Below, piece by piece: positions 1 through 64,000 of a DNA stretch of 64,000 nt. The notes below the pieces were generated by a model. It ran no database searches and was not told where the DNA came from. It was given only the letters and a program-made list of their open reading frames with translations. Location of the stretch: assembly GCA_022711595.1 (NCBI GenBank), contig JAKLET010000020.1, positions 1 to 64,000 on the forward strand. Reading direction: 5' to 3'. Made by a program: the position numbers and the translations under genes. This stretch comes from Deltaproteobacteria bacterium. Lineage in GTDB: Bacteria > Desulfobacterota > Syntrophorhabdia > Syntrophorhabdales > Syntrophorhabdaceae. Positions within the stretch are counted from its first letter, which is position 1. Each line of letters starts with the position of its first letter.

Positions 1-2
1 TC

Positions 3-1307
3 TTAGAAGAAATACCAGGCTGCGAATCTGTACTGGTCGATCTGGCCGTTGCCATCGGCAACACCCAGGCCGGTGCCTCCGACTGCATTCTTGCCGCCAT
101 ACTGGGTGAACTCGGTGAGCCACTGGATACCAAACCTGATGGCCTGGTTCGCATCCCAGAGGAGGTTGATCGCGTATGTCTGCTGCATGGAAATGACGTT
201 GCGGCGGGCTGCTCCGGCCGCAGTAGCATCATCAAAAGAACCTCTCGCCCACTGGCTGTAGTTGTACCGGAGGTAACCGTACATACCGTTGAGCTGGAGG
301 GCGTTGGTGAGCCACCAGGTTGCCTGTGTATAGAGACCGAAGAGCGTGGGGGCCTGCCAATCGCCGTTGTTGGCAGGATTTCTCTGGTATGAACCCATGC
401 TGGTGCCGGGGGCCATCCAGTTGTTGCCTGCCGCGTTCTGGCCGAGGAAGAAGTTACCGTTGAGAAGGAGGGCCATCTGTTTGTTGCCCTGTTTCTCGGG
501 GATGATCGGTACTGAATACCTGAATGCTGCGATCCAGGTATTGAGACGGTCGGCCGCGTAGTTGGCAATGTTGTAGTCATCCACTGACCAGGGCCTTTCC
601 TGGCCATAGTAGCCGCCGAGGGCGAACTTCAGGTTGTGAGGGCCGATCTTGCCGCAACGGTCGGTGTGATAGGCGATCTCGCCCATGAGACCAGGCCAGT
701 TGCTGCGTGAGTAGTTGTCCTGCTGGCGGGTTGCGCCTGCCCAGTCGGTAGCTGATGTGATACCGAACATGGCGTTGAACTCTTTGTTGAAGAAGTAACG
801 GAATGCCATCTGAGGGGTTCTGATGCCCTTCAGGTTGTAGGCGAAGTCATTGGCGCCTATCATTGCTCCGTAGTAGGGCATACCCCACTGCTGCCAGTTC
901 TGGCCGATCATCAATTCCGACATGCCGGGCCACTGCAGTTTCATGAATGCGTGCCTCAGCTGGAATCCGCCGTGGGCGTTGCCGGTTGTCGTGCCGCGGA
1001 AATCGCCTTCGATGAAGGCGGTCGTCTTGGCGCCCCAAAGGTCCGGGCCCTTGACGAGGAAGTTGAAACGGCTCTCACCACCGGTCATGAAGGTGTTTGA
1101 GAACTCGTCGCTGAATACTGAATAGTTGTCACCGCTCTTGCGTGCGGCGAATGCCGGGTCGGCGTTGTTGCTCTGTGAGGACCAGCCTACATCCATCTTC
1201 ACGAAGCCGCCGAATGTAACGTCGTATCTGCTTGAAACGCTGCCTGCCTGGCACAGCACGGGCAACGCCAGCAAAAGTGCAAAAACAACAATAAATGTTT
1301 TTTTCAT
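3..1307 (-). CDS. outer-membrane porin, DcaP-like
   Basis: The 434-residue product begins with a clear signal peptide (residues 1-21, cleavage after CQA). It is rich in Gly, Asn and aromatic residues in alternating patterns and ends in Trp-Tyr-Phe-Phe, the C-terminal aromatic signature recognised by the Bam assembly machinery. This supports a beta-barrel of the outer membrane, probably a porin for small solutes; the substrate cannot be told. An AAGGGGG Shine-Dalgarno precedes the ATG. The stop codon lies 2 bp inside the window, so the gene is complete. It appears monocistronic with a long leader. Family assignment (DcaP-like) is by general resemblance only. Confidence 0.8.
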   Translation of the reverse strand: MKKTFIVVFALLLALPVLCQAGSVSSRYDVTFGGFVKMDVGWSSQSNNADPAFAARKSGDNYSVFSDEFSNTFMTGGESRFNFLVKGPDLWGAKTTAFIEGDFRGTTTGNAHGGFQLRHAFMKLQWPGMSELMIGQNWQQWGMPYYGAMIGANDFAYNLKGIRTPQMAFRYFFNKEFNAMFGITSATDWAGATRQQDNYSRSNWPGLMGEIAYHTDRCGKIGPHNLKFALGGYYGQERPWSVDDYNIANYAADRLNTWIAAFRYSVPIIPEKQGNKQMALLLNGNFFLGQNAAGNNWMAPGTSMGSYQRNPANNGDWQAPTLFGLYTQATWWLTNALQLNGMYGYLRYNYSQWARGSFDDATAAGAARRNVISMQQTYAINLLWDANQAIRFGIQWLTEFTQYGGKNAVGGTGLGVADGNGQIDQYRFAAWYFF

Positions 1308-1525
1308 TCTTTCCCCCTTGGGATCTAAATTGTTTTTGAAATCATGTTTCGAAATTACTATAAGCTGTTACTCTTTGAGAATTGCTATTAGAAATTACTT
1401 TTTGAGGTGCCTTTCAGGCACACGTTGAATTTACTGTTGATGGCTTTGCTCTGCGGTTTGTTTGGGGTTTCACCTCCTATTATTAACTTTTTTTAATATT
1501 TATCAGTACGGGTAATATTTGTCAA
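1308..1525 (-). promoter_or_regulatory. porin promoter and long 5' leader
   Basis: A TTGACA box lies at 1520-1525 (minus strand), followed at about 17 bp by an AT-rich region that could hold a weak -10. The start codon is about 190 bp further on. The leader contains an AGGAGGTG block near 1475 that is not followed by an ATG, and a small perfect hairpin (GTGCCT, loop GAA, AGGCAC) near 1408-1422. No known riboswitch was recognised. Confidence 0.4.
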
Positions 1526-1549
1526 GAAGATAATGAAAAAAAAGAAAAC

Positions 1550-1694
1550 GGGTAATGGGTGATAGGTCATAGGCCATGAAAAGACAGGTCATAGGTAATT
1601 GACGATAAACCATGGGAAAGATCCTGAACAGATGTGAAAGACCTTGGGTCTTTCCTTGTTCTTCCTATCACCTATGACCTACCACCCATTACCC
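1550..1694. repeat. inverted arrays of 7-bp units with central hairpin
   Basis: The left arm holds units GGGTAAT, GGGTGAT, AGGTCAT and AGGCCAT (1550-1577), then AGGTCAT and AGGTAAT (1586-1599). The right arm holds ATCACCT, ATGACCT, ACCACCC and ATTACCC (1667-1694). The arms at 1549-1573 and 1671-1695 are reverse complements at 24 of 25 positions. Between them lies a perfect 8-bp hairpin (GAAAGACC at 1636-1643, GGTCTTTC at 1647-1654). The array starts 4 bp beyond the yacP stop codon and may act as its terminator. Confidence 0.8.
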
Positions 1695-1698
1695 GGCT

Positions 1699-2199
1699 TT
1701 ACAATTTATCTATCGTCTTGACCGCTTTGCGGAGCTTCTTGGGGAGTTTTCGCGGGTTGCCTTTTTTTGGGCCGCGGTCTTCTTCGCAGTCCTCTTCCTT
1801 CCCGAATGTCACAGGTGCCGCCATCATCTCCGCCAGCTTCACCGTCGTGAGGAAGGCGACCCCGGAGGCCTTGGCTTCATCTATGATTGCACGGTCCGAG
1901 CTGACAACGATGAGCCCGGCCGGTCTTTTTCTGATCCAGCCGATAATGACCTCGTCGGCGGTCTCGCCCTGCCCGGAGTAGACCACATCCACCCCCCTGT
2001 AGCTCTCCGAATGCCGTCCCACCGAAGGGCTGCCGTAGGCATCGAATACGACAGTAACGCGTGTTCCCCGTGCCTTCTTGTAACGGGCGCACCTTTCCAG
2101 AAGATCTCTTCTCAAAAGGTCCATGGTGGCGCCTTTCTGTACGGAAGAGGCGTTGATGCGGTTGATGTAATTGTAGCCGTCGATAACTATGTGGGCCAT
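1699..2199 (-). CDS. YacP-like NYN-domain RNase
   Basis: This 166-residue protein matches the YacP/NYN (DUF901) family, a PIN-like nuclease fold. The sequence shows the N-terminal IDGYN motif (Asp7), VFDAYG (Asp53), the ADE motif (Asp82, Glu83) and a SSDR motif (Asp102), the acidic residues expected to bind metal. Rae1, a relative in Bacillus, cleaves mRNA on the ribosome; the same role here is inference. The C-terminus from about residue 140 is strongly basic. It lies 120 bp below nusB, separated from it by a heptamer array, so cotranscription is possible but not certain. Confidence 0.85.
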   Translation of the reverse strand: MAHIVIDGYNYINRINASSVQKGATMDLLRRDLLERCARYKKARGTRVTVVFDAYGSPSVGRHSESYRGVDVVYSGQGETADEVIIGWIRKRPAGLIVVSSDRAIIDEAKASGVAFLTTVKLAEMMAAPVTFGKEEDCEEDRGPKKGNPRKLPKKLRKAVKTIDKL

Positions 2200-2217
2200 A
2201 TCCTTAAAGTTAATACC

Positions 2218-2325
2218 GTAAAGAGTGAAGCGTAAAGCGTGAAGAGCTAAAGATTATGCCTAACATCTGAAGCCTAACGCTTCACAGTCTTTAAACACCT
2301 TACACCTTACACCTTACGCCTAACG
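2218..2325. repeat. 15-unit heptamer array between yacP and nusB
   Basis: The whole stretch can be read in a 7-bp register: GTAAAGA, GTGAAGC, GTAAAGC, GTGAAGA, GCTAAAG (2218-2252), then more degenerate units including CTGAAGC and CTAACGC, then ACACCTT three times (2295-2315) and ACGCCTA. The right half is largely the complement type of the left half. The nusB stop codon (TAG, minus strand, 2320-2322) lies inside the ACGCCTA unit. GTGAAGC recurs in the array at 26195. Confidence 0.8.
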
Positions 2326-2748
2326 GTCTTCGGTGCTCCGGTTTTCTCCGTAATGGTCTTTCAGTATCCTGTCGAGAACGCCGTTCACGAATTCCCTGGA
2401 CTCATCGCTGCCGTATTTTTTCACCATCTCTATGGCCTCGTCTATAGCCACTTTTGGCGGGACATCCCCGGAAAAGACCATTTCGAAGACACCTATCCTG
2501 AGAACGCTCTTGTCAACATAGGCGATCCGGTCGATCCTCCAGTGCTCACAGGCCTTGCGTATGTATTCGTCTATCTTGTCCTGATTTTGCGCGACACCGG
2601 AAAGAAGGAGCCTCGTGTAGTCGACAATATCCTGCTGATAGGGGAACAGCGAGCAGTATTTGGCGAGGGCGCGTTCAGGGTCTTCCCCGTTCGTCTCCAC
2701 CTGATAGAGCATTCTGAGGGCTAGCTCTCTCGCTTTCCGTCTGCGCAC
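2320..2748 (-). CDS. nusB: transcription antitermination factor NusB
   Basis: This 142-residue all-helical protein has the NusB pattern: a basic N-terminus ([18 protein letters not shown]) and a conserved C-terminal segment with [17 protein letters not shown] and FVNGVLDRI. NusB with NusE binds boxA RNA and promotes antitermination of rRNA operons. The start is GTG, overlapping the last 28 bp of ribH, so the two are likely translationally coupled; no good Shine-Dalgarno is seen. A ribH-nusB order is common in bacteria. The stop codon falls in a heptamer repeat. Confidence 0.95.
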
Positions 2749-3209
2749 AAGTTGTTTTCCCTGATGAGATTGACCATTTCAATGGCCGACATGGCGGCAT
2801 CATAACCTTTGTTGCCGGATTTCGTGCCGGCCCTTTCAATGGCCTGTTCTATGCTGTCGCTTGTGATTATCCCGAAGGATATGGGCTTGCCGGCATCGAG
2901 GGACGACTGGGCGATCCCTTTTGTCACTTCAGATGCCACGTAATGAAAATGGGGCGTAGCCCCTTTTATAACAGCGCCGAGACAGACAATGGCGTCGATC
3001 TCTTTCTTTTTCGCGAGGAGCTTCGCGGCAAGAGGGATCTCAAAAGAACCAGGCACCCTGTATACATCGATCTTTTTCTCGTCGGCCCCGTGCCGTTTCA
3101 GGGCATCGAGAGCACCTTCAAGCAGTCGGTCGGTGATGAAGCTGTTGAACCTGCTGACGACGATCGCAAACCTGAACCCCTTTGCATTGAGCTTGCCCTC
3201 CCGTACCAT
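2721..3209 (-). CDS. ribH: 6,7-dimethyl-8-ribityllumazine synthase
   Basis: RibH condenses 3,4-dihydroxybutanone 4-phosphate with the pyrimidine from RibD to form lumazine, the riboflavin precursor. The motifs VPGSFEIP and [14 protein letters not shown], including the catalytic His region, are present and the length (about 162 residues) is normal for the icosahedral enzyme. An AGGGG Shine-Dalgarno sits 5 bp before the ATG at 3209. A GTG two codons upstream (3215) is also possible. It lies 9 bp after ribBA and overlaps nusB. Confidence 0.95.
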
Positions 3210-3218
3210 GTTCACCCC

Positions 3219-4424
3219 TTATATGTTGTTTAGGATATGACCGAGCTTTTTCTGCTTGGTCGTGAGATAGGCGATATTGTCCTTTGTCGGCTCCATCTCG
3301 ATGGGCACCCGTTCAACCACGGTGAGACCGTATCCTTCAAGGCCTTTTATCTTTTTCGGGTTGTTGGTGAGGAGCTTCATCTTGCGCACGCCGATATCGT
3401 TGAGTATCTGGGCACCGACCCCGTAATCCCTGAGGTCCGGAGAAAAACCCAGCGCGATGTTCGCCTCGACTGTGTCGTGGCCGCAGTCCTGAAGGCTGTA
3501 GGCCTTCAGTTTGTTCGCGAGCCCGATGCCGCGTCCTTCCTGGCGCATATATACAAAAACACCTTTCTGCTCGTGCTCTATCATTTTAAGAGCAAGGTGG
3601 AGCTGTTCGCCGCAGTCGCAGCGCAGGGAACCGAGAACGTCGCCGGTGAAGCACTCCGAATGGACCCGCACCAGCACCGGGTCGTCGGGATTTATCTCTC
3701 CCTTCACAAGGGCAAGGTGTGTCTTTTTATCCATATCGTTCTCGTATGCTATAAGCTGGAACTCCCCGCCGTAACGTGTGGGGAGACGTGTTTCGGCCAC
3801 GCGGCGGACAAGCTTTTCGTTCTTCATCTTGTATTTGATAAGGTCGGCAATGGTAACGATCTTGAGCCCGTGTCTTTCGGCAAACACCTCCAGGTCGGGC
3901 ATGCGCGCCATGGTGCCGTCCTCGTTCATGATCTCACAGATAACACCCGAAGGTACGAGCCCTGCCAGGCGTGCGAGGTCAACGGACGCTTCGGTGTGGC
4001 CCACTCTCACGAGGACCCCGCCGCTGCGGGCGGCGAGCGGAAAGATGTGGCCGGGGCGCGTTATGTCATTGGCGTTGCATTCAGGATCGATGGCGACCTT
4101 AACGGTCCTTGCCCTGTCATAAGCGGAGATTCCCGTGGTGATGCCGGATTTTGCCTCTATGGAAACGGTAAAGGCCGTATTATAGGGAGAGGTGTTGTCC
4201 TGGACCATGAGCGGCAGATCAAGCTCCCTCACCCTTTCCTCCGTCAGGGAAAGACAGATGAGGCCGCACGCATATCGGGCCATAAATGTGACCGCCTCGG
4301 GCGTAACCTTTTCGGAGGCTATCATTACGTCGCCTTCGTTCTCCCTGTCCTCATCATCTACGATGATGACCATCTTGCCTTCGCTTATGTCCTGAAGGAC
4401 ATCCTCAATGCTCGATATTGCCAT
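3219..4424 (-). CDS. ribBA: bifunctional DHBP synthase / GTP cyclohydrolase II
   Basis: The 401-residue protein carries two riboflavin-pathway enzymes. The N-terminal half (about 1-200) is 3,4-dihydroxy-2-butanone 4-phosphate synthase with the acidic [10 protein letters not shown] motif (23-32). The C-terminal half is GTP cyclohydrolase II, with zinc ligands in [17 protein letters not shown] and the motif [12 protein letters not shown]. Both active sites look intact, so it should supply both branches of the pathway. It lies 3 bp after ribE and just before ribH. Confidence 0.97.
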
Positions 4425-4427
4425 GTA

Positions 4428-5075
4428 CTACTCTCCTTTTACAAAACCATGCCGGGAAAGGAAATCAAGATCGATCCCTTTCCCTTCCCGCTTCGCCAGA
4501 AAACTTTCCACGTATTTTCCGATGATATCCGTCTCAATATTTATCTTATCCCGCAGGTTCTTTTCGAGAATGGTGGTCCGGGAAGCGGTGTACGGAATTA
4601 TATTAACCGTAAATGTATTATCACGTTGTTCGTTGACTGTCAAGCTGATTCCGTCGATTGTCACCGAGCCTTTCCTTACGATCAACCGCGCTGTTTCACC
4701 CGGGACCTCAATGGTCATCCTCATGGAATCACCCTCTTTACGCATGTCCGTGATGGCCCCGACACAGTCGACGTGACCTGTCACGATATGCCCTCCGAAT
4801 CGCCCTTCCATGGTCATGGCACGCTCGAGATTGACCTTTTGACCGGTTCCCTTGTCTTTTAGAGTTGTAAGGCCGAGCGTCTCAAGGGAAACATCGACAC
4901 GAAAGGTGTCCTTGCCGACGGCCGTGGCGGTAAGGCATACGCCGTCAACGCATACACTGTCGCCCTCGCGGACGCTTCCGGGTTCAAAAAGGCTCTTAAT
5001 GACAAAGACCCAGCTTCCGCTTTTTTTCTCGATTGCCGAGATGGTGCCCGTGTCTTCAATGATTCCGGTGAACAT
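4428..5075 (-). CDS. ribE: riboflavin synthase, alpha chain
   Basis: The 215-residue protein has the two lumazine-binding repeats of riboflavin synthase, which dismutates two lumazine molecules to riboflavin. Repeat one starts with the invariant MFTGIIEDTG; repeat two starts near residue 94 with GGHIVTGHVD. ISLTVN in repeat two matches CLTAT in repeat one. The ATG overlaps the last 20 bp of ribD, so coupled translation is likely. The order ribD-ribE-ribBA-ribH is the classic riboflavin operon, here without any FMN riboswitch because nrdR abuts ribD. Confidence 0.96.
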   Translation of the reverse strand: MFTGIIEDTGTISAIEKKSGSWVFVIKSLFEPGSVREGDSVCVDGVCLTATAVGKDTFRVDVSLETLGLTTLKDKGTGQKVNLERAMTMEGRFGGHIVTGHVDCVGAITDMRKEGDSMRMTIEVPGETARLIVRKGSVTIDGISLTVNEQRDNTFTVNIIPYTASRTTILEKNLRDKINIETDIIGKYVESFLAKREGKGIDLDFLSRHGFVKGE

Positions 5076-6159
5076 AGCCCTCTACGTAAATGTTTTCTTT
5101 CAGTCTTTTCAGGGTTACCACATCGATGCGGTATGCATCCTTCAAAAAATCGATCCCTTTGCCGCCCACCAGGTTCAATGCCCCCTTGCCGCCTATAAAA
5201 AGGGTGCCGTAAAAGAGCACGATCTTGTCGACAAGGCCGTCCCGCAGAAGGGTACTGTTGACCTCTCCTCCGCCTTCAACAAGAACGCTCATGATCTCGC
5301 GGCGGTAGAGTTCATCACAGACGTGCCTGACGGAGACTCTTCCATTGTCGTCCCTTGGTATCCTTATGACATCGACTCCCATTGCCCTGAGCTTTGTTTC
5401 CTTGTCCGCGCGCGAGTCTTCGCTGGTAAAGACCCATGTCCGGTATTTGTCCGACGTCTTTACCACGTCACATGCCAGCGGGATGCGGAGCTTCGAATCA
5501 AGGATGATCCTGACGGGGGTCTTCCTGGGTTTTTTGAGCCTCGGAATGAGCAGGGGGTTGTCGGAGATGACGGTATTGATCCCCACCATGATACCATCGG
5601 TGACACTGCGGAGCATATGTGCCTGCCGCCTCGATTCTTCATTGGAGATCCACTTGGAATCGCAGGTCTTGGTGGCGATCTTGCCGTCGAGGCTTACCGC
5701 CGCCTTCATGGTCACAAAGGGCCTCTTCTTTTCCATGGAAACGATGAAGGCCTCGTTGAGCCGGCGGGCCTCCTCTTCAAGCATTCCCACCTTCACGTCC
5801 ACACCGGCCTTGCGCAGGGCCTCCACGCCCTTGCCGTTGACGAGAGGATTGGGGTCCAGCATGGAAAGAACCACTTTTTTTATGCCTGCGGCGATGATTT
5901 GATCGACGCAGGGCGGTGTCCTTCCGTAATGGACACAGGGCTCAAGATTCACATAAAGAGTGGCGCCGCCGGCGTTCTTCCCGGCGTCTTCAATGGCCCC
6001 AACCTCGGCATGATGATAGCCTGCTTTTCTGTGGTATCCCTTGCCGACGATCTGTGTGCCTTTTACAAGGACCGCCCCCACCATGGGGTTTGGCGATACT
6101 GTACCGAGCCCTTTTCTGGCAAGGGACAACGCCATGCGCATATACTGTTCGTCTTTCAC
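5056..6159 (-). CDS. ribD: riboflavin biosynthesis deaminase/reductase RibD
   Basis: The 367-residue bifunctional enzyme deaminates and then reduces the pyrimidine intermediate of riboflavin synthesis. The N-terminal cytidine-deaminase-like domain has HAE at 50-52 and PCVHYGRTPPC at 74-84, the zinc ligands. The C-terminal reductase domain starts near 145 (RPFVTMKAAVSLDGKIAT) and ends with the VEGGGEVNSTLL nucleotide-binding segment. It starts 21 bp after nrdR and overlaps ribE. Confidence 0.96.
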   Translation of the reverse strand: MKDEQYMRMALSLARKGLGTVSPNPMVGAVLVKGTQIVGKGYHRKAGYHHAEVGAIEDAGKNAGGATLYVNLEPCVHYGRTPPCVDQIIAAGIKKVVLSMLDPNPLVNGKGVEALRKAGVDVKVGMLEEEARRLNEAFIVSMEKKRPFVTMKAAVSLDGKIATKTCDSKWISNEESRRQAHMLRSVTDGIMVGINTVISDNPLLIPRLKKPRKTPVRIILDSKLRIPLACDVVKTSDKYRTWVFTSEDSRADKETKLRAMGVDVIRIPRDDNGRVSVRHVCDELYRREIMSVLVEGGGEVNSTLLRDGLVDKIVLFYGTLFIGGKGALNLVGGKGIDFLKDAYRIDVVTLKRLKENIYVEGYVHRNH

Positions 6160-6180
6160 GGATCAACCCCTGACACTGGA

Positions 6181-6645
6181 TCACTCTTCGTTCTTTTTCA
6201 AAAGGAGCTCCGTGAGCTCACTCATGAATTCGTTTATATCCCGGAACTGCCTGTAGACAGAAGCAAAACGGACATAGGCGATCCCGTCCAGGTCCTTCAG
6301 TTCGTCCATGACCATGGAGCCGATCTCTGCCGCCTTTATCTCTCTTTCCCCTTTTTCAAGGAGATTGTATTCGATCCTTGATACGATCTTTTCGAGATTG
6401 GTAACACTGATCGGCCTTTTTTCACAGGCCTTCTTCAGCCCGCTCAGGATCTTTGCCCTGTCGAAGACCTCCCGCCTTCCATCCTTTTTGACGACAAGCG
6501 GGAGTCCTTCCTCTATCCTCTCGGCAGTCGTGAAACGCTTGCCGCATTTGAGACACTCACGCCTGCGTCTGATGGCGTCCATCTCCTTGCTCATCCTCGA
6601 GTCAAGGACCTTGCTTTCAATGTAATCACAGAAGGGGCACTTCAT
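6181..6645 (-). CDS. nrdR: transcriptional repressor NrdR
   Basis: The 154-residue protein has the NrdR layout: an N-terminal zinc ribbon (Cys3, Cys6, Cys31, Cys34) followed by an ATP-cone domain (about 49-139) that senses ATP and dATP. NrdR represses ribonucleotide reductase genes. Ribonucleotide reductase is not in the window, but the next upstream gene is dCMP deaminase, another deoxynucleotide enzyme. Spacing is 19 bp from that gene and 21 bp to ribD, consistent with one transcript. Confidence 0.96.
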
Positions 6646-6664
6646 AACGCTGCCTTAACGATCG

Positions 6665-7198
6665 CTACCTGCTGCGCGTTGAAGCCTTTTGCTTCGTCGC
6701 CGTACGCGCAGCGGCGCCTTTTTGAGCAGGACGCGTACTGTGCGTCCTCACATCCACCTTTTTCAACAGGATGCCCGACTCATCGATGAGCCCCATTGAA
6801 AGCTCGTCGGGATATCCGTCAACATAGCAGACCTCTTTGATGCCTGCGTTTATGAGCATCTTGATGCATATCGAACAGGGCAGGTGAGTGCAGTAAAGAT
6901 GGGCCCCGCTTATGGACACACCGTGGTATGCCGCCTGGATTATGGCGTTCTGTTCCGCATGCAGTCCCCTGCATAGTTCATGGCGTTCCCCGGAGGCGAT
7001 CTTCATCCGTTCCCTCAGGCAGGAAACCTCCAGGCAGTGCTTCAGACCCGACGGCGCGCCGTTGTAGCCTGTTGACAGTATCCGCTTGTCTTTCACAATG
7101 ACTGCCCCGACATTGCGCCGCAGGCACGTCGATCTCATGGAAACGATTCGCGCGATCTCCATGAAATAGGAATCCCAGTCAGGACGATTGTTTTTCAT
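6665..7198 (-). CDS. dCMP deaminase (ComEB-like)
   Basis: The 177-residue protein is a cytidine/deoxycytidylate deaminase: zinc and catalytic residues are in HAE (80-82) and PCSIC (107-111), and the N-terminus has the [11 protein letters not shown] motif. dCMP deaminase makes dUMP for thymidylate synthesis. This fits with glyA directly upstream, which supplies methylene-tetrahydrofolate, and nrdR downstream. Its start overlaps glyA by 4 bp. The last 25 residues are a basic Ala/Thr/Lys-rich tail beyond the usual domain and of unknown use. Confidence 0.9.
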
Positions 7199-8442
7199 AT
7201 ATCATACATGCGTGAATAAAAAGGAAAACCTTTGCAGAATTCACGAACTTTGGCACGCGTGTTTTCCATGAACGATCTGTCGTTAAGGTTCTTCAGGACG
7301 GCGTCGATCATTACGCAGATGATCTCCATCTCCTTCTCTTTCATGCCGCGCGTGGTGACGGCGGGCGTGCCCAGCCTGATGCCGCTCGTGATACCCGGGC
7401 TCCTGGTATCGAAAGGGATGAGGTTCTTGTTCACCATGATGCCGCTTGCTTCAAGGGACACCTGCGCCTCGTTGCCCGTCACGTTCTTGGGTGTAAGGTC
7501 CACAAGGAAGAGGTGGTTGTCCGTTCCTCCGGAAACGATGCGAAAACCGAGATCGGCCATACATTTGGCCATGTATTTCGCGTTCGCGATGATCTGCTTC
7601 TGATATTGTTTGAACTCTTCCGTCATGGCCTGATGCAGTGCCACGGCCTTTGCGGCTATGACGTGCATAAGCGGTCCGCCCTGGATGCCCGGGAAAACGG
7701 CGGAATCGATCTTTTTTGCGAATTCCTGGTTGCAGAAGACAATGCCGCCCCGCGGTCCCCGCAGGGTCTTGTGTGTTGTCGTCGTCACGAAATGCGCGTG
7801 CCCGAAGGGACTCGGGTGGAGCCCGGCCGCGACAAGCCCGGCGATATGGGCGATATCGGCCATGAAATAAGCCCCGACCTCGTCGGCTATTTCCCGGAAT
7901 TTCTTGAAATCGATGAATTTCGAGTATGCACTGGCACCGGCGATTATAAGCTTCGGTCTTTCCTTGCGGGCTACGGCGAGTATCTCATCGTAATCGAGCA
8001 TCTCATCCTTTTCGGACACCGCGTATGATACCGCCCTGTACCATTTTCCAGAAAAACTGGGTTTTGCCCCATGGGTCAGATGGCCTCCGTGGGCGATGTC
8101 CATACCAAGCACCGTGTCACCACGGTCGAGCACTGCGTAATAGACGGCCATGTTCGCCGACGAACCGGAATGCGGCTGGACGTTGGCGTGTTCGGCCCCG
8201 AAGAGTTCCTTCGCCCGTTCTATTGCGATGCTCTCTATTTCGTCGAGGTGCGTGCAGCCGCTGTAGTACCTCTTTGTCGGGTATCCTTCGGCATATTTGT
8301 TGGTAAGGACGCAGCCCTGAGCGGCAAGGACATCCTCATCCGCATAGTTTTCCGAGGCGATGAGTATGAGGCTGTATTCCTCGCGGTCCAGCTCGCGCCT
8401 CATGAGTTCGAAGATCTTTGTGTCTTTCCCTTCCAGTTTCAT
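7195..8442 (-). CDS. glyA: serine hydroxymethyltransferase
   Basis: The 415-residue PLP enzyme converts serine and tetrahydrofolate to glycine and methylene-tetrahydrofolate. The PLP lysine is K225 in the [14 protein letters not shown] motif, and the N-terminal SENYAD and [11 protein letters not shown] motifs are intact. Full length for the bacterial family. It lies 3 bp after rpiB and overlaps the deaminase gene, so it is inside the long operon. Confidence 0.97.
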
Positions 8443-8445
8443 GTC

Positions 8446-8895
8446 TTACCTGTCTTGATTTTTTTCAAAGGCATCGATCTTGTCGATCCGCTTCTGGTGC
8501 CTGCCCCCTTCAAATTCAGTCGAGAGCCAGGTCTTCACGATCTCTTCGGCCAGCCCCTTGCCGGTTATTCTCCCGGCGAGGACAAGGACGTTGGCATCAA
8601 GGTGCTTCCTGCTCTGGATCGCGGTATAAAGGTCAAAGATAAGGGAGGCGCGGACGCCTCTTACCTTGTTTGCCACTATGCTCATGCCTATTCCTGTTCC
8701 GCAGACGAGTATCCCGCGATCAGCCTGGCCTGAGGCCACGAGCTTCGCGACCCCGATACCGAAGTCGGGATAATCGACGGAATCATCACAGTGGGTGCCG
8801 ATGTCCAGGACTTCGTAACTGCCGGCCTCGAGAAGCTTCCTGACGTCTTCTTTCAATTCGAAACCGGCATGATCGGATCCGATGGCGATCTTCAC
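8446..8895 (-). CDS. rpiB: ribose-5-phosphate isomerase B
   Basis: RpiB interconverts ribose 5-phosphate and ribulose 5-phosphate, the latter being a substrate of RibBA encoded further down the same unit. The 149-residue protein has the [11 protein letters not shown] start, the DYPDFG motif and the active-site Cys65 in [14 protein letters not shown]. It overlaps fabF by 4 bp and precedes glyA by 3 bp. An rpiB-glyA pair is common in bacteria. Confidence 0.95.
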
Positions 8896-10133
8896 TCCCC
8901 GTACCTCCCGAAGATCAGCGTGCAGTTTGTGCCGCCAAAACCGAAGGAGTTGGACATGGCGATGTTTATCGTGTGATTGCGCGCCTTGTTGGGCACGTAG
9001 TCCAGGTCGCAGTCCGGATCAGGCGTTTCGTAGTTGATCGTGGGCGGGCAGATCTGGTCCCTGATGGCAAGAACAGAAAAGATCGCCTCAATGGCGCCGG
9101 CGGCACCGAGAAGGTGGCCGGTCATGGATTTTGTCGAACTGACGGGTATCTTGTATGCCCGTTCGCCGAAGACCTTTTTGATCGCCAGCGTTTCCGTCTG
9201 GTCGTTCAGATCAGTGGATGTTCCGTGCGCGTTGATATAGTCCACCGCGTCCGGCTTGAGACTGCCGTCCCTGAGCGCCATGTTGATGCAGCGGATAAAA
9301 CCATCGCCGTCAGGGCATGGGGCCGTTATGTGGTGGGCATCCCCGTTGTAACCGTACCCGAGTATCTCGGCGTAGATCCTGGCGCCTCTTTTCCGGGCAT
9401 GTTCGAGTTCTTCAAGGATGACGATACCGGCGCCTTCTGACACCACAAAACCGTCACGGTCCTTTTCGAACGGCCTCGAGGCCGCCTGGGGCGCATCATT
9501 GCGCGTGGATAAGGCCTTCATGGCGTTGAATCCGCCCACGGTCAGCGGTGTGAGGTTTGCCTCGCATCCGCCCGCCACCATTATGTCAGCATCTCCGTAT
9601 TGAATGACCCTGCTGGCATCCCCAATGGAATGGGCGCCTGTGGCGCATGCCGTCACAATACACAGATTGGGCCCCTTGATGCCGTACTGGATCGCGATAT
9701 GGCCGGGCGCCTCGTTGGCAATAAGCATGGGGATAAAAAAAGGAGATATGCGGCCCGGTCCCCTTTCCAGGTAGATGCTGTGGTACTTTTCAAGCGTCGG
9801 CAGGCCGCCGAGGCCGGTACCGACAACAACGCCGGTACGCTCCGCATCTTCTTTTGACATATCGATGCCGGAGTCTTCCATGGCTATCTTCGTAGCGGCG
9901 AGGGCGAACTGGATAAAAAGGTCCATCCTTTTAACCTCTTTGACCGAAACGTAGTCTTCGGCCCTGAAGTCCTTCACCTCGCCGGCAATCTTTGTGTCAT
10001 GTTTGGTGGTATCGAATCTTGTTATCGGTGCGATCCCTGATTCCCCGGCCAATATCCGTTCCCAGACACTGTCCTTTCCCACACCGAGGGGCGTCACAAG
10101 ACCGACACCGGTAATTACAACCCTTCTCTTCAA
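8892..10133 (-). CDS. fabF: 3-oxoacyl-ACP synthase II
   Basis: The 413-residue condensing enzyme extends acyl-ACP with malonyl-ACP. The Cys-His-His triad is visible: Cys163 in [13 protein letters not shown], His in [11 protein letters not shown] (about 304) and His in [14 protein letters not shown] (about 341). Length and motifs are normal for FabF. It follows acpP by 17 bp. With no FabH nearby, initiation of fatty-acid synthesis may depend on an unlinked gene or on this enzyme; that is inference. Confidence 0.97.
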
Positions 10134-10150
10134 GCTGCCACCTCTTCTAA

Positions 10151-10390
10151 TTATTTTCCTGCCAGACGGTCTTCAATGTACTTGATGGAATCGCCTACCG
10201 TTTCCATCTTTTCTGCGTCCTCGTCGGGGATCTCGATGCTGTACTCATCTTCCAATGCCATGATAAGTTCAACGATATCAAGAGAATCTGCGCCGAGGTC
10301 ATCGATGAATTTCGCTTCCGGAACAACTTCCGATTCGCTTACCCCGAGCTGATCCACAATCATCTTTTTTACTTTTTCAGTTACTGACAT
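10151..10390 (-). CDS. acpP: acyl carrier protein
   Basis: The 79-residue acidic four-helix protein carries the phosphopantetheine site Ser36 in [10 protein letters not shown]. It shuttles acyl chains between FabD, FabF, FabG and PlsX encoded around it. A strong AGGAGGTGGC Shine-Dalgarno precedes the ATG. The 124-bp gap from fabG is the largest within the fab part of the cluster and could hold an internal promoter, which would suit the high demand for ACP; no clear -10 was seen. Confidence 0.97.
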
Positions 10391-10514
10391 TAAGCCACCT
10401 CCTCATTTTATTAAAAACTTCGTTTCAACCTGCATGAAGTACCGTGCCTCCCCCGCTTTTGGCATTCAAGGTCCGAAAGGGAAGGTCGTACACGCCATTC
10501 GTCAGGTTTCTTTC

Positions 10515-11240
10515 TTACATGTGCAAACCGCCGTTGACATTTATCACCTCCCCCGTTATGTAACTCCCATATCTGGAAAGAAGAAAATATACGGCATTGG
10601 CGATGTCTTCAGGCTCGCCAAGCCTTTTAAGCGGAACAGCCGCGAGGGTCAGCTCTTTTGTCTTCTCGTCGAGGCTATCCGTCATTTTTGTCCTGATAAA
10701 ACCCGGAGCGATCGCGTTCACCCGTATGGCCCGTTCTGCGTACTCTCTGGCGATGCTCTTCGTGAAACCGATGATACCCGCTTTACTGGCCGCGTAGTTG
10801 GCCTGTCCGGGATTGCCCATGACTCCGGCTATGGATGAGATATTCACTATGCTGCCGCCCGTCTTGAGCATGTGCCTGATGACAGATTTTGTGCAATTGA
10901 AAACGCTTTTCAGGTTTATCCTGATGACACTGTCCCAATCCTCTTCCTTCATCCTGACAAGGAGTTTGTCGATGGTGATTCCCGCGTTGTTGACCAGGTT
11001 GTCCACCCTGCCAAGGTCCTTCACTACGGAGTCAACTGCATTCTGAACAGCCTGCAGGTCTGATACATCCACTTTATAGAACTCGCAGCGCCTGCCCTTT
11101 GAGAGGATGGAGGCCTTCGCCTCAGACCCGTCGATGACGTCGAATATGGCAATGTCGCCGCCTTTTTGAGCGATAAGCTCCGAGATCGCCCTGCCGATAC
11201 CCTGAGCACCTCCCGTTACGATGGTGACCGTATTGTTCAT
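10515..11240 (-). CDS. fabG: 3-oxoacyl-ACP reductase
   Basis: The 241-residue short-chain dehydrogenase has the NADP-binding TGGAQGIG motif (9-16), NNAG (84-87) and the catalytic Ser136, Tyr149 and Lys153 (YAASK). It reduces 3-oxoacyl-ACP to 3-hydroxyacyl-ACP. Its ATG overlaps the fabD stop by 4 bp. Gene order fabD-fabG-acpP-fabF is the standard fatty-acid cluster. Confidence 0.96.
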   Translation of the reverse strand: MNNTVTIVTGGAQGIGRAISELIAQKGGDIAIFDVIDGSEAKASILSKGRRCEFYKVDVSDLQAVQNAVDSVVKDLGRVDNLVNNAGITIDKLLVRMKEEDWDSVIRINLKSVFNCTKSVIRHMLKTGGSIVNISSIAGVMGNPGQANYAASKAGIIGFTKSIAREYAERAIRVNAIAPGFIRTKMTDSLDEKTKELTLAAVPLKRLGEPEDIANAVYFLLSRYGSYITGEVINVNGGLHM

Positions 11241-12175
11241 GCTGTCAGCTCCCTCACAGACTCTATCTCTTCGAATTTTTCCACGTTGATACAGGGAACA
11301 TCGGGAACAATCCGCTTCACCAGGTTTGTCAGGACCTTCTGGGGACCCACCTCGAGAAACAGCTCAACGCCTTCTGCGGCCATCTTCCTGACGCATCTTT
11401 CCCATAATACCGGCGAAAACATCTGCCGGTAAAGCTTATCGTCAACAGAACCCCTGTCTTTCCCGGGTGTCGCGTCCACGTTGTATACAACAGGCATGGA
11501 AAGCTCCCCGTGGCTGAGCGCGGCAAGCTCGCTTTTCAGCTTGTCCGCCGCCGCCCGCATGAGCGGACTGTGGAACGGCCCGGAGACATTGAGGAAAACC
11601 GCTTTCTTGTATCCCGTACCCTTCAGTTTTTCTACAGCCTCCTTAAGCGCTCCGGTGTCCCCTGAGAGGACCACCTGCTCGGCTGAGTTCAGGTTGGCCG
11701 GGACCGCAACGTAGTCGTCATGTGATATCTCTTTCAAAACCGGTTCCACCTTATTCATGTCGGCACCGATGAGCGCCACCATACCGCCTTTGCCCCTGGG
11801 GCAGGCCTCTTCCATGAGAAGCCCTCTTTTCCTTGTGATAACAAGGGCCTCCTCGAAGGTGAAGAACCCGCTCGCCAGAAGCGCGGTATATTCACCGAGA
11901 CTGTGGCCTGCGACAAGATACGGCTCGATGCCGGTCTGTTTCTTCAGGACCTGCCATACGGCATAGCCGGTGAGCAGAAGTGACGGCTGCGTGTTGTAGG
12001 TCTGCCTGAGCTCGTCCTCCGGCCCGTTGAAACAAAGCTGGGTCATGGGAATACCAAGGACCCTGTCGGCCGCTGTAAAAAGGTCGCGAACGTAGTCGAA
12101 CCTCTCATACAGGTCTTTTCCCATACCGATATACTGGGAACCCTGTCCGGGAAATATAACGCCTGTTCTTTTCAT
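11237..12175 (-). CDS. fabD: malonyl-CoA:ACP transacylase
   Basis: The 312-residue enzyme loads malonate on ACP. The nucleophile Ser92 is in GHSLGEYTALL, the N-terminus has FPGQGSQYIGMG, and the catalytic His lies in NVSGPFHSPLM near residue 202. It is translationally coupled to fabG. The gene is 50 bp downstream of the acyl-CoA dehydrogenase that takes the usual fabH position. Confidence 0.96.
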   Translation of the reverse strand: MKRTGVIFPGQGSQYIGMGKDLYERFDYVRDLFTAADRVLGIPMTQLCFNGPEDELRQTYNTQPSLLLTGYAVWQVLKKQTGIEPYLVAGHSLGEYTALLASGFFTFEEALVITRKRGLLMEEACPRGKGGMVALIGADMNKVEPVLKEISHDDYVAVPANLNSAEQVVLSGDTGALKEAVEKLKGTGYKKAVFLNVSGPFHSPLMRAAADKLKSELAALSHGELSMPVVYNVDATPGKDRGSVDDKLYRQMFSPVLWERCVRKMAAEGVELFLEVGPQKVLTNLVKRIVPDVPCINVEKFEEIESVRELTA

Positions 12176-12225
12176 CTATCCTCTCTCGCCCGAATCTTTA
12201 CCCGCGAGATCAGTGTCTCACGTCA

Positions 12226-13386
12226 CTATCTTTTCCGCGAAGCCGACTCTTTTATGAGCTCCAGTCCGATAATGTTCCTCTGGATCTGGTTCGTGCCTTC
12301 GTATATCTGGAGTATCTTGGCATCGCGCATCATCTTTTCGACGGGATATTCCTTCATATAGCCATATCCGCCGAAGACCTGTATGGCATCGACGACAACC
12401 TTCATAGCCACATCGCTGGGGAAGACCTTGCTCATGGCCGATACCTTGGAAAAATCCCTCGGATTGCTGTCGATGTACCGGGCTACGGAATATACAAGAG
12501 CCCGTGCCGCTTCAACCTGCATTGCCATATCGGCAAGCATATGTTGTATCACCTGAAAGGAAATGATCTTTTTCTCGAATTGTTCCCTTTCACGTGCGTA
12601 TTGTACGGCTGCATCAAGTGCACCCTGAGCTACCCCGACCGCCTGAGCACCAATCCCCGGACGGGTTCTGTCGAAGGTCCTCATGGTAAGGATGAACCCC
12701 AGACCCTCTCTACCTATAACATTTTCCTTCGGAACTTTGCAATCCTGAAATACCAGCTCCCGGGTGGCCGAGGCCCTGATGCCAAGCTTGTTTTCCTTCT
12801 TGCCGAATGTGAAGCCTTCCATACCTTTTTCAAGGATGAAGGCAGTGGCCCCCCTGCCGCCCTTGCTCCTGTCTGTCATGGCTATGACGGTGTAGATCTC
12901 AGCCTCGCCGCCGTTGGTTATCCACTGCTTGGTCCCGTTGAGGACATAATAATCTCCGCTCTTCTTTGCTTCAGTCCTTATACCCTGGGCGTCGCTTCCC
13001 GCATTGGCTTCCGTCAGGCCGAAGGCGGCGAGCTTTTTTCCGCTGGCTATCTGGGTGAGGTATTTCTTTTTCTGCTCTTCTGAGGCGCCGAGAAGAATAG
13101 GGTAGGCCCCCAGGAGGCTGGCAGCGTAACTCACCGACACGCCGAGGCAGGCCTTGCTCAATTCTTCGACAACAATACAGTTCTCGAATGATCCTCCCCC
13201 CATGCCGCCGTATTCTTCCGGTATGCTCACCCCGAAGAGCCCCGTTTCGGCGCAGTTCTTCATGATTGCCCACGGGAACTGTCCCGTTTCGTCAAGCTCC
13301 GCCCGAACGGGAACGACTTTTTCTTCCGCTATTCTCCGTGCCAGCGTCTGTATGCTCTTCTGCTCTTCAGATAAAAAATAATCCAT
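12226..13386 (-). CDS. acyl-CoA dehydrogenase in the fabH position
   Basis: The 386-residue flavoprotein is a short/medium-chain type acyl-CoA dehydrogenase. It has the FAD/substrate motifs GLTEANAGSD and WITNGGEA, the AREREQF segment, and the catalytic base Glu363 in QIYEGTNQIQRNIIG. Such enzymes oxidise acyl-CoA to enoyl-CoA with ETF as acceptor. It lies 3 bp after plsX and 50 bp before fabD, where most bacteria carry fabH. Whether it acts in lipid synthesis, in beta-oxidation or as an enoyl reductase run backwards cannot be told from sequence. No ETF genes are in the window. Confidence 0.92.
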   Translation of the reverse strand: MDYFLSEEQKSIQTLARRIAEEKVVPVRAELDETGQFPWAIMKNCAETGLFGVSIPEEYGGMGGGSFENCIVVEELSKACLGVSVSYAASLLGAYPILLGASEEQKKKYLTQIASGKKLAAFGLTEANAGSDAQGIRTEAKKSGDYYVLNGTKQWITNGGEAEIYTVIAMTDRSKGGRGATAFILEKGMEGFTFGKKENKLGIRASATRELVFQDCKVPKENVIGREGLGFILTMRTFDRTRPGIGAQAVGVAQGALDAAVQYAREREQFEKKIISFQVIQHMLADMAMQVEAARALVYSVARYIDSNPRDFSKVSAMSKVFPSDVAMKVVVDAIQVFGGYGYMKEYPVEKMMRDAKILQIYEGTNQIQRNIIGLELIKESASRKR

Positions 13387-13389
13387 GTC

Positions 13390-14400
13390 CTATCTCTCCT
13401 TTACCTTCTGCAGCGATTGATAGTCCTGCATGGTCTCCTTGATCGATTCCTTGAGACCCTTCTCCACAAACTTTCTGGCCAGCAGTATTGCGTTGCGGAT
13501 GGCCTTCGCATTGGATTTCCCGTGGCATATGATGCACACGCCGTCGACCCCCAGAAGAGGGGCTCCGCCGGTCTCGGAATAATCGGTCTTTCTCTGCAGT
13601 TCTTTGAATATGTCCCTCATAAGAAGATAACCTACTCTGTTTTTCAGGCTTCTCTCCATTTTTTCCCTGAAGAACTCGAAGATCAGTTCGGCAACCCCTT
13701 CGCTGATCTTCAGGGCGATATTGCCGGCAAAACCATCGCTTACGACCACATCGGTCCTGCCATTGTACATGTCGGTCCCTTCGACATATCCCAGGTAATT
13801 GATATCGAGCCCTTTCATGAGCCCGTGGGCCTCACGCGTCAGTTCGTTGCCCTTTGTTTCTTCCTCGCCGTTCGAAAGAATGCCGATCCTGGGAGAGGAA
13901 ATACCCAGGACCGAGGAGGCGAAAGCGTCGGCCATCAGGGCAAACTGCACGAGATGCGAAGGTTTGCAATCCACGGTGCCGCCGGCGTCAAGAAGTATCG
14001 ATATGCCTTCACCTATCCTCGGATGGAGCGTGGTTATCGCCGGCCTGTCAACCCCGGGGATCCTGCCGAGGGTGAAGATCGCGAAGGCCATTGAGGCCCC
14101 TGAATTCCCCGCGGACACGACAGCCTGAACATCGCCCTTTTTATGGAGATCGAAGGCCATATTGACTGAAGAGTCCCTTTTTTTCCTCAGCGCGTTAGAG
14201 GGTGACTCTTCCATATCCACGTAAACGGGGGTGTGGACCATCTCAATGTTTGCCGGGTCCGTAATGAACGGCCCCATTTTCTCTTTGTCGCCGACAAGGA
14301 CGATCGAGGCAAGGCCCTCCATTGCAACTGACTGGGCCCCTTTTACGATCTCGCCGGGTGCGAAGTCCCCACCCATTCCGTCAACGGCGATCCGTATCAT
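13390..14400 (-). CDS. plsX: phosphate acyltransferase PlsX
   Basis: The 336-residue protein converts acyl-ACP to acyl-phosphate, the acyl donor for PlsY in phospholipid synthesis. The N-terminal AVDGMGGDFAPGEIVKGA and the internal SAGNSGASMAFA and GVDGVCIICHGKSN motifs are typical. It follows rpmF by 6 bp, the widespread yceD-rpmF-plsX order. Confidence 0.97.
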   Translation of the reverse strand: MIRIAVDGMGGDFAPGEIVKGAQSVAMEGLASIVLVGDKEKMGPFITDPANIEMVHTPVYVDMEESPSNALRKKRDSSVNMAFDLHKKGDVQAVVSAGNSGASMAFAIFTLGRIPGVDRPAITTLHPRIGEGISILLDAGGTVDCKPSHLVQFALMADAFASSVLGISSPRIGILSNGEEETKGNELTREAHGLMKGLDINYLGYVEGTDMYNGRTDVVVSDGFAGNIALKISEGVAELIFEFFREKMERSLKNRVGYLLMRDIFKELQRKTDYSETGGAPLLGVDGVCIICHGKSNAKAIRNAILLARKFVEKGLKESIKETMQDYQSLQKVKER

Positions 14401-14406
14401 CCTGGA

Positions 14407-14589
14407 CTATGCTTCCTCGACCGCTATATACTGTTTTCCCTTGTACATTCCGCACTTGGGACAGACAGCGTGGGGAAGCTTGGGCTCCTTGCAGTTAGGG
14501 CACGGAACCACTGCCACAGGTGATGCCTTGTAGTTGGCGCGTCTCTTGTCCCTTCTTGCCTTAGCAGTTTTTCGCTTCGGTACAGCCAT
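14407..14589 (-). CDS. rpmF: 50S ribosomal protein L32
   Basis: The 60-residue basic protein has the MAVPKRKTAKARRDKRR start of L32 and a complete four-Cys zinc ribbon (Cys30, Cys33, Cys43, Cys46). It is therefore the zinc-binding form. It sits between yceD and plsX as in many bacteria, linking ribosome and membrane synthesis. Confidence 0.98.
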   Translation of the reverse strand: MAVPKRKTAKARRDKRRANYKASPVAVVPCPNCKEPKLPHAVCPKCGMYKGKQYIAVEEA

Positions 14590-14604
14590 GGTGTACTCCT
14601 TTTA

Positions 14605-15120
14605 TCAATTTAAAAAAGATTTTAGTTTTTCGCCGAGGAGACTGGAAGGCGCCTCATGACAATTACACGGGTCTGAATTCATGTTCTTGCCGCACCTGGG
14701 GCAGATGCCCTTGCACTCCTCTCTGCACAACGGTCTTACCGGGATGTTGAGCATGATCTCGTCATATATGAAGGGATCAAGATCGATCTCGTCGCCTTCA
14801 TAATAATAAACGTCCAGGTCGTCGCTGTGAAGTTCCATTTCCGGCGAATGGGAAAGTTTGCTTTTCGGTGCCAGCTTGACTGCCATGTTCAGGGAAAGGG
14901 GTACGGTGAATTCGTCGAGGCACCGGGAACACTCAAGTACCGCGTCGAGGGTAACAGGACCCTCGATGGTGACCGAGTCATCGAACTTCCTTACGGTCAG
15001 CTCGTAACTGACCGGCGTTGCCGCCTTCAATTCAGAATCTCCCGCTTCCAGGAATCTTTCTGTATCCATTTCACCCTTCACGACCAGTATATCTTCTATC
15101 TCAGAGAGTCGTACTACCAA
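14605..15120 (-). CDS. YceD / DUF177 family protein
   Basis: The 171-residue protein matches the YceD (DUF177) family, known for its link with rpmF and 23S rRNA metabolism in bacteria and plants. The conserved LECSRCLDEF segment and a C-terminal Cys-rich part (CREECKGICPRCGKN and DPCNC) are visible and may bind zinc. The start is TTG, chosen because AAGGTGG lies just upstream. It is the first gene of the long lipid-riboflavin transcription unit, about 20 bp below the predicted start point. Confidence 0.9.
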   Translation of the reverse strand: MVVRLSEIEDILVVKGEMDTERFLEAGDSELKAATPVSYELTVRKFDDSVTIEGPVTLDAVLECSRCLDEFTVPLSLNMAVKLAPKSKLSHSPEMELHSDDLDVYYYEGDEIDLDPFIYDEIMLNIPVRPLCREECKGICPRCGKNMNSDPCNCHEAPSSLLGEKLKSFLN

Positions 15121-15144
15121 AACCCACCTTCTTTTGAGTGTGAT

Positions 15145-15174
15145 AATATAATGAGTTTACTATTTTCTTGTCAA
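15145..15174 (-). promoter_or_regulatory. sigma70-type promoter of the yceD-rpmF-plsX unit
   Basis: On the minus strand TTGACA (15174-15169) and TATATT (15150-15145) are separated by 18 bp. A start point near 15138 would leave a short leader before the yceD TTG. Genes read from here are closely packed down to nusB, with acpP-fabG (124 bp) the main gap. Confidence 0.7.
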
Positions 15175-15179
15175 GGAAA

Positions 15180-15290
15180 TTAACCCGTTGTAACTGTTGC
15201 CTTTTTGTCGGCAAAGGGCTTCAGACCGGTCTTTTTGCACCTCCCGCAGGGGCCTTTTCTGCCCGTTTTTAAACCCTTTTTACCCGTCAC
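15180..15290 (-). CDS. small basic CxxC protein coupled to yggU
   Basis: An unlisted short reading frame encodes 36 residues, with a GTG start overlapping the yggU stop codon as GTGA. The product is very basic (Lys/Arg/Gly-rich) with one CGRC knuckle at residues 15-18 and ends in TVTTG. The overlap gives a direct route for translational coupling, and the frame fills the space between yggU and the yceD promoter almost exactly. No family is recognised. It could be a chance frame; codon use resembles the neighbours. Confidence 0.4.
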   Translation of the reverse strand: MTGKKGLKTGRKGPCGRCKKTGLKPFADKKATVTTG

Positions 15291-15535
15291 TCGAAAATTG
15301 CTTCAAGATCTTCGGGGCCAATGGGGATCGAGAGCACCTTGCGTCTCCCCTTCTCTCCCCGGATGATCCTGATGGCCGATCTTTTGACCTTGAAGGTCTC
15401 GGAGAGATATTTCACGAGCTCGTCGTTTGCCCTGCCTTCGAGGGGAAGAGCCGTGAGCCTCACGGTAATGATGCCGTCCAAACGGGCTATGGCCCTTTTT
15501 TTCGCGTTAGGTATGACCTTTATCTCTACGTTCAC
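15287..15535 (-). CDS. YggU / DUF167 family protein
   Basis: The 82-residue protein matches the DUF167 family: VIPNAKKRAI near the start, LTALPLEGRANDEL in the middle and VKRSAIRIIRGEKGRRK. The fold is known but no biochemical function is established. It lies 9 bp after a YggT gene, a frequent pair in Proteobacteria. Confidence 0.88.
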   Translation of the reverse strand: MNVEIKVIPNAKKRAIARLDGIITVRLTALPLEGRANDELVKYLSETFKVKRSAIRIIRGEKGRRKVLSIPIGPEDLEAIFE

Positions 15536-15544
15536 AACGGTCCT

Positions 15545-15841
15545 TCAGATCCTCAGGGCAAGATGGAGGATCAGCCTGGTCAGAAGCTCCTGCAGGAAGA
15601 TGATGATGAGCATGAGGAAAAACGGGGCCACATCCACCATGCCGAAGCGCGTGGGAACGATCTTCGATATCAGCCGCGTAACGGGGTCAACAAGGCGGTA
15701 GACAATGCGCACCACCGGGTTGAACGGGTTCGGCCGTATCCATGAAAAAAGCGCGCGGGCGAAGATGACCCAGAAATAGATGGTAAGGGCACCGTTTATG
15801 ATCTTTACGAACCAGACAAGAACTATACCTGAACCAGACAT
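15545..15841 (-). CDS. YggT family membrane protein
   Basis: The 98-residue protein has two hydrophobic segments (about 8-30 and 70-95) flanking the family motif ARALFSWIRPNPFNP and a DPVTRLISKIVP segment. YggT-family proteins sit in the inner membrane and have been linked to cation homeostasis or cell-division-related roles; the function here is unknown. It starts about 90 bp below mtaB, with a heptamer array between them. Confidence 0.88.
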   Translation of the reverse strand: MSGSGIVLVWFVKIINGALTIYFWVIFARALFSWIRPNPFNPVVRIVYRLVDPVTRLISKIVPTRFGMVDVAPFFLMLIIIFLQELLTRLILHLALRI

Positions 15842-15861
15842 CTTAACCTCTCACAAATAAT

Positions 15862-15964
15862 AATGACCAATGATCGAATTACAATAACCAGGAAAAGCCG
15901 GATCGCCGCGATACCGGGAAATCCCTATGCTTCATTGGTTATCAGTCATTGGGAAATGATCATT
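15862..15964. repeat. heptamer arrays at the 3' end of mtaB
   Basis: The left part holds AATGACC, AATGATC, GAATTAC and AATAACC (15862-15889). The right part holds GGTTATC, AGTCATT, GGGAAAT and GATCATT (15937-15964). They are of complementary type and 47 bp apart. The right part encodes the last residues of MtaB (DHFPMTDNQ) and ends next to its stop codon (15932-15934), so the repeat now forms coding sequence. Confidence 0.75.
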
Positions 15965-17242
15965 GTCTTTTTGCACCGGCTCCCCGATCACCAGCCCGTC
16001 CTCGATCCTATCTATTCTAACCCGTACCAGATCATTTTCAAGTTTTTTATCGCAGGGTATGTGGACCGGTATGTAATTGTCCGTATAACCTCTCATGTAC
16101 CTCTCGCGGTAGCGCTTTCCTTCGGGCACGATGGACATCGCGCTTCCCAGGAAGCGGCGGTGGAAAGCCTCCCGTTTTCGCGCGTCGAGCTCCTTGAGCA
16201 GTTTCACACGTTGTTTTTTTACGCCTGCCGGCACCTTGCCGTCCATACCGGCCGCCTTCGTCCCGGGCCTTGCAGAAAAAGGGAACACGTGGAGGTAGTA
16301 GACGCCGCAAGACCCAAGAAACGAGAGCGTTTCCTGAAAATGCGGCTCTTTTTCGCCGGGGAAACCGGCAATGACATCCACACCGATCCCGGCATCGCCG
16401 ACCCGGTCAAGGAGTTTATCCAGTAATCTCTTGATGTCCCTTTGCCGGTACGGCCTTCCCATGGCGGAGAGGATGCCGTCGGATGCGCTCTGAAGAGGGA
16501 TATGAAAGCTTTTCGAGATCTTTCGGGAGCGGGCCACGGTCTCGATGAAGGCGTCGTCGAACATCATGGGGTCGATGGAGCTCAGGCGTATCCTTGCAGG
16601 CGTGGGTGCATCTTCCAGCGCCTCGAGAAGACTCCCCAGGCCTTGCCCGCTTTCAGGGTCGCGCCAGGCGGATATCTCTATACCCGTTAGAACAGTTTCC
16701 TGCACACCCTGTCTGCGAAGCTCGCCCATGATCCCGACTATCTCCTCAAAGGGTCTGCTGCGGGGGTTCCCCCTGGCATAAGGCACAATGCAATAGCTGC
16801 AAAATCTGTCACATCCGTCCTGTATCTTGAGAAAAAAACGGGTCTTTCCTTCCATGGACAATATACGGGGCCCCTGTTCGACAGCAAGGGTCTCCCCGGT
16901 GGAGACAAAAACCCCTTTGCTGTTAATAAAACGTTCGGGGGAAAATTTTTCAGCCTGTCCCAGGACAAGGTCGGCTCCGAAATTGTCATCGGGGTATACC
17001 TGCCCATGGCAGCCGGCAAGAACGATCTTCGCCCCTGCGTTCTCTCTTTTCAGACGGTTCATGAAGCGCCGTATGTCACGGACGGCCCCCTCCGTGACCG
17101 TGCAGGCGTTGATAATGACGATATGGGCCCCGTGAATCGGCGCCCGGTCAAAACCGGCCCTTTCCAGGTTCCCGGCGATGACTGAAGAGTCCCACTGGTT
17201 TGCCTTGCAGCCGGTGGTATGGATAAAGAAAGTTTTTTTCAT
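15932..17242 (-). CDS. mtaB: tRNA threonylcarbamoyladenosine methylthiotransferase
   Basis: MtaB adds a methylthio group to t6A37 of tRNA using two iron-sulfur clusters and SAM. The 436-residue protein has the N-terminal methylthiotransferase domain (TTGCKANQWDS), the radical SAM motif CDRFCSYC near 144-151, and a C-terminal TRAM-like region. The last nine or so residues come from a heptamer repeat and are probably not part of the ancestral enzyme. The next upstream gene is a cysteine desulfurase, which could supply sulfur. Confidence 0.93.
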   Translation of the reverse strand: MKKTFFIHTTGCKANQWDSSVIAGNLERAGFDRAPIHGAHIVIINACTVTEGAVRDIRRFMNRLKRENAGAKIVLAGCHGQVYPDDNFGADLVLGQAEKFSPERFINSKGVFVSTGETLAVEQGPRILSMEGKTRFFLKIQDGCDRFCSYCIVPYARGNPRSRPFEEIVGIMGELRRQGVQETVLTGIEISAWRDPESGQGLGSLLEALEDAPTPARIRLSSIDPMMFDDAFIETVARSRKISKSFHIPLQSASDGILSAMGRPYRQRDIKRLLDKLLDRVGDAGIGVDVIAGFPGEKEPHFQETLSFLGSCGVYYLHVFPFSARPGTKAAGMDGKVPAGVKKQRVKLLKELDARKREAFHRRFLGSAMSIVPEGKRYRERYMRGYTDNYIPVHIPCDKKLENDLVRVRIDRIEDGLVIGEPVQKDNDHFPMTDNQ

Positions 17243-17299
17243 AATCGGGAATCAGTTCCATGCTCCAGATCTCAGGAAAAAGTAATTGTTCGTCTTAGC

Positions 17300-17327
17300 T
17301 TGGAACCTTGAACCTGAAACCTTGAAC
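17300..17327. repeat. four heptamers touching the cysteine desulfurase stop codon
   Basis: Units TTGGAAC, CTTGAAC, CTGAAAC and CTTGAAC follow each other without gaps. The last base is shared with the stop codon of the upstream gene (17327-17329). Confidence 0.75.
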
Positions 17328-18487
17328 TATTTTTTATAGAACGGCGACATTGAGCGCAGTCTGGCGACCACCCCGGGGATGGTCTCAAGGGCGTAGTCAA
17401 TTTCCTCTTCAGTATTGCCCCGGCCCAGGCTCAGGCGAAGGGCGCTCTGGCATAAAGGTCCCGGGATGCCCATCGCGAGGAGCACATGAGACGGCTCCGT
17501 TGAGCCGGAAGAGCAGGCGGACCCGGACGAAACGGCTATGCCTTTCATGTCGAGCGCGACAAGAAGCGACTCGGACTCAATGAACTCAAAGCTGAGATTG
17601 AGCGTATTGGGAAGCCTCTGCGTCGGATGGCCGTTGAGCCGCACATCGTCGACGCGCTCAAGGATGCCCTCCAGGAGACGCCTGCGCAGGCCCTCGATCC
17701 TGGCCGAGTCTTTCTTTATTTCCCTTCCCGCTATGTCGCAGGCGGCGCCGAACGCTACGATGCCGATGACGTTCTCTGTGCCTGCCCGCCTTCCCGATTC
17801 CTGGTGGCCCCCGTGGATAAGATTATCTATCTCAATGCCTCCGCGAACGTAAAGCGCCCCGATCCCCTTGGGAGCATAGACCTTGTGGCCGGAGAAGCTC
17901 GCCATGTCGACACCGAGGGCCGCCAGGTCTATATCGACCTTTCCCAGCGCCTGCACCATGTCCGAATGGAAGACGACGCCCCTGTCGCGGGCAATGCGGG
18001 CAATATCGGCGATGGGCATCAGCGTGCCCGTCTCGTTGTTGGCGTACATGACGGATATAAGGATGGTGTCCTTTCTTATCGCGCGCTTCACGTCGTCGGG
18101 ATCAACAAGGCCCAGTCCGTCGACAGGCAGATAGGTCGCCGAAAATCCCTGCGTTTCCAGATACCGGCATACATTGAGCACTGCCGGGTGCTCCACCTGC
18201 GAGGTTATGATGTGGCCCCTTTTACCGCCGCCCGCATAGGCTATGCCCTTGATAGCATGGTTGTTGCTTTCCGAGCCGCAGCCCGTGATCACGATCTCGC
18301 CAACCTTCGCTCCCACCATGGCGGCGATCTGTTCACGTGCCTTTTCATACGGTACCTTCACGTCCCTCCCGGCGAAGTGAAGGCTTGAGGGGTTCCCGAA
18401 GAATTCCCGTAAAAATGGCTGGATCGCTTCGGCCACTTCCGGGTGGACAGGCGTCGTGGCGTTATTATCGAAATATACCGTTCGCAT
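17327..18487 (-). CDS. cysteine desulfurase (NifS/IscS family)
   Basis: The 386-residue PLP enzyme takes sulfur from cysteine as a persulfide. The PLP lysine is Lys202 (SGHKVYAPKG) and the persulfide Cys is Cys325 in SSGSACSSGSTEPSH, a group I NifS/IscS signature. The N-terminus YFDNNATTPVHPEV is canonical. It follows the NIL/ferredoxin gene by 12 bp. No iscU is adjacent, so its acceptor may be the thiolation enzymes encoded nearby rather than a dedicated cluster scaffold. Confidence 0.95.
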   Translation of the reverse strand: MRTVYFDNNATTPVHPEVAEAIQPFLREFFGNPSSLHFAGRDVKVPYEKAREQIAAMVGAKVGEIVITGCGSESNNHAIKGIAYAGGGKRGHIITSQVEHPAVLNVCRYLETQGFSATYLPVDGLGLVDPDDVKRAIRKDTILISVMYANNETGTLMPIADIARIARDRGVVFHSDMVQALGKVDIDLAALGVDMASFSGHKVYAPKGIGALYVRGGIEIDNLIHGGHQESGRRAGTENVIGIVAFGAACDIAGREIKKDSARIEGLRRRLLEGILERVDDVRLNGHPTQRLPNTLNLSFEFIESESLLVALDMKGIAVSSGSACSSGSTEPSHVLLAMGIPGPLCQSALRLSLGRGNTEEEIDYALETIPGVVARLRSMSPFYKK

Positions 18488-18499
18488 GGATATGCAGAC

Positions 18500-18910
18500 C
18501 TATTCGAAGGAGACGCTCATCGCCTTCACGGGGCAGACCTTCACACAGAGTTCGCAGGCAACACAGCGATGATAGTCGAACTCCACCTTCATTGATCTCC
18601 TGTCCTTTATATACAATGCCTCGGGCGCGCAGACGCTTGTGCATAACCCGCAACTTACGCACTTTGACTCATCGCGGTTGATGTCCTGCTCCATGGGTTC
18701 CGTATCGATATCGAGGCCCTTGAGGTATTTTATCCCCTTCTTAAAGTTTGCCTCCGTACCTTCGATCTCCATGACCATGATGGATTCCGCCTTGGGTGAT
18801 ATGTTGGCCCTGAGGATATTGAAAACGAGGTTGTAGTCCTTGACGAGCCGGTAAACGATCGGCTTGTCTATGGTGTTTCTTTTAAAGCGGAGAATGATCC
18901 TTTTCTTCAT
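18500..18910 (-). CDS. NIL-domain plus 2[4Fe-4S] ferredoxin protein
   Basis: The 136-residue protein joins an N-terminal NIL domain (about 1-75) to two ferredoxin-type motifs (CVSCGLCTSVC and CVACELCVKVC). This architecture matches the partner protein that, with a DUF39 enzyme, is required for homocysteine formation from aspartate semialdehyde and sulfide in methanogens. The UPF0280 protein encoded next to it belongs to the same archaeal set. No DUF39 gene is in the window, so the role here is inference. Confidence 0.88.
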   Translation of the reverse strand: MKKRIILRFKRNTIDKPIVYRLVKDYNLVFNILRANISPKAESIMVMEIEGTEANFKKGIKYLKGLDIDTEPMEQDINRDESKCVSCGLCTSVCAPEALYIKDRRSMKVEFDYHRCVACELCVKVCPVKAMSVSFE

Positions 18911-18964
18911 GGCGTCCTCACGTTTGTTTCCCGGGCTTTGCTGCGTTATGGGACCGGCATCCGG

Positions 18965-19687
18965 TCATAGCTCAACGATATCAAGATCGCCCCAGGCCCC
19001 GAGATTCTCGCCGAGGATGATCAGTATACCCGTTACACCGGGGAAAAATTGCCCTTTTTCGATGGCGGCAGCGATATCGTCCTTCTTTTTTACAATATTA
19101 CCGAGGTAAGTTGCAAGTCCGTCGGCAAAAAGCGAGGAAACCCCGACGACACACACCGCGTCCGCCGCTCCGAAGCTCAGCGAATGACCGACCGTTCCCG
19201 AAGAGGTGCATACGCCGTAAGCGTGCGGAGAGACCGGCAGCTTGAGGCCGATGCGTTCGCTGAAAGGGGATGGGCCCGCAAATATCTGGATGGTCCTTTC
19301 CGTCGACGTCCTGAGGCAGATGTCGCCCCCATTCTCGATGATAAATTCCTCTGTCAGCGGCGCAATATCGCGGCCGATGAACTCGGCTACGGCCCCCGCA
19401 ACCGTGGCCATGGGCCCTACACCCACAGCGGCCGATGCACTGATCATCTCCCTGACGATGGCAGGGGCAAGGCGGTCATCATCGATGGGAAGAAGACTTT
19501 CCATGAAGGGAGGGCATACGCGGATGTACTGCTCCAGCTGATTGCGGTAAAAAAGGACGCGCTCTTTTATTAACGGCCCCAGATCGCCTCCGGTGCAGCA
19601 GAAGAGGTCGGTTTCCTTGCAGACGACCTCGTAGCAACTCAATTCCTTCGGTTTTGATATACGGCGATAGAATCTCTCTTCATACAT
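18965..19687 (-). CDS. UPF0280 / COG2122 family protein
   Basis: The 240-residue protein matches the UPF0280 family, distantly related to the flavin transferase ApbE. The segment GVGPMATVAGAVAEFIGRDI followed by ENGGDICLR is the family core, with TSSGTVGHSLSFGAADAVCVV near residue 175. The family is implicated in sulfur assimilation into homocysteine in methanogens. It is the first gene of a UPF0280-NIL/ferredoxin-cysteine desulfurase-mtaB cluster. Confidence 0.88.
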   Translation of the reverse strand: MYEERFYRRISKPKELSCYEVVCKETDLFCCTGGDLGPLIKERVLFYRNQLEQYIRVCPPFMESLLPIDDDRLAPAIVREMISASAAVGVGPMATVAGAVAEFIGRDIAPLTEEFIIENGGDICLRTSTERTIQIFAGPSPFSERIGLKLPVSPHAYGVCTSSGTVGHSLSFGAADAVCVVGVSSLFADGLATYLGNIVKKKDDIAAAIEKGQFFPGVTGILIILGENLGAWGDLDIVEL

Positions 19688-19871
19688 GACAAAGTCACAA
19701 CGGGCGACATGTTTTTTCCGCGCCTGATATACGCCCCGGGAGCGTTTCCCGGAGCATCATGCCTGAAACTATATCAGGCAAACCGGCCACTGTCAATTGA
19801 CGCCGCAGGACGCGAAAGGGAAGGTCCGGCGGTATGTTCTAAAAGTATGGGAATATTGGCAATATATTGGA

Positions 19872-19900
19872 TTGATTGTGGGAAATCTTTCCGCTATAAT
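19872..19900 (+). promoter_or_regulatory. promoter giving an apparently leaderless mRNA
   Basis: TTGATT (19872-19877) and a perfect TATAAT (19895-19900) are separated by 17 bp. The best start codon of the next gene is the ATG at 19907, seven bases after the -10, which is where transcription should begin. No Shine-Dalgarno is present in the short interval. Confidence 0.7.
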
Positions 19901-19906
19901 GTCGAA

Positions 19907-20782
19907 ATGGAGATCATATCCGCAAAGGAGCTGTCTAAATATCTCAAGATCAATGAAAAGATGATATACCGGCTGGTGCAGGAATCTAAACTGCCGTCCA
20001 TCAGGATAGGCGGGAAGATCGCCTTCGCGAAAGGGCTCATCGACGACTGGATACTGGAAAATACCCAGCGCGAGAAGCTCATCCTCATTGCGGGCAGCGA
20101 TGACCCGATGCTCAGAAAGATCATTGACCTTTTCAATGCCTTTCAAAAAGAAACCACCGTATTTTACGCGCCCGTGGGCAGCATGAACGGTCTTAAGCTG
20201 CTCAGGGAGCGGGCCGCCACCATGTCGTGCGTGCATATCCTCGACCTTGAGGAAAAGGGCTATACGCTGTCATATCTCAACAAGTACCTCGAAAGCGAAA
20301 ACTATGTTGTCGTAAACCTGTTTTTCCGTGATCAGGGTCTTTACCTGAAAAAAGGAAACCCGGCCGGGATAAAATCCATCGCTGACCTCACCGCTGAGAG
20401 CGTAAAATTCGTCAACAGGAACAAGGGCTCCGGCACGCGGCTTCTCTTTGACTTCCTTCTCAGCGAGTCCGGCGTGGACCCATTGAAGATCGACGGTTAT
20501 AATAATGAGGTGGAGTCTCACCTTGCTGCCGGCAACGCAGTACTGCTGGGCAATGCCGATGCCTCGCCAGGCATCCGCTACATGGCCCACATCCTTGACC
20601 TGGACTTTGTGCCCTTCTTCAAAGAACGTTTTGACCTTGTCATCTCCCGGGAGAGGTTCTTAAACGTGCAGACAAAGGCCTTTCTGGACTTTTTCAATGA
20701 GCCTGTCCTCCTGCACTCCCTCAAGGACCACGAAGGTTACGATATGTCTCAAACGGGGAGCGTCCTGAACAAGGATGTATAA
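19907..20782 (+). CDS. HTH / PBP-like regulator
   Basis: The 291-residue product starts with an excisionase/MerR-type helix-turn-helix (SAKELSKYLKINEKMIYRLVQ, residues 5-25) and continues, from about 55, with a periplasmic-binding-protein-like domain lacking a signal peptide. This arrangement is seen in one-component regulators thought to sense oxyanions such as molybdate or tungstate. The ligand here is unknown. The reading frame is open further upstream, but the HTH begins at this ATG and the promoter overlaps the upstream part. The stop overlaps the prmA start (ATGTATAA). Confidence 0.82.
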   Translation: MEIISAKELSKYLKINEKMIYRLVQESKLPSIRIGGKIAFAKGLIDDWILENTQREKLILIAGSDDPMLRKIIDLFNAFQKETTVFYAPVGSMNGLKLLRERAATMSCVHILDLEEKGYTLSYLNKYLESENYVVVNLFFRDQGLYLKKGNPAGIKSIADLTAESVKFVNRNKGSGTRLLFDFLLSESGVDPLKIDGYNNEVESHLAAGNAVLLGNADASPGIRYMAHILDLDFVPFFKERFDLVISRERFLNVQTKAFLDFFNEPVLLHSLKDHEGYDMSQTGSVLNKDV

Positions 20783-21632
20783 CAACCCGAAAGGAACGCG
20801 CCCGGTTGCGGGAGCGACAACGCGCGTGGACGTTGTGATCGACGCAGGGGCACAGGAGCTTCTGCCGGAAGAGATCCACACCATTTATGCCCCGTCAGGA
20901 TTATGGATCGCGGAGGAATCTCCGCAAACGGTCACTGTCAGTGCCTATCCAGAACATGTTGAAACATACCTGGCGGCAATGCGCCGTTGCGGCATTTCCA
21001 TCCACGACGTGCGGGTCACGCAGGAAGACCGCCGCGATTATTCGGAACTTGCCAGGCGCTATTTCCGCCCCATAAAAGTGGAGGACATCGTCATCCGCTC
21101 ACCCTGGAACAGGGAAAAAGCAGGTATCAATTACATAACGATCGAACCTGGTATGGCCTTCGGCACCGGCAGGCATGAATCGACAAGGCTCATGATGAAG
21201 CTCATGCGCGCCATGGATATTTCCGGGAAAAGGGTCCTTGAGATCGGCTGCGGCTCTGCCCTCCTGTCCCTCTATGCGCGCATGAATGGGGCAAGGCGTG
21301 TTTATGCCGTGGACAACGATCTTGACGCGGTTCTCTCCGCGCGGAAGAATATCCTCCTCAACGGGGCCTCCGGCATAGAGCTCGTATGCGCTGACGCCAT
21401 GGACATCAGCGGAAAATATGATATTGTTCTTGCCAACCTCGACATCCGCACCTTCACCCTGTCATCAGGCCACGTTATGGGTCTCGTCAGGCGGGGCGGC
21501 TCGCTCGTTATCTCAGGCATAATAGGGAGGGAGAAAAAGCAGGCGCTCAAGCTCTTTGCGCCGTGGGAACCGGCCGCTGAAGCAAAGAAGAACGCCTGGC
21601 TGGGGTTTGTCTTTCACAAGGCGTTGTCCTGA
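20775..21632 (+). CDS. prmA: ribosomal protein L11 methyltransferase
   Basis: The 285-residue protein has the PrmA order: an N-terminal substrate domain (about 1-110), a linker, and a Rossmann methyltransferase domain. Motifs are EPGMAFGTGRHEST, VLEIGCGSALLSLYA (SAM-binding motif I) and LANLDIRTF (in place of the usual NPPY-like LANI segment). It should trimethylate L11 on the large ribosomal subunit. It overlaps the regulator gene by 8 bp. Confidence 0.9.
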   Translation: MYNNPKGTRPVAGATTRVDVVIDAGAQELLPEEIHTIYAPSGLWIAEESPQTVTVSAYPEHVETYLAAMRRCGISIHDVRVTQEDRRDYSELARRYFRPIKVEDIVIRSPWNREKAGINYITIEPGMAFGTGRHESTRLMMKLMRAMDISGKRVLEIGCGSALLSLYARMNGARRVYAVDNDLDAVLSARKNILLNGASGIELVCADAMDISGKYDIVLANLDIRTFTLSSGHVMGLVRRGGSLVISGIIGREKKQALKLFAPWEPAAEAKKNAWLGFVFHKALS

Positions 21633-21640
21633 GTCCAGCC

Positions 21641-21676
21641 GTTTCAACCGTTTCAACAGTTTCAACAGTTTTCAGT
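21641..21676. repeat. four 9-bp units downstream of prmA
   Basis: Units GTTTCAACC, GTTTCAACA, GTTTCAACA and GTTTTCAGT run without gaps, starting 8 bp after the prmA stop. They lie between convergent prmA and purN. The unit is the reverse complement of the one on the other side of purN. Confidence 0.85.
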
Positions 21677-21691
21677 TCCGAAAGGGACGGG

Positions 21692-22291
21692 TCACCTGGC
21701 AGGCAGGACGATCTCACCGGTTGCAATACGCTGCAAAGTGGCCGGATACAGCAGGTGTTCCTGCGCCAGAACGCGTTCGGCCAGGATCTCGGGTGTGTCT
21801 CCGGGCATGACCGGCACCCGAACCTGGGCGAGAATAGGCCCCCTGTCATATTCCTCGTCGACAAGGTGGACAGTAACCCCTGATTCTTTCTCTCCCGCAG
21901 CGATTACAGCCTCATGAACATGGATGCCGTACATTCCTTTGCCGCCGAACTTTGGCAGGAGGGCAGGGTGGATGTTGAGAATGCGCCCCCTGAAACAGGC
22001 AAGCGTTTTTGGCCCGAGTTTCTTCATATATCCTGCAAGGGCAATGACATCCACATTGTGACGGACAAGGGTGTCCATGATCGCCCTGTCAAGATCATCC
22101 GGGTCGGGGTGGGTATTTCCGCTCAGGTGATAATTGGGGATTCCCTCTGTCCTGGCACGTTCAAGGGCACGAGAATCACCATTGTTGCTGATCACGACCG
22201 CTGCCGCGGCACTGAGCCTGCCTTCCTTGCATGCATCGATGATCGCCTGCATGTTGCTTCCGCCGTGTGATGCAAGGAACCCTATATTCAT
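21692..22291 (-). CDS. purN: phosphoribosylglycinamide formyltransferase
   Basis: PurN transfers a formyl group from 10-formyl-tetrahydrofolate to GAR in purine synthesis. The 199-residue protein has the start LASHGGSNMQAIIDA, the catalytic Asn/His region LNIHPALLPKFGGKG and HVHEAVIAAGEKESGVTVHLVDEEYDRG, with the conserved Asp in the last segment. Length is normal. It appears to be a single-gene unit with its own promoter, bracketed by inverted 9-bp arrays. Confidence 0.96.
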   Translation of the reverse strand: MNIGFLASHGGSNMQAIIDACKEGRLSAAAAVVISNNGDSRALERARTEGIPNYHLSGNTHPDPDDLDRAIMDTLVRHNVDVIALAGYMKKLGPKTLACFRGRILNIHPALLPKFGGKGMYGIHVHEAVIAAGEKESGVTVHLVDEEYDRGPILAQVRVPVMPGDTPEILAERVLAQEHLLYPATLQRIATGEIVLPAR

Positions 22292-22340
22292 GATTGTTTT
22301 CCTGTTATCGATATTTGATGTTCAGTTGACGATATTTCAA

Positions 22341-22369
22341 ATATTATCCATGGAAAAAATGATTGTCAA
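22341..22369 (-). promoter_or_regulatory. purN promoter
   Basis: On the minus strand TTGACA (22369-22364) and TAATAT (22346-22341) are 17 bp apart. The start codon is at 22291, giving a leader of about 40 bases. Confidence 0.6.
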
Positions 22370-22401
22370 CGTAATTATCGAACAGGCACCGCGTAAGAAC
22401 G

Positions 22402-22455
22402 GTTTGAACAGTTGAAGCGGTTGAAACGGTTGAAACGACTGTTACAGCTGAAACG
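22402..22455. repeat. six 9-bp units downstream of ftsY
   Basis: Units GTTTGAACA, GTTGAAGCG, GTTGAAACG, GTTGAAACG, ACTGTTACA and GCTGAAACG run without gaps and end 6 bp from the ftsY stop codon. They also lie about 33 bp upstream of the purN -35 box. Confidence 0.85.
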
Positions 22456-22461
22456 GTTTTT

Positions 22462-23370
22462 TCAATCGAACAGCGCTTCCGCAAACTCCTTCGCATTGAA
22501 AGGTATCAGGTCATCTATCTTTTCACCGACACCCACATACCGGACGGGTATCTTCAGAAGATGGGCAATGGGCAGGATGAAACCGCCCTTGGCGGTCCCG
22601 TCGAGCTTTGTGATGACGATGCCCGTGACGGCAACGGCCTCATTGAAACTTTTCGCCTGCGCTATGGCGTTCTGGCCGTTCGTTGCGTCGACGACGAGAA
22701 GAACTTCATGGGGGGCGCCTTCCACCTCGCGCGCAACCACCCGGTGTATCTTTTTCATCTCTTCAATGAGGTTGGCCTTGGTGTGGAGCCTGCCTGCCGT
22801 ATCGAGGATAACAACATCGGCCCCCCGGGACCTGGCGGCTTTTACCGTGTCGAAGGCCACTGCCGCTGGATCTGACCCGTCGGCGTGCCTTACCATTTCG
22901 ATGTCGAGGCGTTTTGCCCATACATCGAGCTGTTCGATGGCCGCGGCCCGGAAGGTATCACAGGCGCCGAAAATGACCTTTCTGCCCTCGTTGCGATAGA
23001 TCCCCGCCATTTTGGCAATGGTCGTTGTCTTGCCGACGCCGTTCACGCCGAGAGCGAGGATCACGAAAGGTTTTCTGCTGTCCGTGGCGATCGGTGATTC
23101 AATAGGCATGAGGATCTTCAGGACCTCTTCCTTCATGGATGACCGTATGTCATCGGTCGTCCTGATGAGCCCTCGTTTCCATTTCTCTTTCAGGGCACCT
23201 ACCAGGAGCTGTGCGGTCTCCAATCCCGCGTCGGAGAGTATCATGGCCTCTTCGATCTCGTCAAAGGCATCCTCGTCGACGGGTTTACCGGAGACCATCC
23301 ATTCGATCTTCGTTTGTATCTGCTGTCTTGTTTTTGTCAGGCCGTTCTTTATCTTCTCAAAAAAACCCAT
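22462..23370 (-). CDS. ftsY: signal recognition particle receptor FtsY
   Basis: The 302-residue GTPase receives SRP-ribosome complexes at the inner membrane. It contains only the NG domains: helical N domain (1-90), then G domain with GVNGVGKTTTIAKMA, DTAGRLHT and TKLDGTAKGG. The long acidic A domain of E. coli is absent, as in many bacteria. It is followed by a T-run within a few bases of the 9-bp array. A weak TATAAT-like box is near 23430; the -35 is poor. Confidence 0.96.
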   Translation of the reverse strand: MGFFEKIKNGLTKTRQQIQTKIEWMVSGKPVDEDAFDEIEEAMILSDAGLETAQLLVGALKEKWKRGLIRTTDDIRSSMKEEVLKILMPIESPIATDSRKPFVILALGVNGVGKTTTIAKMAGIYRNEGRKVIFGACDTFRAAAIEQLDVWAKRLDIEMVRHADGSDPAAVAFDTVKAARSRGADVVILDTAGRLHTKANLIEEMKKIHRVVAREVEGAPHEVLLVVDATNGQNAIAQAKSFNEAVAVTGIVITKLDGTAKGGFILPIAHLLKIPVRYVGVGEKIDDLIPFNAKEFAEALFD

Positions 23371-23512
23371 GGTCTCTATCCTTTTGAAAGAGTGCTCCGA
23401 TTCCCGGGGCCTTCGCGATCTACATTATTATATATGTAGCTTTCCACATCCTTCTTATACCGTTTTAGCGGCTGGTTTTACAGGCACATGAGGACAAAAG
23501 ACGGGACGGCTT

Positions 23513-23770
23513 CTACGTTTCCGGGGTGTACGGCTTTCCGCATGTCCCGCAGACACCTTTCTCATTGATGATGCCGACACAGCTTCCGTCACTGCAGGGG
23601 ACCCTGTCGGAAAGGTCGAACTCACCGGGCTCTTCCGGCGATTGTACGCGGGTTTCAAGCTCTTTGCCGCAGAGATAACAAAAAGGGCCCAGATTTGCTA
23701 TCTCGCCCTTGCATTGGGAACAGACTACCGTTTCCACCTCTTTTGAGCACTGGTCACATAGCATGGTCAT
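23513..23770 (-). CDS. small multi-zinc-ribbon protein
   Basis: The 85-residue protein has five CxxC knuckles or near variants (CDQC, CSQC, CYLC, CSDGSC, CGTC), suggesting two zinc ribbons. No catalytic motif is seen. Its ATG overlaps the end of the upstream lipoprotein gene by 4 bp, so the two are coupled. The function is unknown; such proteins often act as small nucleic-acid or protein adaptors. Confidence 0.75.
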   Translation of the reverse strand: MTMLCDQCSKEVETVVCSQCKGEIANLGPFCYLCGKELETRVQSPEEPGEFDLSDRVPCSDGSCVGIINEKGVCGTCGKPYTPET

Positions 23771-24141
23771 TTTTTTGCCTTTATCACCTTTGTCACTTTT
23801 CCATCCTCAAATTCAACATAGACCGTGTCCTTGTTGTCAGGCATGATCTTCCAATCCGGGCGGTATGTCCAGAGGACCTTGTTGTCCGGGGTCAGGCTCA
23901 CCATGGTCGGTTCACCCAGCTTCTTGCGAACCTCTTCCTCGCTCATGGAAACCAGCGAGCTTTCAACGGTCGGCTGTGATTTCCCCGTTAGTTTTTTCAT
24001 GGATGAGCAGGAAACCAGAACAAAGCACGACAGGAGTATGATGCAGGTCATTGTAAACAAGGGGCTTTTAAGACTTTTCCACAAAAACTGTGGAAAAGCT
24101 GTGCATAAATTGTAAAAAGCATTCCGTAACTTGTTGATCAT
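23767..24141 (-). CDS. lipoprotein with BamE/SmpA-like domain
   Basis: From the ATG at 24141, preceded by AAGGT, the product has 124 residues. A hydrophobic stretch ends in the lipobox LVSC, giving a mature lipoprotein with Cys near residue 45. The following segment (SMSEEEVRKKLGEPTMVSL, then KVLWTYRPDW and VYVEFEDGKVTKV) matches the BamE/SmpA pattern, which in other proteins supports outer-membrane assembly. The n-region before the lipobox is unusually long. A start further upstream (24216) is possible but less likely. Confidence 0.75.
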   Translation of the reverse strand: MINKLRNAFYNLCTAFPQFLWKSLKSPLFTMTCIILLSCFVLVSCSSMKKLTGKSQPTVESSLVSMSEEEVRKKLGEPTMVSLTPDNKVLWTYRPDWKIMPDNKDTVYVEFEDGKVTKVIKAKK

Positions 24142-24293
24142 ACTTACCTTTTTCCTCTTTTGCCTAAAAACCGTGCAAAAAAATTTTTCAATCTTATCAA
24201 AGCCTTTCATGACCACCGCCCAACAACCCTTTAGTATCGTTCACGAGATACCTTATCATGGTTTTCTTAAATTATCAACGAGTTGTATACCGC

Positions 24294-25322
24294 TCAACAG
24301 GCATGCTTCCGGGAGGCCTTCCTGAGCCGTTCCATGACGGCCCTGCCGATGCCTGTTTCCGGCAGTTTTTCGGCATATATGATATTCACGTCGTCACGGT
24401 CGAGGTCGATGAGAAAGGAAAAGAAGTTTGCCGCCGCTTCCCGAAGATCGCCGGACTCCGACAGGACCCTGACATGCCTCGCATTTACCTCTGACGACGG
24501 TTTCCGGAAGGCAAGGTACGAAGATTCGCCCTGAGTCGCATCCTGCGGTCCGTTTACCAGCTTGAGCGGTTTCATCGGTGCGTAATGCCAGGGAAGCTCC
24601 CCCGGTGATTCGCAGATATCGGCGGCCCTGCCATCCTCTATGATCCTGACATGCTCCGACAATTCCTCCACACTTACGGCACCATGGCGATGGACAAAAA
24701 CACCTCCCTGACGGAAGGAGATGATGGTGGACTCGATGCCGTATGCCGAATCGCCACCGTCCAGAACAAGGGGTACGCGATCGGCAAAGGTCTTCGTCAC
24801 ATGGCGCACCCTGGTAGGACTCATGTAACCGAAAGGATTTGCACTTGGTGCCGCAATGGGTTTCCTGAGGACCCGGAGAAGCTCGAGGGCGACGGGATGT
24901 GACGGAACGCGTATCCCTACAGTCGAAAGGCCGGCGGTCACGATATCAGGAATGGATGGCCTTTTTTTCAGTATCATTGTGAGGGGGCCCGGCCAAAACC
25001 TCTTCATAAGTCTTTTTGCATCGGAAGGTATGTCGCTCGCATACTCGGTCAGGCGGTCGCACCCGTCAAGGTGGACGATAAGAGGGTCAAAATGCGGCCT
25101 TCTTTTGACCTCGAAGATCTTCGCGACCGCGTAAGGGTTGTGGGCCACGGCCCCAAGACCGTAGACGGTTTCGGTGGGAAACACGACAATGCCTCCGCCT
25201 TCGAGAAGCTCCGCCGCCATGCTGATGGAGCGTTTGTCTTTCCCGTCGAGGATCTCCATTCTATCCGGGTCCTGCCGAATAGAAACGGTGGGGAATTCCC
25301 CCGTCGATAAGATGTATTGCAT
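24294..25322 (-). CDS. threonylcarbamoyl-AMP synthase (Sua5 type)
   Basis: This enzyme makes threonylcarbamoyl-AMP for the t6A37 modification of tRNA, the substrate later methylthiolated by MtaB. The 342-residue frame has the YrdC domain (GGIVVFPTETVYGLGA, KRRPHFDPLIVHL, PSANPFGYMSPT) and the extra C-terminal Sua5 domain with the linker PGELPWHYAPMKPL. The true start may be the Met 21 codons in (25259), which has a better Shine-Dalgarno. It starts 21 bp after tatA. Confidence 0.93.
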   Translation of the reverse strand: MQYILSTGEFPTVSIRQDPDRMEILDGKDKRSISMAAELLEGGGIVVFPTETVYGLGAVAHNPYAVAKIFEVKRRPHFDPLIVHLDGCDRLTEYASDIPSDAKRLMKRFWPGPLTMILKKRPSIPDIVTAGLSTVGIRVPSHPVALELLRVLRKPIAAPSANPFGYMSPTRVRHVTKTFADRVPLVLDGGDSAYGIESTIISFRQGGVFVHRHGAVSVEELSEHVRIIEDGRAADICESPGELPWHYAPMKPLKLVNGPQDATQGESSYLAFRKPSSEVNARHVRVLSESGDLREAAANFFSFLIDLDRDDVNIIYAEKLPETGIGRAVMERLRKASRKHAC

Positions 25323-25343
25323 TGTTCACGGGATGTGTCCTGG

Positions 25344-25565
25344 TTATTTCGGTTCGATGGGTTTTTGTGGTTCCTTTTCTTTTTCCGGTTTTTCCTTGTC
25401 CCGGTCAGGGGTTACGTCGATGGATTCGGGTTCGTTCATGGTCTTCTTGAAGCCTTTGATCCCTTTCCCGATAGCCCCACCTATCTCCGAGATCCTGCCG
25501 GCGCCAAAGATAAGTACAACAATGACCAATATAATGATCAGTTCGGGCATTCCAAGGCCAAACAT
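25344..25565 (-). CDS. tatA: Sec-independent translocase TatA/E
   Basis: The 73-residue protein has the TatA pattern: a short periplasmic start (MFGLGMPEL), one membrane helix (8-22), the [22 protein letters not shown] amphipathic helix split here as [10 protein letters not shown] and [10 protein letters not shown], and an acidic-basic soluble tail. TatA forms the pore that exports folded, often cofactor-bearing proteins. No tatC is in the window. A strong AGGAGGG precedes the ATG. Confidence 0.92.
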
Positions 25566-25594
25566 CGTTCCCTCCTTCTGTTTACTCCTTCCTG

Positions 25595-25623
25595 ATTATA
25601 ATAGGAAATTATTTAAATGTATA
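25595..25623 (-). promoter_or_regulatory. tatA promoter
   Basis: On the minus strand TATACA (25623-25618) and a perfect TATAAT (25600-25595) are 17 bp apart, about 30 bp before the tatA ATG. Confidence 0.6.
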
Positions 25624-25683
25624 GGGTTTTATCGGTTTTTTAGTGGAAAAGGACGGCCTTTTCTGATAGTATTCATCCTTGAC

Positions 25684-25756
25684 GGTCCCATCGTCTAGCG
25701 GCCCAGGACGTCGGCCTCTCACGCCGAAAACACGAGTTCGATTCTCGTTGGGACCA
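25684..25756 (+). tRNA. tRNA-Glu (anticodon CTC)
   Basis: The 73-nt cloverleaf is complete. The acceptor stem GGTCCCA pairs with TGGGACC, discriminator A at 25756. The anticodon stem TCGGC/GCCGA encloses loop CTCTCAC, giving anticodon CTC. The T arm is ACGAG, TTCGATT, CTCGT. The 3' CCA is not encoded (TTTT follows), so CCA must be added by nucleotidyltransferase. It decodes GAG. A PPC-domain gene begins 13 bp downstream on the same strand. Confidence 0.95.
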
Positions 25757-25769
25757 TTTTAACAAGGCC

Positions 25770-26198
25770 ATGTGGTTCTTCAGACCGGAAAAATTCTTCT
25801 TTGAACGCCTCTCCCACGATGCTGACCTTTTCACCGAGATCAGGGACATCTTTGGCCGCAGCGGCGGCCGTATGGGTTTTTTTACCGCTGTAGGCGCCGT
25901 TAAAAACGCCCGCATCGCTTTCTACGATCAGAATAGAAAGGAATACATCGAGACCTTCCTTGATGGTCCCGCAGAGATCCTTTCCTGTGTGGGAAACATC
26001 TCCGATATAGAAGGTGATGTCTCCGTTCATGCCCACATTACCCTGGGGTACGCCGATTCAAGCGTGCGGGGCGGCCACCTGTTGGAAGGGACGGCCGTTT
26101 TCGCGTGCGAGCTCTTCGGCGTTATTCTTGAAGGAGATGTTCTGCATAGAAAGTTCGACGACATCACCGGCCTGAAACTGTGGGAGCATGGGACGTAA
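25770..26198 (+). CDS. PPC-domain (DUF296) protein
   Basis: The 142-residue protein is a stand-alone PPC/DUF296 domain. Typical elements are a short beta-strand region (FFTAVGAVKNARIAFYD), the HAHITLG motif near 107 and RGGHLLEGTAVFACELF. In plants the domain accompanies AT-hooks; in bacteria it occurs alone and its role is unclear. No AT-hook is seen. AAGG lies only about 2 bp before the ATG. The stop codon TAA is provided by the first unit of a heptamer array. It may be cotranscribed with the tRNA. Confidence 0.8.
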   Translation: MWFFRPEKFFFERLSHDADLFTEIRDIFGRSGGRMGFFTAVGAVKNARIAFYDQNRKEYIETFLDGPAEILSCVGNISDIEGDVSVHAHITLGYADSSVRGGHLLEGTAVFACELFGVILEGDVLHRKFDDITGLKLWEHGT

Positions 26199-26229
26199 GG
26201 CGTGAAGCGTCAGGCGTGAGGTGTGGGGC
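26195..26229. repeat. five heptamers containing the PPC-gene stop codon
   Basis: Units GTAAGGC, GTGAAGC, GTCAGGC, GTGAGGT and GTGGGGC run without gaps. The stop TAA (26196-26198) is inside the first. They occupy the gap between the convergent PPC and rdgB genes. Confidence 0.85.
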
Positions 26230-26281
26230 GCAGACCTCTATCGGGATCTCAGGGACTAGTTTCCAGCATAAAGTGAATCCA

Positions 26282-26872
26282 TTATTTCGGTGTTGTGCCT
26301 ATGAACCTTTTCAATGCGGCTATGGCACGGCCCCGGTGGCTCAGTATGTTCTTTTCTTCCGTGGAGAGCTCGGCGAGGTACCTGTCCAGTTCGGGTGAAT
26401 AGAAGACGGGGTCGTAACCGAAACCGTTTGTTCCGTGCTCCTCGAACCCGATATATCCCTTCAGTTCACCATAGAACACATAACAACGGTCTTTCTGTGG
26501 AATGTGGAGCGCGACATAGGCCTTGAAGACAGCATTGCGCTCCTCCCATGGAATGCCTTCAAGTTCACCGAGCAGGCGCGAGATACGATGCGCGTCGTCT
26601 TTGCCGTATCGCGAAGAATGGACGCCCGGTCTTCCGCCGAGCGCCTTGACCTCAAGACCGGAATCGTCTGCAAGCGCCGCCATGCCGAAATGTTCGCCGA
26701 TCTTCCTTGCCTTTTTCATGGCGTTTTCGGCATAAAAAGGGCTATTTTCATCAACAGTGACCTGATCATGCAGATCCAGCAGGGAATAGAACCGCTCGAA
26801 CCCGCCGGCAATGAGAGATCTGATCTCCCTGAACTTCCCGGCATTCGTCGTGGCGATAATGATATCTTTCAT
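26282..26872 (-). CDS. rdgB: XTP/dITP diphosphatase (RdgB/HAM1)
   Basis: The 196-residue protein removes non-canonical purine nucleotides such as dITP and XTP from the pool. The motifs IIATTNAGKFREI at the start, ALADDSGLEVKALGGRPGVHSSRY and the C-terminal SHRGRAIAAL are those of the HAM1 family. It overlaps rph by 4 bp, the common rph-rdgB order. Confidence 0.96.
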   Translation of the reverse strand: MKDIIIATTNAGKFREIRSLIAGGFERFYSLLDLHDQVTVDENSPFYAENAMKKARKIGEHFGMAALADDSGLEVKALGGRPGVHSSRYGKDDAHRISRLLGELEGIPWEERNAVFKAYVALHIPQKDRCYVFYGELKGYIGFEEHGTNGFGYDPVFYSPELDRYLAELSTEEKNILSHRGRAIAALKRFIGTTPK

Positions 26873-27597
26873 ACAGGGAAGAGCGGGCCGAGCGCCGCCT
26901 TCTGCATTCGCGTGATCTCGTTTATGCCTTTAAGGGCATACTGGTACATCACATCGAATTGTTCCTTGGTGAACGGCTTCTTTTCGGCGGTACCCTGGAC
27001 CTCGATAAGCTGTCCCCTGCCTGTCATTACGAAGTTCATGTCCACATCGGCTTTTGAATCCTCTTCATAAGACAGGTCGAGGGCGATCTCGCCTCCCACG
27101 ATGCCGACGCTTATGGCTGCGACGCTGTCGCGAAGGGGTATCTTTTCGATCATTCCGCGCTTTTTCATCCCCCAGAGGGCCTCGACAAGCGCGACATACC
27201 CGCCTGTTATGCTTGCCGTCCTGGTGCCTCCATCGGCCTGGATGACATCACAGTCCACCCATATGGTCTTGTCGCCGATAATATCAAGATTGACGATCGC
27301 GCGAAGGGCCCTTCCTATCAGCCGCTGGATCTCATGCGTCCTTCCGCCGACACGCCCCGTAACGGATTCACGGACCGACCGGTTGTGAGTGGCGCGGGGA
27401 AGCATCGAATACTCTGCGGTAAGCCAGCCTTTGCCGCTGTTCTTCAGGAAAGCCGGGACCTTTTCTTCGACGCTGACACCGCAGATGACCTTTGTCGCGC
27501 CCATTTCCACGAGCACCGAACCCTCGGGATAGCGTAAAAAGCTTTTCTCGATCTTAAGGTGGCGGATTGCGTCGTTCGCTCTTGCGTTCTCTCTCAT
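26869..27597 (-). CDS. rph: ribonuclease PH
   Basis: RNase PH trims tRNA 3' ends by phosphorolysis. The 242-residue protein has the family segments MLPRATHNR, GRTHEIQRLIGRALRAIV, WVDCDVIQADGGTRTASITG and the C-terminal DLSYEEDSKADVDMNFVMTG. It is full length, unlike the defective rph of E. coli K-12. It overlaps the upstream exported-protein gene by 44 bp. Confidence 0.96.
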   Translation of the reverse strand: MRENARANDAIRHLKIEKSFLRYPEGSVLVEMGATKVICGVSVEEKVPAFLKNSGKGWLTAEYSMLPRATHNRSVRESVTGRVGGRTHEIQRLIGRALRAIVNLDIIGDKTIWVDCDVIQADGGTRTASITGGYVALVEALWGMKKRGMIEKIPLRDSVAAISVGIVGGEIALDLSYEEDSKADVDMNFVMTGRGQLIEVQGTAEKKPFTKEQFDVMYQYALKGINEITRMQKAALGPLFPV

Positions 27598-28198
27598 CCT
27601 TGATACCTCTTTTCAAATAGTTCGCCATGCCGTCATGCAGCATGTCGAAGGCCTCCAACGCCCTGTCTTTCTGAACGCTCAGCCTCAGGAAGACACCGGG
27701 CATGTCTATACCGAGCAGCGCGAAAAGCGGGATGGCCTTTACCTTTTTCTGGAACCTGGACGCTATCAGCGCCGCCAGTTCTTCAGACTGCGCAATGTGC
27801 GAGCCCGTTATCTCTTCGATTTCAAGGATCCTGCCCTTGCCTTTTTTTGCATTGCTGACGGCGACGAAAACATCCGTTCCGCCTGGCGATGGCAGCATCT
27901 CCATGACGAGCATGAACCTGCCTTTTTCCTTGTTTATCCTGTTTGCCGTCTCGACCTGTTTTTCCATTGTGTCAGCAGCTTCATGAATACTGACAGCATA
28001 TCCCTTGCCTGCGAGGTATTTCCTGAATCCCGTCCACAGTGCGGCATCTTTGTTCCCGGTCTGGACAAGGACTATCTGGTCTGCACAGAAAAGAGGGGAT
28101 GCGCCAAGGACAATGATCAGGAGGGCAAGAGAAAAGACGGTTTTCGCCCCTGGACGGCCGATGCTTTTATGAAAAAGGGCCTCTATCTTCCGGAACAA
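27554..28198 (-). CDS. exported protein of unknown function
   Basis: The 214-residue product has an N-terminal hydrophobic segment (about 18-38, ending LFCADQ) that looks like a signal peptide with a long basic n-region. The mature part has alternating strands and helices and no motif I recognise; its C-terminus is highly charged (RGIKDERERKSERR). It lies 25 bp after trxB and overlaps rph by 44 bp, a long overlap that suggests coupling. Confidence 0.65.
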   Translation of the reverse strand: MFRKIEALFHKSIGRPGAKTVFSLALLIIVLGASPLFCADQIVLVQTGNKDAALWTGFRKYLAGKGYAVSIHEAADTMEKQVETANRINKEKGRFMLVMEMLPSPGGTDVFVAVSNAKKGKGRILEIEEITGSHIAQSEELAALIASRFQKKVKAIPLFALLGIDMPGVFLRLSVQKDRALEAFDMLHDGMANYLKRGIKDERERKSERRNPPP

Positions 28199-28223
28199 TC
28201 TGATACTTCCATCCTTCCCTGGA

Positions 28224-29153
28224 CTACCTTTTCGATCCCAGTATGTATCGTTCCAGGCTGACCGCGGCGAGCGCTCCGTCTCCCACTGCCGTTGATATCT
28301 GCCGGAGTGTTTTTTTTCTTACGTCCCCGGCGGCATAGAGCCCCTTTGTCAGGGTGGCAAGCTCTTCGTCGGTGATGATAAAACCTGCTTCGTCCCGCTC
28401 GACAAGGTCACCGAGAAAACCTGTATTCGGCCGGGAACCGACATAGACAAAGACCCCATTAACACTGATGTTCTCCCGTTCGTTCGTCTTTACGTTTTCC
28501 AGCACGATATGTTCGACCTGGCCCTTGCCTGCGACCTCAACGGGACGCCTGTTCCAGAGAAATTCCATTTTAGGATTGCCAAAGGCCCTCTCCTGGAGTA
28601 TCTTCTGGGCCCGCAATGCATCACGCCGATGGACCACGTAGACCTTCCTCGCGATGTTTGCAAGCGACAGCGCCTCTTCTATGGCGGAATCACCGCCTCC
28701 GATGACGGCGACATCCAGGTCCCTGAAGAACATGCCGTCACAGGTGGCGCAAAACGATATGCCGCGGCCTATGAGCTCATTTTCGCCGGGTATGTCCATT
28801 TTTACCGGTTCCGTGCCCGTGGCAACGATGACGCCTGCCGACGTGATCTCGCCGTCATTGACCTTAACGGTGAACCGACCGCCATCCGGAGATACGCTCA
28901 TAACCTCGGTGAACTCCCTGACCGGAAGATCGAAGGCCTTCGCGTGAGCAGAGAAACGGTCCATCAATTCCTTTCCCGATATGCCTTCGGGAAAACCGGG
29001 GTAATTCTCCACGCGCCAGGTGTTGAGCGGCGCCCCTCCCGGCAGGACCCTTTCGAGAAGGACCGTTTCGATCCCCGCGCGCTTCAGGTACAATCCGGCT
29101 GTCAGGCCGGCGGGGCCGCCGCCGATGATTACGGCTTCGTAAGACGCGGGCAT
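28224..29153 (-). CDS. trxB: thioredoxin reductase
   Basis: The 309-residue flavoprotein has the FAD motif GGGPAGLTAGLY, the redox-active CATCDG at about 136-141, the NAD(P)H motif GGGDSAIEEA and the C-terminal GLYAAGDVR. It reduces thioredoxin with NAD(P)H in the cytoplasm. No thioredoxin gene is adjacent. The NAD(P)H loop reads VVHRRDALRAQK, with the HRR pattern usual for NADPH preference. Confidence 0.94.
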   Translation of the reverse strand: MPASYEAVIIGGGPAGLTAGLYLKRAGIETVLLERVLPGGAPLNTWRVENYPGFPEGISGKELMDRFSAHAKAFDLPVREFTEVMSVSPDGGRFTVKVNDGEITSAGVIVATGTEPVKMDIPGENELIGRGISFCATCDGMFFRDLDVAVIGGGDSAIEEALSLANIARKVYVVHRRDALRAQKILQERAFGNPKMEFLWNRRPVEVAGKGQVEHIVLENVKTNERENISVNGVFVYVGSRPNTGFLGDLVERDEAGFIITDEELATLTKGLYAAGDVRKKTLRQISTAVGDGALAAVSLERYILGSKR

Positions 29154-29240
29154 TTTGAAAAAGACCTCCCGATTTAAGTTGCCGTCCCTAAAAACAACGG
29201 CGATGGATGCCTCTCATTGTAAGAAATCCACCGGCAATAT

Positions 29241-29948
29241 TCAACGTAATTTTCTTTTCCCCGTGCACTTAGATACGCAGTTCCTGCACGACAGAGCATC
29301 ATTGTGGGTCTCAAAGAAACGCTCCGGGTAACGGTGATAGAGGTATTCCCACTGGACAACAATTATTATAGACAGGGCCACAATGGACCAGGTCCAGAAG
29401 GAATAAATGTAAATCATCGGGGAGAATGCCATGAGATAGCCCCAGTTGTCGATCCTGCAGGTGCTGCAGCACTTGTTCTTCATGAGCCATTTGAAGGGGC
29501 AGAAGACCATAACGCAGAATTGATCCATGAACACGAAGAAAAGGACTATGATGTAGATCCAGGCGTCGCTCAGCATCCCCACCATGCGCCACAGGCCGAT
29601 ATCGGCCAAAAGGAGCAGCCAGTAGAGGGCGGACCTCAGCGCACCTGAATCGGTCCTTCTTTTCAGGGCAAGGAGCTTTTCATCACGGGCAGGGGATATT
29701 CCCGCTGCCTCCTTGTAAAAACGCCGGAATATCTTGCCCGAGGAGATCTTCCCGCTCGCTCCCGGGATCATGCGTTTTACAAGCACCACCGCAACAAGGA
29801 GCCAGAGTATGTGGTAGACCTTTACAATGTAGATCGGATAGGTGAAAAAGAACGTGAGAAGGTCGGGCCGGAATATGGCAAAAAGACCGGCGGCGACAAC
29901 AATGGCACCGTTCAATATCAGTTGTTTATAGCTGTCCTTCTCATACAT
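29241..29948 (-). CDS. integral membrane protein with Cys clusters
   Basis: The 235-residue protein has about five to six hydrophobic segments (near 10-25, 32-58, 107-125, 128-150, 175-197). Two cysteine clusters face loops or the tail: KCCSTC after a WLMKN segment (about 160) and CRNCVSKC near the C-terminus (about 222-229). These could bind zinc or an iron-sulfur cluster. No known family is recognised. It is 6 bp after the upstream exported-protein gene, so they form an operon. Confidence 0.65.
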   Translation of the reverse strand: MYEKDSYKQLILNGAIVVAAGLFAIFRPDLLTFFFTYPIYIVKVYHILWLLVAVVLVKRMIPGASGKISSGKIFRRFYKEAAGISPARDEKLLALKRRTDSGALRSALYWLLLLADIGLWRMVGMLSDAWIYIIVLFFVFMDQFCVMVFCPFKWLMKNKCCSTCRIDNWGYLMAFSPMIYIYSFWTWSIVALSIIIVVQWEYLYHRYPERFFETHNDALSCRNCVSKCTGKRKLR

Positions 29949-29954
29949 GCAAAA

Positions 29955-31109
29955 TTACTTTTTTTCTTCCCTGTACACAGACCCGCTGCCATCACCGAGG
30001 ATGAGCGTGTATGGCCCCTCTCCCGAGTGGTACATGTATCTTATCTGGATGTAGTATACGCCCGGGGGCAGTTCTTTTTCTATGACGAAGTCCTTTTTTG
30101 CATCCTGACCGTCACGGGCAAGTCTGTTGCCTTTTTCGTCCCACAGGTCCGCCACGATGTCCAGGTCCCCCTGCGAGGCGACGCGCATCTTTCCGCCCGG
30201 GAAATCGAAGCGGAACGTGTCGTAATCACCACGGTTGATGTACGCCTGCACCTTGCAGTTATAAGGAACGACCGCCGCCCCCGACGATGTCGCGGGCGCT
30301 TCCTTCACCACAAGCGGCTGCGGCGTCGTGGGGATTTGGGGTTTCTTCGGGGTGGTCTGTGCAGGGGCAGCCCCCTGCTGCGGCGGTGTGGTTGCCAAAG
30401 GGGTGGCAACTGTGGGCTTCACCGGGGTGGCCACGGGAGGTTTCACCGAAGAGGCGGCCTCACCGGGGATGTTCGTGAGAAGGAAAGGCGCCTTCCAGAC
30501 GCTTCCCCGGGACCTGTCTGTCGATTTTACAACAGCATCATCGCTGTCCGCCGGTTGTTTGAGCATTATTTTCGTGGATGCACCGGGCTTGTTGAAATTA
30601 ATCACAACAAACAGGTCGCCGTGCTCACTCTGAGGTGCGATGGTGATATTGTGACGGACGAGATCGCAGGCAGCCTGTTCGTTCTTCTTCATCGGCCAGG
30701 GCTGCTGCCCCCTCGTGACGAATACCCTCGTGAAACCCTCGGACCTCCCGTAGGAGAAGGTATGGTTGGTAAGAGGCGTGTCGCCGGAAAGATAGATCCA
30801 GACCTTCGTGGCTTCCGAAGGGGCGGGGTAGCAATCGTAGAAGGTATATTTTTGGCCCGGGGCCACCTGGAATTTGACAACCCTGAGGTAGTCCGGAACT
30901 TTCTGACTTTCAAAGGAACAGTACCTTAATATTTTTTTGGGTACCGTTTTTCTGTTGACTGGTTCATTGGGTGCTTGTATCGTCACCATTGTGTTGAGCG
31001 GGAGCACTTCGGCGGTCATCTGCCCGAAGGCCTGACGAGGAGCCGTCGTCGTAAAAACCATAGATGCCATGATCACAAGCGTCATAAGAAAAGGGATCAT
31101 CTTCTTCAT
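29955..31109 (-). CDS. exported proline-rich protein with C-terminal pre-peptidase-like domain
   Basis: The ATG at 31109, preceded by an ideal AGGAGG, gives 384 residues. A signal peptide (1-27) is followed by a mixed domain, then a Pro/Thr/Ala-rich linker of about 60 residues (near 205-265), then a beta-rich C-terminal domain (about 285-380). The last part (DYDTFRFDFPGG, LARDGQDAKKDF, GVYYIQIRY, GPYTLILGDG) resembles pre-peptidase C-terminal (PPC, PF04151-type) beta-sandwiches that occur in secreted proteins. The function is unknown. Confidence 0.65.
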   Translation of the reverse strand: MKKMIPFLMTLVIMASMVFTTTAPRQAFGQMTAEVLPLNTMVTIQAPNEPVNRKTVPKKILRYCSFESQKVPDYLRVVKFQVAPGQKYTFYDCYPAPSEATKVWIYLSGDTPLTNHTFSYGRSEGFTRVFVTRGQQPWPMKKNEQAACDLVRHNITIAPQSEHGDLFVVINFNKPGASTKIMLKQPADSDDAVVKSTDRSRGSVWKAPFLLTNIPGEAASSVKPPVATPVKPTVATPLATTPPQQGAAPAQTTPKKPQIPTTPQPLVVKEAPATSSGAAVVPYNCKVQAYINRGDYDTFRFDFPGGKMRVASQGDLDIVADLWDEKGNRLARDGQDAKKDFVIEKELPPGVYYIQIRYMYHSGEGPYTLILGDGSGSVYREEKK

Positions 31110-31172
31110 ACGAAAAAGCCTCCTTGTTGATATATCAATGATGGTCTGCCTTCCGATGGCCATTCCAAGGGA

Positions 31173-31202
31173 AGGATAACTGCTGGATGTGCCGTATGTC
31201 AA
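31173..31202 (-). promoter_or_regulatory. promoter of the exported-protein operon
   Basis: On the minus strand TTGACA (31202-31197) and TATCCT (31178-31173) are 18 bp apart, leaving a leader of roughly 55 bases. Confidence 0.5.
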
Positions 31203-31282
31203 GGATGACCGTGGTTACGCCTGGCAAGTAATAAAACGCGGTGTCCTCCTGAATTCAAGGAGCCTGTTCCTGCGGTTTTTTT

Positions 31283-31317
31283 GGTTATTGAAATTTGGTC
31301 ATTGGCTATTATCTTTG
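31283..31317. repeat. heptamer array next to the 3' end of tRNA-Gly
   Basis: Units GGTTATT, GAAATTT, GGTCATT, GGCTATT and ATCTTTG run without gaps, ending 6 bp from the tRNA 3' end. GGTTATT/GGTCATT resemble the units at the mtaB end. Confidence 0.7.
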
Positions 31318-31323
31318 GGTAAA

Positions 31324-31399
31324 TGGAGCGGGCAACGGGGCTCGAACCCGCGGCATCAAGCTTGGGAAGCTTGCACTCTACCAGCTGAGTTATGCCCGC
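31324..31399 (-). tRNA. tRNA-Gly (anticodon CCC)
   Basis: The 76-nt gene on the minus strand has acceptor GCGGGCA paired with TGCCCGC, discriminator T and an encoded CCA. The anticodon stem CAAGC/GCTTG encloses TTCCCAA, so the anticodon is CCC, decoding GGG. The T arm carries TTCGAGC. It lies downstream of the radical SAM gene on the same strand with a 92-bp gap. Confidence 0.95.
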
Positions 31400-31491
31400 A
31401 CCGGTAAACATTTTAAAAGAAAAGGGAAGGGAAAGCAAATAAAAAACAGGCGTCTTCAATACGCGGCTTATCGGGCGGGTAACGGCTGGAG

Positions 31492-33117
31492 CTATTGAAA
31501 CTTTCCTTTCAGCGCCGCGTTCAGTTTCCTTAATAGTGTGTCCTTCGGGGCGGTCCCGCGGATAAAGTCCCATGGGAAGGTTTCGTCGCGGCCTCGTTCA
31601 CGCAGCGCGTAGAAATTGAGGTTCACGGCGCTTTCCCTGGCAACCCCGGTGAAGCTCTCTCCCCGTGCGAGACGGATAATAGTTTCTGACACTCGCCGGT
31701 CGCCGCGGGCGAGGACCCCCTGGAGAAAGCTGAACTTCACGGACTCATGGGTGAAAAAGGTGTTGTCTATCCTGCCGAAGGCGCGTCTCAACCAAGATAT
31801 CTTCCGCTTCAGTTCCTCCATGTCCTCCATGGGCAGCCACTGGAAGGGGGTTGCCGCCTTCGGGACAAAGGGGCTTGTGTGGACGGTGATGTTCCCCAGC
31901 GCTCCCCGGGGTGCGCCGCGCCTGACCATGACATGACGGATCTTTTTCACCAGTTCGGGTATCTTTTCAATATCGCCCTGCGTCTCTCCGGGCAGACCGA
32001 CCATGAAATAGAGCTTGAGGTTAAAAGACCGCATGGAAACGATCCCGTCGATGCGTGAAAGGACCTCGTCATCGGTCATGGGTTTGCCTATGAGGCGCCT
32101 GAGTGGTTCCGTTGCCGCCTCGACGCCGAAGGTGAGGGTTTTTACGTCGTCCTTGATGAGTTCGATGAGGCGAAGGGGCACTTCGTCAAGGCGAAGCGAC
32201 GGCAGGTGCACGCCGATGCCACGCTCCCTGAGGTCCTCCACGATATCGACTATGCGCGGATGGAAGGAAACTCCGCCCCCGATGATGCCCACATCCTTTT
32301 CGTCCGTTATCGACGCGTCAATATCTTCCGACCGGAAATCGTAGATATTGCCCAGGAGGCAGAACAGGCAGCGGGACGGACAGCCTCTGGTGCCTTCCAC
32401 GAGCGTCATGCTGCCGAATTCGGTGTTTTCCGATGTGATGACAGAGGCCCCGAGTCTCTTGCCCCTGTAGCGTTCCATGGTCACGGCAAAATCCGGCGGG
32501 TCAAAACCTTCTATGGTCCCTCCCTCACGATACCGAAGCGCCAGCATGGCCGGGTTGTAGATGAAGGAAAGCTTGTCAAGCCCGCTTATGACGCCTTTTT
32601 TGCCGCCCCCTCCGGCATTGGAGACGCACTCCATCAGCCGGGGTATGGTCGCCTCGATGTCGCCCAAAACCATAAGGTCAAAGAAGGGCGCCAGGGGTTC
32701 CGGATTGGAGATGACGCATATGCCTCCGGCGATGATGAGAGGATCGCTCTCCGATCGCTCAACTGAAAGAAGCGGTAAAGATGAGCCTTTAAATATCCTC
32801 AGGATGTTGGGGTAATCAAGCTCAAAGGACAGTGTGAAAAAAACGATCTCGAAGTCGTTCAGCGGCCTTTTGCTCTCCAGGGAAACAAGGGGGCTGCCTT
32901 CTTCGTAGAACAGCCTTTCGCAGACAATGTCATCCCGCTCGTTCAGTGTCCTGTAAAGGATATGGGTGGCAAGGTTTGACATGCCCACATAGTAAGAGTT
33001 GGGAAAGACCACAAGGACAGGGGTCCTGCCTCTCCATTTTTTCCTTATGGTCCCGTGTTCTCCGCCAAGATGGTCTGTTATGCGCCCGCCGTCCTGGCGC
33101 TCACGTTTCTTCTCCAT
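31492..33117 (-). CDS. radical SAM protein with N-terminal B12-binding-like domain
   Basis: The 541-residue protein has an N-terminal Rossmann-like part (about 25-190, with VLVVFPNSYYVGMSNL) as in cobalamin-binding radical SAM enzymes, then the cluster motif CPSRCLFC near 244-251, then the TIM-barrel motifs (GGGVSFHP, FGVEAATEPLR, KLYFMVGLPGET). Its substrate is unknown. The layout suggests a methylase or tRNA/anaerobic biosynthesis enzyme but no specific family was recognised. A heptamer array lies 24 bp upstream of the start. Confidence 0.85.
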   Translation of the reverse strand: MEKKRERQDGGRITDHLGGEHGTIRKKWRGRTPVLVVFPNSYYVGMSNLATHILYRTLNERDDIVCERLFYEEGSPLVSLESKRPLNDFEIVFFTLSFELDYPNILRIFKGSSLPLLSVERSESDPLIIAGGICVISNPEPLAPFFDLMVLGDIEATIPRLMECVSNAGGGGKKGVISGLDKLSFIYNPAMLALRYREGGTIEGFDPPDFAVTMERYRGKRLGASVITSENTEFGSMTLVEGTRGCPSRCLFCLLGNIYDFRSEDIDASITDEKDVGIIGGGVSFHPRIVDIVEDLRERGIGVHLPSLRLDEVPLRLIELIKDDVKTLTFGVEAATEPLRRLIGKPMTDDEVLSRIDGIVSMRSFNLKLYFMVGLPGETQGDIEKIPELVKKIRHVMVRRGAPRGALGNITVHTSPFVPKAATPFQWLPMEDMEELKRKISWLRRAFGRIDNTFFTHESVKFSFLQGVLARGDRRVSETIIRLARGESFTGVARESAVNLNFYALRERGRDETFPWDFIRGTAPKDTLLRKLNAALKGKFQ

Positions 33118-33141
33118 GTCAAATGTACAATAACATAAAAC

Positions 33142-33169
33142 GGGTTATGGGTCATGGGTTATGGGTTAT
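33142..33169. repeat. four heptamers upstream of the radical SAM gene
   Basis: Units GGGTTAT, GGGTCAT, GGGTTAT and GGGTTAT run without gaps and stop 6 bp from the terminator stem at 33176. They resemble GGGTAAT/AGGTCAT of the array at 1550. Confidence 0.85.
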
Positions 33170-33175
33170 GGGGGT

Positions 33176-33222
33176 AGCCAAAAAAAGCATGCCGGGAGGA
33201 TACTGGCATGCCTTTTTTGGCT
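33176..33222 (-). terminator. intrinsic terminator of the nuo-nfn operon
   Basis: An 18-bp stem with one mismatch (33176-33193 and 33205-33222) has an 11-nt loop. Read on the minus strand the GGCATGCC stem is followed by a run of seven U; read on the plus strand it is followed by six U. It could stop transcription in both directions and sits about 50 bp after the nfnB stop. Confidence 0.85.
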
Positions 33223-33271
33223 TAATTTTCAGCGCCGAAGCGCTCGAGCGGGCATACTGTTCAAATCCTTT

Positions 33272-34705
33272 TTACTGCTTCCCCGTCGTCAGGTACTCCT
33301 GCATCGCGCGGGCAGCCTTTCTGCCCGCGCCCATGGCGAGGATGACCGTTGCCGCACCCGTCACGATATCACCCCCGGCCCATACACGGCCCCGGGTCGT
33401 CTTTCCCGTCTCGGGGTCGGCAACGAGGGTTCCCCGTTTCGTCGTATCCAGTCCGGGCGTGGTCGCCGGTACCAGAGGATTGGGGCTATTGCCGATGGCA
33501 ACGACCACGGCATCGATGGGCATTCTGAAATTGGAACCGGGCTTTTCCACCGGGGTGCGCCGGCCCGACGCGTCGGGTTCGCCAAGTTCCATCTTTATAC
33601 ATTCGATCTCTTTTATCCAGCCGTTCTCATCTCCTATGTATCTCAAGGGCAAGGTAAGCAGGTCAAAGATAACGCCCTCCTCCTCTGCGTTTTCGGCCTC
33701 TTCCGCGCGTGCGGGCAATTCGGCGTGAGAGCGCCGGTAAACGATGTGGGACTCGCTTGCGCCCATGCGCAGGGCGGTACGCGCAGAGTCCATCGCCACG
33801 TTGCCGCCGCCGACAACAGCCACCTTTACATGCTTCTTGACCGGTGTCGCCGATCTCGGAGCCAGGTAGCCTTTCATAAGATTCATACGCGTCAGGTACT
33901 CGTTGGCCGAATAGACGCCGTTCAGGTTCTCTCCCGGTATGCTCATAAACCAGGGAAGCCCCGCTCCGGTCCCGACGAAGATGGCATCGAATTCCTCGAG
34001 GAGCTCGTCTATGGACCGCGTCTTCCCGACGACGAAATCGGTGTACACCTTAACACCCAGGGATTTGAGGTAGTCCAGTTCCCGGGCAACGATAGCCTTG
34101 GGGAGACGGAACTCGGGGATGCCGTAGATCAACACTCCGCCGGCCTTGTGAAGGGCCTCAAATATGGTCACCTCGTGGCCGAGAAGGATAAGGTCTCCTG
34201 CCACAGTGAGCCCGGCGGGGCCGGATCCCACGATAGCCACCTTCTTGCCCGTTGGTTTCGCCTTCTTCGGCAGATCCACCTTCCCCTGCTTTGCCTCCCA
34301 GTCGGCAAGAAAACGCTCAATACGGCCAATGGCGATCTCCCCGCCCTTGTTGAGAAGGATGCATTTCGATTCGCACTGGGACTCCTGGGGGCATACCCTG
34401 CCCGAAACAGAGGGGAGACAGTTCTTCTCCTTTATCTTCTTTATTCCTGCGGCAAAGTCACCTTTTTTGACGCAGGCAATGAAACCGGGGATATCGATCT
34501 CGACGGGACACCCCGTCACACACCTCGGCTTTTTGCACTGAAGGCAGCGCGAAGCTTCCGCCCGGGCCAACTCCTCAGTATACCCCAGCGCCACTTCATC
34601 GAAGTTGTTCCGTCTGATCATCGGGGGCTGATGGGGCATGGCCCTCCGGTTAAGGTCCATTTTACTTGTTTTTTCCTGTGTTTTTTCGTCATTCATGCCA
34701 GGCAC
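33272..34705 (-). CDS. nfnB: NADPH-dependent oxidoreductase NfnB / GltA-like subunit
   Basis: The 477-residue flavoprotein has two N-terminal [4Fe-4S] binding regions (CLQCKKPRCVTGCP and CPQESQCESKC), an FAD domain (VGSGPAGLTVAGDL) and an NAD(P)H domain (VGGGNVAMDSART). It matches both the small subunit of glutamate synthase and NfnB. NfnB is favoured because nfnA directly precedes it with a 17-bp overlap. NfnAB couples ferredoxin and NADH oxidation to NADP reduction by flavin-based bifurcation. Confidence 0.9.
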   Translation of the reverse strand: MPGMNDEKTQEKTSKMDLNRRAMPHQPPMIRRNNFDEVALGYTEELARAEASRCLQCKKPRCVTGCPVEIDIPGFIACVKKGDFAAGIKKIKEKNCLPSVSGRVCPQESQCESKCILLNKGGEIAIGRIERFLADWEAKQGKVDLPKKAKPTGKKVAIVGSGPAGLTVAGDLILLGHEVTIFEALHKAGGVLIYGIPEFRLPKAIVARELDYLKSLGVKVYTDFVVGKTRSIDELLEEFDAIFVGTGAGLPWFMSIPGENLNGVYSANEYLTRMNLMKGYLAPRSATPVKKHVKVAVVGGGNVAMDSARTALRMGASESHIVYRRSHAELPARAEEAENAEEEGVIFDLLTLPLRYIGDENGWIKEIECIKMELGEPDASGRRTPVEKPGSNFRMPIDAVVVAIGNSPNPLVPATTPGLDTTKRGTLVADPETGKTTRGRVWAGGDIVTGAATVILAMGAGRKAARAMQEYLTTGKQ

Positions 34706-35549
34706 ACTTCCCTTCTTTATGCGCGAAACGCGCGTCGCTCTTCCGGAAGAACAGGGCTTCCTCTGTCATATACGCCTTTCTGCGCGCGAGAAATTCCTTC
34801 CAGTCAATGTTGTGGCCGTCGAATTCGGGTCCGTCAACGCAGGCGAATTTCGTCTGTCCGCTCACGGTCACCCTGCACACGCCGCACATTCCGGTACCGT
34901 CGATCATGATCGGGTTCAGGTTGACCACGACCGGTATACCGAGCTCTTTTGTGATCTCCGACGTATGCGCCATGAGATAAGTGCAGCCGTTGACGATGAT
35001 CCTGTCGGGCTTCTCGGGCATGCTGTTTATCACGTCCGGAAGGCGGCTGATGTGCCCCTTCGTGCCCAGGCTTCCGTCACGGGTAATGGTATATATCCTC
35101 TCGGAGAGGGGGATGAACCTGTTCTGCCAGTATATAAGGTAGGAGCTTCGGGCCTCGAGGAGGGTTGATACCCTGTTGCCCTTCTTTTTCAATTCCTTTG
35201 CCACGGGGTAGAGGCTTCCTATCCCGTAGCAGCCGCCGACGAGCAGGACATTCTCCGATGACGGTATGGTCGTCTCGTTCCCCAGGGGCCCCACACAGGT
35301 CGCAACCTCATCGCCCGCCTTGAGGCAGGCCAGCGCCGATGTCGACGCGCCTACCTCCATGAAAACGATGGATATGGTCCCTTTCTCCGTGTCATAATCG
35401 GCGATCGAAAGGGGGATGCGCTCGCCTTCCTCAACAGGTATGACAATGACGAACTGGCCGGGCCTTACCTTTGTGGCGATCTCGGGCGCCTCTATCTCAA
35501 GCAGATGCATATTTGGAACGATCATGGACCGTTCGATGACCTTCTTCAC
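34689..35549 (-). CDS. nfnA: NfnA, FAD/NAD-binding ferredoxin:NADP oxidoreductase subunit
   Basis: The 286-residue protein belongs to the dihydroorotate-dehydrogenase electron-transfer (PyrK-like) group: an FAD domain (about 1-95, with RIPLSIADYD), an NAD domain (VGGCYGIGSLYPVAKEL) and a C-terminal [2Fe-2S] motif (CGVCRVTV then C). With NfnB it forms the NADH-dependent reduced ferredoxin:NADP oxidoreductase. It overlaps the NuoG-like gene by 4 bp and nfnB by 17 bp. Confidence 0.9.
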   Translation of the reverse strand: MKKVIERSMIVPNMHLLEIEAPEIATKVRPGQFVIVIPVEEGERIPLSIADYDTEKGTISIVFMEVGASTSALACLKAGDEVATCVGPLGNETTIPSSENVLLVGGCYGIGSLYPVAKELKKKGNRVSTLLEARSSYLIYWQNRFIPLSERIYTITRDGSLGTKGHISRLPDVINSMPEKPDRIIVNGCTYLMAHTSEITKELGIPVVVNLNPIMIDGTGMCGVCRVTVSGQTKFACVDGPEFDGHNIDWKEFLARRKAYMTEEALFFRKSDARFAHKEGKCAWHE

Positions 35550-37738
35550 GTGCGCCTCCTTTCTTCGATTGCCTTCATACCGGCTACATGGTCGTGAAGC
35601 GGTATCCCCCGGAATGCCTCCGCGCGGTGTTTTCCCGGCGGACTCTTCACACCGGAGGGTTTGCCGTCCATTACCACCTTCTTACCGGAAACCTTCCGGT
35701 CCTTCCCGAACAGACCGGGGACCGTCTTTTTCATCTCCGCCAGTATGGATGTAATGGAACCGTATTTCGACTGGTCCTTTTTCATCCTCTTCGCGATCCC
35801 CGACATGATCCACCAGTCCGGTTTCGACTTCGCGAAAGGCGCCGATGCCGGGTTGAAGGAAAACACCCTGCCTTCACAATTCACCATTGTCCCGGGGACC
35901 TCGGTAAAAAGGCTTGCGGGCAGGATAAGGTCGGGCTTGATACCTGCGGGCGCCGGCAATGCGTTCTGATAGATGAGGTACCCGCATTTCGGCATGCCCG
36001 GCGAGGGAACCTCGCCGATATAGTATCCCACCTTCCTTGCCCTGGCCAGGTCAACCACTGCTGCCGGGTCTTTGATCTTCAGGGGCTTGTCGGCCTTTAA
36101 GTTCCCCGGCTGCAGACCGGGGAAGGCACCAACCGTGAGCATGCCCAGCAGGTTGGTATAAGGATGGCATACGATCACCTTCCAGCCGAAACCGTCACGC
36201 ATCCTGGCGACATGTTCGAATATCTCTTTACGCTTCTTTGAAAAAATCGCGTCTGGCCCGATAAGGACCACGTTGCTGCCTCCTTTTTTGAAGGAAGTCC
36301 CCCCGGCCTGTTTATTTTTCCCGCTTCCATTGCCCGAGATCGACTTTATTATGCCGTCGATGACGGAGGGCCATTTCGACTCATCGGAAAGGAAAACCTC
36401 CTGGGAAAACATATCGAGGTTGCACTCGTCACCATTGACGGTGACCAGCGTTGCCCCCCTCCTGGCTGCCCTTTTGACCGCGATACCGGCAGGGGTAAAA
36501 CCGTCTGTGGTATCAAGACCGATGGCAAGGATGCCCTCGGCCGTGTCTATCGTGTCTATGGGAGCGGAAAGGACGGCAAGGTCAAGAAAAGGCCCCAGTT
36601 CTGCACCGAGGTCGAATATGACCGGGGAAAGGATCGCCTCGGTCCCTATCGTCTCCCTGGCAAACTTCTGGGCCGCATAAAGGTCTTCGTTGGAAAGCTG
36701 CGGAGACACAACGACGAATGCCTCCTTCGGTCCTGCCGCCTTGAGGCGATCCGCCGCCTCGTCAAGGGCGCCTTCCCAGGAGATAAGGTCGTATCCCTCG
36801 GGCTTCAGGATCGTCGGCTCCGCGAGGCGCTCAGGACTCAGGACATACTCGGGGATGGCAAAACGCCCCTTCACACAGATGAGCCCGTGCTCCGTGGGTG
36901 AATCGTAATCTGCGCTGACATCGACAACCTCGCCGTCCTTCACCTTGAGGTCCAGCGTGCAGCCGACGGGGCAGTACGGACATGTGGACTCAACGGTATC
37001 GTCCGGCTTCCCGTACCACTTGCTTGTCTTTGCCGCAAGCGCTCCCGTGGGACACACAGCCACGCAGGCCCCGCAGAACTCGCAGCCGGCCTCCAGGTGT
37101 GTCCTCGCGAAGGCGGGCCCGATGGTTGTCTGTTTGCCGCGCTGTTTGAAACTGAGCGTGCCGTTGAGCCGGATATCGTTGCAGACCCTGACACAACGGC
37201 CGCAGAGAATGCAAAGGTTGTAGTCCCTGTCGTAGAAGGGGTCCTCCTTCTCCACGGGGAAACCCCGGTAGTAAACCGGGTAGGAGGTCTCGGTGAGGCC
37301 TACCTTCTCGGTTATCAGCTGAAGCTCGCAGCGGTCATCGTTGGGACAGTAGCGGCAGCCCGTGGTAACACCCACCTTGCGGATCGTTCCCTGGAACTGC
37401 TTGCAGTCGCTGCTCTCTTCGCAAAAAAGGCAACTGGCAGGATGCTCGCTGAGGAGGAGCTTCAGCACCTCCTGCCTGAGCGTCCTTACCTCCGCCGTGT
37501 CGGTCCGGATCACCATGCCGTCTTCCACGGGCGTGGTGCAGGACGTGGGGAAACCCCTCAAACCGTCCACTTCCACAACGCACAGCCGGCACGCCCCGTA
37601 TGACGGAAGGTGCTCCAGGGCACACAGCGACGGTATGTAAATATCATTGGCTTTCGCAGCCTGGAGGATGGTCATTCCGGCCTTTGCCTCCACTTTCCTG
37701 TTATCGATGGTGAGGGAAACCTTTTTCTCCTTTGTCAT
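35546..37738 (-). CDS. NuoG/FdhA-like iron-sulfur molybdopterin-fold subunit
   Basis: The 730-residue protein starts with a [2Fe-2S] domain (Cys39, 50, 53, 67), a His/Cys-ligated [4Fe-4S] site (His99, Cys103, 106, 112), two ferredoxin clusters (Cys176-186 and 219-229), and the N-terminal cluster of molybdopterin oxidoreductases (Cys253, 256, 260, 288). A molybdopterin-oxidoreductase fold follows but is short, and the Cys or Sec that ligates Mo/W in formate dehydrogenase is not found (the region reads SPVIFDLGAELGP). It therefore looks like an electron-conducting NuoG-type subunit rather than a formate dehydrogenase. Confidence 0.85.
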   Translation of the reverse strand: MTKEKKVSLTIDNRKVEAKAGMTILQAAKANDIYIPSLCALEHLPSYGACRLCVVEVDGLRGFPTSCTTPVEDGMVIRTDTAEVRTLRQEVLKLLLSEHPASCLFCEESSDCKQFQGTIRKVGVTTGCRYCPNDDRCELQLITEKVGLTETSYPVYYRGFPVEKEDPFYDRDYNLCILCGRCVRVCNDIRLNGTLSFKQRGKQTTIGPAFARTHLEAGCEFCGACVAVCPTGALAAKTSKWYGKPDDTVESTCPYCPVGCTLDLKVKDGEVVDVSADYDSPTEHGLICVKGRFAIPEYVLSPERLAEPTILKPEGYDLISWEGALDEAADRLKAAGPKEAFVVVSPQLSNEDLYAAQKFARETIGTEAILSPVIFDLGAELGPFLDLAVLSAPIDTIDTAEGILAIGLDTTDGFTPAGIAVKRAARRGATLVTVNGDECNLDMFSQEVFLSDESKWPSVIDGIIKSISGNGSGKNKQAGGTSFKKGGSNVVLIGPDAIFSKKRKEIFEHVARMRDGFGWKVIVCHPYTNLLGMLTVGAFPGLQPGNLKADKPLKIKDPAAVVDLARARKVGYYIGEVPSPGMPKCGYLIYQNALPAPAGIKPDLILPASLFTEVPGTMVNCEGRVFSFNPASAPFAKSKPDWWIMSGIAKRMKKDQSKYGSITSILAEMKKTVPGLFGKDRKVSGKKVVMDGKPSGVKSPPGKHRAEAFRGIPLHDHVAGMKAIEERRRT

Positions 37739-39615
37739 GATTTCTTCTCCGCTGTCCTGATCACGATGGCGTCGCCCGCGATAGCTTCATAACGGCAGAC
37801 CTCATAGCATGAACGGCATTTTATGCACTTCGAAGCATCAAGGTTGTGAGGCTCCGACCTCGGACCCGTGATCGCTCCCGTGGGGCATACCCGGACACAG
37901 GATTGGCATCCCGTGCATTTCTCCTTGATTACGCGGTATTCGATGAGTGACTTGCATACCGTGGCGCGGCACTTGTGGTCCTTGATGTGCTCCAGGTATT
38001 CGTTACGGAAATACCTCAGCGTCGTCAGCACCGGGTTCGGCGCCGTCTGGCCCAGGCCGCACAGCGCGCCTTTTTTTATGGTGTCCCCGAGGGTGCGAAG
38101 CGCCAGAAGATCGTCCGGCGTGCCCTCGCCGTTGGTTATCCTTTCGAGTATCTCCACCATGTGCCTCGTTCCCACGCGGCAGGGTACGCACTTTCCACAG
38201 GATTCCTTCTGGGTGAAATCAAGGAAATACTTCGCCACGTCCACGATGCACGTGTCCTCGTCCATTATGATGAGCCCTCCGGACCCCATGATGGAGCCGG
38301 CGCTTGCAAGCGATTCATAGTCGACGGTGAGGTCAAGGAACTCCTCCGACAGGCACCCCCCTGAAGGTCCGCCCGTCTGGATGGCCTTGAAAGGCTTCTG
38401 CACACCGCCGCCGATATCGAAGATGATCTCCCTGAGCGTCGTACCAAGCTGGACCTCAATGAGACCCGGCCGGCGTATCTTGCCGACAAGGGAGAATGTC
38501 TTGGTCCCGCGGTTACCTTCCTTGCCGAAGCGCGTGTACCATTCGGCCCCGTTTCTCAGGATATTGGGGAGCGTCCCCAGGGTCTCCACGTTATTGATGA
38601 TGGTAGGGCAGCCGAAAAGGCCCGATATCGCGGGAAAGGGCGGCCTTGAACGCGGCATGCCGCGTTTGCCCTCTATGGAACCGATGAGCGCCGTTTCTTC
38701 ACCGCAGACAAAGGCACCTGCGCCCTCCTTGATCTTTATCTCGAAACTGAAATCGGATCCGAGGATGTTCTTCCCCAGCAGACCGTATTCCCGCATCTGG
38801 CCGATGGCCCTCTTTAGCCTCTCGATGGCCAGCGGGTACTCGGCGCGGATGTAGACTATACCCTTGCTCGCCCCGATCGCGTAGCCGGCGATAAGCATCC
38901 CTTCCAGTACGGCATGGGGGTCGGACTCGATGAGCGAGCGGTTCATGAACGCGCCGGGGTCGCCTTCATCGGCGTTGCAGATGAGGTATTTCTGTTCACC
39001 TGGAGAGTTTCTGCAGACCGTCCATTTCCTGTAAGTGGGAAAACCTGCGCCGCCGCGGCCCCGTATGCCCGACTGCTGCACGGTCCCTATGACGTCTTCC
39101 GGGGTCATCTTTATCGCCTTCATGAACCCCTGGTAACCGTCCACGGCCAGGTACTGGTCTATTTCCTCAGGGTCGATGAGACCGCAGTTGCGAAGGACCA
39201 CCCTGACCTGCGGCTTGAGCATGGGTAGTTCATAGAACGGCGGTATACCGTTCAGTTCGCCTTTGCCGAAATGCCCCAGCGCAAGTTTCTGATGTGGGGC
39301 CCCATCCAGAAAATGGGACTTGAGGATCCTGGCCAGTGTCTTGGCATTCACGTTGTTGTAGCTCACCCGCGGCTGGCCCGGCATCTTGATATCCACAAGA
39401 GGTTCCAGATAACAGGGGCCGATGCATCCCACCTCGATTACCTTGGCCGACAGTTTGTTTTCGTTAAGGAACTCCTTGATGCCCTCCTTGAGATCAAGGG
39501 CGCCCGCCGCCCTCCCGCAGGAGGCGGCGCCGATGAAGATGATGGGTTCCCTGTTTTCCCTGAGCTTCTCCCACTTGCCTTTCGCAGAGTCGATTTTTCT
39601 AATGAGTTTATTCAT
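37735..39615 (-). CDS. NuoF/HydB-like NADH-oxidising flavoprotein
   Basis: The 626-residue protein has an N-terminal thioredoxin-like [2Fe-2S]-type domain (1-110), the NADH/FMN domain (GIRGRGGAGFPTYRKW near 190, EETALIGSIEGKRG), a [4Fe-4S] site (ESCGKCVPCRVGT) and two extra C-terminal ferredoxin clusters (CTGCQSCVRVC and CIKCRSCYEVC). The extra domains are those of bifurcating hydrogenase/formate dehydrogenase subunits (HydB, HndC), not of complex I NuoF. It overlaps nuoE and the NuoG-like gene. Confidence 0.9.
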   Translation of the reverse strand: MNKLIRKIDSAKGKWEKLRENREPIIFIGAASCGRAAGALDLKEGIKEFLNENKLSAKVIEVGCIGPCYLEPLVDIKMPGQPRVSYNNVNAKTLARILKSHFLDGAPHQKLALGHFGKGELNGIPPFYELPMLKPQVRVVLRNCGLIDPEEIDQYLAVDGYQGFMKAIKMTPEDVIGTVQQSGIRGRGGAGFPTYRKWTVCRNSPGEQKYLICNADEGDPGAFMNRSLIESDPHAVLEGMLIAGYAIGASKGIVYIRAEYPLAIERLKRAIGQMREYGLLGKNILGSDFSFEIKIKEGAGAFVCGEETALIGSIEGKRGMPRSRPPFPAISGLFGCPTIINNVETLGTLPNILRNGAEWYTRFGKEGNRGTKTFSLVGKIRRPGLIEVQLGTTLREIIFDIGGGVQKPFKAIQTGGPSGGCLSEEFLDLTVDYESLASAGSIMGSGGLIIMDEDTCIVDVAKYFLDFTQKESCGKCVPCRVGTRHMVEILERITNGEGTPDDLLALRTLGDTIKKGALCGLGQTAPNPVLTTLRYFRNEYLEHIKDHKCRATVCKSLIEYRVIKEKCTGCQSCVRVCPTGAITGPRSEPHNLDASKCIKCRSCYEVCRYEAIAGDAIVIRTAEKKS

Positions 39616-40057
39616 AGTTTTTCAATAACTCCGTCAGTCTGTTGACCGTCATCCTGCTGTAAATATCACGGTCGATCTGTACCACAGGTGAGAGCGCGCA
39701 GCATCCGAGACAGGCAACCCGGTCGAGGTCGAAACGTTTGTCTTCTGTTGTTTCTCCGCAGTGAATGTCCAGTCCGCGCTCAAGCATGTCCAGAAGCGTC
39801 GCTCCGCCCCGCACATGACAGGCCGTTCCGAGACAGACCTTGACGCCGTGGCGCCCCGGCTCGGTAAAACGGAACTGGGCATAAAAAGATGAAACACCGT
39901 AGATCTGGTTCTCTGAGATACGAAGGTACCGGGAGATGGCCTTGACCGACGGCTCCCCGATATACCCGAAGGCCGCTTGAACATCCTGAAGAATGGGGAT
40001 CAATTCATCGGGACTGCGGCCATGCCTCCCGAGGATCCTTTCAATTGATTCGGGCAT
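39608..40057 (-). CDS. NuoE/HydC-like [2Fe-2S] subunit
   Basis: The 149-residue protein has the NuoE helical start and a thioredoxin-like fold with [2Fe-2S] ligands CLGTAC and CLGCC. It partners NuoF in NADH oxidation. It is the first gene of the operon nuoE-nuoF-nuoG-nfnA-nfnB. Its Shine-Dalgarno AGGAG lies next to a 7-bp hairpin in the leader. Confidence 0.92.
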   Translation of the reverse strand: MPESIERILGRHGRSPDELIPILQDVQAAFGYIGEPSVKAISRYLRISENQIYGVSSFYAQFRFTEPGRHGVKVCLGTACHVRGGATLLDMLERGLDIHCGETTEDKRFDLDRVACLGCCALSPVVQIDRDIYSRMTVNRLTELLKNYE

Positions 40058-40070
40058 AGAGCTCTCCTAT

Positions 40071-40086
40071 GCCACGCTTGCGTGGC
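40071..40086 (-). promoter_or_regulatory. hairpin next to the nuoE ribosome-binding site
   Basis: GCCACGC and GCGTGGC form a 7-bp stem with a TT loop, 14 bp from the nuoE ATG and directly before the AGGAG. It could protect the 5' end or limit ribosome access. No known protein-binding site was recognised. Confidence 0.5.
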
Positions 40087-40203
40087 GTTAACTGTGATCA
40101 GTCGCGCCGTTTGTAGTATGTGCAGGTATGTTGTGAGTTTGAGTAAAGAGATATAGTGATGGTCTGAATTGCTTCCCGTTCCCCAAAAAAGCCCCCTACG
40201 TCA

Positions 40204-40232
40204 TTATTAAAAATCGACAGCTTTCCTGTCAA
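40204..40232 (-). promoter_or_regulatory. promoter of the nuo-nfn operon
   Basis: On the minus strand TTGACA (40232-40227) and TAATAA (40209-40204) are 17 bp apart. The leader is about 140 bases. This 250-bp gap otherwise contains only the hairpin at 40071. Confidence 0.65.
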
Positions 40233-40306
40233 GGAAATATTTTTAAAAAAATTTCACAAACGGAACAACCCGCATCAGCATCCTTACTTTAAAAACAGGA
40301 TGTCCG

Positions 40307-41419
40307 CTATGTCTTCCTGCCCCGCTTCTGTCGCCCCTTTGCAAGCCCCCGATGAGCGCTCAGGCGGCTCAAGCTGTCTTTCACCGCATCCCCGACATCG
40401 GATGTTGTCGAGCTTCCGCCCAGATCAGGAGTAAGGGCCGCTCTTTCCGTCAACACTTTTTCGATGGACCTGAGGATCTTCCTCCCCCAATCCTCATGGC
40501 CGAAGAAATCGAGCATCTGGCTCGCGGACCATATGGCGGCAAGCGGGTTCGCGGTCCCCTTTCCCGCGATATCGGGAGCGGAACCGTGAATGGGTTCGAA
40601 CATTGAAGGGTATATTCTCTCAGGATTTATGTTTGCGCCTGCCGCAAGCCCCATTCCGCCGGCGATCGCCGCACCCAGGTCTGTGAGTATATCTCCGAAC
40701 AGATTTGATGTGACTATGATCTCGAACCGTTGTGGTTCTTTCACAAAGAACATGGCGGCCGCGTCTACAAGATATGAATGGGCCTCAACTTCGGGATATT
40801 CCTCCCCCACCTTTGCGAACATCTCATCCCAGAAGACCATTGAATAGTTCAAGGCATTTCCTTTGCTTACGCTCGTCAATGTCCTTTTTTCTTTTTTGGC
40901 AAGTTCGTACGCGTACCTGATGATCCGCTCTGTTCCCTTCCTTGAAAAGACCCCGGTCTGCAGGACGACCTCTTCGGGCGTTCCCCTGAACAGCCGGTCC
41001 CCCGCCCCCGCATATTCCCCTTCGCTGTTCTCACGGACAACGATCATATCGATGTCCTCCCTTCTGACATCCTTCAACGGGCATGGTGCGCCTTCCAACA
41101 ATCGCACGGGGCGCAAGTTCACATACTGGTCAAATCCTTTTCTGATCTTTAAGAGCAGGTCCCGCAACGAGATATGATCAGGGACCTCCGGAGAGCCCAC
41201 CGCCCCCAGATAGATCGCGTCATACCCCTTCAATCTTTCCATGCCGTCGTCGTCCATCATCTTCGAATTTTTCAGATAATACCCGCAGCCCCAGGGAAAA
41301 TGATCAAATCCAAACTTGATCTTCCCGTCCAGTTCCTCTACCTTTTTTAAGACCTTAATCCCCTCGGCCAGGACCTGGGGCCCTATCCCGTCCCCCGGTA
41401 TAACCGCTATGTTATACAT
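40307..41419 (-). CDS. isocitrate/isopropylmalate-type dehydrogenase, tartrate/malate subgroup
   Basis: The 370-residue enzyme is a beta-decarboxylating dehydrogenase. The start IAVIPGDGIGPQV, the segment VVRENSEGEYAGAG and the C-terminal FEPIHGSAPDIAGKG are typical. The phrase VPDHISLRDLLLKIRKGFDQYVNLRPVRLL fits tartrate dehydrogenase/D-malate dehydrogenase better than LeuB, split here as VPDHISLRDLLLKIRK and FDQYVNLRPVRLL. No leucine genes are adjacent. The substrate stays uncertain. Confidence 0.82.
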   Translation of the reverse strand: MYNIAVIPGDGIGPQVLAEGIKVLKKVEELDGKIKFGFDHFPWGCGYYLKNSKMMDDDGMERLKGYDAIYLGAVGSPEVPDHISLRDLLLKIRKGFDQYVNLRPVRLLEGAPCPLKDVRREDIDMIVVRENSEGEYAGAGDRLFRGTPEEVVLQTGVFSRKGTERIIRYAYELAKKEKRTLTSVSKGNALNYSMVFWDEMFAKVGEEYPEVEAHSYLVDAAAMFFVKEPQRFEIIVTSNLFGDILTDLGAAIAGGMGLAAGANINPERIYPSMFEPIHGSAPDIAGKGTANPLAAIWSASQMLDFFGHEDWGRKILRSIEKVLTERAALTPDLGGSSTTSDVGDAVKDSLSRLSAHRGLAKGRQKRGRKT

Positions 41420-41452
41420 TCGATATCAGTCCCCATCTGTTTTTTTCACCCG

Positions 41453-42058
41453 TTAGTTCCTGCATCCTGAAAGACATTTTCTCAAGGCATTCACAGCGTC
41501 ATCCCGGCATTTGGCCCTGGCCTTGAGATCGCTTATGTTCATTGCGCAGGCGCTGTTTTCCTGATCATATGCAGCCGTACAGCTGATGCAGTCCGCAGGC
41601 CGCGCCTCACTCTTGACGGCCTGCTTTTCTGCGTTCAGGAGCGCCCGGGCTATTGTCGCGCTTTCGAACCAATACAATTCAAGTTTGCCGCCTTGCAGCC
41701 TGAGACGCACCGTACCGCCGTCGATGCAGGCCTCCTTTCCATAAGCGATGCGCTCGCGGTAGAAGAAGTATTCACCTTCACTCCTTATCCGCGTAAGCGT
41801 ACCGCCGCACTTGAGGTCCGGGTAGTCGACTGTGCCGCCCCCGGAACTTTCGAGGGTCATCACTATTGTATAGCTGGATATTTCCCCTCCCGGCTGGTCC
41901 ACCATCCCGCTCCACTTGCCCGCAAGCCGGGAGTCGTCAGGCATCGCACCGGCCTCTCTGGCATCGGCGACGCATTGAGCAGGCAGAAGCGGGGAGATCA
42001 TCACGAAAAGCATCAAAAACCCTGCGGCAACTCTTTTCATTCCAGACATGCCTTTCAT
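41453..42058 (-). CDS. exported Cys-rich protein of unknown function
   Basis: The ATG at 42058 gives about 201 residues with a signal peptide (hydrophobic core VAAGFLMLFVMISPLLP, cleavage near CVADA). The mature part has a beta-rich central region (GKWSGMVDQPGG to ELYWFES) and a Cys-rich C-terminus (CISC, CAM, CRD, CLSGC) that may form disulfides. A TTG start at 42079 is also open but less likely. No family is recognised. Confidence 0.6.
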   Translation of the reverse strand: MKGMSGMKRVAAGFLMLFVMISPLLPAQCVADAREAGAMPDDSRLAGKWSGMVDQPGGEISSYTIVMTLESSGGGTVDYPDLKCGGTLTRIRSEGEYFFYRERIAYGKEACIDGGTVRLRLQGGKLELYWFESATIARALLNAEKQAVKSEARPADCISCTAAYDQENSACAMNISDLKARAKCRDDAVNALRKCLSGCRN

Positions 42059-42169
42059 TTTACAGCGAACACAGGGCAATCATCAATGGCCAATTAAGGG
42101 GAGGTCTGATGTTTTGTGCAAACCAGAGCAACCGGGGAAACCATTGCCAATTCCGCCCGGCATCCTCCG

Positions 42170-43645
42170 CTACGGGCGCAGCAAAGGAAAGAGGATGACC
42201 TCCCTGATGGACGCGCTGTCCGTGAGCAGCATCGTCAGCCTGTCTATGCCGATGCCCTGTCCCGCGGTCGGCGGCAGGCCGTACTCAAGGGCCGTTATAT
42301 AATCATCGTCAAGGGCGGCGCCCTCTTCCTTCTCCTTTATCTGGAGCTCGAACCGCTGGCGCTGGTCCTCGGGGTCGTTGAGCTCGTTGAAGCCGTTGGC
42401 GATCTCCATTCCCGATATGTAGAGCTCAAAGCGCTCCGTTATGTCGGGGTTCTGCGCACTGCGCTTGGCCAGCGGGGAGACCTCTATGGGGTAATGGGTG
42501 ATGAATGTCGGCTGGATCAGTTTCTTTTCACAGAGCTCTTCGAATATGCTCGTGATAAGCTTGCCCTTCGATTCCTTCTCGGCCCCTTCGATCTCCAGGT
42601 CCTTCGCATAGGCGGCAAGGCGCGCCGGGTCGTCGAGCGCGGTGAGGTCAAAATTGCCGAACTCGGCCATCGCCCCGGCCATGGTGATCTTTTTCCACGG
42701 CGGGGTGAAATCTATCTCCTGTTCGTTATAGGTGATCTTATAGGTGCCGAAGAGCTCCTTCACGAGTTTCGATACCATGTCCTCCGTGAGGGCCATGAGG
42801 TCCTCGTAGGTGGCGTACGCCTGGTAATATTCGAGCATGGTGAACTCCGGGTTGTGGCGCACGGAAATGCCTTCATTGCGGAAATTGCGGTTGATCTCGA
42901 AGACGCGCTCAAAACCGCCCACGACAAGCCTCTTGAGATAGAGCTCCGGGGCTATGCGAAGGAAGAGGTCCATGCCCATGGCATTGTGGTGTGTCACGAA
43001 CGGCTTGGCCGTGGCGCCGCCGGGAATGACCTGCATCATGGGCGTCTCCACCTCGATGAAATCGCGCTCCACGAAATAGCGCCTGATGAAGTCTATGATG
43101 CTTGCCCGCGCGGTGAAGACCTCGCGGACCTTCTCGTTGACAATGAGGTCCAGGTAGCGTTTACGGTACCGTTCCTCCACATCTTTGAGTCCGTGCCATT
43201 TCTCGGGCAGGGGACGAAGGGACTTTGTGAGGAGCTTCACGCTGTCGGCAAGCACCGTCAGCTCGCCCGTTTTTGTCTTGAAGACCTTGCCTTCAAGACC
43301 CACGATGTCGCAGATATCGAACTTCTTGAATATATCGTAAGCGGGGCTCTTCAGGACATCCTTGCGGATGTAGGCCTGCATCTTCCCCTTTCTGTCCTGA
43401 ACATGGAGAAAAGCGCTTTTGCCAAAATCTCGGAATGCCATGATGCGCCCGGCGATGGCGACGCGCTCTTCGCTTTTTTCAAGTTCTTCGGGGTTGAGCG
43501 ATCCAAAGCGCTCTTCGACGTCCTTCGTGGTGGTGTAGGGCCCGCGGTCCTGGGGATAGGTCTCTATTCCCTGCTGTCTCAGGCTCTTCTCTTTTTCCTT
43601 CCTCACAGCGTAAAGTTCGTTTATCGGTTCCATTTCTTTCCTCAA
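42170..43645 (-). CDS. lysS: lysyl-tRNA synthetase, class II
   Basis: The 491-residue protein has an OB-fold anticodon domain (about 55-140) and the three class II motifs: FIEVETPMMQ, FRNEGISVRHNPEFTMLE and GIGIDRLTMLL. It charges tRNA-Lys. It lies 18 bp after rimO and looks cotranscribed with it. Confidence 0.97.
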   Translation of the reverse strand: MRKEMEPINELYAVRKEKEKSLRQQGIETYPQDRGPYTTTKDVEERFGSLNPEELEKSEERVAIAGRIMAFRDFGKSAFLHVQDRKGKMQAYIRKDVLKSPAYDIFKKFDICDIVGLEGKVFKTKTGELTVLADSVKLLTKSLRPLPEKWHGLKDVEERYRKRYLDLIVNEKVREVFTARASIIDFIRRYFVERDFIEVETPMMQVIPGGATAKPFVTHHNAMGMDLFLRIAPELYLKRLVVGGFERVFEINRNFRNEGISVRHNPEFTMLEYYQAYATYEDLMALTEDMVSKLVKELFGTYKITYNEQEIDFTPPWKKITMAGAMAEFGNFDLTALDDPARLAAYAKDLEIEGAEKESKGKLITSIFEELCEKKLIQPTFITHYPIEVSPLAKRSAQNPDITERFELYISGMEIANGFNELNDPEDQRQRFELQIKEKEEGAALDDDYITALEYGLPPTAGQGIGIDRLTMLLTDSASIREVILFPLLRP

Positions 43646-43663
43646 TTTATTAGCGATATATTT

Positions 43664-44929
43664 CTATACTTCCACTACGACATCATAATCAAGTGTTTTC
43701 ACGACCTTTCCTTCGCGCACATCGCCCGCGCGGCACTGCCCGGTCACGAACGCGACCCCGTCGATGTCGGGTGCCTGGGTGAGCATGCGGCCCACTTTTG
43801 GGTTCGCCGCGTCATCCTCGACAACGACCCTGACGGTCTTCCCCATGAAGCGGGTGAGACGCTGGCGCGATATCTCTTTCTGTGTCTCCATGAGACGGTT
43901 ATAGCGCGCACGCTTTATCCCCATTTTGACCTGTCCCTTGAGCTTATATGCCGCGGTCCCCTCTTCTCTCGCGTACATGAACGCGCCGAGCGCGTCGAAC
44001 CTGTGCCGCTGCACAAAGGCGAGGAGGGCCTCAAACTCCTCATCCGTCTCTGTCGGGAAACCGACTATGATCGATGTGCGCAATACCGCTTCCGGCAATC
44101 GGCCCGCCGCCATCGCGATGAGCTCTTCCAGACAGGCCTTTGTGTGGCCCCTGCCCATGAGAGAAAGGATGCGGTCCTCGCAGTGCTGGACAGGTATGTC
44201 AAGATAGGGGATTATGCGCCCGTCGCTTCCCATGAGGTCGACAAGCCTTTCCGTCACCCCCTTCGGATGCATGTAGAGAAGCCTCAGGTAATAGTCGCCT
44301 TTTTCCCGAAGAAGCTTCCGGATAAGACCGGCAAGCCCGTCTTTTGAACCCCGGTCCTTTCCATAGGAGGTGATGTCCTGGGCGATGATGTTTATCTCGA
44401 GGTATCCCTGACCGAGAAGCCAGCGGAATTCCTGGAGTATGTCGTCTTCGGTCCTGCTTGTCAATCCGCCCCGGATCGACGGTATCGTGCAGTAATGGCA
44501 GCGGTTGTCGCAGCCTTCCTGTATCTTGAGATAGGTTGTGGGAGGTTTCGTAAGGACCCGGCGTGGAAAGGTCTCGGAAAAAACGCCTTCCCTGTGGTGG
44601 AAACCGTTCTCGCCGATGATACGGTCTATATCGCCATAGCATGCCCTTCCCACAAAGGCACCGACCTCCGGCAGGAGGTCCGGCAGTTTCTCCCGGTATC
44701 GCTCCACGAGACAGCCCGTAACGACTATCCGCCTGTCTCCATCCTTCGCCGCCCCCAGGATCGTTTCGATTGATTCCCGCGCTGCCTCGGCGATGAAAGC
44801 GCAGGTGTTGATGATGACCGTGTCTCCGTCGTCACCGAGGGTATGCCCCGCCGAGCAGAGCCTCTCTGTTATATATTCCGATTCGACGAGGTTCTTGGGA
44901 CAGCCCAGGCTGACAATCTTAAATCTCAT
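43664..44929 (-). CDS. rimO: ribosomal protein S12 methylthiotransferase
   Basis: RimO methylthiolates Asp88 of ribosomal protein S12. The 421-residue product from the ATG at 44929 starts with MRFKIVSLGCPKN, the normal RimO N-terminus, carries the radical SAM motif CDNRCHYC and a C-terminal TRAM domain. A start 22 codons upstream is open but adds non-conserved residues. The gene overlaps the upstream TIGR02757-like gene by 11 bp. MtaB is its paralogue in this window. Confidence 0.94.
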   Translation of the reverse strand: MRFKIVSLGCPKNLVESEYITERLCSAGHTLGDDGDTVIINTCAFIAEAARESIETILGAAKDGDRRIVVTGCLVERYREKLPDLLPEVGAFVGRACYGDIDRIIGENGFHHREGVFSETFPRRVLTKPPTTYLKIQEGCDNRCHYCTIPSIRGGLTSRTEDDILQEFRWLLGQGYLEINIIAQDITSYGKDRGSKDGLAGLIRKLLREKGDYYLRLLYMHPKGVTERLVDLMGSDGRIIPYLDIPVQHCEDRILSLMGRGHTKACLEELIAMAAGRLPEAVLRTSIIVGFPTETDEEFEALLAFVQRHRFDALGAFMYAREEGTAAYKLKGQVKMGIKRARYNRLMETQKEISRQRLTRFMGKTVRVVVEDDAANPKVGRMLTQAPDIDGVAFVTGQCRAGDVREGKVVKTLDYDVVVEV

Positions 44930-45623
44930 ATACGGCGCATGTCTCCCTGCATTTCTTTGTTCTTTTTCCCGTACACCCCGCGCCGATACCGACACCGTGG
45001 CAGAGGAAGAAGTCGTACTTCAGGGGGTCGGAGGGGCTGTACCTTTTCAGGGCGTCCGTTACCTCCCGCGCCGCCCGATAGGAGGGCGTTTTCTGTTTTA
45101 TCCAGCCAAGGCACCTTCCCACCTTGTATATATGGGTATCAAGGGGCATGGTAAGTTCGCCCGGGTTGATGAAATCCCAGATCCCGATATCGATATCATC
45201 CTTTCGCACCATCCAGCGCAGGTACATGTTCCAGCGTTTCTGCGCTCCCGCTGATGACGGTTTCGGGAAAAAAAAGGCCAGTCTGCCGTCGCGCGGCAAA
45301 TATTCTTCACGGATGCGCCAGATGGCCCGCCGGGCGTCTCCTTCATAATATTTTCTGAACATGGCGCCAAAGCTGCCGTGGTCCTTCACTATCCTGTGAA
45401 GCACGTCGAAGAGCAGCACAAGGTCCGCCTCTTTCTGGAACCTGTAGTAGAGCCCTTTGAACCCATCCCCTGAACCGTCCTCGACAAAGCGCTGCGGGCC
45501 GTCTTTCATGAGTGCGAAGAGCTTCTCCAGAAACCCCATGAAGACCTCGATCTTGCCGTAGGCGAACTGGGCGGCTATGAATCCCGCGATCTCCCTGTCG
45601 GCTGCCGTGCGGTACCGGTGCAC
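44919..45623 (-). CDS. TIGR02757-like (DUF2400) protein, start uncertain
   Basis: The 234-residue frame resembles the TIGR02757/DUF2400 family, related to HhH-GPD DNA glycosylases (Cys-rich C-terminus CHGVGIGAGCTGKRTKKC, PLDTHIYKVGRCLG). The only ATG/GTG/TTG start in frame is the GTG at 45623. In-frame sequence upstream still looks like the family N-terminus (LDDIYEKRKDSLLDRLRSDP), up to a TGA at 45752. The real start may be a rare codon such as the ATC at 45698 behind AAGG, or the reading frame may be disturbed. Confidence 0.7.
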   Translation of the reverse strand: MHRYRTAADREIAGFIAAQFAYGKIEVFMGFLEKLFALMKDGPQRFVEDGSGDGFKGLYYRFQKEADLVLLFDVLHRIVKDHGSFGAMFRKYYEGDARRAIWRIREEYLPRDGRLAFFFPKPSSAGAQKRWNMYLRWMVRKDDIDIGIWDFINPGELTMPLDTHIYKVGRCLGWIKQKTPSYRAAREVTDALKRYSPSDPLKYDFFLCHGVGIGAGCTGKRTKKCRETCAVYEI

Positions 45624-45809
45624 AAAGGAAACGGGGTCGCTGCGTAAACGGTCAAGGAGCGAGTCTTTTCTCTTTTCGTAGATATCGTCGAGATGGATTA
45701 CCTTAAGATCACCTTCTTGTCGGATGTCCCGCCAACCGGGCCTGATTTGTCAACAATGTACACCAAAAAACCTGTCTTTTCAAATACGGCGAGCTCAGGA
45801 TAAAAGAAT

Positions 45810-45836
45810 TTGACAGTTACACCGGATATGGATAAT
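45810..45836 (+). promoter_or_regulatory. promoter of the aspartokinase gene
   Basis: TTGACA (45810-45815) is followed at 15 bp by GATAAT (45831-45836). The spacing is short. The start codon is about 40 bp further. Confidence 0.5.
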
Positions 45837-45876
45837 AGTTACCTTTAATGAAAAACCGGCAGTCCGGAGGTGAAAA

Positions 45877-47202
45877 GTGATAGTAATGAAATTCGGCGGC
45901 AGCTCGGTGGGAACTTCCGATAAAATCAAAAGATGCGTGGGCATTGTAAAAAAGCAGATGGACAAAAGGCCGGTCATTGTTGTCTCCGCCCACGGCAAGA
46001 CAACGGACAACCTGATAGGATCGGCAAAAAAGGCCCTTGAAGGCAAGGTGGAGATGGAAAGCATCCGCGCATACCATCAGGGCATTGCCGAAGGCCTGGA
46101 GATAGATATGGAACCCGTAAATCCGCTCATTCATGATCTCGAGAGCCTGCTGCACGGCATCAGCCTCATAAAAGAATTGACGCCAAGGACACTTGATCAC
46201 GTTATGTCTTTCGGGGAACGGATCTCTTCGTGCATTTTTGCGGCGGCCCTGGTCAGGGAAGGTATACCGGCAGTTCCGGTAAACTCCTATGACATCGGCC
46301 TGTTGACCGATTCCAGGTTCGGCAGCGCAGCACCACTGAAAGGAATAGAGGAGAAGATCGGCAAGAGCATCGCCGTGATCACGGAGGTCCCCGTGATCAC
46401 GGGTTTCATCGCCAGAGATGAAAAGCAGAATATCACCACTCTTGGAAGAAGCGGGAGCGATTTCACGGCATCCATCATCGGCGCCGCGATCGAAGCGGAA
46501 GAGATCCAGATCTGGAAAGATGTCGATGGCGTGATGACCGCCGACCCCTCTGTCTGCAGCAGCGCCCAGAACATCCCGGTAATGTCCTTCAATGAAGCAA
46601 GCGAACTTTCCTATTACGGCGCGGAAGTCCTCCATCCGTCCACGCTGGTTCCCGCCATGGCGAAAAAGATCCCGGTAAGAGTGGCGAACACCCTGAAGCC
46701 CGGGGAACCCGGCACCATGGTGCTCGCCGATTCCAAACTGGTAAAGCGTATCGCCAAATCAATTGTCTATAAAGAGGACCTGTGCCTGATCCACATTGCT
46801 TCACCAAAATTCAACTCCACAACAAAATTGCTGTCATCAACCCTGGAGATCCTCAATCAACACGATATCGGGATCCACATTGCGGCCACATCGGAATCCA
46901 GCGTATCATTTGTTACAAACCAATCGTATCCGGAAGAGGTCTTGCACGGGGCATCCACGGATCTTCAGCAGATCGGCGCCGTTTCTATTGAGAAGGACAA
47001 GGCCCTGATCTGTGTTGTGGGGGAAGAACTGAAGGGAAATCCAAAGGTCCTCGGTGACATCTTCGCCTGTGTGGGAAAGGCCGAGATCAAGGCAAAGATG
47101 GTCTCTCAGAGCGCGTCGGAAATAAATATTGCCTTTCTGGTCGATAATTCCCAGATCGCCGGTACCGTCATCGATCTGCACAACATCCTGATCGGGGTCT
47201 AA
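45877..47202 (+). CDS. lysC: aspartate kinase
   Basis: The 441-residue enzyme phosphorylates aspartate, the first step to lysine, methionine and threonine. It starts with GTG behind GGAGGTG. Motifs KFGGSSVGT, TLGRSGSDFTAS and the two C-terminal ACT regions (from about 300) are present. The fused ACT domains suggest feedback control by an end product. It could feed the aspartate semialdehyde route to homocysteine suggested by the UPF0280/NIL genes. Confidence 0.94.
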   Translation: MIVMKFGGSSVGTSDKIKRCVGIVKKQMDKRPVIVVSAHGKTTDNLIGSAKKALEGKVEMESIRAYHQGIAEGLEIDMEPVNPLIHDLESLLHGISLIKELTPRTLDHVMSFGERISSCIFAAALVREGIPAVPVNSYDIGLLTDSRFGSAAPLKGIEEKIGKSIAVITEVPVITGFIARDEKQNITTLGRSGSDFTASIIGAAIEAEEIQIWKDVDGVMTADPSVCSSAQNIPVMSFNEASELSYYGAEVLHPSTLVPAMAKKIPVRVANTLKPGEPGTMVLADSKLVKRIAKSIVYKEDLCLIHIASPKFNSTTKLLSSTLEILNQHDIGIHIAATSESSVSFVTNQSYPEEVLHGASTDLQQIGAVSIEKDKALICVVGEELKGNPKVLGDIFACVGKAEIKAKMVSQSASEINIAFLVDNSQIAGTVIDLHNILIGV

Positions 47203-47390
47203 GAAAAGACGGCCGGGACCGCTTTGGCCGATCGAACGGCTTGAACGTCAAGAGACTGAAAAAAATATTCTATTAAAGAAGCTTTTCCTCCTTCGAGCGG
47301 TTCAGGCTGTCTTTTCTGGACAAAGACCTGCCTTGTGTACTTTAATATCGCTTCGGCACAACCAGCGCACGACAATACCCGGAGGAAAGT

Positions 47391-49355
47391 TTGGCAAAAG
47401 AAGCGGCCCACATCATCGAGAACCTCAGGACCCAGCTCAATCGCTCCCAGTATGAGGCGGTCACCGCCACGGAAGGACCGGTCCTTGTCATCGCCGGCGC
47501 GGGAAGCGGCAAGACCAGGGTCATAGAATATCGTTCACTCTATCTCGTCCAGAAGGGCATCGACCCGGGGTCCATCCTGCTCCTCACATTCACACGCCGA
47601 AGCGCCCGGGAGATGATAGAGCGGGCGGCCCGGAATGACCCCCGCTGTTCAAAGATAGACGGCGGGACATTCCACTCTTTTGCGAGCAAGATCCTCAGGA
47701 TATACAGCAGGAGCCTCGGCCTGTCGAACTCCTTTACCATATATGATGAGGGTGACGCGGAAGAGGCCATCCGGCGCTGCTGCAACAAAATGGGATATGA
47801 CCAGGACAAGGAGTTCCCCAGGAAGAACGAACTGAAGAATGTCTTCAGCCTTTGCGTCAACAAGGGAATGGAAGTCGACGATGCAGTCCTGAAGACTTAC
47901 GTGGATTACGAGGACAGGCTCGGGGAGATAAAGACCGTGCAGAAGGAGTACGCCCGGTACAAGCTCAGGAACAACTGCGTCGACTACGACGACCTTCTGG
48001 TCTATCTCAGGGCCGTTCTCGGGATAGATGAGGTGAGGGAGAGGCTCTCATCGAGATATCGGTATATCATGGTAGACGAATTCCAGGACACCAACGGCGT
48101 CCAGGCGGACATTGTCCGCCTCCTCGCCGTCAGGCACAATAATGTGATGGTAGTGGGAGACGACGCCCAGAGCATCTATGGTTTTCGTGGCGCCAATCAT
48201 CTCAACATCCTTAGATTTCCCGGGGAGTTTGAAGGATGCAGGGTGATCAGGCTCCAGGAAAACTACCGCAGCACCCAGTCCATCCTTGATGTCGGCAACG
48301 CGGTCCTCAATAACATGACCCATAAATTCGAAAAACGCCTCGTGTCAGCCACGGGCAGCATCGGCGAAAAACCGGTTGTATCGCGCTTCGATGATGTATA
48401 CGAAGAGGCGGCCTGGGTGGCGCGCAAGGTCCTGACCCTGAAATCGGAAGGCATCGCCATGAGGGAAGCAGCCGTACTCTTCAGGACCGCCTTCACCTCC
48501 ATGCCGCTGCAGGCTGAGCTTGTGAAGCGGGGAATACGCTTCAAGCTGTTCGGTGGGCGGAAATTCTACGAAATGGCCAATGTCCGCGACGTGGTCTCCT
48601 ACCTGAGGCTTGTCGCCAACCCCGCCGACGAGCTGGCCTGGCACCGGGTCCTGATGCTCCTTCCCGGCATCGGTGCCAGGACCGTTGAAAGGCTCCTCGA
48701 ACTGATCATCCATTACAGCAGCCTTGCGGATATCATCGACAAGGTCTTTGCGCCCTTTTGCGCCGGCCAGAAAAACTCGGAGGTGTTTTCCTCTTTTAAA
48801 AGACTTCTCCAGGCCATCTCCGGCCCGTCCGCCGCGCCGTCCCGACAGGTCGAGCTTGTCATGGAGCACTACGGGCCCATCATGGAGGCAAAGTACAAGA
48901 AGGACCCGCAAAGGGCAAGAGAACTCGCAATGCTCGCGCAGATGGCCCGCAGATACAACACCCTTAAGGACTTCCTCGCCGATGTGGCCGTCGATCCTGA
49001 CAAGGATGTTAAGGATGACGATGCCGAATTTCTCACCCTCTCCACGGTACACTCGGCAAAAGGCCTCGAGTGGGGCAGGGTGTTCCTCATCGGCCTCGTG
49101 GATGGTGTCTTCCCGTCGAGCAGGTCATTTGACGACGGCGATGGCAACGACATCGAGGAAGAGAAGAGGCTTTTCTACGTGGCCCTCACCCGGGCAAAGG
49201 AGGAACTCGCCCTAAGCTTCTACGTCAAAAAGGGCGCCAATGAGCGTTCCAAAGGGAAACTCTGCAGGTTCCTCGACCCCGCCAATGTGAAAAAAACCTT
49301 TGAAAGCAGGGTGGTGGAGCCGGCAGCACGACCTGCGCGCCGATGGACGAGATAA
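47391..49355 (+). CDS. UvrD/Rep-family DNA helicase
   Basis: The 654-residue superfamily 1A helicase has Walker A AGAGSGKT, DEFQDTNGVQ (motif II), GDDAQSIYGFRGA (motif III), LQENYRS (motif IV), TVHSAKGLEWGRVFL (motif V) and VALTRAKEEL (motif VI). It lacks the long C-terminal tail of UvrD/PcrA. The start is TTG behind GGAGGAAAG. It is a likely repair or replication-restart helicase. It follows lysC by 187 bp. Confidence 0.92.
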   Translation: MAKEAAHIIENLRTQLNRSQYEAVTATEGPVLVIAGAGSGKTRVIEYRSLYLVQKGIDPGSILLLTFTRRSAREMIERAARNDPRCSKIDGGTFHSFASKILRIYSRSLGLSNSFTIYDEGDAEEAIRRCCNKMGYDQDKEFPRKNELKNVFSLCVNKGMEVDDAVLKTYVDYEDRLGEIKTVQKEYARYKLRNNCVDYDDLLVYLRAVLGIDEVRERLSSRYRYIMVDEFQDTNGVQADIVRLLAVRHNNVMVVGDDAQSIYGFRGANHLNILRFPGEFEGCRVIRLQENYRSTQSILDVGNAVLNNMTHKFEKRLVSATGSIGEKPVVSRFDDVYEEAAWVARKVLTLKSEGIAMREAAVLFRTAFTSMPLQAELVKRGIRFKLFGGRKFYEMANVRDVVSYLRLVANPADELAWHRVLMLLPGIGARTVERLLELIIHYSSLADIIDKVFAPFCAGQKNSEVFSSFKRLLQAISGPSAAPSRQVELVMEHYGPIMEAKYKKDPQRARELAMLAQMARRYNTLKDFLADVAVDPDKDVKDDDAEFLTLSTVHSAKGLEWGRVFLIGLVDGVFPSSRSFDDGDGNDIEEEKRLFYVALTRAKEELALSFYVKKGANERSKGKLCRFLDPANVKKTFESRVVEPAARPARRWTR

Positions 49356-49442
49356 AAGCGGTTTCAAGCTTGAGGACCTGACAGTCCGTTGACTGCCTGA
49401 ACGTCAGGAAGGGGCCGGGTTTCAGCTCATATTTATAAACGC

Positions 49443-49997
49443 CTAATCGATCAAGTCGATGATCGACTGCTTGAGGGAATCACTTGTCAATAATACGGCC
49501 GGATCGTCACGCCCGGAATTGAACCAGCTATTCCGGGCCTCAAATACGACCGATCTGACAAGCGCCCTTGGCTCCACCCTCACAAGTTTAATTTCAATTT
49601 CAACTACATTGCGCATAAACGAAAATTGTGAGGCGCGGCCTTGCCATCGCCTTATCAGCGGAGAAAAAAGATACTTGGCGCCCCTGGATGAGCACTGTTT
49701 GATTGCATAGTCCTCGCTTGACGTTTCTACGAATATTGTTGAGGGACGCTTTGAATTTAACGTTGTGAAAAGGCGATACCCGACAGTTAATTCAGGGTCT
49801 GATCGTCCTGCGCTGAAGTATATCTTTGACCCGTGCGAAATATCAGGAGGCAGCATGACGCAAAATTTATCTGACTGATCGGGTTTCTCATAGGGAACAT
49901 TGTCAGGGCCCAGGGAGCTTTGCGTGTATGCGCAGGCATTGAGAAACAGAAGAAAAAAGCCGATTGAAAAAAGTAAACCGAGTTTTATGTTGCGCAT
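49443..49997 (-). CDS. lipoprotein, possibly DUF4823-like
   Basis: The 184-residue product has a lipobox LNAC at about 19-22 after a hydrophobic segment, so it is membrane-anchored. The mature part (about 160 residues) contains YAIKQCSSRGAKYLFSPLIRRW, split as YAIKQCSSRG and YLFSPLIRRWQGR, and a beta-rich C-terminal half. The layout resembles DUF4823 lipoproteins. Function unknown. It has a strong promoter and stands alone. Confidence 0.65.
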   Translation of the reverse strand: MRNIKLGLLFSIGFFLLFLNACAYTQSSLGPDNVPYEKPDQSDKFCVMLPPDISHGSKIYFSAGRSDPELTVGYRLFTTLNSKRPSTIFVETSSEDYAIKQCSSRGAKYLFSPLIRRWQGRASQFSFMRNVVEIEIKLVRVEPRALVRSVVFEARNSWFNSGRDDPAVLLTSDSLKQSIIDLID

Positions 49998-50332
49998 TTT
50001 TCCTCCTTTTATAACATTTATGCCCTGATAAACAGTTATATTATCTTTAATTCACACGAATCATACTTCTTTACAATATTTTTGTCAATGTTTCTTGGGT
50101 ATTAGGAAACGTTCTTAAGAAAATAGATAACCAGCCTTTGCCGGGGGTCTTTTCCCATGAGCCGTTTTTCTTCATTTTCCTGTGATCAAAAGCGATCTGC
50201 AATGAATGATCCGGTGATTGACCCACGAATAATGCCCGAACCGGCCGCTCTTCATTTCTGCTTGCAACCCCCGGGGCAGGATGTTAAGACTATCAAAACC
50301 CGAAGCCAACGGCTATATGGGAGAAGCTCATA
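49998..50332. other. 335-bp intergenic region
   Basis: It holds the promoter of the divergent lipoprotein gene (50060-50088) and then sequence without recognisable RNA or repeat features. The ankyrin gene leader is at its right end with a GGGAG about 10 bp before the ATG. No clear plus-strand promoter was found. Confidence 0.5.
50060..50088 (-). promoter_or_regulatory. promoter of the lipoprotein gene
   Basis: On the minus strand TTGACA (50088-50083) and TATGAT (50065-50060) are 17 bp apart, a near-consensus sigma70 promoter about 60 bp before the ATG. Confidence 0.75.
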
Positions 50333-51028
50333 ATGAAGGAGAAGGTGGACATGGGGCCGGAGCTGATCGATGCAGCGGAAAAAGGCGACCTCGCACATGT
50401 CAAGTTCCTCATAGCGTCTGGAGCGGATGTGAACGCGAGGGACAGCAGCGGCTGGACGGCACTTATGGCGGCATCCCAGGCCGGACGAACTGAAGCAGTG
50501 CGGGCCCTCATCGAGGCAAAGGCGGATGTAAACGCCGGAGACGAGCCTGGCGTGACGGTACTTATGGCGGCATCCTCCTCGGGCCACACCGAGGCGGTGC
50601 GTCTGCTCATAGAGGCAAAGGCGGATGTGAACGCGAGAGAGAAGAACGGCTCGACGGCCCTTATGTGGGCATCGAGCGCAGGCCACACCGAGGCGGTGCG
50701 TCTGCTCATAGAGGCAAAGGCGGATGTGAACGCGAGGGTCGTGAACGGCTATACCGCCCTCATGGACGCATCGGGCGGCGGCCACACCGAGGCGGTGCGG
50801 CTGCTCATAGAGGCGAAGGCGGATGTGAACGCGAGGGACAAGGATGGCCTGACAGCGCTTATGCTGGCATCGATGATGGGCCACACCGAGGCGGTGCGGC
50901 TGCTCATAGAGGCAAAGGCGGATGTGAACGCGAGGGGCGCTGGCGGTTATACCGCCATTATGGATGCCTCGAGCAGAAACCGCGACGAGATAGTAAACCT
51001 TCTTAAACAGGCCGGAGCGAGGGAGTAG
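50333..51028 (+). CDS. ankyrin-repeat protein
   Basis: The 231-residue protein is made of about six 33-residue ankyrin repeats (from residue 10) with the core GHTEAVRLLIEAKADVNAR. Repeats three to six are almost identical in protein and DNA. There is no signal peptide or membrane segment, so it should be cytoplasmic and act in protein binding; the partner is unknown. It ends 70 bp before the convergent MBL gene. Confidence 0.85.
   Translation: MKEKVDMGPELIDAAEKGDLAHVKFLIASGADVNARDSSGWTALMAASQAGRTEAVRALIEAKADVNAGDEPGVTVLMAASSSGHTEAVRLLIEAKADVNAREKNGSTALMWASSAGHTEAVRLLIEAKADVNARVVNGYTALMDASGGGHTEAVRLLIEAKADVNARDKDGLTALMLASMMGHTEAVRLLIEAKADVNARGAGGYTAIMDASSRNRDEIVNLLKQAGARE
50581..50940 (+). 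repeat. near-identical 99-bp tandem repeats in the ankyrin gene
   Basis: A block of about 56 bp starting GGCCACACCGAGGCGGTGCG occurs at about 50581, 50680, 50779 and 50878, exactly 99 bp apart, with few changes. The sequence between blocks varies. Confidence 0.85.
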
Positions 51029-51098
51029 CTCCAGAGGGATTAGCAAAAAGCGGATATCTCTTCGAGCATTTCTTTATCTGTCAGGGATAAAATATCCA

Positions 51099-52025
51099 TT
51101 ATTGTTTCTTCAGATATTTCATCTGGACATTCGGCGCAATGAGCCATGCGCCCTCAGGCCGCTGAGGCAGGGAACCCTGGAGCGCCTCCGCGGTCTTTTT
51201 GACGTCATCCGTCCGGGATGCAAGCTCTTTCGCCATTTTATCAAACATAAGAATATACGCCTTCATGTCTTCGAGGTCTTTCTTCCCTGAAAGGGGTCCG
51301 TGGCCGGGAATTATCTTCTCCACATCCATTGACTTGATGTCATCCAGTTCTTTGGCCCACTCCTCAATATTCCCCTCGCCAAGGAAGGGATGGTAATTCG
51401 TAAAAAGCACATCTCCTGCAAAGAGAACCTTCTTGTCGGGCAGATAGACCAGCGTGTCCCCGTTGGTGTGGGAATAACGGGCATGAATAAGCTCGATCTG
51501 CTGACCGCCGATATCGATGGTCATTCTATCGCCATAGGCCAGGACTGGATAGGCCGGTACCGTTCCCTTCATGTCCTTTGGCGTGAGTCCGTACTCTCCG
51601 ATATTTTTGAGGGTCTCCCCCGCGCTTTTTTCCATGGCTTTCTTGTCGTTTTCCTGCGCGATGACAACCGCGCCCAGTTTGACGAATTCAGAATTTCCAA
51701 ACACGTGGTCAAGATGGTAATGCGTATTGACAACATATCTGATGGGCTTGCGGGAAATGGCCCGGATGTCCCTGATGAAACGCTTTGCCTCTTTGGCAGA
51801 AAGCAGCGTATCCACAACCACAATGCCGTCTTTGCCGATAATGACGCCCGCGTTGGCCCCAAAACTGTTATTTTTAGAGCCGTTCTTTATGTCCACATAC
51901 GCGTAGACATTCTCTGCGATCCGTGTCAGTTTATCTGCGGCAAATGCGCTGGCGCAAAATATAAGCAGCACAAGGACAAATACCAGCGGCCTCGCTGAAA
52001 TGACAAAAAGTTTTCTCATGTTCAT
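51099..52025 (-). CDS. secreted MBL-fold metallohydrolase
   Basis: The 308-residue protein has a signal peptide (1-29, cleavage after AFA) and the metallo-beta-lactamase motif THYHLDH with further ligands at HTNGDTLVY and PGHGPLSG. It belongs to the broad group of periplasmic MBL-fold hydrolases and could hydrolyse thioesters, lactones or similar. Resistance is not implied. A strong AGGAGG precedes the ATG. It is not linked to neighbours. Confidence 0.85.
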   Translation of the reverse strand: MNMRKLFVISARPLVFVLVLLIFCASAFAADKLTRIAENVYAYVDIKNGSKNNSFGANAGVIIGKDGIVVVDTLLSAKEAKRFIRDIRAISRKPIRYVVNTHYHLDHVFGNSEFVKLGAVVIAQENDKKAMEKSAGETLKNIGEYGLTPKDMKGTVPAYPVLAYGDRMTIDIGGQQIELIHARYSHTNGDTLVYLPDKKVLFAGDVLFTNYHPFLGEGNIEEWAKELDDIKSMDVEKIIPGHGPLSGKKDLEDMKAYILMFDKMAKELASRTDDVKKTAEALQGSLPQRPEGAWLIAPNVQMKYLKKQ

Positions 52026-52061
52026 CCTCCTGGTTTCAATGGCGCTCCCGAGGCTTTCCCG

Positions 52062-52499
52062 CTAAAGATGGATGATATTCACCCCTCCCCACTTTGAACT
52101 GAGATACTCCGCGGCAAGCCTTCTATGGCAATGTTCAGGACCTGGCTCACTGCAAAGAAGGGCGGAAGGCAGATCAAAAACTGCCCGTTCGACCTGTTTT
52201 TCCACTCTCCGTTCGCGCAATAATCGCATAAATCTCTTTTCGTACTCATCCCAGCCGATCCTTTTCTTTTTGTATGCATCCATAATATCTGTATCAGGCG
52301 CAAGAATCGGGAGGTGAACATAATCAGCCTTGCATATTTCCTTCAGAAAGTATCTCAGGTCGTCCCGCTTTGTAAACCCGGTGAGTTGAGAGATATTATT
52401 TAACCTGATATCGACTATCCTCCTTATCCCTGCTTTTTTGAGGACCTCGAAAAACTCCATGGCTTTTTTCTTTGTAAAACCGATTGTGTAGATCTCCAT
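52062..52499 (-). CDS. DUF488 family protein
   Basis: The 145-residue protein has the DUF488 pattern: YTIGFTKK at the start, VDIRLNNIS, and the C-terminal LLCSEPGPEHCHRRLAAEYL with conserved Cys and His. No function is established for the family. It has its own copy of the recurrent promoter-like element 47 bp upstream. Confidence 0.85.
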   Translation of the reverse strand: MEIYTIGFTKKKAMEFFEVLKKAGIRRIVDIRLNNISQLTGFTKRDDLRYFLKEICKADYVHLPILAPDTDIMDAYKKKRIGWDEYEKRFMRLLRERRVEKQVERAVFDLPSALLCSEPGPEHCHRRLAAEYLSSKWGGVNIIHL

Positions 52500-52545
52500 A
52501 CTTCTCTCCCCTCATCTTGAGCATAGTCATCTATCCGTTCATTTT

Positions 52546-52595
52546 ATTCTGATGTTGTCCTTAGGCTAATGTCAACATTAAAACCGTTTCAGCTG
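52546..52595 (-). promoter_or_regulatory. recurrent TTGACA element, copy 1
   Basis: Minus-strand sequence with CTGAAACGG, a TTTT stretch, TTGACATT, then AACATCAGAAT. It ends 46 bp before the DUF488 start. Copies are also at 57976 and 62069. Confidence 0.7.
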
Positions 52596-52667
52596 TAAAG
52601 GTTTATCCGGCTTGCCCGGCTCTTAGCCAACTTAAAAAGGAAAGGTCTTTTCAGCTGGAACTGTTTT

Positions 52668-53846
52668 TTATTTCAGCCATGGATTGTTTTCCTGGCCCCG
52701 CGATTTCTGTCTCGATCTCTGTATCGCGTTTCCAAGGACCAAAGCGGTGAAGCCGGCAAGGATATATACGGACAATCTCGAGATCTGGTCCCAATCTTCC
52801 GGGACAAAAACACAGGCGAGCACAAAGCCCAGCGCCGACCATACGGCACCCCATATGATCCCTGACAGGAGCTTCATTTCCATTGCCTTAACCCTGAGCT
52901 CGGAGACTGGCCTGTATACGTTTGCCAGAAGAATGTCGCGCGCTTTCCAGAGGTCATCTCCGGGAACATCTATCCTGAAAGGCCCTTTTCCGGCCTGGCC
53001 GCCGGAATGCTGTCGGGCCGGCAGCATTCCCGGTCCCCTCACGATGCACGGGATGCCTGTATGGGCGAGCACCGATTGGACCACCGCCAGTTCTTCCTCC
53101 TCCGAGACCTCGAGAAGCGGGACATACGTCACTGCGCCCGAAGGGCCCGCGGCCCGATAAAAGGCGGCATCGCCGTCCGGCCTGGCCCTTCCATAATACT
53201 CTTTTGCTGTCCCTGTCACGCGCACGATAAAATCCGTCTTGGCCTCGGTATATGCTATCCGGTCATTCCGGTGAATCTGAGAGAATTTCAGTTTAAGGGC
53301 TCCATATTCCTTCGCGGCATTCGGGTGTTCGACAAGATAGTCCCGAAACAGAAGGCGTTCCCAGTGTTCGAAGTGATCTTCAACCATATGGATATGATGG
53401 GTTCTCTTTCCGTTCTTGTCGCGCTTGATGAACCAGGCATAAAAAGGAGGAACGTCATCCCCGCGGGTGGGCCGCCAGAAATATTCATATCCCTGCGCTT
53501 CGAGAATGGGGGCTATCAGGCGCCTGGTCTCATCCAGGTCGGTCACTTCTACAAGCATGTCCACGATGGGCTTCGCCGGAAGATCGGGCACGGCAGTGCT
53601 TCCAAAGTGTTCGATGCGGCCGATCAGATGCTTCGGCAGACAGGACAGCAGGTGCTCTTTTTCCTCTTCGAACAGCACCGGCCATTGGGGATCGTATGGC
53701 ACAACATTCACTTCCTCTTTTACCGGCGGGCGAGCGGTCTTTACCGTTCGCGGGCCATTTATCTTTTCTGCCCCGGCAGGCCCGGTATCCTGTTCCGTCC
53801 CGGTTTCTGCGAGATTCCCTTTGTCCCGGCTTTCGAATTCGTCCAT
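52668..53846 (-). CDS. GrpB-domain protein fused to a DUF2007-like and membrane region
   Basis: The 392-residue protein joins a GrpB/UPF0157 nucleotidyltransferase-like domain (about 47-215; EHFGSTAVPDLPAKPIVDML, HHIHMVE) to a DUF2007-like segment (about 245-310; VSEEEELAVVQSVLAHTGIP) and two C-terminal membrane helices (about 330-348 and 358-375). The first 45 residues are low complexity. The combination would tether a nucleotidyltransferase-like domain to the inner membrane. It is not a known standard architecture to me. Confidence 0.75.
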   Translation of the reverse strand: MDEFESRDKGNLAETGTEQDTGPAGAEKINGPRTVKTARPPVKEEVNVVPYDPQWPVLFEEEKEHLLSCLPKHLIGRIEHFGSTAVPDLPAKPIVDMLVEVTDLDETRRLIAPILEAQGYEYFWRPTRGDDVPPFYAWFIKRDKNGKRTHHIHMVEDHFEHWERLLFRDYLVEHPNAAKEYGALKLKFSQIHRNDRIAYTEAKTDFIVRVTGTAKEYYGRARPDGDAAFYRAAGPSGAVTYVPLLEVSEEEELAVVQSVLAHTGIPCIVRGPGMLPARQHSGGQAGKGPFRIDVPGDDLWKARDILLANVYRPVSELRVKAMEMKLLSGIIWGAVWSALGFVLACVFVPEDWDQISRLSVYILAGFTALVLGNAIQRSRQKSRGQENNPWLK

Positions 53847-53912
53847 TTTCCAACCCTGCCATGATCGTGCTATCGGCCTGAAACAATTGCCCTCAAGAAC
53901 CGGGCAACAACT

Positions 53913-53941
53913 ATTTTCCGGCTATAGGTGAATGTTGTCAA
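53913..53941 (-). promoter_or_regulatory. possible promoter of the GrpB-fusion gene
   Basis: On the minus strand TTGACA (53941-53936) and GAAAAT (53918-53913) are 17 bp apart; the -10 is weak. Confidence 0.4.
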
Positions 53942-54089
53942 GAACAAAGAAAGGCGGTCCGGACAAGAGAGGGCGGCTTCAACCGCATAAACGTGAAAGA
54001 CCATTTTGGAACAATACAGCCAGGGGACCCTGATGATCCGGAAAGTGCCTTTTTTTACGACCCGTGACGGCATATTTCCTGTGAATAAT

Positions 54090-54118
54090 TTGTGATCCTG
54101 CAGAGAGTCGTGTAATAT
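54090..54118 (+). promoter_or_regulatory. promoter of the Cache-domain gene
   Basis: TTGTGA (54090-54095) and TAATAT (54113-54118) are 17 bp apart; the start codon is about 78 bp further. Confidence 0.5.
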
Positions 54119-54195
54119 ATGGAACCGCTGTTTGCGGGGAAGATCGCTATTTTGGCCTCATTTTGATTTTTATCTAACAAAAAGGAGAGTTTGTC

Positions 54196-54741
54196 GTGAT
54201 CAAAAAAAGCTTTCGGAAAAATGGAATGACTGGAACATCTCTGGCGCTGATCGCCATGCTTATGCTTGGTCTGGTGACTTTTTACGCAAACCCCGCCCTG
54301 GCGCAGACAAAAGACGGCGGAAAAACGGAATGCTACAAGGAAATAGCAAAAACGATGGTCCACGGGACTGCGGCTGGTCTGGCCGAAGCCCTCAAAGGCA
54401 TAAAGAACGAAAAGGAACGTATCGATCTGATCCGCGCTTTTATCGGCCCGGTGCGCTTTTATCCTGACAACTCCGGGTATTTCTATGTCTACGATTACAA
54501 CTGTGTTAACATTGCCCATGCAATACAGAAAGACCTTCAAGGTAAAAACCTCTATGATTATAAGGACACGAAGGGGAAGTTCGTTATTCGCGAACTGAGC
54601 GCCTCTGCAAAAAAAGGCGGCGGTGTTGTTGAATTCTATTGGGTAAAACCCGGCTCAAAGGTTGAGGCAAGGAAGATGGGATATGTGGAGCCCATCCCCG
54701 GAACAAACTATTTTATAGGAACAGGTGTTTACCTGCCGTAG
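54196..54741 (+). CDS. periplasmic single-Cache protein
   Basis: The 181-residue product has a signal peptide (about 1-37, cleavage after ALA) followed by a single Cache-type sensor domain. The segments FYPDNSGYFYVYDYNCVNIAH, split as FYPDNSGYFYVYD and CVNIAHA, and PIPGTNYFIGTGVYLP are the usual Cache2 hallmarks. It has no signalling domain, so it would be a free periplasmic ligand-binding protein. The start is GTG behind AAGGAGAG. A terminator-like stem follows. Confidence 0.85.
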   Translation: MIKKSFRKNGMTGTSLALIAMLMLGLVTFYANPALAQTKDGGKTECYKEIAKTMVHGTAAGLAEALKGIKNEKERIDLIRAFIGPVRFYPDNSGYFYVYDYNCVNIAHAIQKDLQGKNLYDYKDTKGKFVIRELSASAKKGGGVVEFYWVKPGSKVEARKMGYVEPIPGTNYFIGTGVYLP

Positions 54742-54761
54742 ATCTTATAATAGCGATCTTC

Positions 54762-54816
54762 AACAGGCTAAAAGGACCGGTCGGTTCATGCTGACCGCAC
54801 TTCTTTTGGCCTGTTT
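54762..54816 (+). terminator. long stem-loop after the Cache gene
   Basis: A 13-bp outer stem (54762-54774 with 54803-54815, one G-T pair) encloses a second imperfect stem. It is followed by TTAATT rather than a pure U-run. It sits 20 bp after the stop. Confidence 0.65.
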
Positions 54817-54879
54817 AATTATATACCGGACCATGCCGCACCCCATTTTTTGCTTTTTCCGCTGAAACGGCCCAAACAG

Positions 54880-54919
54880 CCGCAGGCCGCTTCCTTATTG
54901 ACAAGGAAGCGGCCTGCGG
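54880..54919. repeat. perfect 17-bp palindrome
   Basis: Left arm 54880-54896, loop ATTGAC (54897-54902), right arm 54903-54919: all 17 pairs match. The arms contain GCAGGCCGCTTCCTT. It has no U-run and lies 47 bp upstream of the CAP lipoprotein ATG. Confidence 0.85.
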
Positions 54920-54966
54920 ATATCATTGCAAGGTAATGAATGCGACATGAAAAAAGAGGGGAACAT

Positions 54967-55527
54967 ATGAGTAAAAAATATTGCCTGTACATCATTATTC
55001 TCCTGAGTGCCGTGATCACCGCCGGTTGTGCTGCCGCGTCCCCTCCTGCCGGCGGCGAAACGGCCTGCCTGCCCCTTAACGAGGGAGTCAAAGACCTTTC
55101 CTTTCTTTCATCAAGTGAAATAGAGATACTCGAAGCCGTTAACAGAATAAGAAGCGCATGTGCCGCCCCAGGAAAGCCCCAGCCGCTTAAGGTCTCCAGG
55201 GGACTATCTTTTGCCTCCTCAGAGCGGGCCAATGAACTCGCCGGCCCGAAAAAACCTGCCATTACAAAAGAAGAGGAACGTAACCGCCTCTTCGGACGGG
55301 TACGAAAGTTCGGCGCATGGAAGGGAAGCGTATCCGAGATAGCAAGCTATGGATACTCCGGGAGCGACGTGGTGACGGAGATCATGAAGAACGGTTCGGC
55401 TGCCGGGAAACAGCCGCCGCCCTATTTCATGGATGTCAAATTCTCAGTCATGGGTGTCGGGTGCACCTCGGCGGGATTCCCCTCGCCCATCTGCGTCATT
55501 ACCTTCGCCAGTGAATTTCAGGAATAA
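54967..55527 (+). CDS. CAP/SCP-like lipoprotein
   Basis: The ATG at 54967 with an upstream AGAGGGG gives about 186 residues. The lipobox is TAGC near residue 21. The mature part resembles a CAP (SCP/PR-1) domain: EILEAVNRIRSAC at the start, SFASSERANELA, EIASYGYSG, and ending FMDVKFSVMGVGCTSAG then CVITFASEF. Some classical CAP His residues are not evident. Function unknown. Confidence 0.7.
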   Translation: MSKKYCLYIIILLSAVITAGCAAASPPAGGETACLPLNEGVKDLSFLSSSEIEILEAVNRIRSACAAPGKPQPLKVSRGLSFASSERANELAGPKKPAITKEEERNRLFGRVRKFGAWKGSVSEIASYGYSGSDVVTEIMKNGSAAGKQPPPYFMDVKFSVMGVGCTSAGFPSPICVITFASEFQE

Positions 55528-55602
55528 AGACAGTTTCTGCCTTTTCAACGGGTGAAAAGAAAGCTGCCGTTTGGGATAGAAAGACCTCTGAATGGGCCTT
55601 TT

Positions 55603-56442
55603 TCAGGCCTTGCTGGCGACAATTGCGAATTCTTTGGAGCAAAGGTCAAACGGTTTGCCCGCGACATCTGAATAGAGGGCCTCTATCACAAACCCGCACT
55701 CCGCAAACTCCCTCTCCAATTCCTCGATGCTGAAGTATTGAAACCAGTTATAAACGGTACGTGTGCGATCGGCTTCAACGATCGTATACTTATCGAGCAC
55801 CACCTTTTCTCTCTCGTACCTGAAGGTGTTCCGAAATCCATAGTACTTGTTTGGGGACCAGAAACCGTTAAGGAGACCGGCTTCGTACGTTGCCGTTTCT
55901 TCGCGCTCCCCAAAGGCCTTCAGCGAATACACGTCAAGAAGCACGCAGCCGCCGGTCTTGAGGAAGATGCGGAACCTGGAGAGCATCTCTTTCCTTTGGA
56001 CAGGGCTGAGCGCACAGAAATCACACATGATCATCAGGACCAGGTCGAATCTTTCATCTGTTTCAAATTCCAGGTAGTTCTGATTTATATAACGAATGGA
56101 CAGCCCCTGCCTGGCCGCTTCCTCCTTTGCGTATTGAATGGACCTTTTTGAAAAATCTATCCCGGTCACATCCGCCTGCGTTTTGGCCAGTCTTGCTGCA
56201 TAAAGTCCCGGGCCGCATCCGAAGTCGGCGATCTTCGTACCGGCGCTGACGTTGAAACGGGAGACTATCCACTCGACGGACCTATCTATAAATGCCGAAT
56301 TGCGCGACGACGCGTCGATTGCGTCGTTAAGGTGAAAAGAAAGCATCTGCTTCGACGTATGTTCATCCGTCCACAGATCGCTTGCCGTGTAAAATTCAAA
56401 TGGCCGCGGGCGTGAGTTTATCTTTTCAAGCTCTTCGAACAT
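55603..56442 (-). CDS. SAM-dependent methyltransferase
   Basis: The 279-residue class I methyltransferase has motif I IADFGCGPGLYAARLA (about 72-87), then VTGIDFSKRSIQYA and LVLMIMCDFCALSP. The substrate is not recognised. The stop codon lies in a small GC hairpin. It starts about 23 bp from an array of 9-bp units. Confidence 0.85.
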   Translation of the reverse strand: MFEELEKINSRPRPFEFYTASDLWTDEHTSKQMLSFHLNDAIDASSRNSAFIDRSVEWIVSRFNVSAGTKIADFGCGPGLYAARLAKTQADVTGIDFSKRSIQYAKEEAARQGLSIRYINQNYLEFETDERFDLVLMIMCDFCALSPVQRKEMLSRFRIFLKTGGCVLLDVYSLKAFGEREETATYEAGLLNGFWSPNKYYGFRNTFRYEREKVVLDKYTIVEADRTRTVYNWFQYFSIEELEREFAECGFVIEALYSDVAGKPFDLCSKEFAIVASKA

Positions 56443-56464
56443 GGTGCCTCAATTCTAACATAAA

Positions 56465-56509
56465 GCTCCAACTGTTGAAACAGCTTGAGCCGCTTCAATG
56501 GTGAAGGCG
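56465..56509. repeat. five 9-bp units upstream of the methyltransferase gene
   Basis: Units GCTCCAACT, GTTGAAACA, GCTTGAGCC, GCTTCAATG and GTGAAGGCG run in a 9-bp register. GTTGAAACA is near-identical to the unit beside ftsY. Confidence 0.6.
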
Positions 56510-56701
56510 TGAACCGCCATCGCAAAAAAATACGGGGAGCATTATTTACCGCAGGCGGGCGGGGTGCAGGTGTGACCTTTCCTGGCAGGCTTCAAGGCCT
56601 GGTCGCGAATATTCTCGGCCTCTCTCCAGGCCCTCTGTGTGCTGATATGGTTATCCTGCGCTGATCGGGCCGATCCGGGTAAATTTAGCCGGCTTAAAAC
56701 A

Positions 56702-56812
56702 TCAGGAGGTTCTTTTCGGTTGTTTCTCCAGCTTCTTTGCCGCTTTTTGCTGCCCCTTCTTTATGTTCTGTTTCTGACCCTTTTCCTTGTCCTTCTTACC
56801 TTTGTCTCCCAT
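56702..56812 (-). CDS. 36-residue Lys-rich protein
   Basis: This short frame was found by eye. It encodes 36 residues, about a third Lys, starting MGDKGKKDKEKGQKQ and ending KLEKQPKRTS. The ATG is preceded by AAAGGGGG and by a good promoter at 56861-56889. Similar tiny Lys-rich proteins occur in related genomes as far as I recall; that needs a search. It may bind nucleic acid or be a ribosome-associated basic peptide. Confidence 0.6.
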   Translation of the reverse strand: MGDKGKKDKEKGQKQNIKKGQQKAAKKLEKQPKRTS

Positions 56813-56860
56813 CACCAACCCCCTTTCCCCTTTGCAGAAACAACAAATTCATAATAATCA

Positions 56861-56889
56861 ATCCTATCCGCATGACCTCTTTTTGTCAA
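56861..56889 (-). promoter_or_regulatory. promoter of the Lys-rich small gene
   Basis: On the minus strand TTGACA (56889-56884) and TAGGAT (56866-56861) are 17 bp apart, about 50 bp before the ATG. Confidence 0.55.
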
Positions 56890-57039
56890 CACAGTATCCA
56901 GGCTCATGCGAGATCATTGCACACATATTGTTGACAGGAGGCTAATGGAAAGACGGTTCCGGGATTAAAGATTACTTTTGACTTAAAACTTATGGAACTA
57001 TAGGACTTTAAACTGTCTTTCTCTGATATACTATAACCA

Positions 57040-57414
57040 ATGTTACTGCGAGAGGTAAAAGAGGTACTCGACGCGGAGATTATTGTCGGCAGCGATCGGC
57101 TGGATCTGGAGGTTAAAGAGGGCGGCTGCGCCGATCTGATGGCCGATGTCCTGTTTCTCGGCAAACAGGGGATGCTGTTGTTGACCGGCCTGACGAACCC
57201 AAATATCATTCACACGGCTTATACCCTTGGTATAGCGGCTATCGTACTGGTTCGTGGAAAGCGCCCCCCTCAGGAAACGGTCCGGCTTGCGGAAGAACTG
57301 CAGGTCCCGCTCCTGGTCACGGAATACATCCTCTTTGAAACCGTTGGCAGGCTTTATGCGAAGGGTCTCATCGGCTGCATGCAAAAGGTCGGGGGCGAAC
57401 AGGACCTGCCTTAA
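57040..57414 (+). CDS. stand-alone DRTGG-domain protein
   Basis: The 124-residue protein is a lone DRTGG domain (LMADVLFLGKQGMLLLTG, NPNIIHTAYTLGIAAIVLVRG). Such domains usually accompany CBS domains or serine kinases and bind ligands. The ATG has no Shine-Dalgarno; a TATACT box ends 7 bp before it, so the mRNA may be leaderless. The -35 is weak. It converges on the small membrane protein gene. Confidence 0.8.
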   Translation: MLLREVKEVLDAEIIVGSDRLDLEVKEGGCADLMADVLFLGKQGMLLLTGLTNPNIIHTAYTLGIAAIVLVRGKRPPQETVRLAEELQVPLLVTEYILFETVGRLYAKGLIGCMQKVGGEQDLP

Positions 57415-57423
57415 AAGGCGGGT

Positions 57424-57633
57424 TCAGCCTTTCAAGGCAGACAGGTCTTTACGGTTTTTCCCCTGCAGCTTCTTTAATATCTTATAAGCGCCATAACCGA
57501 CTATGGCCCCAACGGTTGCCGCGACGGGAACGACGACAACGGCGACCGTGGATATTGCCCTTGCGGCCGTTGCGGCGCGGCCTATTCTGCCTGATTTTCT
57601 TTTTTGTTCATCCATTATCCCCAACCCGCTCAT
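57424..57633 (-). CDS. small membrane protein
   Basis: The 69-residue protein has one hydrophobic, Ala/Val-rich segment (about 26-52) flanked by basic ends (DEQKRKSGR and KKLQGKNRK). It lies 19 bp below the 93-residue protein gene, so the two are probably cotranscribed. Function unknown. Confidence 0.6.
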   Translation of the reverse strand: MSGLGIMDEQKRKSGRIGRAATAARAISTVAVVVVPVAATVGAIVGYGAYKILKKLQGKNRKDLSALKG

Positions 57634-57652
57634 ATTGTCCGCAAATACAGGG

Positions 57653-57934
57653 TCATCGGAATACCTTGTACGGGCCGTCGATCATTCCCATTACCGCATC
57701 CTTGCACATGCTGCACTCCAATCCCCTTTCAAGGCCGGACCTGGGGTCCGTGTTCTCGTGGAGCTGAACAAAAGGCGGAAGGTGAAATCGCTCTATTACG
57801 GCATCTACATCAAGTATCACATCAAAGTAGACCCACTCCCTGCAGTTGTCCGTCCATGCCTGCCCCCGATAGGTCACTTTGGCCCCGCTTTCCATCAGCG
57901 CTTCTTCAAGGGGTGCGAGATGTTCACAGACCAC
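57653..57934 (-). CDS. 93-residue Cys/His protein
   Basis: The protein starts MVCEHL (Cys3, His5) and has a second pair CSMC near residue 79. The pairs could together bind zinc. WTDNCREWVYFDVILD is a conserved-looking core. Starts with GTG; a GAGGAGG lies rather far upstream (13 bp). It has a copy of the recurrent promoter-like element 41 bp upstream. Unknown function. Confidence 0.65.
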   Translation of the reverse strand: MVCEHLAPLEEALMESGAKVTYRGQAWTDNCREWVYFDVILDVDAVIERFHLPPFVQLHENTDPRSGLERGLECSMCKDAVMGMIDGPYKVFR

Positions 57935-57975
57935 GGGCTGACCGTTTCCTCCTCTTCGTGAAATATCTTGATCTC

Positions 57976-58032
57976 ATTCTGATGTTGTTCCCGGGAAATG
58001 TCAATATCAAAACCTTTCCAGCCGTTTCAACG
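57976..58032 (-). promoter_or_regulatory. recurrent TTGACA element, copy 2
   Basis: Minus strand: GTTGAAACGG, TTTT, TTGACATT, then AACATCAGAAT with 17 bp between TTGACA and CAGAAT. It ends 41 bp before the 93-residue protein start. Confidence 0.7.
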
Positions 58033-58100
58033 AAAAGATATTTTGTTTTTCCCGCCTTTCTTAAGAGCTCAGACATCCAGATGCTTGAAACTTCTTTATA

Positions 58101-58355
58101 TTACCTCCGGGGTCGACCACCACCGGTGCGGGGACCATCATGCCGGGGCCCATGATGGCCGCGTTTGTAATGATCCCTGTGCCGGGGCCCGTGGTAGCCG
58201 TACCCGCCATAGCAGCCATAGCACCTGAACACGGGCGTGGAATAATAATAAGACGAATAATACGGGCCATCATCATAGGTATCGTAGGAAGCAACCGGTA
58301 CAACTGCACACCCTGCCAATAAAGACAACGCAAGGACGATCAGTGCCGTTTTCAT
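58101..58355 (-). CDS. small His/Gly/Tyr-rich lipoprotein
   Basis: The 84-residue precursor has a lipobox LAGC (13-16). The mature part is rich in Tyr, Gly, His and Arg (YYSSYYYS, then RHRDHYKRGHHGPRHDGPR). The His-rich tail may bind metal. No known family. It may have its own promoter in the gap to the right. Confidence 0.7.
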   Translation of the reverse strand: MKTALIVLALSLLAGCAVVPVASYDTYDDGPYYSSYYYSTPVFRCYGCYGGYGYHGPRHRDHYKRGHHGPRHDGPRTGGGRPRR

Positions 58356-58798
58356 TGGGTACCTCCTTTACTTTCATGGACCCCATGCCGCAATCTTTCC
58401 GAACAGGCCCGCCTGTGAATTCCCTAAAGGGCCTGCCGGGCGATAGATCTTGTTCAGCAATATCGATGCCTGAAGCGCCAGCTCCTAATATACGGATATT
58501 ATTGATGATACGATTGGCCATACCGGGTATTGACAACATTTTTGTCGTTATTTAGAAAAATATCCGACGAAAATGTCTAAAATCGGGTCTTTTGTCGCTT
58601 CCCTGCCGCCCTGGCCTGTGTGAATCAATTGACAGGGCCATTAAATTAAGTTTATATTCTCGCCAGGCAACTAAGCGGTGATCAAAGGTTATGTGAGAGA
58701 CCTCTTTAAGGTTTGTCCGAAACGTCCCCCCCCTAACGAGATGATATCCGGTCATATTTTTGCTTTAGCTGCAAATCTGTTTTTATAAAGAAGGTGCC
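58356..58798. other. 443-bp divergent intergenic region
   Basis: It separates the small lipoprotein and the RNA helicase genes. The right half holds the helicase promoter (58629-58658) and a long leader. A second TTGACA is at 58533 on the plus strand, without a good -10. Short frames on the minus strand here are not convincing. Confidence 0.5.
58629..58658 (+). promoter_or_regulatory. promoter of the DEAD-box helicase gene
   Basis: TTGACA (58629-58634) and TATATT (58653-58658) are 18 bp apart. The leader would be about 135 bases. Confidence 0.6.
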
Positions 58799-60157
58799 GT
58801 GAGTTTCAGTTCATTCAAGTTTCATCCGCAAATAGCTGCCCGCGTCAAGGCGCTTGGTTACCAGATCCCCACTCCAATCCAGGAGCGTGCTATCCCGCCG
58901 GTCCTCGCCGGCAAAGACGTTATGGGCCTTGCCCAGACCGGTACCGGCAAGACAGCGGCATTCGTCCTGCCCATCCTGCAGCACCTGCTCCCCGGCCCGC
59001 GCGGCAAGGTGCGCTCCCTTATTGTCGCGCCCACACGGGAACTGGCGGAACAGATCCATGTATCGATCGGGGAATTGGGCCGCAACACGCATCTGAAAAG
59101 CTGCGCGGTATACGGCGGCGTGGGCGTGAACCCTCAAGTGCAGAAATTGCGCGGCGGTGTCGATATTGTCGTGGCCTGTCCGGGCCGTCTGCTCGATCAC
59201 CTTGCCCAGAAGACCATCGATCTTTCGAACCTGGAAATCCTTGTCCTCGACGAGGCAGACAGGATGTTCGACATGGGCTTCCTCCCCGACATCAGGCGGA
59301 TCATCAAACAATTGCCTGTAAAGAGACAGACGCTCATGTTCTCTGCAACCATGCCCGACAGCATCCGGAAGCTGACGGATGATGTGCTGTGCGACCCGGT
59401 GACGGTAAAGATCGGCCACACAGCGCCCGCCAGCACGGTGTCCCACGCGTTGTACCCGGTGCCGCAGCATCTGAAAACGGGACTTCTCATGGAACTCCTC
59501 AGGCAGATCGATACGGAATCGATCCTGATCTTCACCCGCACCAAGTACCGGGCAAAACGCATCGGCCAGGTATTGCTTAAGGAAGGATACAGGGCCGCGT
59601 CGCTCCAGGGGAACCTGTCGCAGAACAAGCGCCAGGACGCGCTCGACGGCTTCCGCAACGGTACGTACCAGATCCTGGTGGCAACGGATATCGCCGCCCG
59701 CGGCATCGACGTTCTGAGCATATCCCATGTCATCAACTATGATATACCGGACACGACTGACGCTTACACCCACCGGATCGGACGCACCGGACGTGCGGCA
59801 AAGACCGGGGACGCTTTCACTTTTGTCAGCCAGGAGGACGAATCCCAGGTGAGCAGCATCGAACGCGTGCTGGGCGGGAAGATCGAGCGGCGCGCGCTGC
59901 AGGGTTTTGATTATACGAAACCCGCGCCGAAACGGGATACCGAATTTGCGAGGCCGCCCAGGCCGCCGCAAAACCGCAAGGCACAACCGAAGCCGGAACA
60001 AGCCGCCGCGCCCAAAGATCCCGGCGCGAAACCCGGAGGCGGCCACGCGGCAAAACCGGGACGAAGAGAAACCCCTGATGCCAAAAGCTCAATAGCTCCC
60101 TCGTCACGAAGGCAATGGAATAAAAAAAGAGGAACCGGCAGATCTTCGACGCGCTAA
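58799..60157 (+). CDS. DEAD-box RNA helicase, RhlE-like
   Basis: The 452-residue protein has the Q motif (IPTPIQERAI), AQTGTGKT (I), PTRELAEQ (Ia), DEADRMFD (II), SATMP (III), ATDIAARGIDV (V) and HRIGRTGRA (VI). The tail from about 370 is basic and rich in Pro, Lys and Arg (RPPRPPQNRK), as in RhlE. The start is GTG behind AAGAAGG. It may act in RNA or ribosome remodelling, especially in the cold. Confidence 0.93.
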   Translation: MSFSSFKFHPQIAARVKALGYQIPTPIQERAIPPVLAGKDVMGLAQTGTGKTAAFVLPILQHLLPGPRGKVRSLIVAPTRELAEQIHVSIGELGRNTHLKSCAVYGGVGVNPQVQKLRGGVDIVVACPGRLLDHLAQKTIDLSNLEILVLDEADRMFDMGFLPDIRRIIKQLPVKRQTLMFSATMPDSIRKLTDDVLCDPVTVKIGHTAPASTVSHALYPVPQHLKTGLLMELLRQIDTESILIFTRTKYRAKRIGQVLLKEGYRAASLQGNLSQNKRQDALDGFRNGTYQILVATDIAARGIDVLSISHVINYDIPDTTDAYTHRIGRTGRAAKTGDAFTFVSQEDESQVSSIERVLGGKIERRALQGFDYTKPAPKRDTEFARPPRPPQNRKAQPKPEQAAAPKDPGAKPGGGHAAKPGRRETPDAKSSIAPSSRRQWNKKRGTGRSSTR

Positions 60158-60210
60158 AGCGGACAGGGGGCTTCCGTTTATTGCGATAGCGGACATGAAT
60201 TACGCCTTCG

Positions 60211-60780
60211 TCAAACTGTTTTTATAAGTTTCTTTCCCGTTCCCCATGCTTCGGCAATGTGATCGCCCGCGGTGAGATAACTGCTTTCCGGCATGGAGAG
60301 GATGAGAGGATTTATCTTCTTCATGTCGGGGATACCGTCCGTCAGATACCGGTCATCGCTGTACACCGCGATTATTTCGCCCACGAAGAATTCATTTGAC
60401 GGAAGGTCCAGCACCTGGACAAGCCTGCACTCTATGTTGTAAGGGCATTCCTTTATCATGGGGGCCTCTCCCGACCTCCCATGGAAGGTCTCAAACCGGC
60501 TTGCCTTATCATATTTCTTTCCCGATACGATACCGCAGTAGTCCGTCACGTCCACCATATCGGCAGATGGGATATTTATGCTGAAGTGACCGTTCTCTTT
60601 AATGCCTGGATTGGTATAATGAACCTTTGACAACGATATCCCGATACAGGGCGGTCTGAAATTGACCATACTGAACCATGCCACGGCCAGATAGTTCGGT
60701 TTCCCATTCACGACTGCACCGACGATCGAACAAGGCATCGGGTAGAAAATGGTCTCACTTGTTATTTCTATTTTATTCAT
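60211..60780 (-). CDS. flavin reductase-like FMN-binding protein
   Basis: The ATG at 60780, preceded by an ideal GAGGAGG, gives 189 residues. The protein has the flavin reductase/split-barrel pattern: FYPMPCSIVGAVV, FSMVNFRPPCIGISL and GHFSINIPS with DYCGIVSGKKYDK. Such proteins bind FMN and take part in anaerobic electron transfer in related bacteria. No adjacent partner is seen. It stands alone. Confidence 0.85.
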   Translation of the reverse strand: MNKIEITSETIFYPMPCSIVGAVVNGKPNYLAVAWFSMVNFRPPCIGISLSKVHYTNPGIKENGHFSINIPSADMVDVTDYCGIVSGKKYDKASRFETFHGRSGEAPMIKECPYNIECRLVQVLDLPSNEFFVGEIIAVYSDDRYLTDGIPDMKKINPLILSMPESSYLTAGDHIAEAWGTGKKLIKTV

Positions 60781-60848
60781 TGACACCCTCCTCATTCTTC
60801 AATGACCGCGCTGAAGGCGCCTTACACATCATGCCTGCACAAAAACCC

Positions 60849-61958
60849 TTACGGCCCCAAGAGCCTGTTCAGCATTATTGCCATGTTTATTTTTTTATAA
60901 TCAAGGAAGCATTCATCGGAATCTCTTTGAAGTATTTTTTCCTTCAATCTTTTCAGTTCCTGCTCGTCGGCCTTTGTGCTTGCAAAGCTGAGCTCATCGT
61001 AATTGCCCTCCTTGCCGTACGAAGAGTAGATCTTCTGGTATTCAGACCTGAAAAGCGCCCGGTCGTTCTTCTTCTTCGATTTGAAAAGGTTTACAAGATC
61101 TTCCATTTCTGCATAGCCGTCTATCGTCTCTTTTGCGAATTTCGCCACCTTTTCATCTTTTTCTTTTTTCAGGACCTCCTGTGAGAACGCCTTTACATCC
61201 TGAAGGCTGCCGCTGATCATTTCAAGGGAACTCAGGATCAGACCGCGAATATCAGGATCGACCTCTTCCCGGAATTGTTTCCTCATCGGCTCGGCCGCTT
61301 CCTGCGCTATCAGCCATTTACCCAAAACCATGATTGAATTGGTCCTGATATTCTTGTCTTTGTCGTTTATTTTTCCGAGAAGGAACGGGACCGCGAGGTC
61401 CCCGTACTTGCCGAAAACAAACATTACCTGCCAGTAGTGCCCGGCGGGCTCTTTCTTGAGGATCTCAATGGTGCCCGGGATAGCCGGCTTGTATTTCAGC
61501 CGGGCAAGGAGGTTGAAGAGGTCAAAGCGCTCCATCGGGTCCGGGGTGTCTTTCAGTTTTTCGAAAAGATACTCCTCCGACCGTTTGCCGCCAATGTTCG
61601 CCAGCCCGTGATATGCGTTGAAGAGCACCGCCTTTGATTTGCTGCCCGATGAAAGCCGGATGATTTCATCCACGGCCCCGGGTGATCTCGTAAGGCCCAT
61701 CGCCCAGATGCAGATCGCCAGGTCCTTTTCCTGCAATCCCGGCGTCTTTGCCCTCTTGAGCAAAGTCGCCAGCGCCTCTTCTGGGTTGCTTTCGATTTTT
61801 TTCCTTACTGCATTGATCTTTGCGTCAGGAGCACCCTCACCCAGGACAACGATCTCTTCAAGATCTTTTATCAGGGGGTCTTGCTGTTCGGCGGCTGCAA
61901 TGCCGAACACACAGAAAACAAAAATACCCGCAACGATCCAACTGCACAGTGTTTTCAT
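60849..61958 (-). CDS. exported HEAT-repeat protein
   Basis: The 369-residue product has a signal peptide (1-23) and then helical HEAT/PBS-like repeats (such as RAKTPGLQEKDLAICIWAMGL, split as RAKTPGLQ and DLAICIWAMGL, and KNIRTNSIMVLGKWL). It should act in protein-protein contacts in the periplasm. The C-terminal part is highly charged. It has a copy of the recurrent promoter-like element 110 bp upstream. Confidence 0.7.
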   Translation of the reverse strand: MKTLCSWIVAGIFVFCVFGIAAAEQQDPLIKDLEEIVVLGEGAPDAKINAVRKKIESNPEEALATLLKRAKTPGLQEKDLAICIWAMGLTRSPGAVDEIIRLSSGSKSKAVLFNAYHGLANIGGKRSEEYLFEKLKDTPDPMERFDLFNLLARLKYKPAIPGTIEILKKEPAGHYWQVMFVFGKYGDLAVPFLLGKINDKDKNIRTNSIMVLGKWLIAQEAAEPMRKQFREEVDPDIRGLILSSLEMISGSLQDVKAFSQEVLKKEKDEKVAKFAKETIDGYAEMEDLVNLFKSKKKNDRALFRSEYQKIYSSYGKEGNYDELSFASTKADEQELKRLKEKILQRDSDECFLDYKKINMAIMLNRLLGP

Positions 61959-62068
61959 GTCTCTCCTTTATCGTCCCGGGAAGACCGGGGGTGTTGAACG
62001 GGTTTATTAAGCGGTCCTTCTGCGGCCCGCGCCTCTTCCCCATTCATTATAAAACAACGGTTAACTTC

Positions 62069-62120
62069 ATTCTGGTGTTATCCCCTGCAAATGTCAACAC
62101 GAAAAGGCCGTTTCAGACAG
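62069..62120 (-). promoter_or_regulatory. recurrent TTGACA element, copy 3
   Basis: Minus strand: CTGAAACGG, TTTT, TTGACATT, then AACACCAGAAT with 17 bp between TTGACA and CAGAAT. It lies 110 bp from the HEAT-repeat gene start. Confidence 0.7.
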
Positions 62121-62191
62121 CCTGCCTTCTCTTTACCGCATATCATGGATCGAGAATCGCGCACCGCCATGGTCGGATATGGAACAAATCC

Positions 62192-62668
62192 TTACTCCAC
62201 AATGCAGATTGCCAGCCCCGCGCCTTTGTGGAGGATCGTTATTGCCAGGCCGCCCGCAAGAACAGGAACGGCCCCATGCCTGCCCAGAACGAGGGTCCGG
62301 TATCTGCCCGAATTCGCCTCTTCAAGAATGGCTTCGGCCACGCCGGCTGCGTCACCGGCCATCCTGGTCTCGACCTGCTCCGGGTCCATGCCTTTCTCCG
62401 CCAGTATACGGCGGGCCTTCTCAAAAAGGGGTTCCAGCACCATCTTCTGGTTCGAAAACCACCTGTCTATAACCCCCTGCCGTTCTTCTTTCTCGGCAGG
62501 CGTCAGGATATGGCCGTCATCCCAGAATTGGGGCGGCACGCTGGGTGTGGCATAGAACAGGGTGACCTTGATGTCCTTGAGCCCTGAGAACTGGGACCCC
62601 ACATATTCCACGGCCTTAAGCGCATGCTCCGAACCGTCGAAGGCAATTAATATATCTCTCTCTTTCAT
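62192..62668 (-). CDS. universal stress protein family protein
   Basis: The 158-residue Usp domain starts DILIAFDGSEHALKAVEYV and ends with LVLGRHGAVPVLAGGLAITILHKG, split as LVLGRHGAVPV and GGLAITILHKG. The last region replaces the ATP-binding GxxG(x9)G(S/T) motif of ATP-type Usp proteins and is degenerate, so it may not bind ATP. It stands alone in a 207-bp gap context. Confidence 0.85.
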   Translation of the reverse strand: MKERDILIAFDGSEHALKAVEYVGSQFSGLKDIKVTLFYATPSVPPQFWDDGHILTPAEKEERQGVIDRWFSNQKMVLEPLFEKARRILAEKGMDPEQVETRMAGDAAGVAEAILEEANSGRYRTLVLGRHGAVPVLAGGLAITILHKGAGLAICIVE

Positions 62669-62787
62669 GGCATCTCCTTTCTCCGTGCCCGGATAGGGTC
62701 TAAATACATTCTATCACCTTCTCCCGATTGCACAACTCCTTCAAAACCGGCGCGGCAGAAAAAGAAAGCTCCGGCGCTTCAAGGTCC

Positions 62788-62823
62788 GTGAAACGTTTCA
62801 AGGCTGAAACTCTTTCTGACCTT
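62788..62823. repeat. degenerate 9-bp units near 62.8 kb
   Basis: GTGAAACGT, TTCAAGGCT and GAAACTCTT are related to the 9-bp repeat core (TGAAAC). The register is poor; it may be a decayed array. Confidence 0.3.
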
Positions 62824-62875
62824 TCCCCTTGAACCGCTTTCCGCTCAATGGTAACGTGGTGATACGGGGTGATCG

Positions 62876-64000
62876 ATGAAGATCCTTGGAAACCAATACA
62901 ACAGGGAGGAATTCGCGGGGGCCTTTGGAGACCTGGGCACCCTTGTCCCCTTCGTTGTCGGCTACATAACCCTGAACAGAATGGACCCCCTGGGAATTCT
63001 CGTTTCCCTTGGGCTCTTCAAGGTCTTTGCCGGCCTTTACTTCAGGACACCCATGCCGATCCAGCCCATGAAGGCGATCGGGGGAATGGCCATTGCCCAC
63101 GCCGGCACCATTACCCCTGGCATGATCTGGGGTTCGGGGATCTTTACCGGAATATTCTGGCTTCTAATGGGCCTCACCGGTGCCGTTACATGGATCGAAA
63201 AGATCACCGCCAAACCTGTGGTGAGGGGCATAATGCTCGGCCTCGGCCTCAGTTTCATTGTAGAGGGGCTCGGCATGATGCTTACGCAACCGCTGTTCGC
63301 CATCGGCGGTGCTGTCATCACCCTGCTTTTACTGGGAAACAGACGGTTCCCGGCGATACTCGCCCTCCTCGTTTACGGGATCATCGTCGCCTTCATCCAC
63401 AATCCCGGATTGCCGGGAGACCTGTCAGGCATCTCGGTCCGCCTCCGCTGGCCCGAGATCGGTTTACCGCGGTTCTCGTGGAGCGAAATGGCGGCCGGCT
63501 TTCTCCTGCTGGGGCTTCCCCAGGCACCGCTCACCCTCGGCAATGCTGTGATCGGCACCGTTGCCGAGAACAATCAGCACTTTCCGGACAAGCCGGTGAC
63601 AGCCAAAGCGATCAGCATAGATCACGGGGTGATGAACATGATAAGCCCCTTTCTCGGGGGCATACCGGTCTGTCATGGCGCGGGAGGCATGGCGGGGCAC
63701 ATACGGTTCGGGGCAAGGACAGGGGGTTCACTGGTAATACTCGGCCTCATCATCCTTTTCGCCGGGCTCTTTCTGAGCGATTCCATACTGCTCATTCTCC
63801 AGGTCTTCCCGCGGTCTGTCCTCGGAGTCATAATGCTTTTCGCGGGAGTGGAGCTTTCGCTTGTTATCAAGGACCTGGAGCTCAAAAAAGAAAATCTCTT
63901 CGTCCTTATAATCACGACCGGCGCCGCAATGTGGAACATGGGCGCGGCCTATCTCGCGGGACTGGCCCTTTACCACGCCATCGAAAGGAAATGGATCAGG
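62876..64000 (+). CDS. MOT1-type sulfate/molybdate transporter, 3' end missing
   Basis: The gene runs off the window after 375 codons. The product is a multi-spanning membrane protein of the SulP-related MOT1 group: GAFGDLGTLVPFVVGY at the start, FRTPMPIQPMKAIGG, and SIDHGVMNMISPFLGGIPVCHGAGGMAGH, split as GVMNMISPFLGGIPVCHG and AGGMAGH. At least nine membrane segments are visible. It may import molybdate or sulfate; molybdate would suit the molybdopterin-fold protein upstream. The ATG follows a GGGGTGAT. Confidence 0.85.
   Translation, partial: MKILGNQYNREEFAGAFGDLGTLVPFVVGYITLNRMDPLGILVSLGLFKVFAGLYFRTPMPIQPMKAIGGMAIAHAGTITPGMIWGSGIFTGIFWLLMGLTGAVTWIEKITAKPVVRGIMLGLGLSFIVEGLGMMLTQPLFAIGGAVITLLLLGNRRFPAILALLVYGIIVAFIHNPGLPGDLSGISVRLRWPEIGLPRFSWSEMAAGFLLLGLPQAPLTLGNAVIGTVAENNQHFPDKPVTAKAISIDHGVMNMISPFLGGIPVCHGAGGMAGHIRFGARTGGSLVILGLIILFAGLFLSDSILLILQVFPRSVLGVIMLFAGVELSLVIKDLELKKENLFVLIITTGAAMWNMGAAYLAGLALYHAIERKWIR

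Follow-up and report, generated by a model that had tools for sequence, protein, structure and literature searches.

In the draft genome examined here (G000; 3.55 Mb in 58 contigs), the purN gene lies in the opposite orientation to that seen in every relative compared, between neighbours that have kept theirs, and at both breakpoints of this inversion there are tandem arrays of a nine-nucleotide unit, GTTTCAACN, which are inverted copies of one another. The arrays belong to a dispersed repeat family with an orientation rule of its own. The two inverted arrays were probably the sites of a recombination event or template switch that flipped purN in place. The locus falls in a stretch of 64,000 nucleotides of contig JAKLET010000020.1, referred to below as the window.

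The left outer gene encodes a prmA-like methyltransferase (20775..21632, plus strand), which matches Pfam PF06325 above the cut-off while its score is under the NCBIfam prmA cut-off. The left array (21641..21676, plus strand) lies 8 nt beyond the prmA stop and reads in the prmA sense. It consists of GTTTCAACC GTTTCAACA GTTTCAACA GTTTTCAG, three of these units being exact and one decayed. purN itself (21692..22291, minus strand) scores above the cut-off of NCBIfam TIGR00639, PurN, and 5' of it a consensus scan picked out a putative promoter-like site, TTGACA-17-TAATAT, with 10 of 12 matches (22341..22369, minus strand). The right array (22402..22455), GTTTCAACN on the minus strand, is made of roughly six units of the GTTGAAACG type, of which two are exact; it reads in the sense of ftsY (22462..23370, minus strand; TIGR00064 above the cut-off), 6 nt beyond the stop of that gene. 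The left array sits in the convergent prmA/purN space and the right array in the co-directional ftsY/purN space. Since the 3' ends of prmA and ftsY face each other, their arrays are inverted copies with purN between them.

An earlier note, made from the letters of the window, had described inverted 9-bp arrays on either side of purN and its promoter, and this description holds. Tandem Repeats Finder gave a period of 9 for both arrays, the best inverted pair (21636-21670 with 22407-22441) comprises 35 nt at 89% complementarity, 736 nt apart, and purN and the promoter-like site both lie between 21676 and 22402. The longest exact inverted match around purN is 18 nt. The window contains 11 matches to GTTTCAACNGTTTCAAC at up to three mismatches, where 100 dinucleotide shuffles had 0.45 on average, and six of the 11 fall within the two arrays framing purN. 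An Rfam search of 21500-22600 gave no match at E values up to 1. The arrays alone were also considered as intrinsic terminators and rejected as such: the sense strands of the purN-side arrays fold no better than shuffles (z of -0.25 and -0.17), and a scan found no terminator-like site overlapping them, no stable hairpin with a U tract being formed.

The locus was compared with that of 12 relatives, 11 of the genus Syntrophorhabdus and one of the family (G021). The prmA-like gene and ftsY have the same orientation in the window as in all 12. The window reads prmA>, <purN, <ftsY, whereas G021 and all 11 other members of the genus have prmA>, purN>, <ftsY; in a further genome (G029), whose contig begins beyond prmA, purN is likewise convergent with ftsY. 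Thirty-seven other genes of the locus were colinear in at least one relative and none was reversed, the weak matches elsewhere that the gene table also includes, some of them reversed, not being positional counterparts. G021 joins the G000 branch in a concatenated tree, and with G021 as outgroup G000 is the first branch in the genus. Given that the outgroup and all other members agree, the purN flip is by parsimony derived in G000. GC skew was uninformative on the flip, the third-position skew of purN (-0.148) being within the range of its neighbours and of the relatives. The purN arrays border an in-place inversion in which the framed gene is reversed against all relatives, something that is invisible from the window alone. 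In the relatives with an unflipped purN the inverted-repeat scores of the flanks are at chance level. Before prmA, the window has a gene (19907-20782) with an N-terminal helix-turn-helix and a PBP-like domain (PF12728, PF12727); it has the same place in G004, G007, G009, G011 and G021 and no match there in the contigs of the other seven relatives.

The association between flips and inverted repeats was examined for all genes of seven G000 contigs with colinear neighbours in the fetched contigs of the relatives (n = 363), using a motif-free score for how well the two spacers flanking a gene match in inverted orientation. Only two genes were flipped in place: purN, reversed against 7 of 7 contigs in this set, and a dus gene (PF01207; C12:9397-10398, locus L081) beside glyQ, which was compared with one relative (G003). 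Among the 361 genes with two neighbours purN ranked first (score 27) and dus second (23); the probability that both flips lead by chance is 1.5e-5, and it is 7e-5 for the subset of 167 genes whose two spacers each reach 15 nt. A direct-repeat control placed purN 19th and dus 6th. When all 533 genes with two spacers of 15 nt or more were ranked by z-score, untestable ones included, purN came fifth and dus eighth. Among the untestable genes, those at C1:135318-135968, C12:145990-146310 and C1:37654-37881 have strong inverted repeats on their flanks and are the first candidates for further flips. An all-against-all comparison of the fetched contigs (2263 gene-pair tests, 1313 genes) gave no more in-place flips of up to eight genes. 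Two flips in G000 are small numbers and the dus flip was seen against a single relative, which counts against our explanation. The arrays framing dus are of a different nonamer family, GGTTTNNNN; its double unit was counted 86 times over 1.14 Mb, and the reversed control three times. The longest exact inverted match around dus is 15 nt, and the dus leader travelled with dus while the glyQ leader stayed put. A further inversion concerns the purN-ftsY spacer of G005, which is inverted against G010 and G001 (354 and 358 bp, 87% identity) and is bordered by inverted arms of an unrelated CGGGCA-type repeat; as G005 and G001 cluster (support 0.98), this change is most simply placed on the G005 branch. 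On a larger scale, a block of about 5.5 kb with a three-gene operon and one more gene (G021 C103:67860-73268) is inverted against the G003, G005 and G006 contigs, i.e. between genera.

It is highly improbable that the purN flip is an assembly artefact, with the contig put together the wrong way round at the inverted repeats. Errors of this kind do occur at inverted repeats, and the genome is a draft in 58 contigs. However, the exact inverted matches of 18 nt at purN and 15 nt at dus are short, the k-mers of usual assemblers being longer than either, and the promoter-like site upstream of purN fits the present position of the gene. The arms in G005 share a long exact stretch, so that misassembly is harder to exclude there than for purN.

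The repeat family at purN was followed through the genome. Exact GTTTCAACNGTTTCAAC occurs 16 times in the whole of G000 and not at all in 59 relatives; with up to two mismatches there are 150 occurrences in G000 against one for a reversed control pattern, and the exact triple unit is present in one of 395 genomes of the phylum, namely G000. An array census covered the seven whole contigs (1.14 Mb), with genes called by a simple custom codon-usage caller. A weight matrix for chained units, trained on arrays from the same seven contigs that it scanned, found 75 arrays against two and three in two simulated third-order Markov sets of equal size. Three of these arrays lie inside genes and 72 are intergenic. 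Of the 72, 45 have a 3' end as their closest gene end and read in sense (33 beginning 4-12 nt after the stop, three overlapping the gene end and nine at 25-239 nt); the remaining 27 comprise 14 at a 5' end in antisense, eight at a 3' end in antisense and five at a 5' end in sense. The GTTTCAACN arrays are a dispersed, species-specific family found mostly just past stop codons and reading in the sense of the gene. Neighbouring arrays less than 400 bp apart form 20 inward pairs, no outward pair and one same-direction pair, the spacers of the inward pairs being 29-193 nt. In one inward pair (L020) both arrays form a long stem enclosing a strong inner hairpin (z of -7.7). Arms within one site are barely more alike than arms across sites (permutation p = 0.017).

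These placements bear on the possibility that purN was flipped by unrelated means and the arrays grew later, in a family that favours convergent 3' ends. Arrays are indeed enriched between convergent genes, with one in 23 of 111 such spaces and in 30 of the 576 others (Fisher p = 7.6e-7); it was the flip that made the prmA/purN space convergent, and the array sequence is specific to G000. Nevertheless prmA and ftsY, the genes to which the two arrays belong in their position and sense, have not moved, and the right array is in a co-directional space. Furthermore, the frame around dus is of a different repeat family, the third inversion, in G005, is also between inverted arrays, and relatives with an unflipped purN have short-unit arrays after prmA. 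TTTCAGG-type short repeats follow prmA in G002, G003, G005 and G010, and G006 has TTCAAGAG after prmA and an inverted GGGTTCC pair in the purN-ftsY space; the prmA-purN spaces of G004, G008 and G009 are about 20 nt long and free of repeats. On a direct reading of these spaces, made without statistics, the place and architecture of the repeats recur in part of the genus and the repeat sequence turns over. Given that the purN arrays follow the sense rule for prmA and ftsY and that relatives have arrays after prmA, the arrays need not result from the flip. That the exact GTTTCAACN family is absent from the relatives counts against our explanation, since arrays of this sequence may be younger than the flip. 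Later growth of the arrays is judged unlikely, and an active role of the arrays in the inversion is preferred.

The earlier note had left three readings of the paired arrays, namely a mobile cassette border, a chromatin or regulator site, or two independent arrays of the same class. The regular spacing and inverted arms do recall transposon ends or operator arrays, yet it is scarcely credible that a cassette or MITE border or a site for a regulator or chromatin protein surrounds purN. The gene is at the same locus in all 12 relatives that hold the locus, so that the proposed search for an empty site without purN found none, and conservation of purN was the outcome named beforehand as speaking against a cassette. 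Arrays follow many other genes, with the closely spaced inward pairs described above, and the 115 bp upstream of purN are single-copy; nothing was found that points to a regulator or chromatin site. A MITE or other mobile cassette was accordingly rejected, there being no empty sites in relatives and no shared core between the inverted ends. The 115-bp region was ruled out as a new element in its own right, as the 12 genus genomes contain no second copy of it, just short weak matches. The third reading was partly right: the arrays do belong to a dispersed family placed after stops, here those of prmA and ftsY, but the role of the pair as an inversion border was missed. Besides the one around purN, there are nine more frames of opposed neighbouring arrays, 0.4-6 kb apart.

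The flip may be explained as follows. A crossover, or a replication template switch, between the inverted arrays would have turned about 750 bp carrying purN end for end in the lineage of G000. The outer genes would have been left untouched and purN intact, now convergent with prmA, co-directional with ftsY and preceded by its own promoter-like site. Probably dus, between arrays of the other 9-bp family, and the intergenic spacer in the related species were flipped in the same way. That the arrays caused the flip is well supported, and we infer it from their presence at these breakpoints and from the ranking over the seven contigs; the enzymology, whether template switching or a RecA-type route, is likewise inferred.

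Parts of this scheme have parallels in the published record, as far as the text of the papers cited here was accessible. Template switching between inverted repeats is reported to homogenise the arms and invert the spacers (Abraham and Hazkani-Covo 2021, PMC8604942). Inverted arms, spacer inversion and homogenised arms are points of likeness, whereas the spacers in that work are of a few nucleotides, in yeast genes, and those here are 230-750 bp and include a whole gene. According to Achaz et al. 2003, quoted in PMC12863080, there is a link between the growth of inverted repeats and genome instability. Strand switches of single genes at an unchanged position have been described as evolutionary events (Merrikh and Merrikh 2018, PMC6220195); there inversions were inferred from GC skew, and the term 'inverted repeat' is absent from the accessible text, whereas here arrays lie at the breakpoints. 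REP elements (Tobes and Pareja 2006, PMC1525189) are also extragenic and dispersed, favour convergent ends and have been proposed as recombination hot spots, but each of them is a single palindrome, while here nonamers stand in tandem and a second, separate array is the inverted partner. There is also a likeness in placement to the GGGAATC heptamer arrays of Xanthomonas (Rehm et al. 2015, PMC4692102), which are dispersed intergenic tandem arrays of a short unit, often near a stop, with 70 and 75 inward-facing inverted pairs in two genomes. Those units are 7 nt long, G-rich and of quadruplex potential, whereas the present unit has 9 nt and no G tracts; the G000 arrays resemble the heptamers in placement but are not members of that family. 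The gene context of the Xanthomonas sites was more conserved than that of controls, and 'inversion' does not occur in the accessible text of that paper. Among the accessible papers, the literature search found none combining Syntrophorhabdus with tandem repeats.

Published invertons (PMC5903667) are similar in that a segment is inverted between short imperfect inverted repeats, and it could be imagined that a site-specific recombinase keeps switching the orientation of purN within the population. An intact gene with its own promoter-like site is bordered by inverted repeats, the terminal repeats of the invertons described in the accessible part of that paper are typically 10-20 nt long, and G000 has four resolvase-family genes (PF00239). 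However, all four are on contigs other than that of purN, and the repeats, as members of a dispersed family, lack a fixed core site. Nor is the leader of purN a switching promoter, and switching would bring no obvious advantage to a gene of purine synthesis. Invertons are reversible and have a dedicated recombinase, whereas this flip is seemingly fixed. An active phase-variable inverton is therefore considered very unlikely, and recombination or template switching between the arrays remains the preferred explanation.

A frame of arrays does not force a flip. Four of the nine frames besides purN were compared with relatives (C12:38967, C12:192013, C1:80827 and C57:4964), and these blocks kept their orientation in all 38 relative loci with a comparable neighbour, so inversion is not an invariable result of framing. 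One of these four unflipped blocks has the gene that ranks third by inverted-repeat score, and the four together speak against the explanation favoured here. It is possible, though we hold this tentatively and consider it rather doubtful, that sense arrays past stops act as pre-placed inversion borders, so that a gene between facing gene ends can be flipped with its neighbours unharmed, and that such genes may still be switching in populations. Gene orientation in these bacteria would then be evolvable via a repeat system. The results suggest that such repeats allow single genes to flip without loss. How single genes change strand within a frozen gene order is an old question, and studies of it have mostly had no breakpoints to work with. 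In the present case a recognisable and dispersed repeat that follows an orientation rule marks them, and the relation is testable by counting flips and repeats in one genus. Bacterial short-unit tandem arrays thereby gain one concrete consequence.

Some further repeats were seen along the way. In G000 C55:92000-102000 (L097, L098) several adjacent genes have inverted-repeat scores of 24-51 for their flanking spacers, in a stretch without testable synteny. One array (C57:7796-7839, L112) lies inside the 3' end of the uvrA frame 4964-7858, and the matches of relatives to this UvrA end at residue 936-944 of 964; judging from the reading frame, the uvrA product seems to end in a C-terminal tail encoded by the array. 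The window also has tandem arrays of 7-bp units at 2217-2321, 17299-17326 and 33142-33172 (CGTAAAG, ACACCTT, GAACCTT, GGGTTAT), that at 17299-17326 abutting the 3' end of the gene 17327-18487. At 50423-50936 a 99-bp unit is repeated in tandem about five times; by eye it looks like ankyrin-repeat coding sequence.
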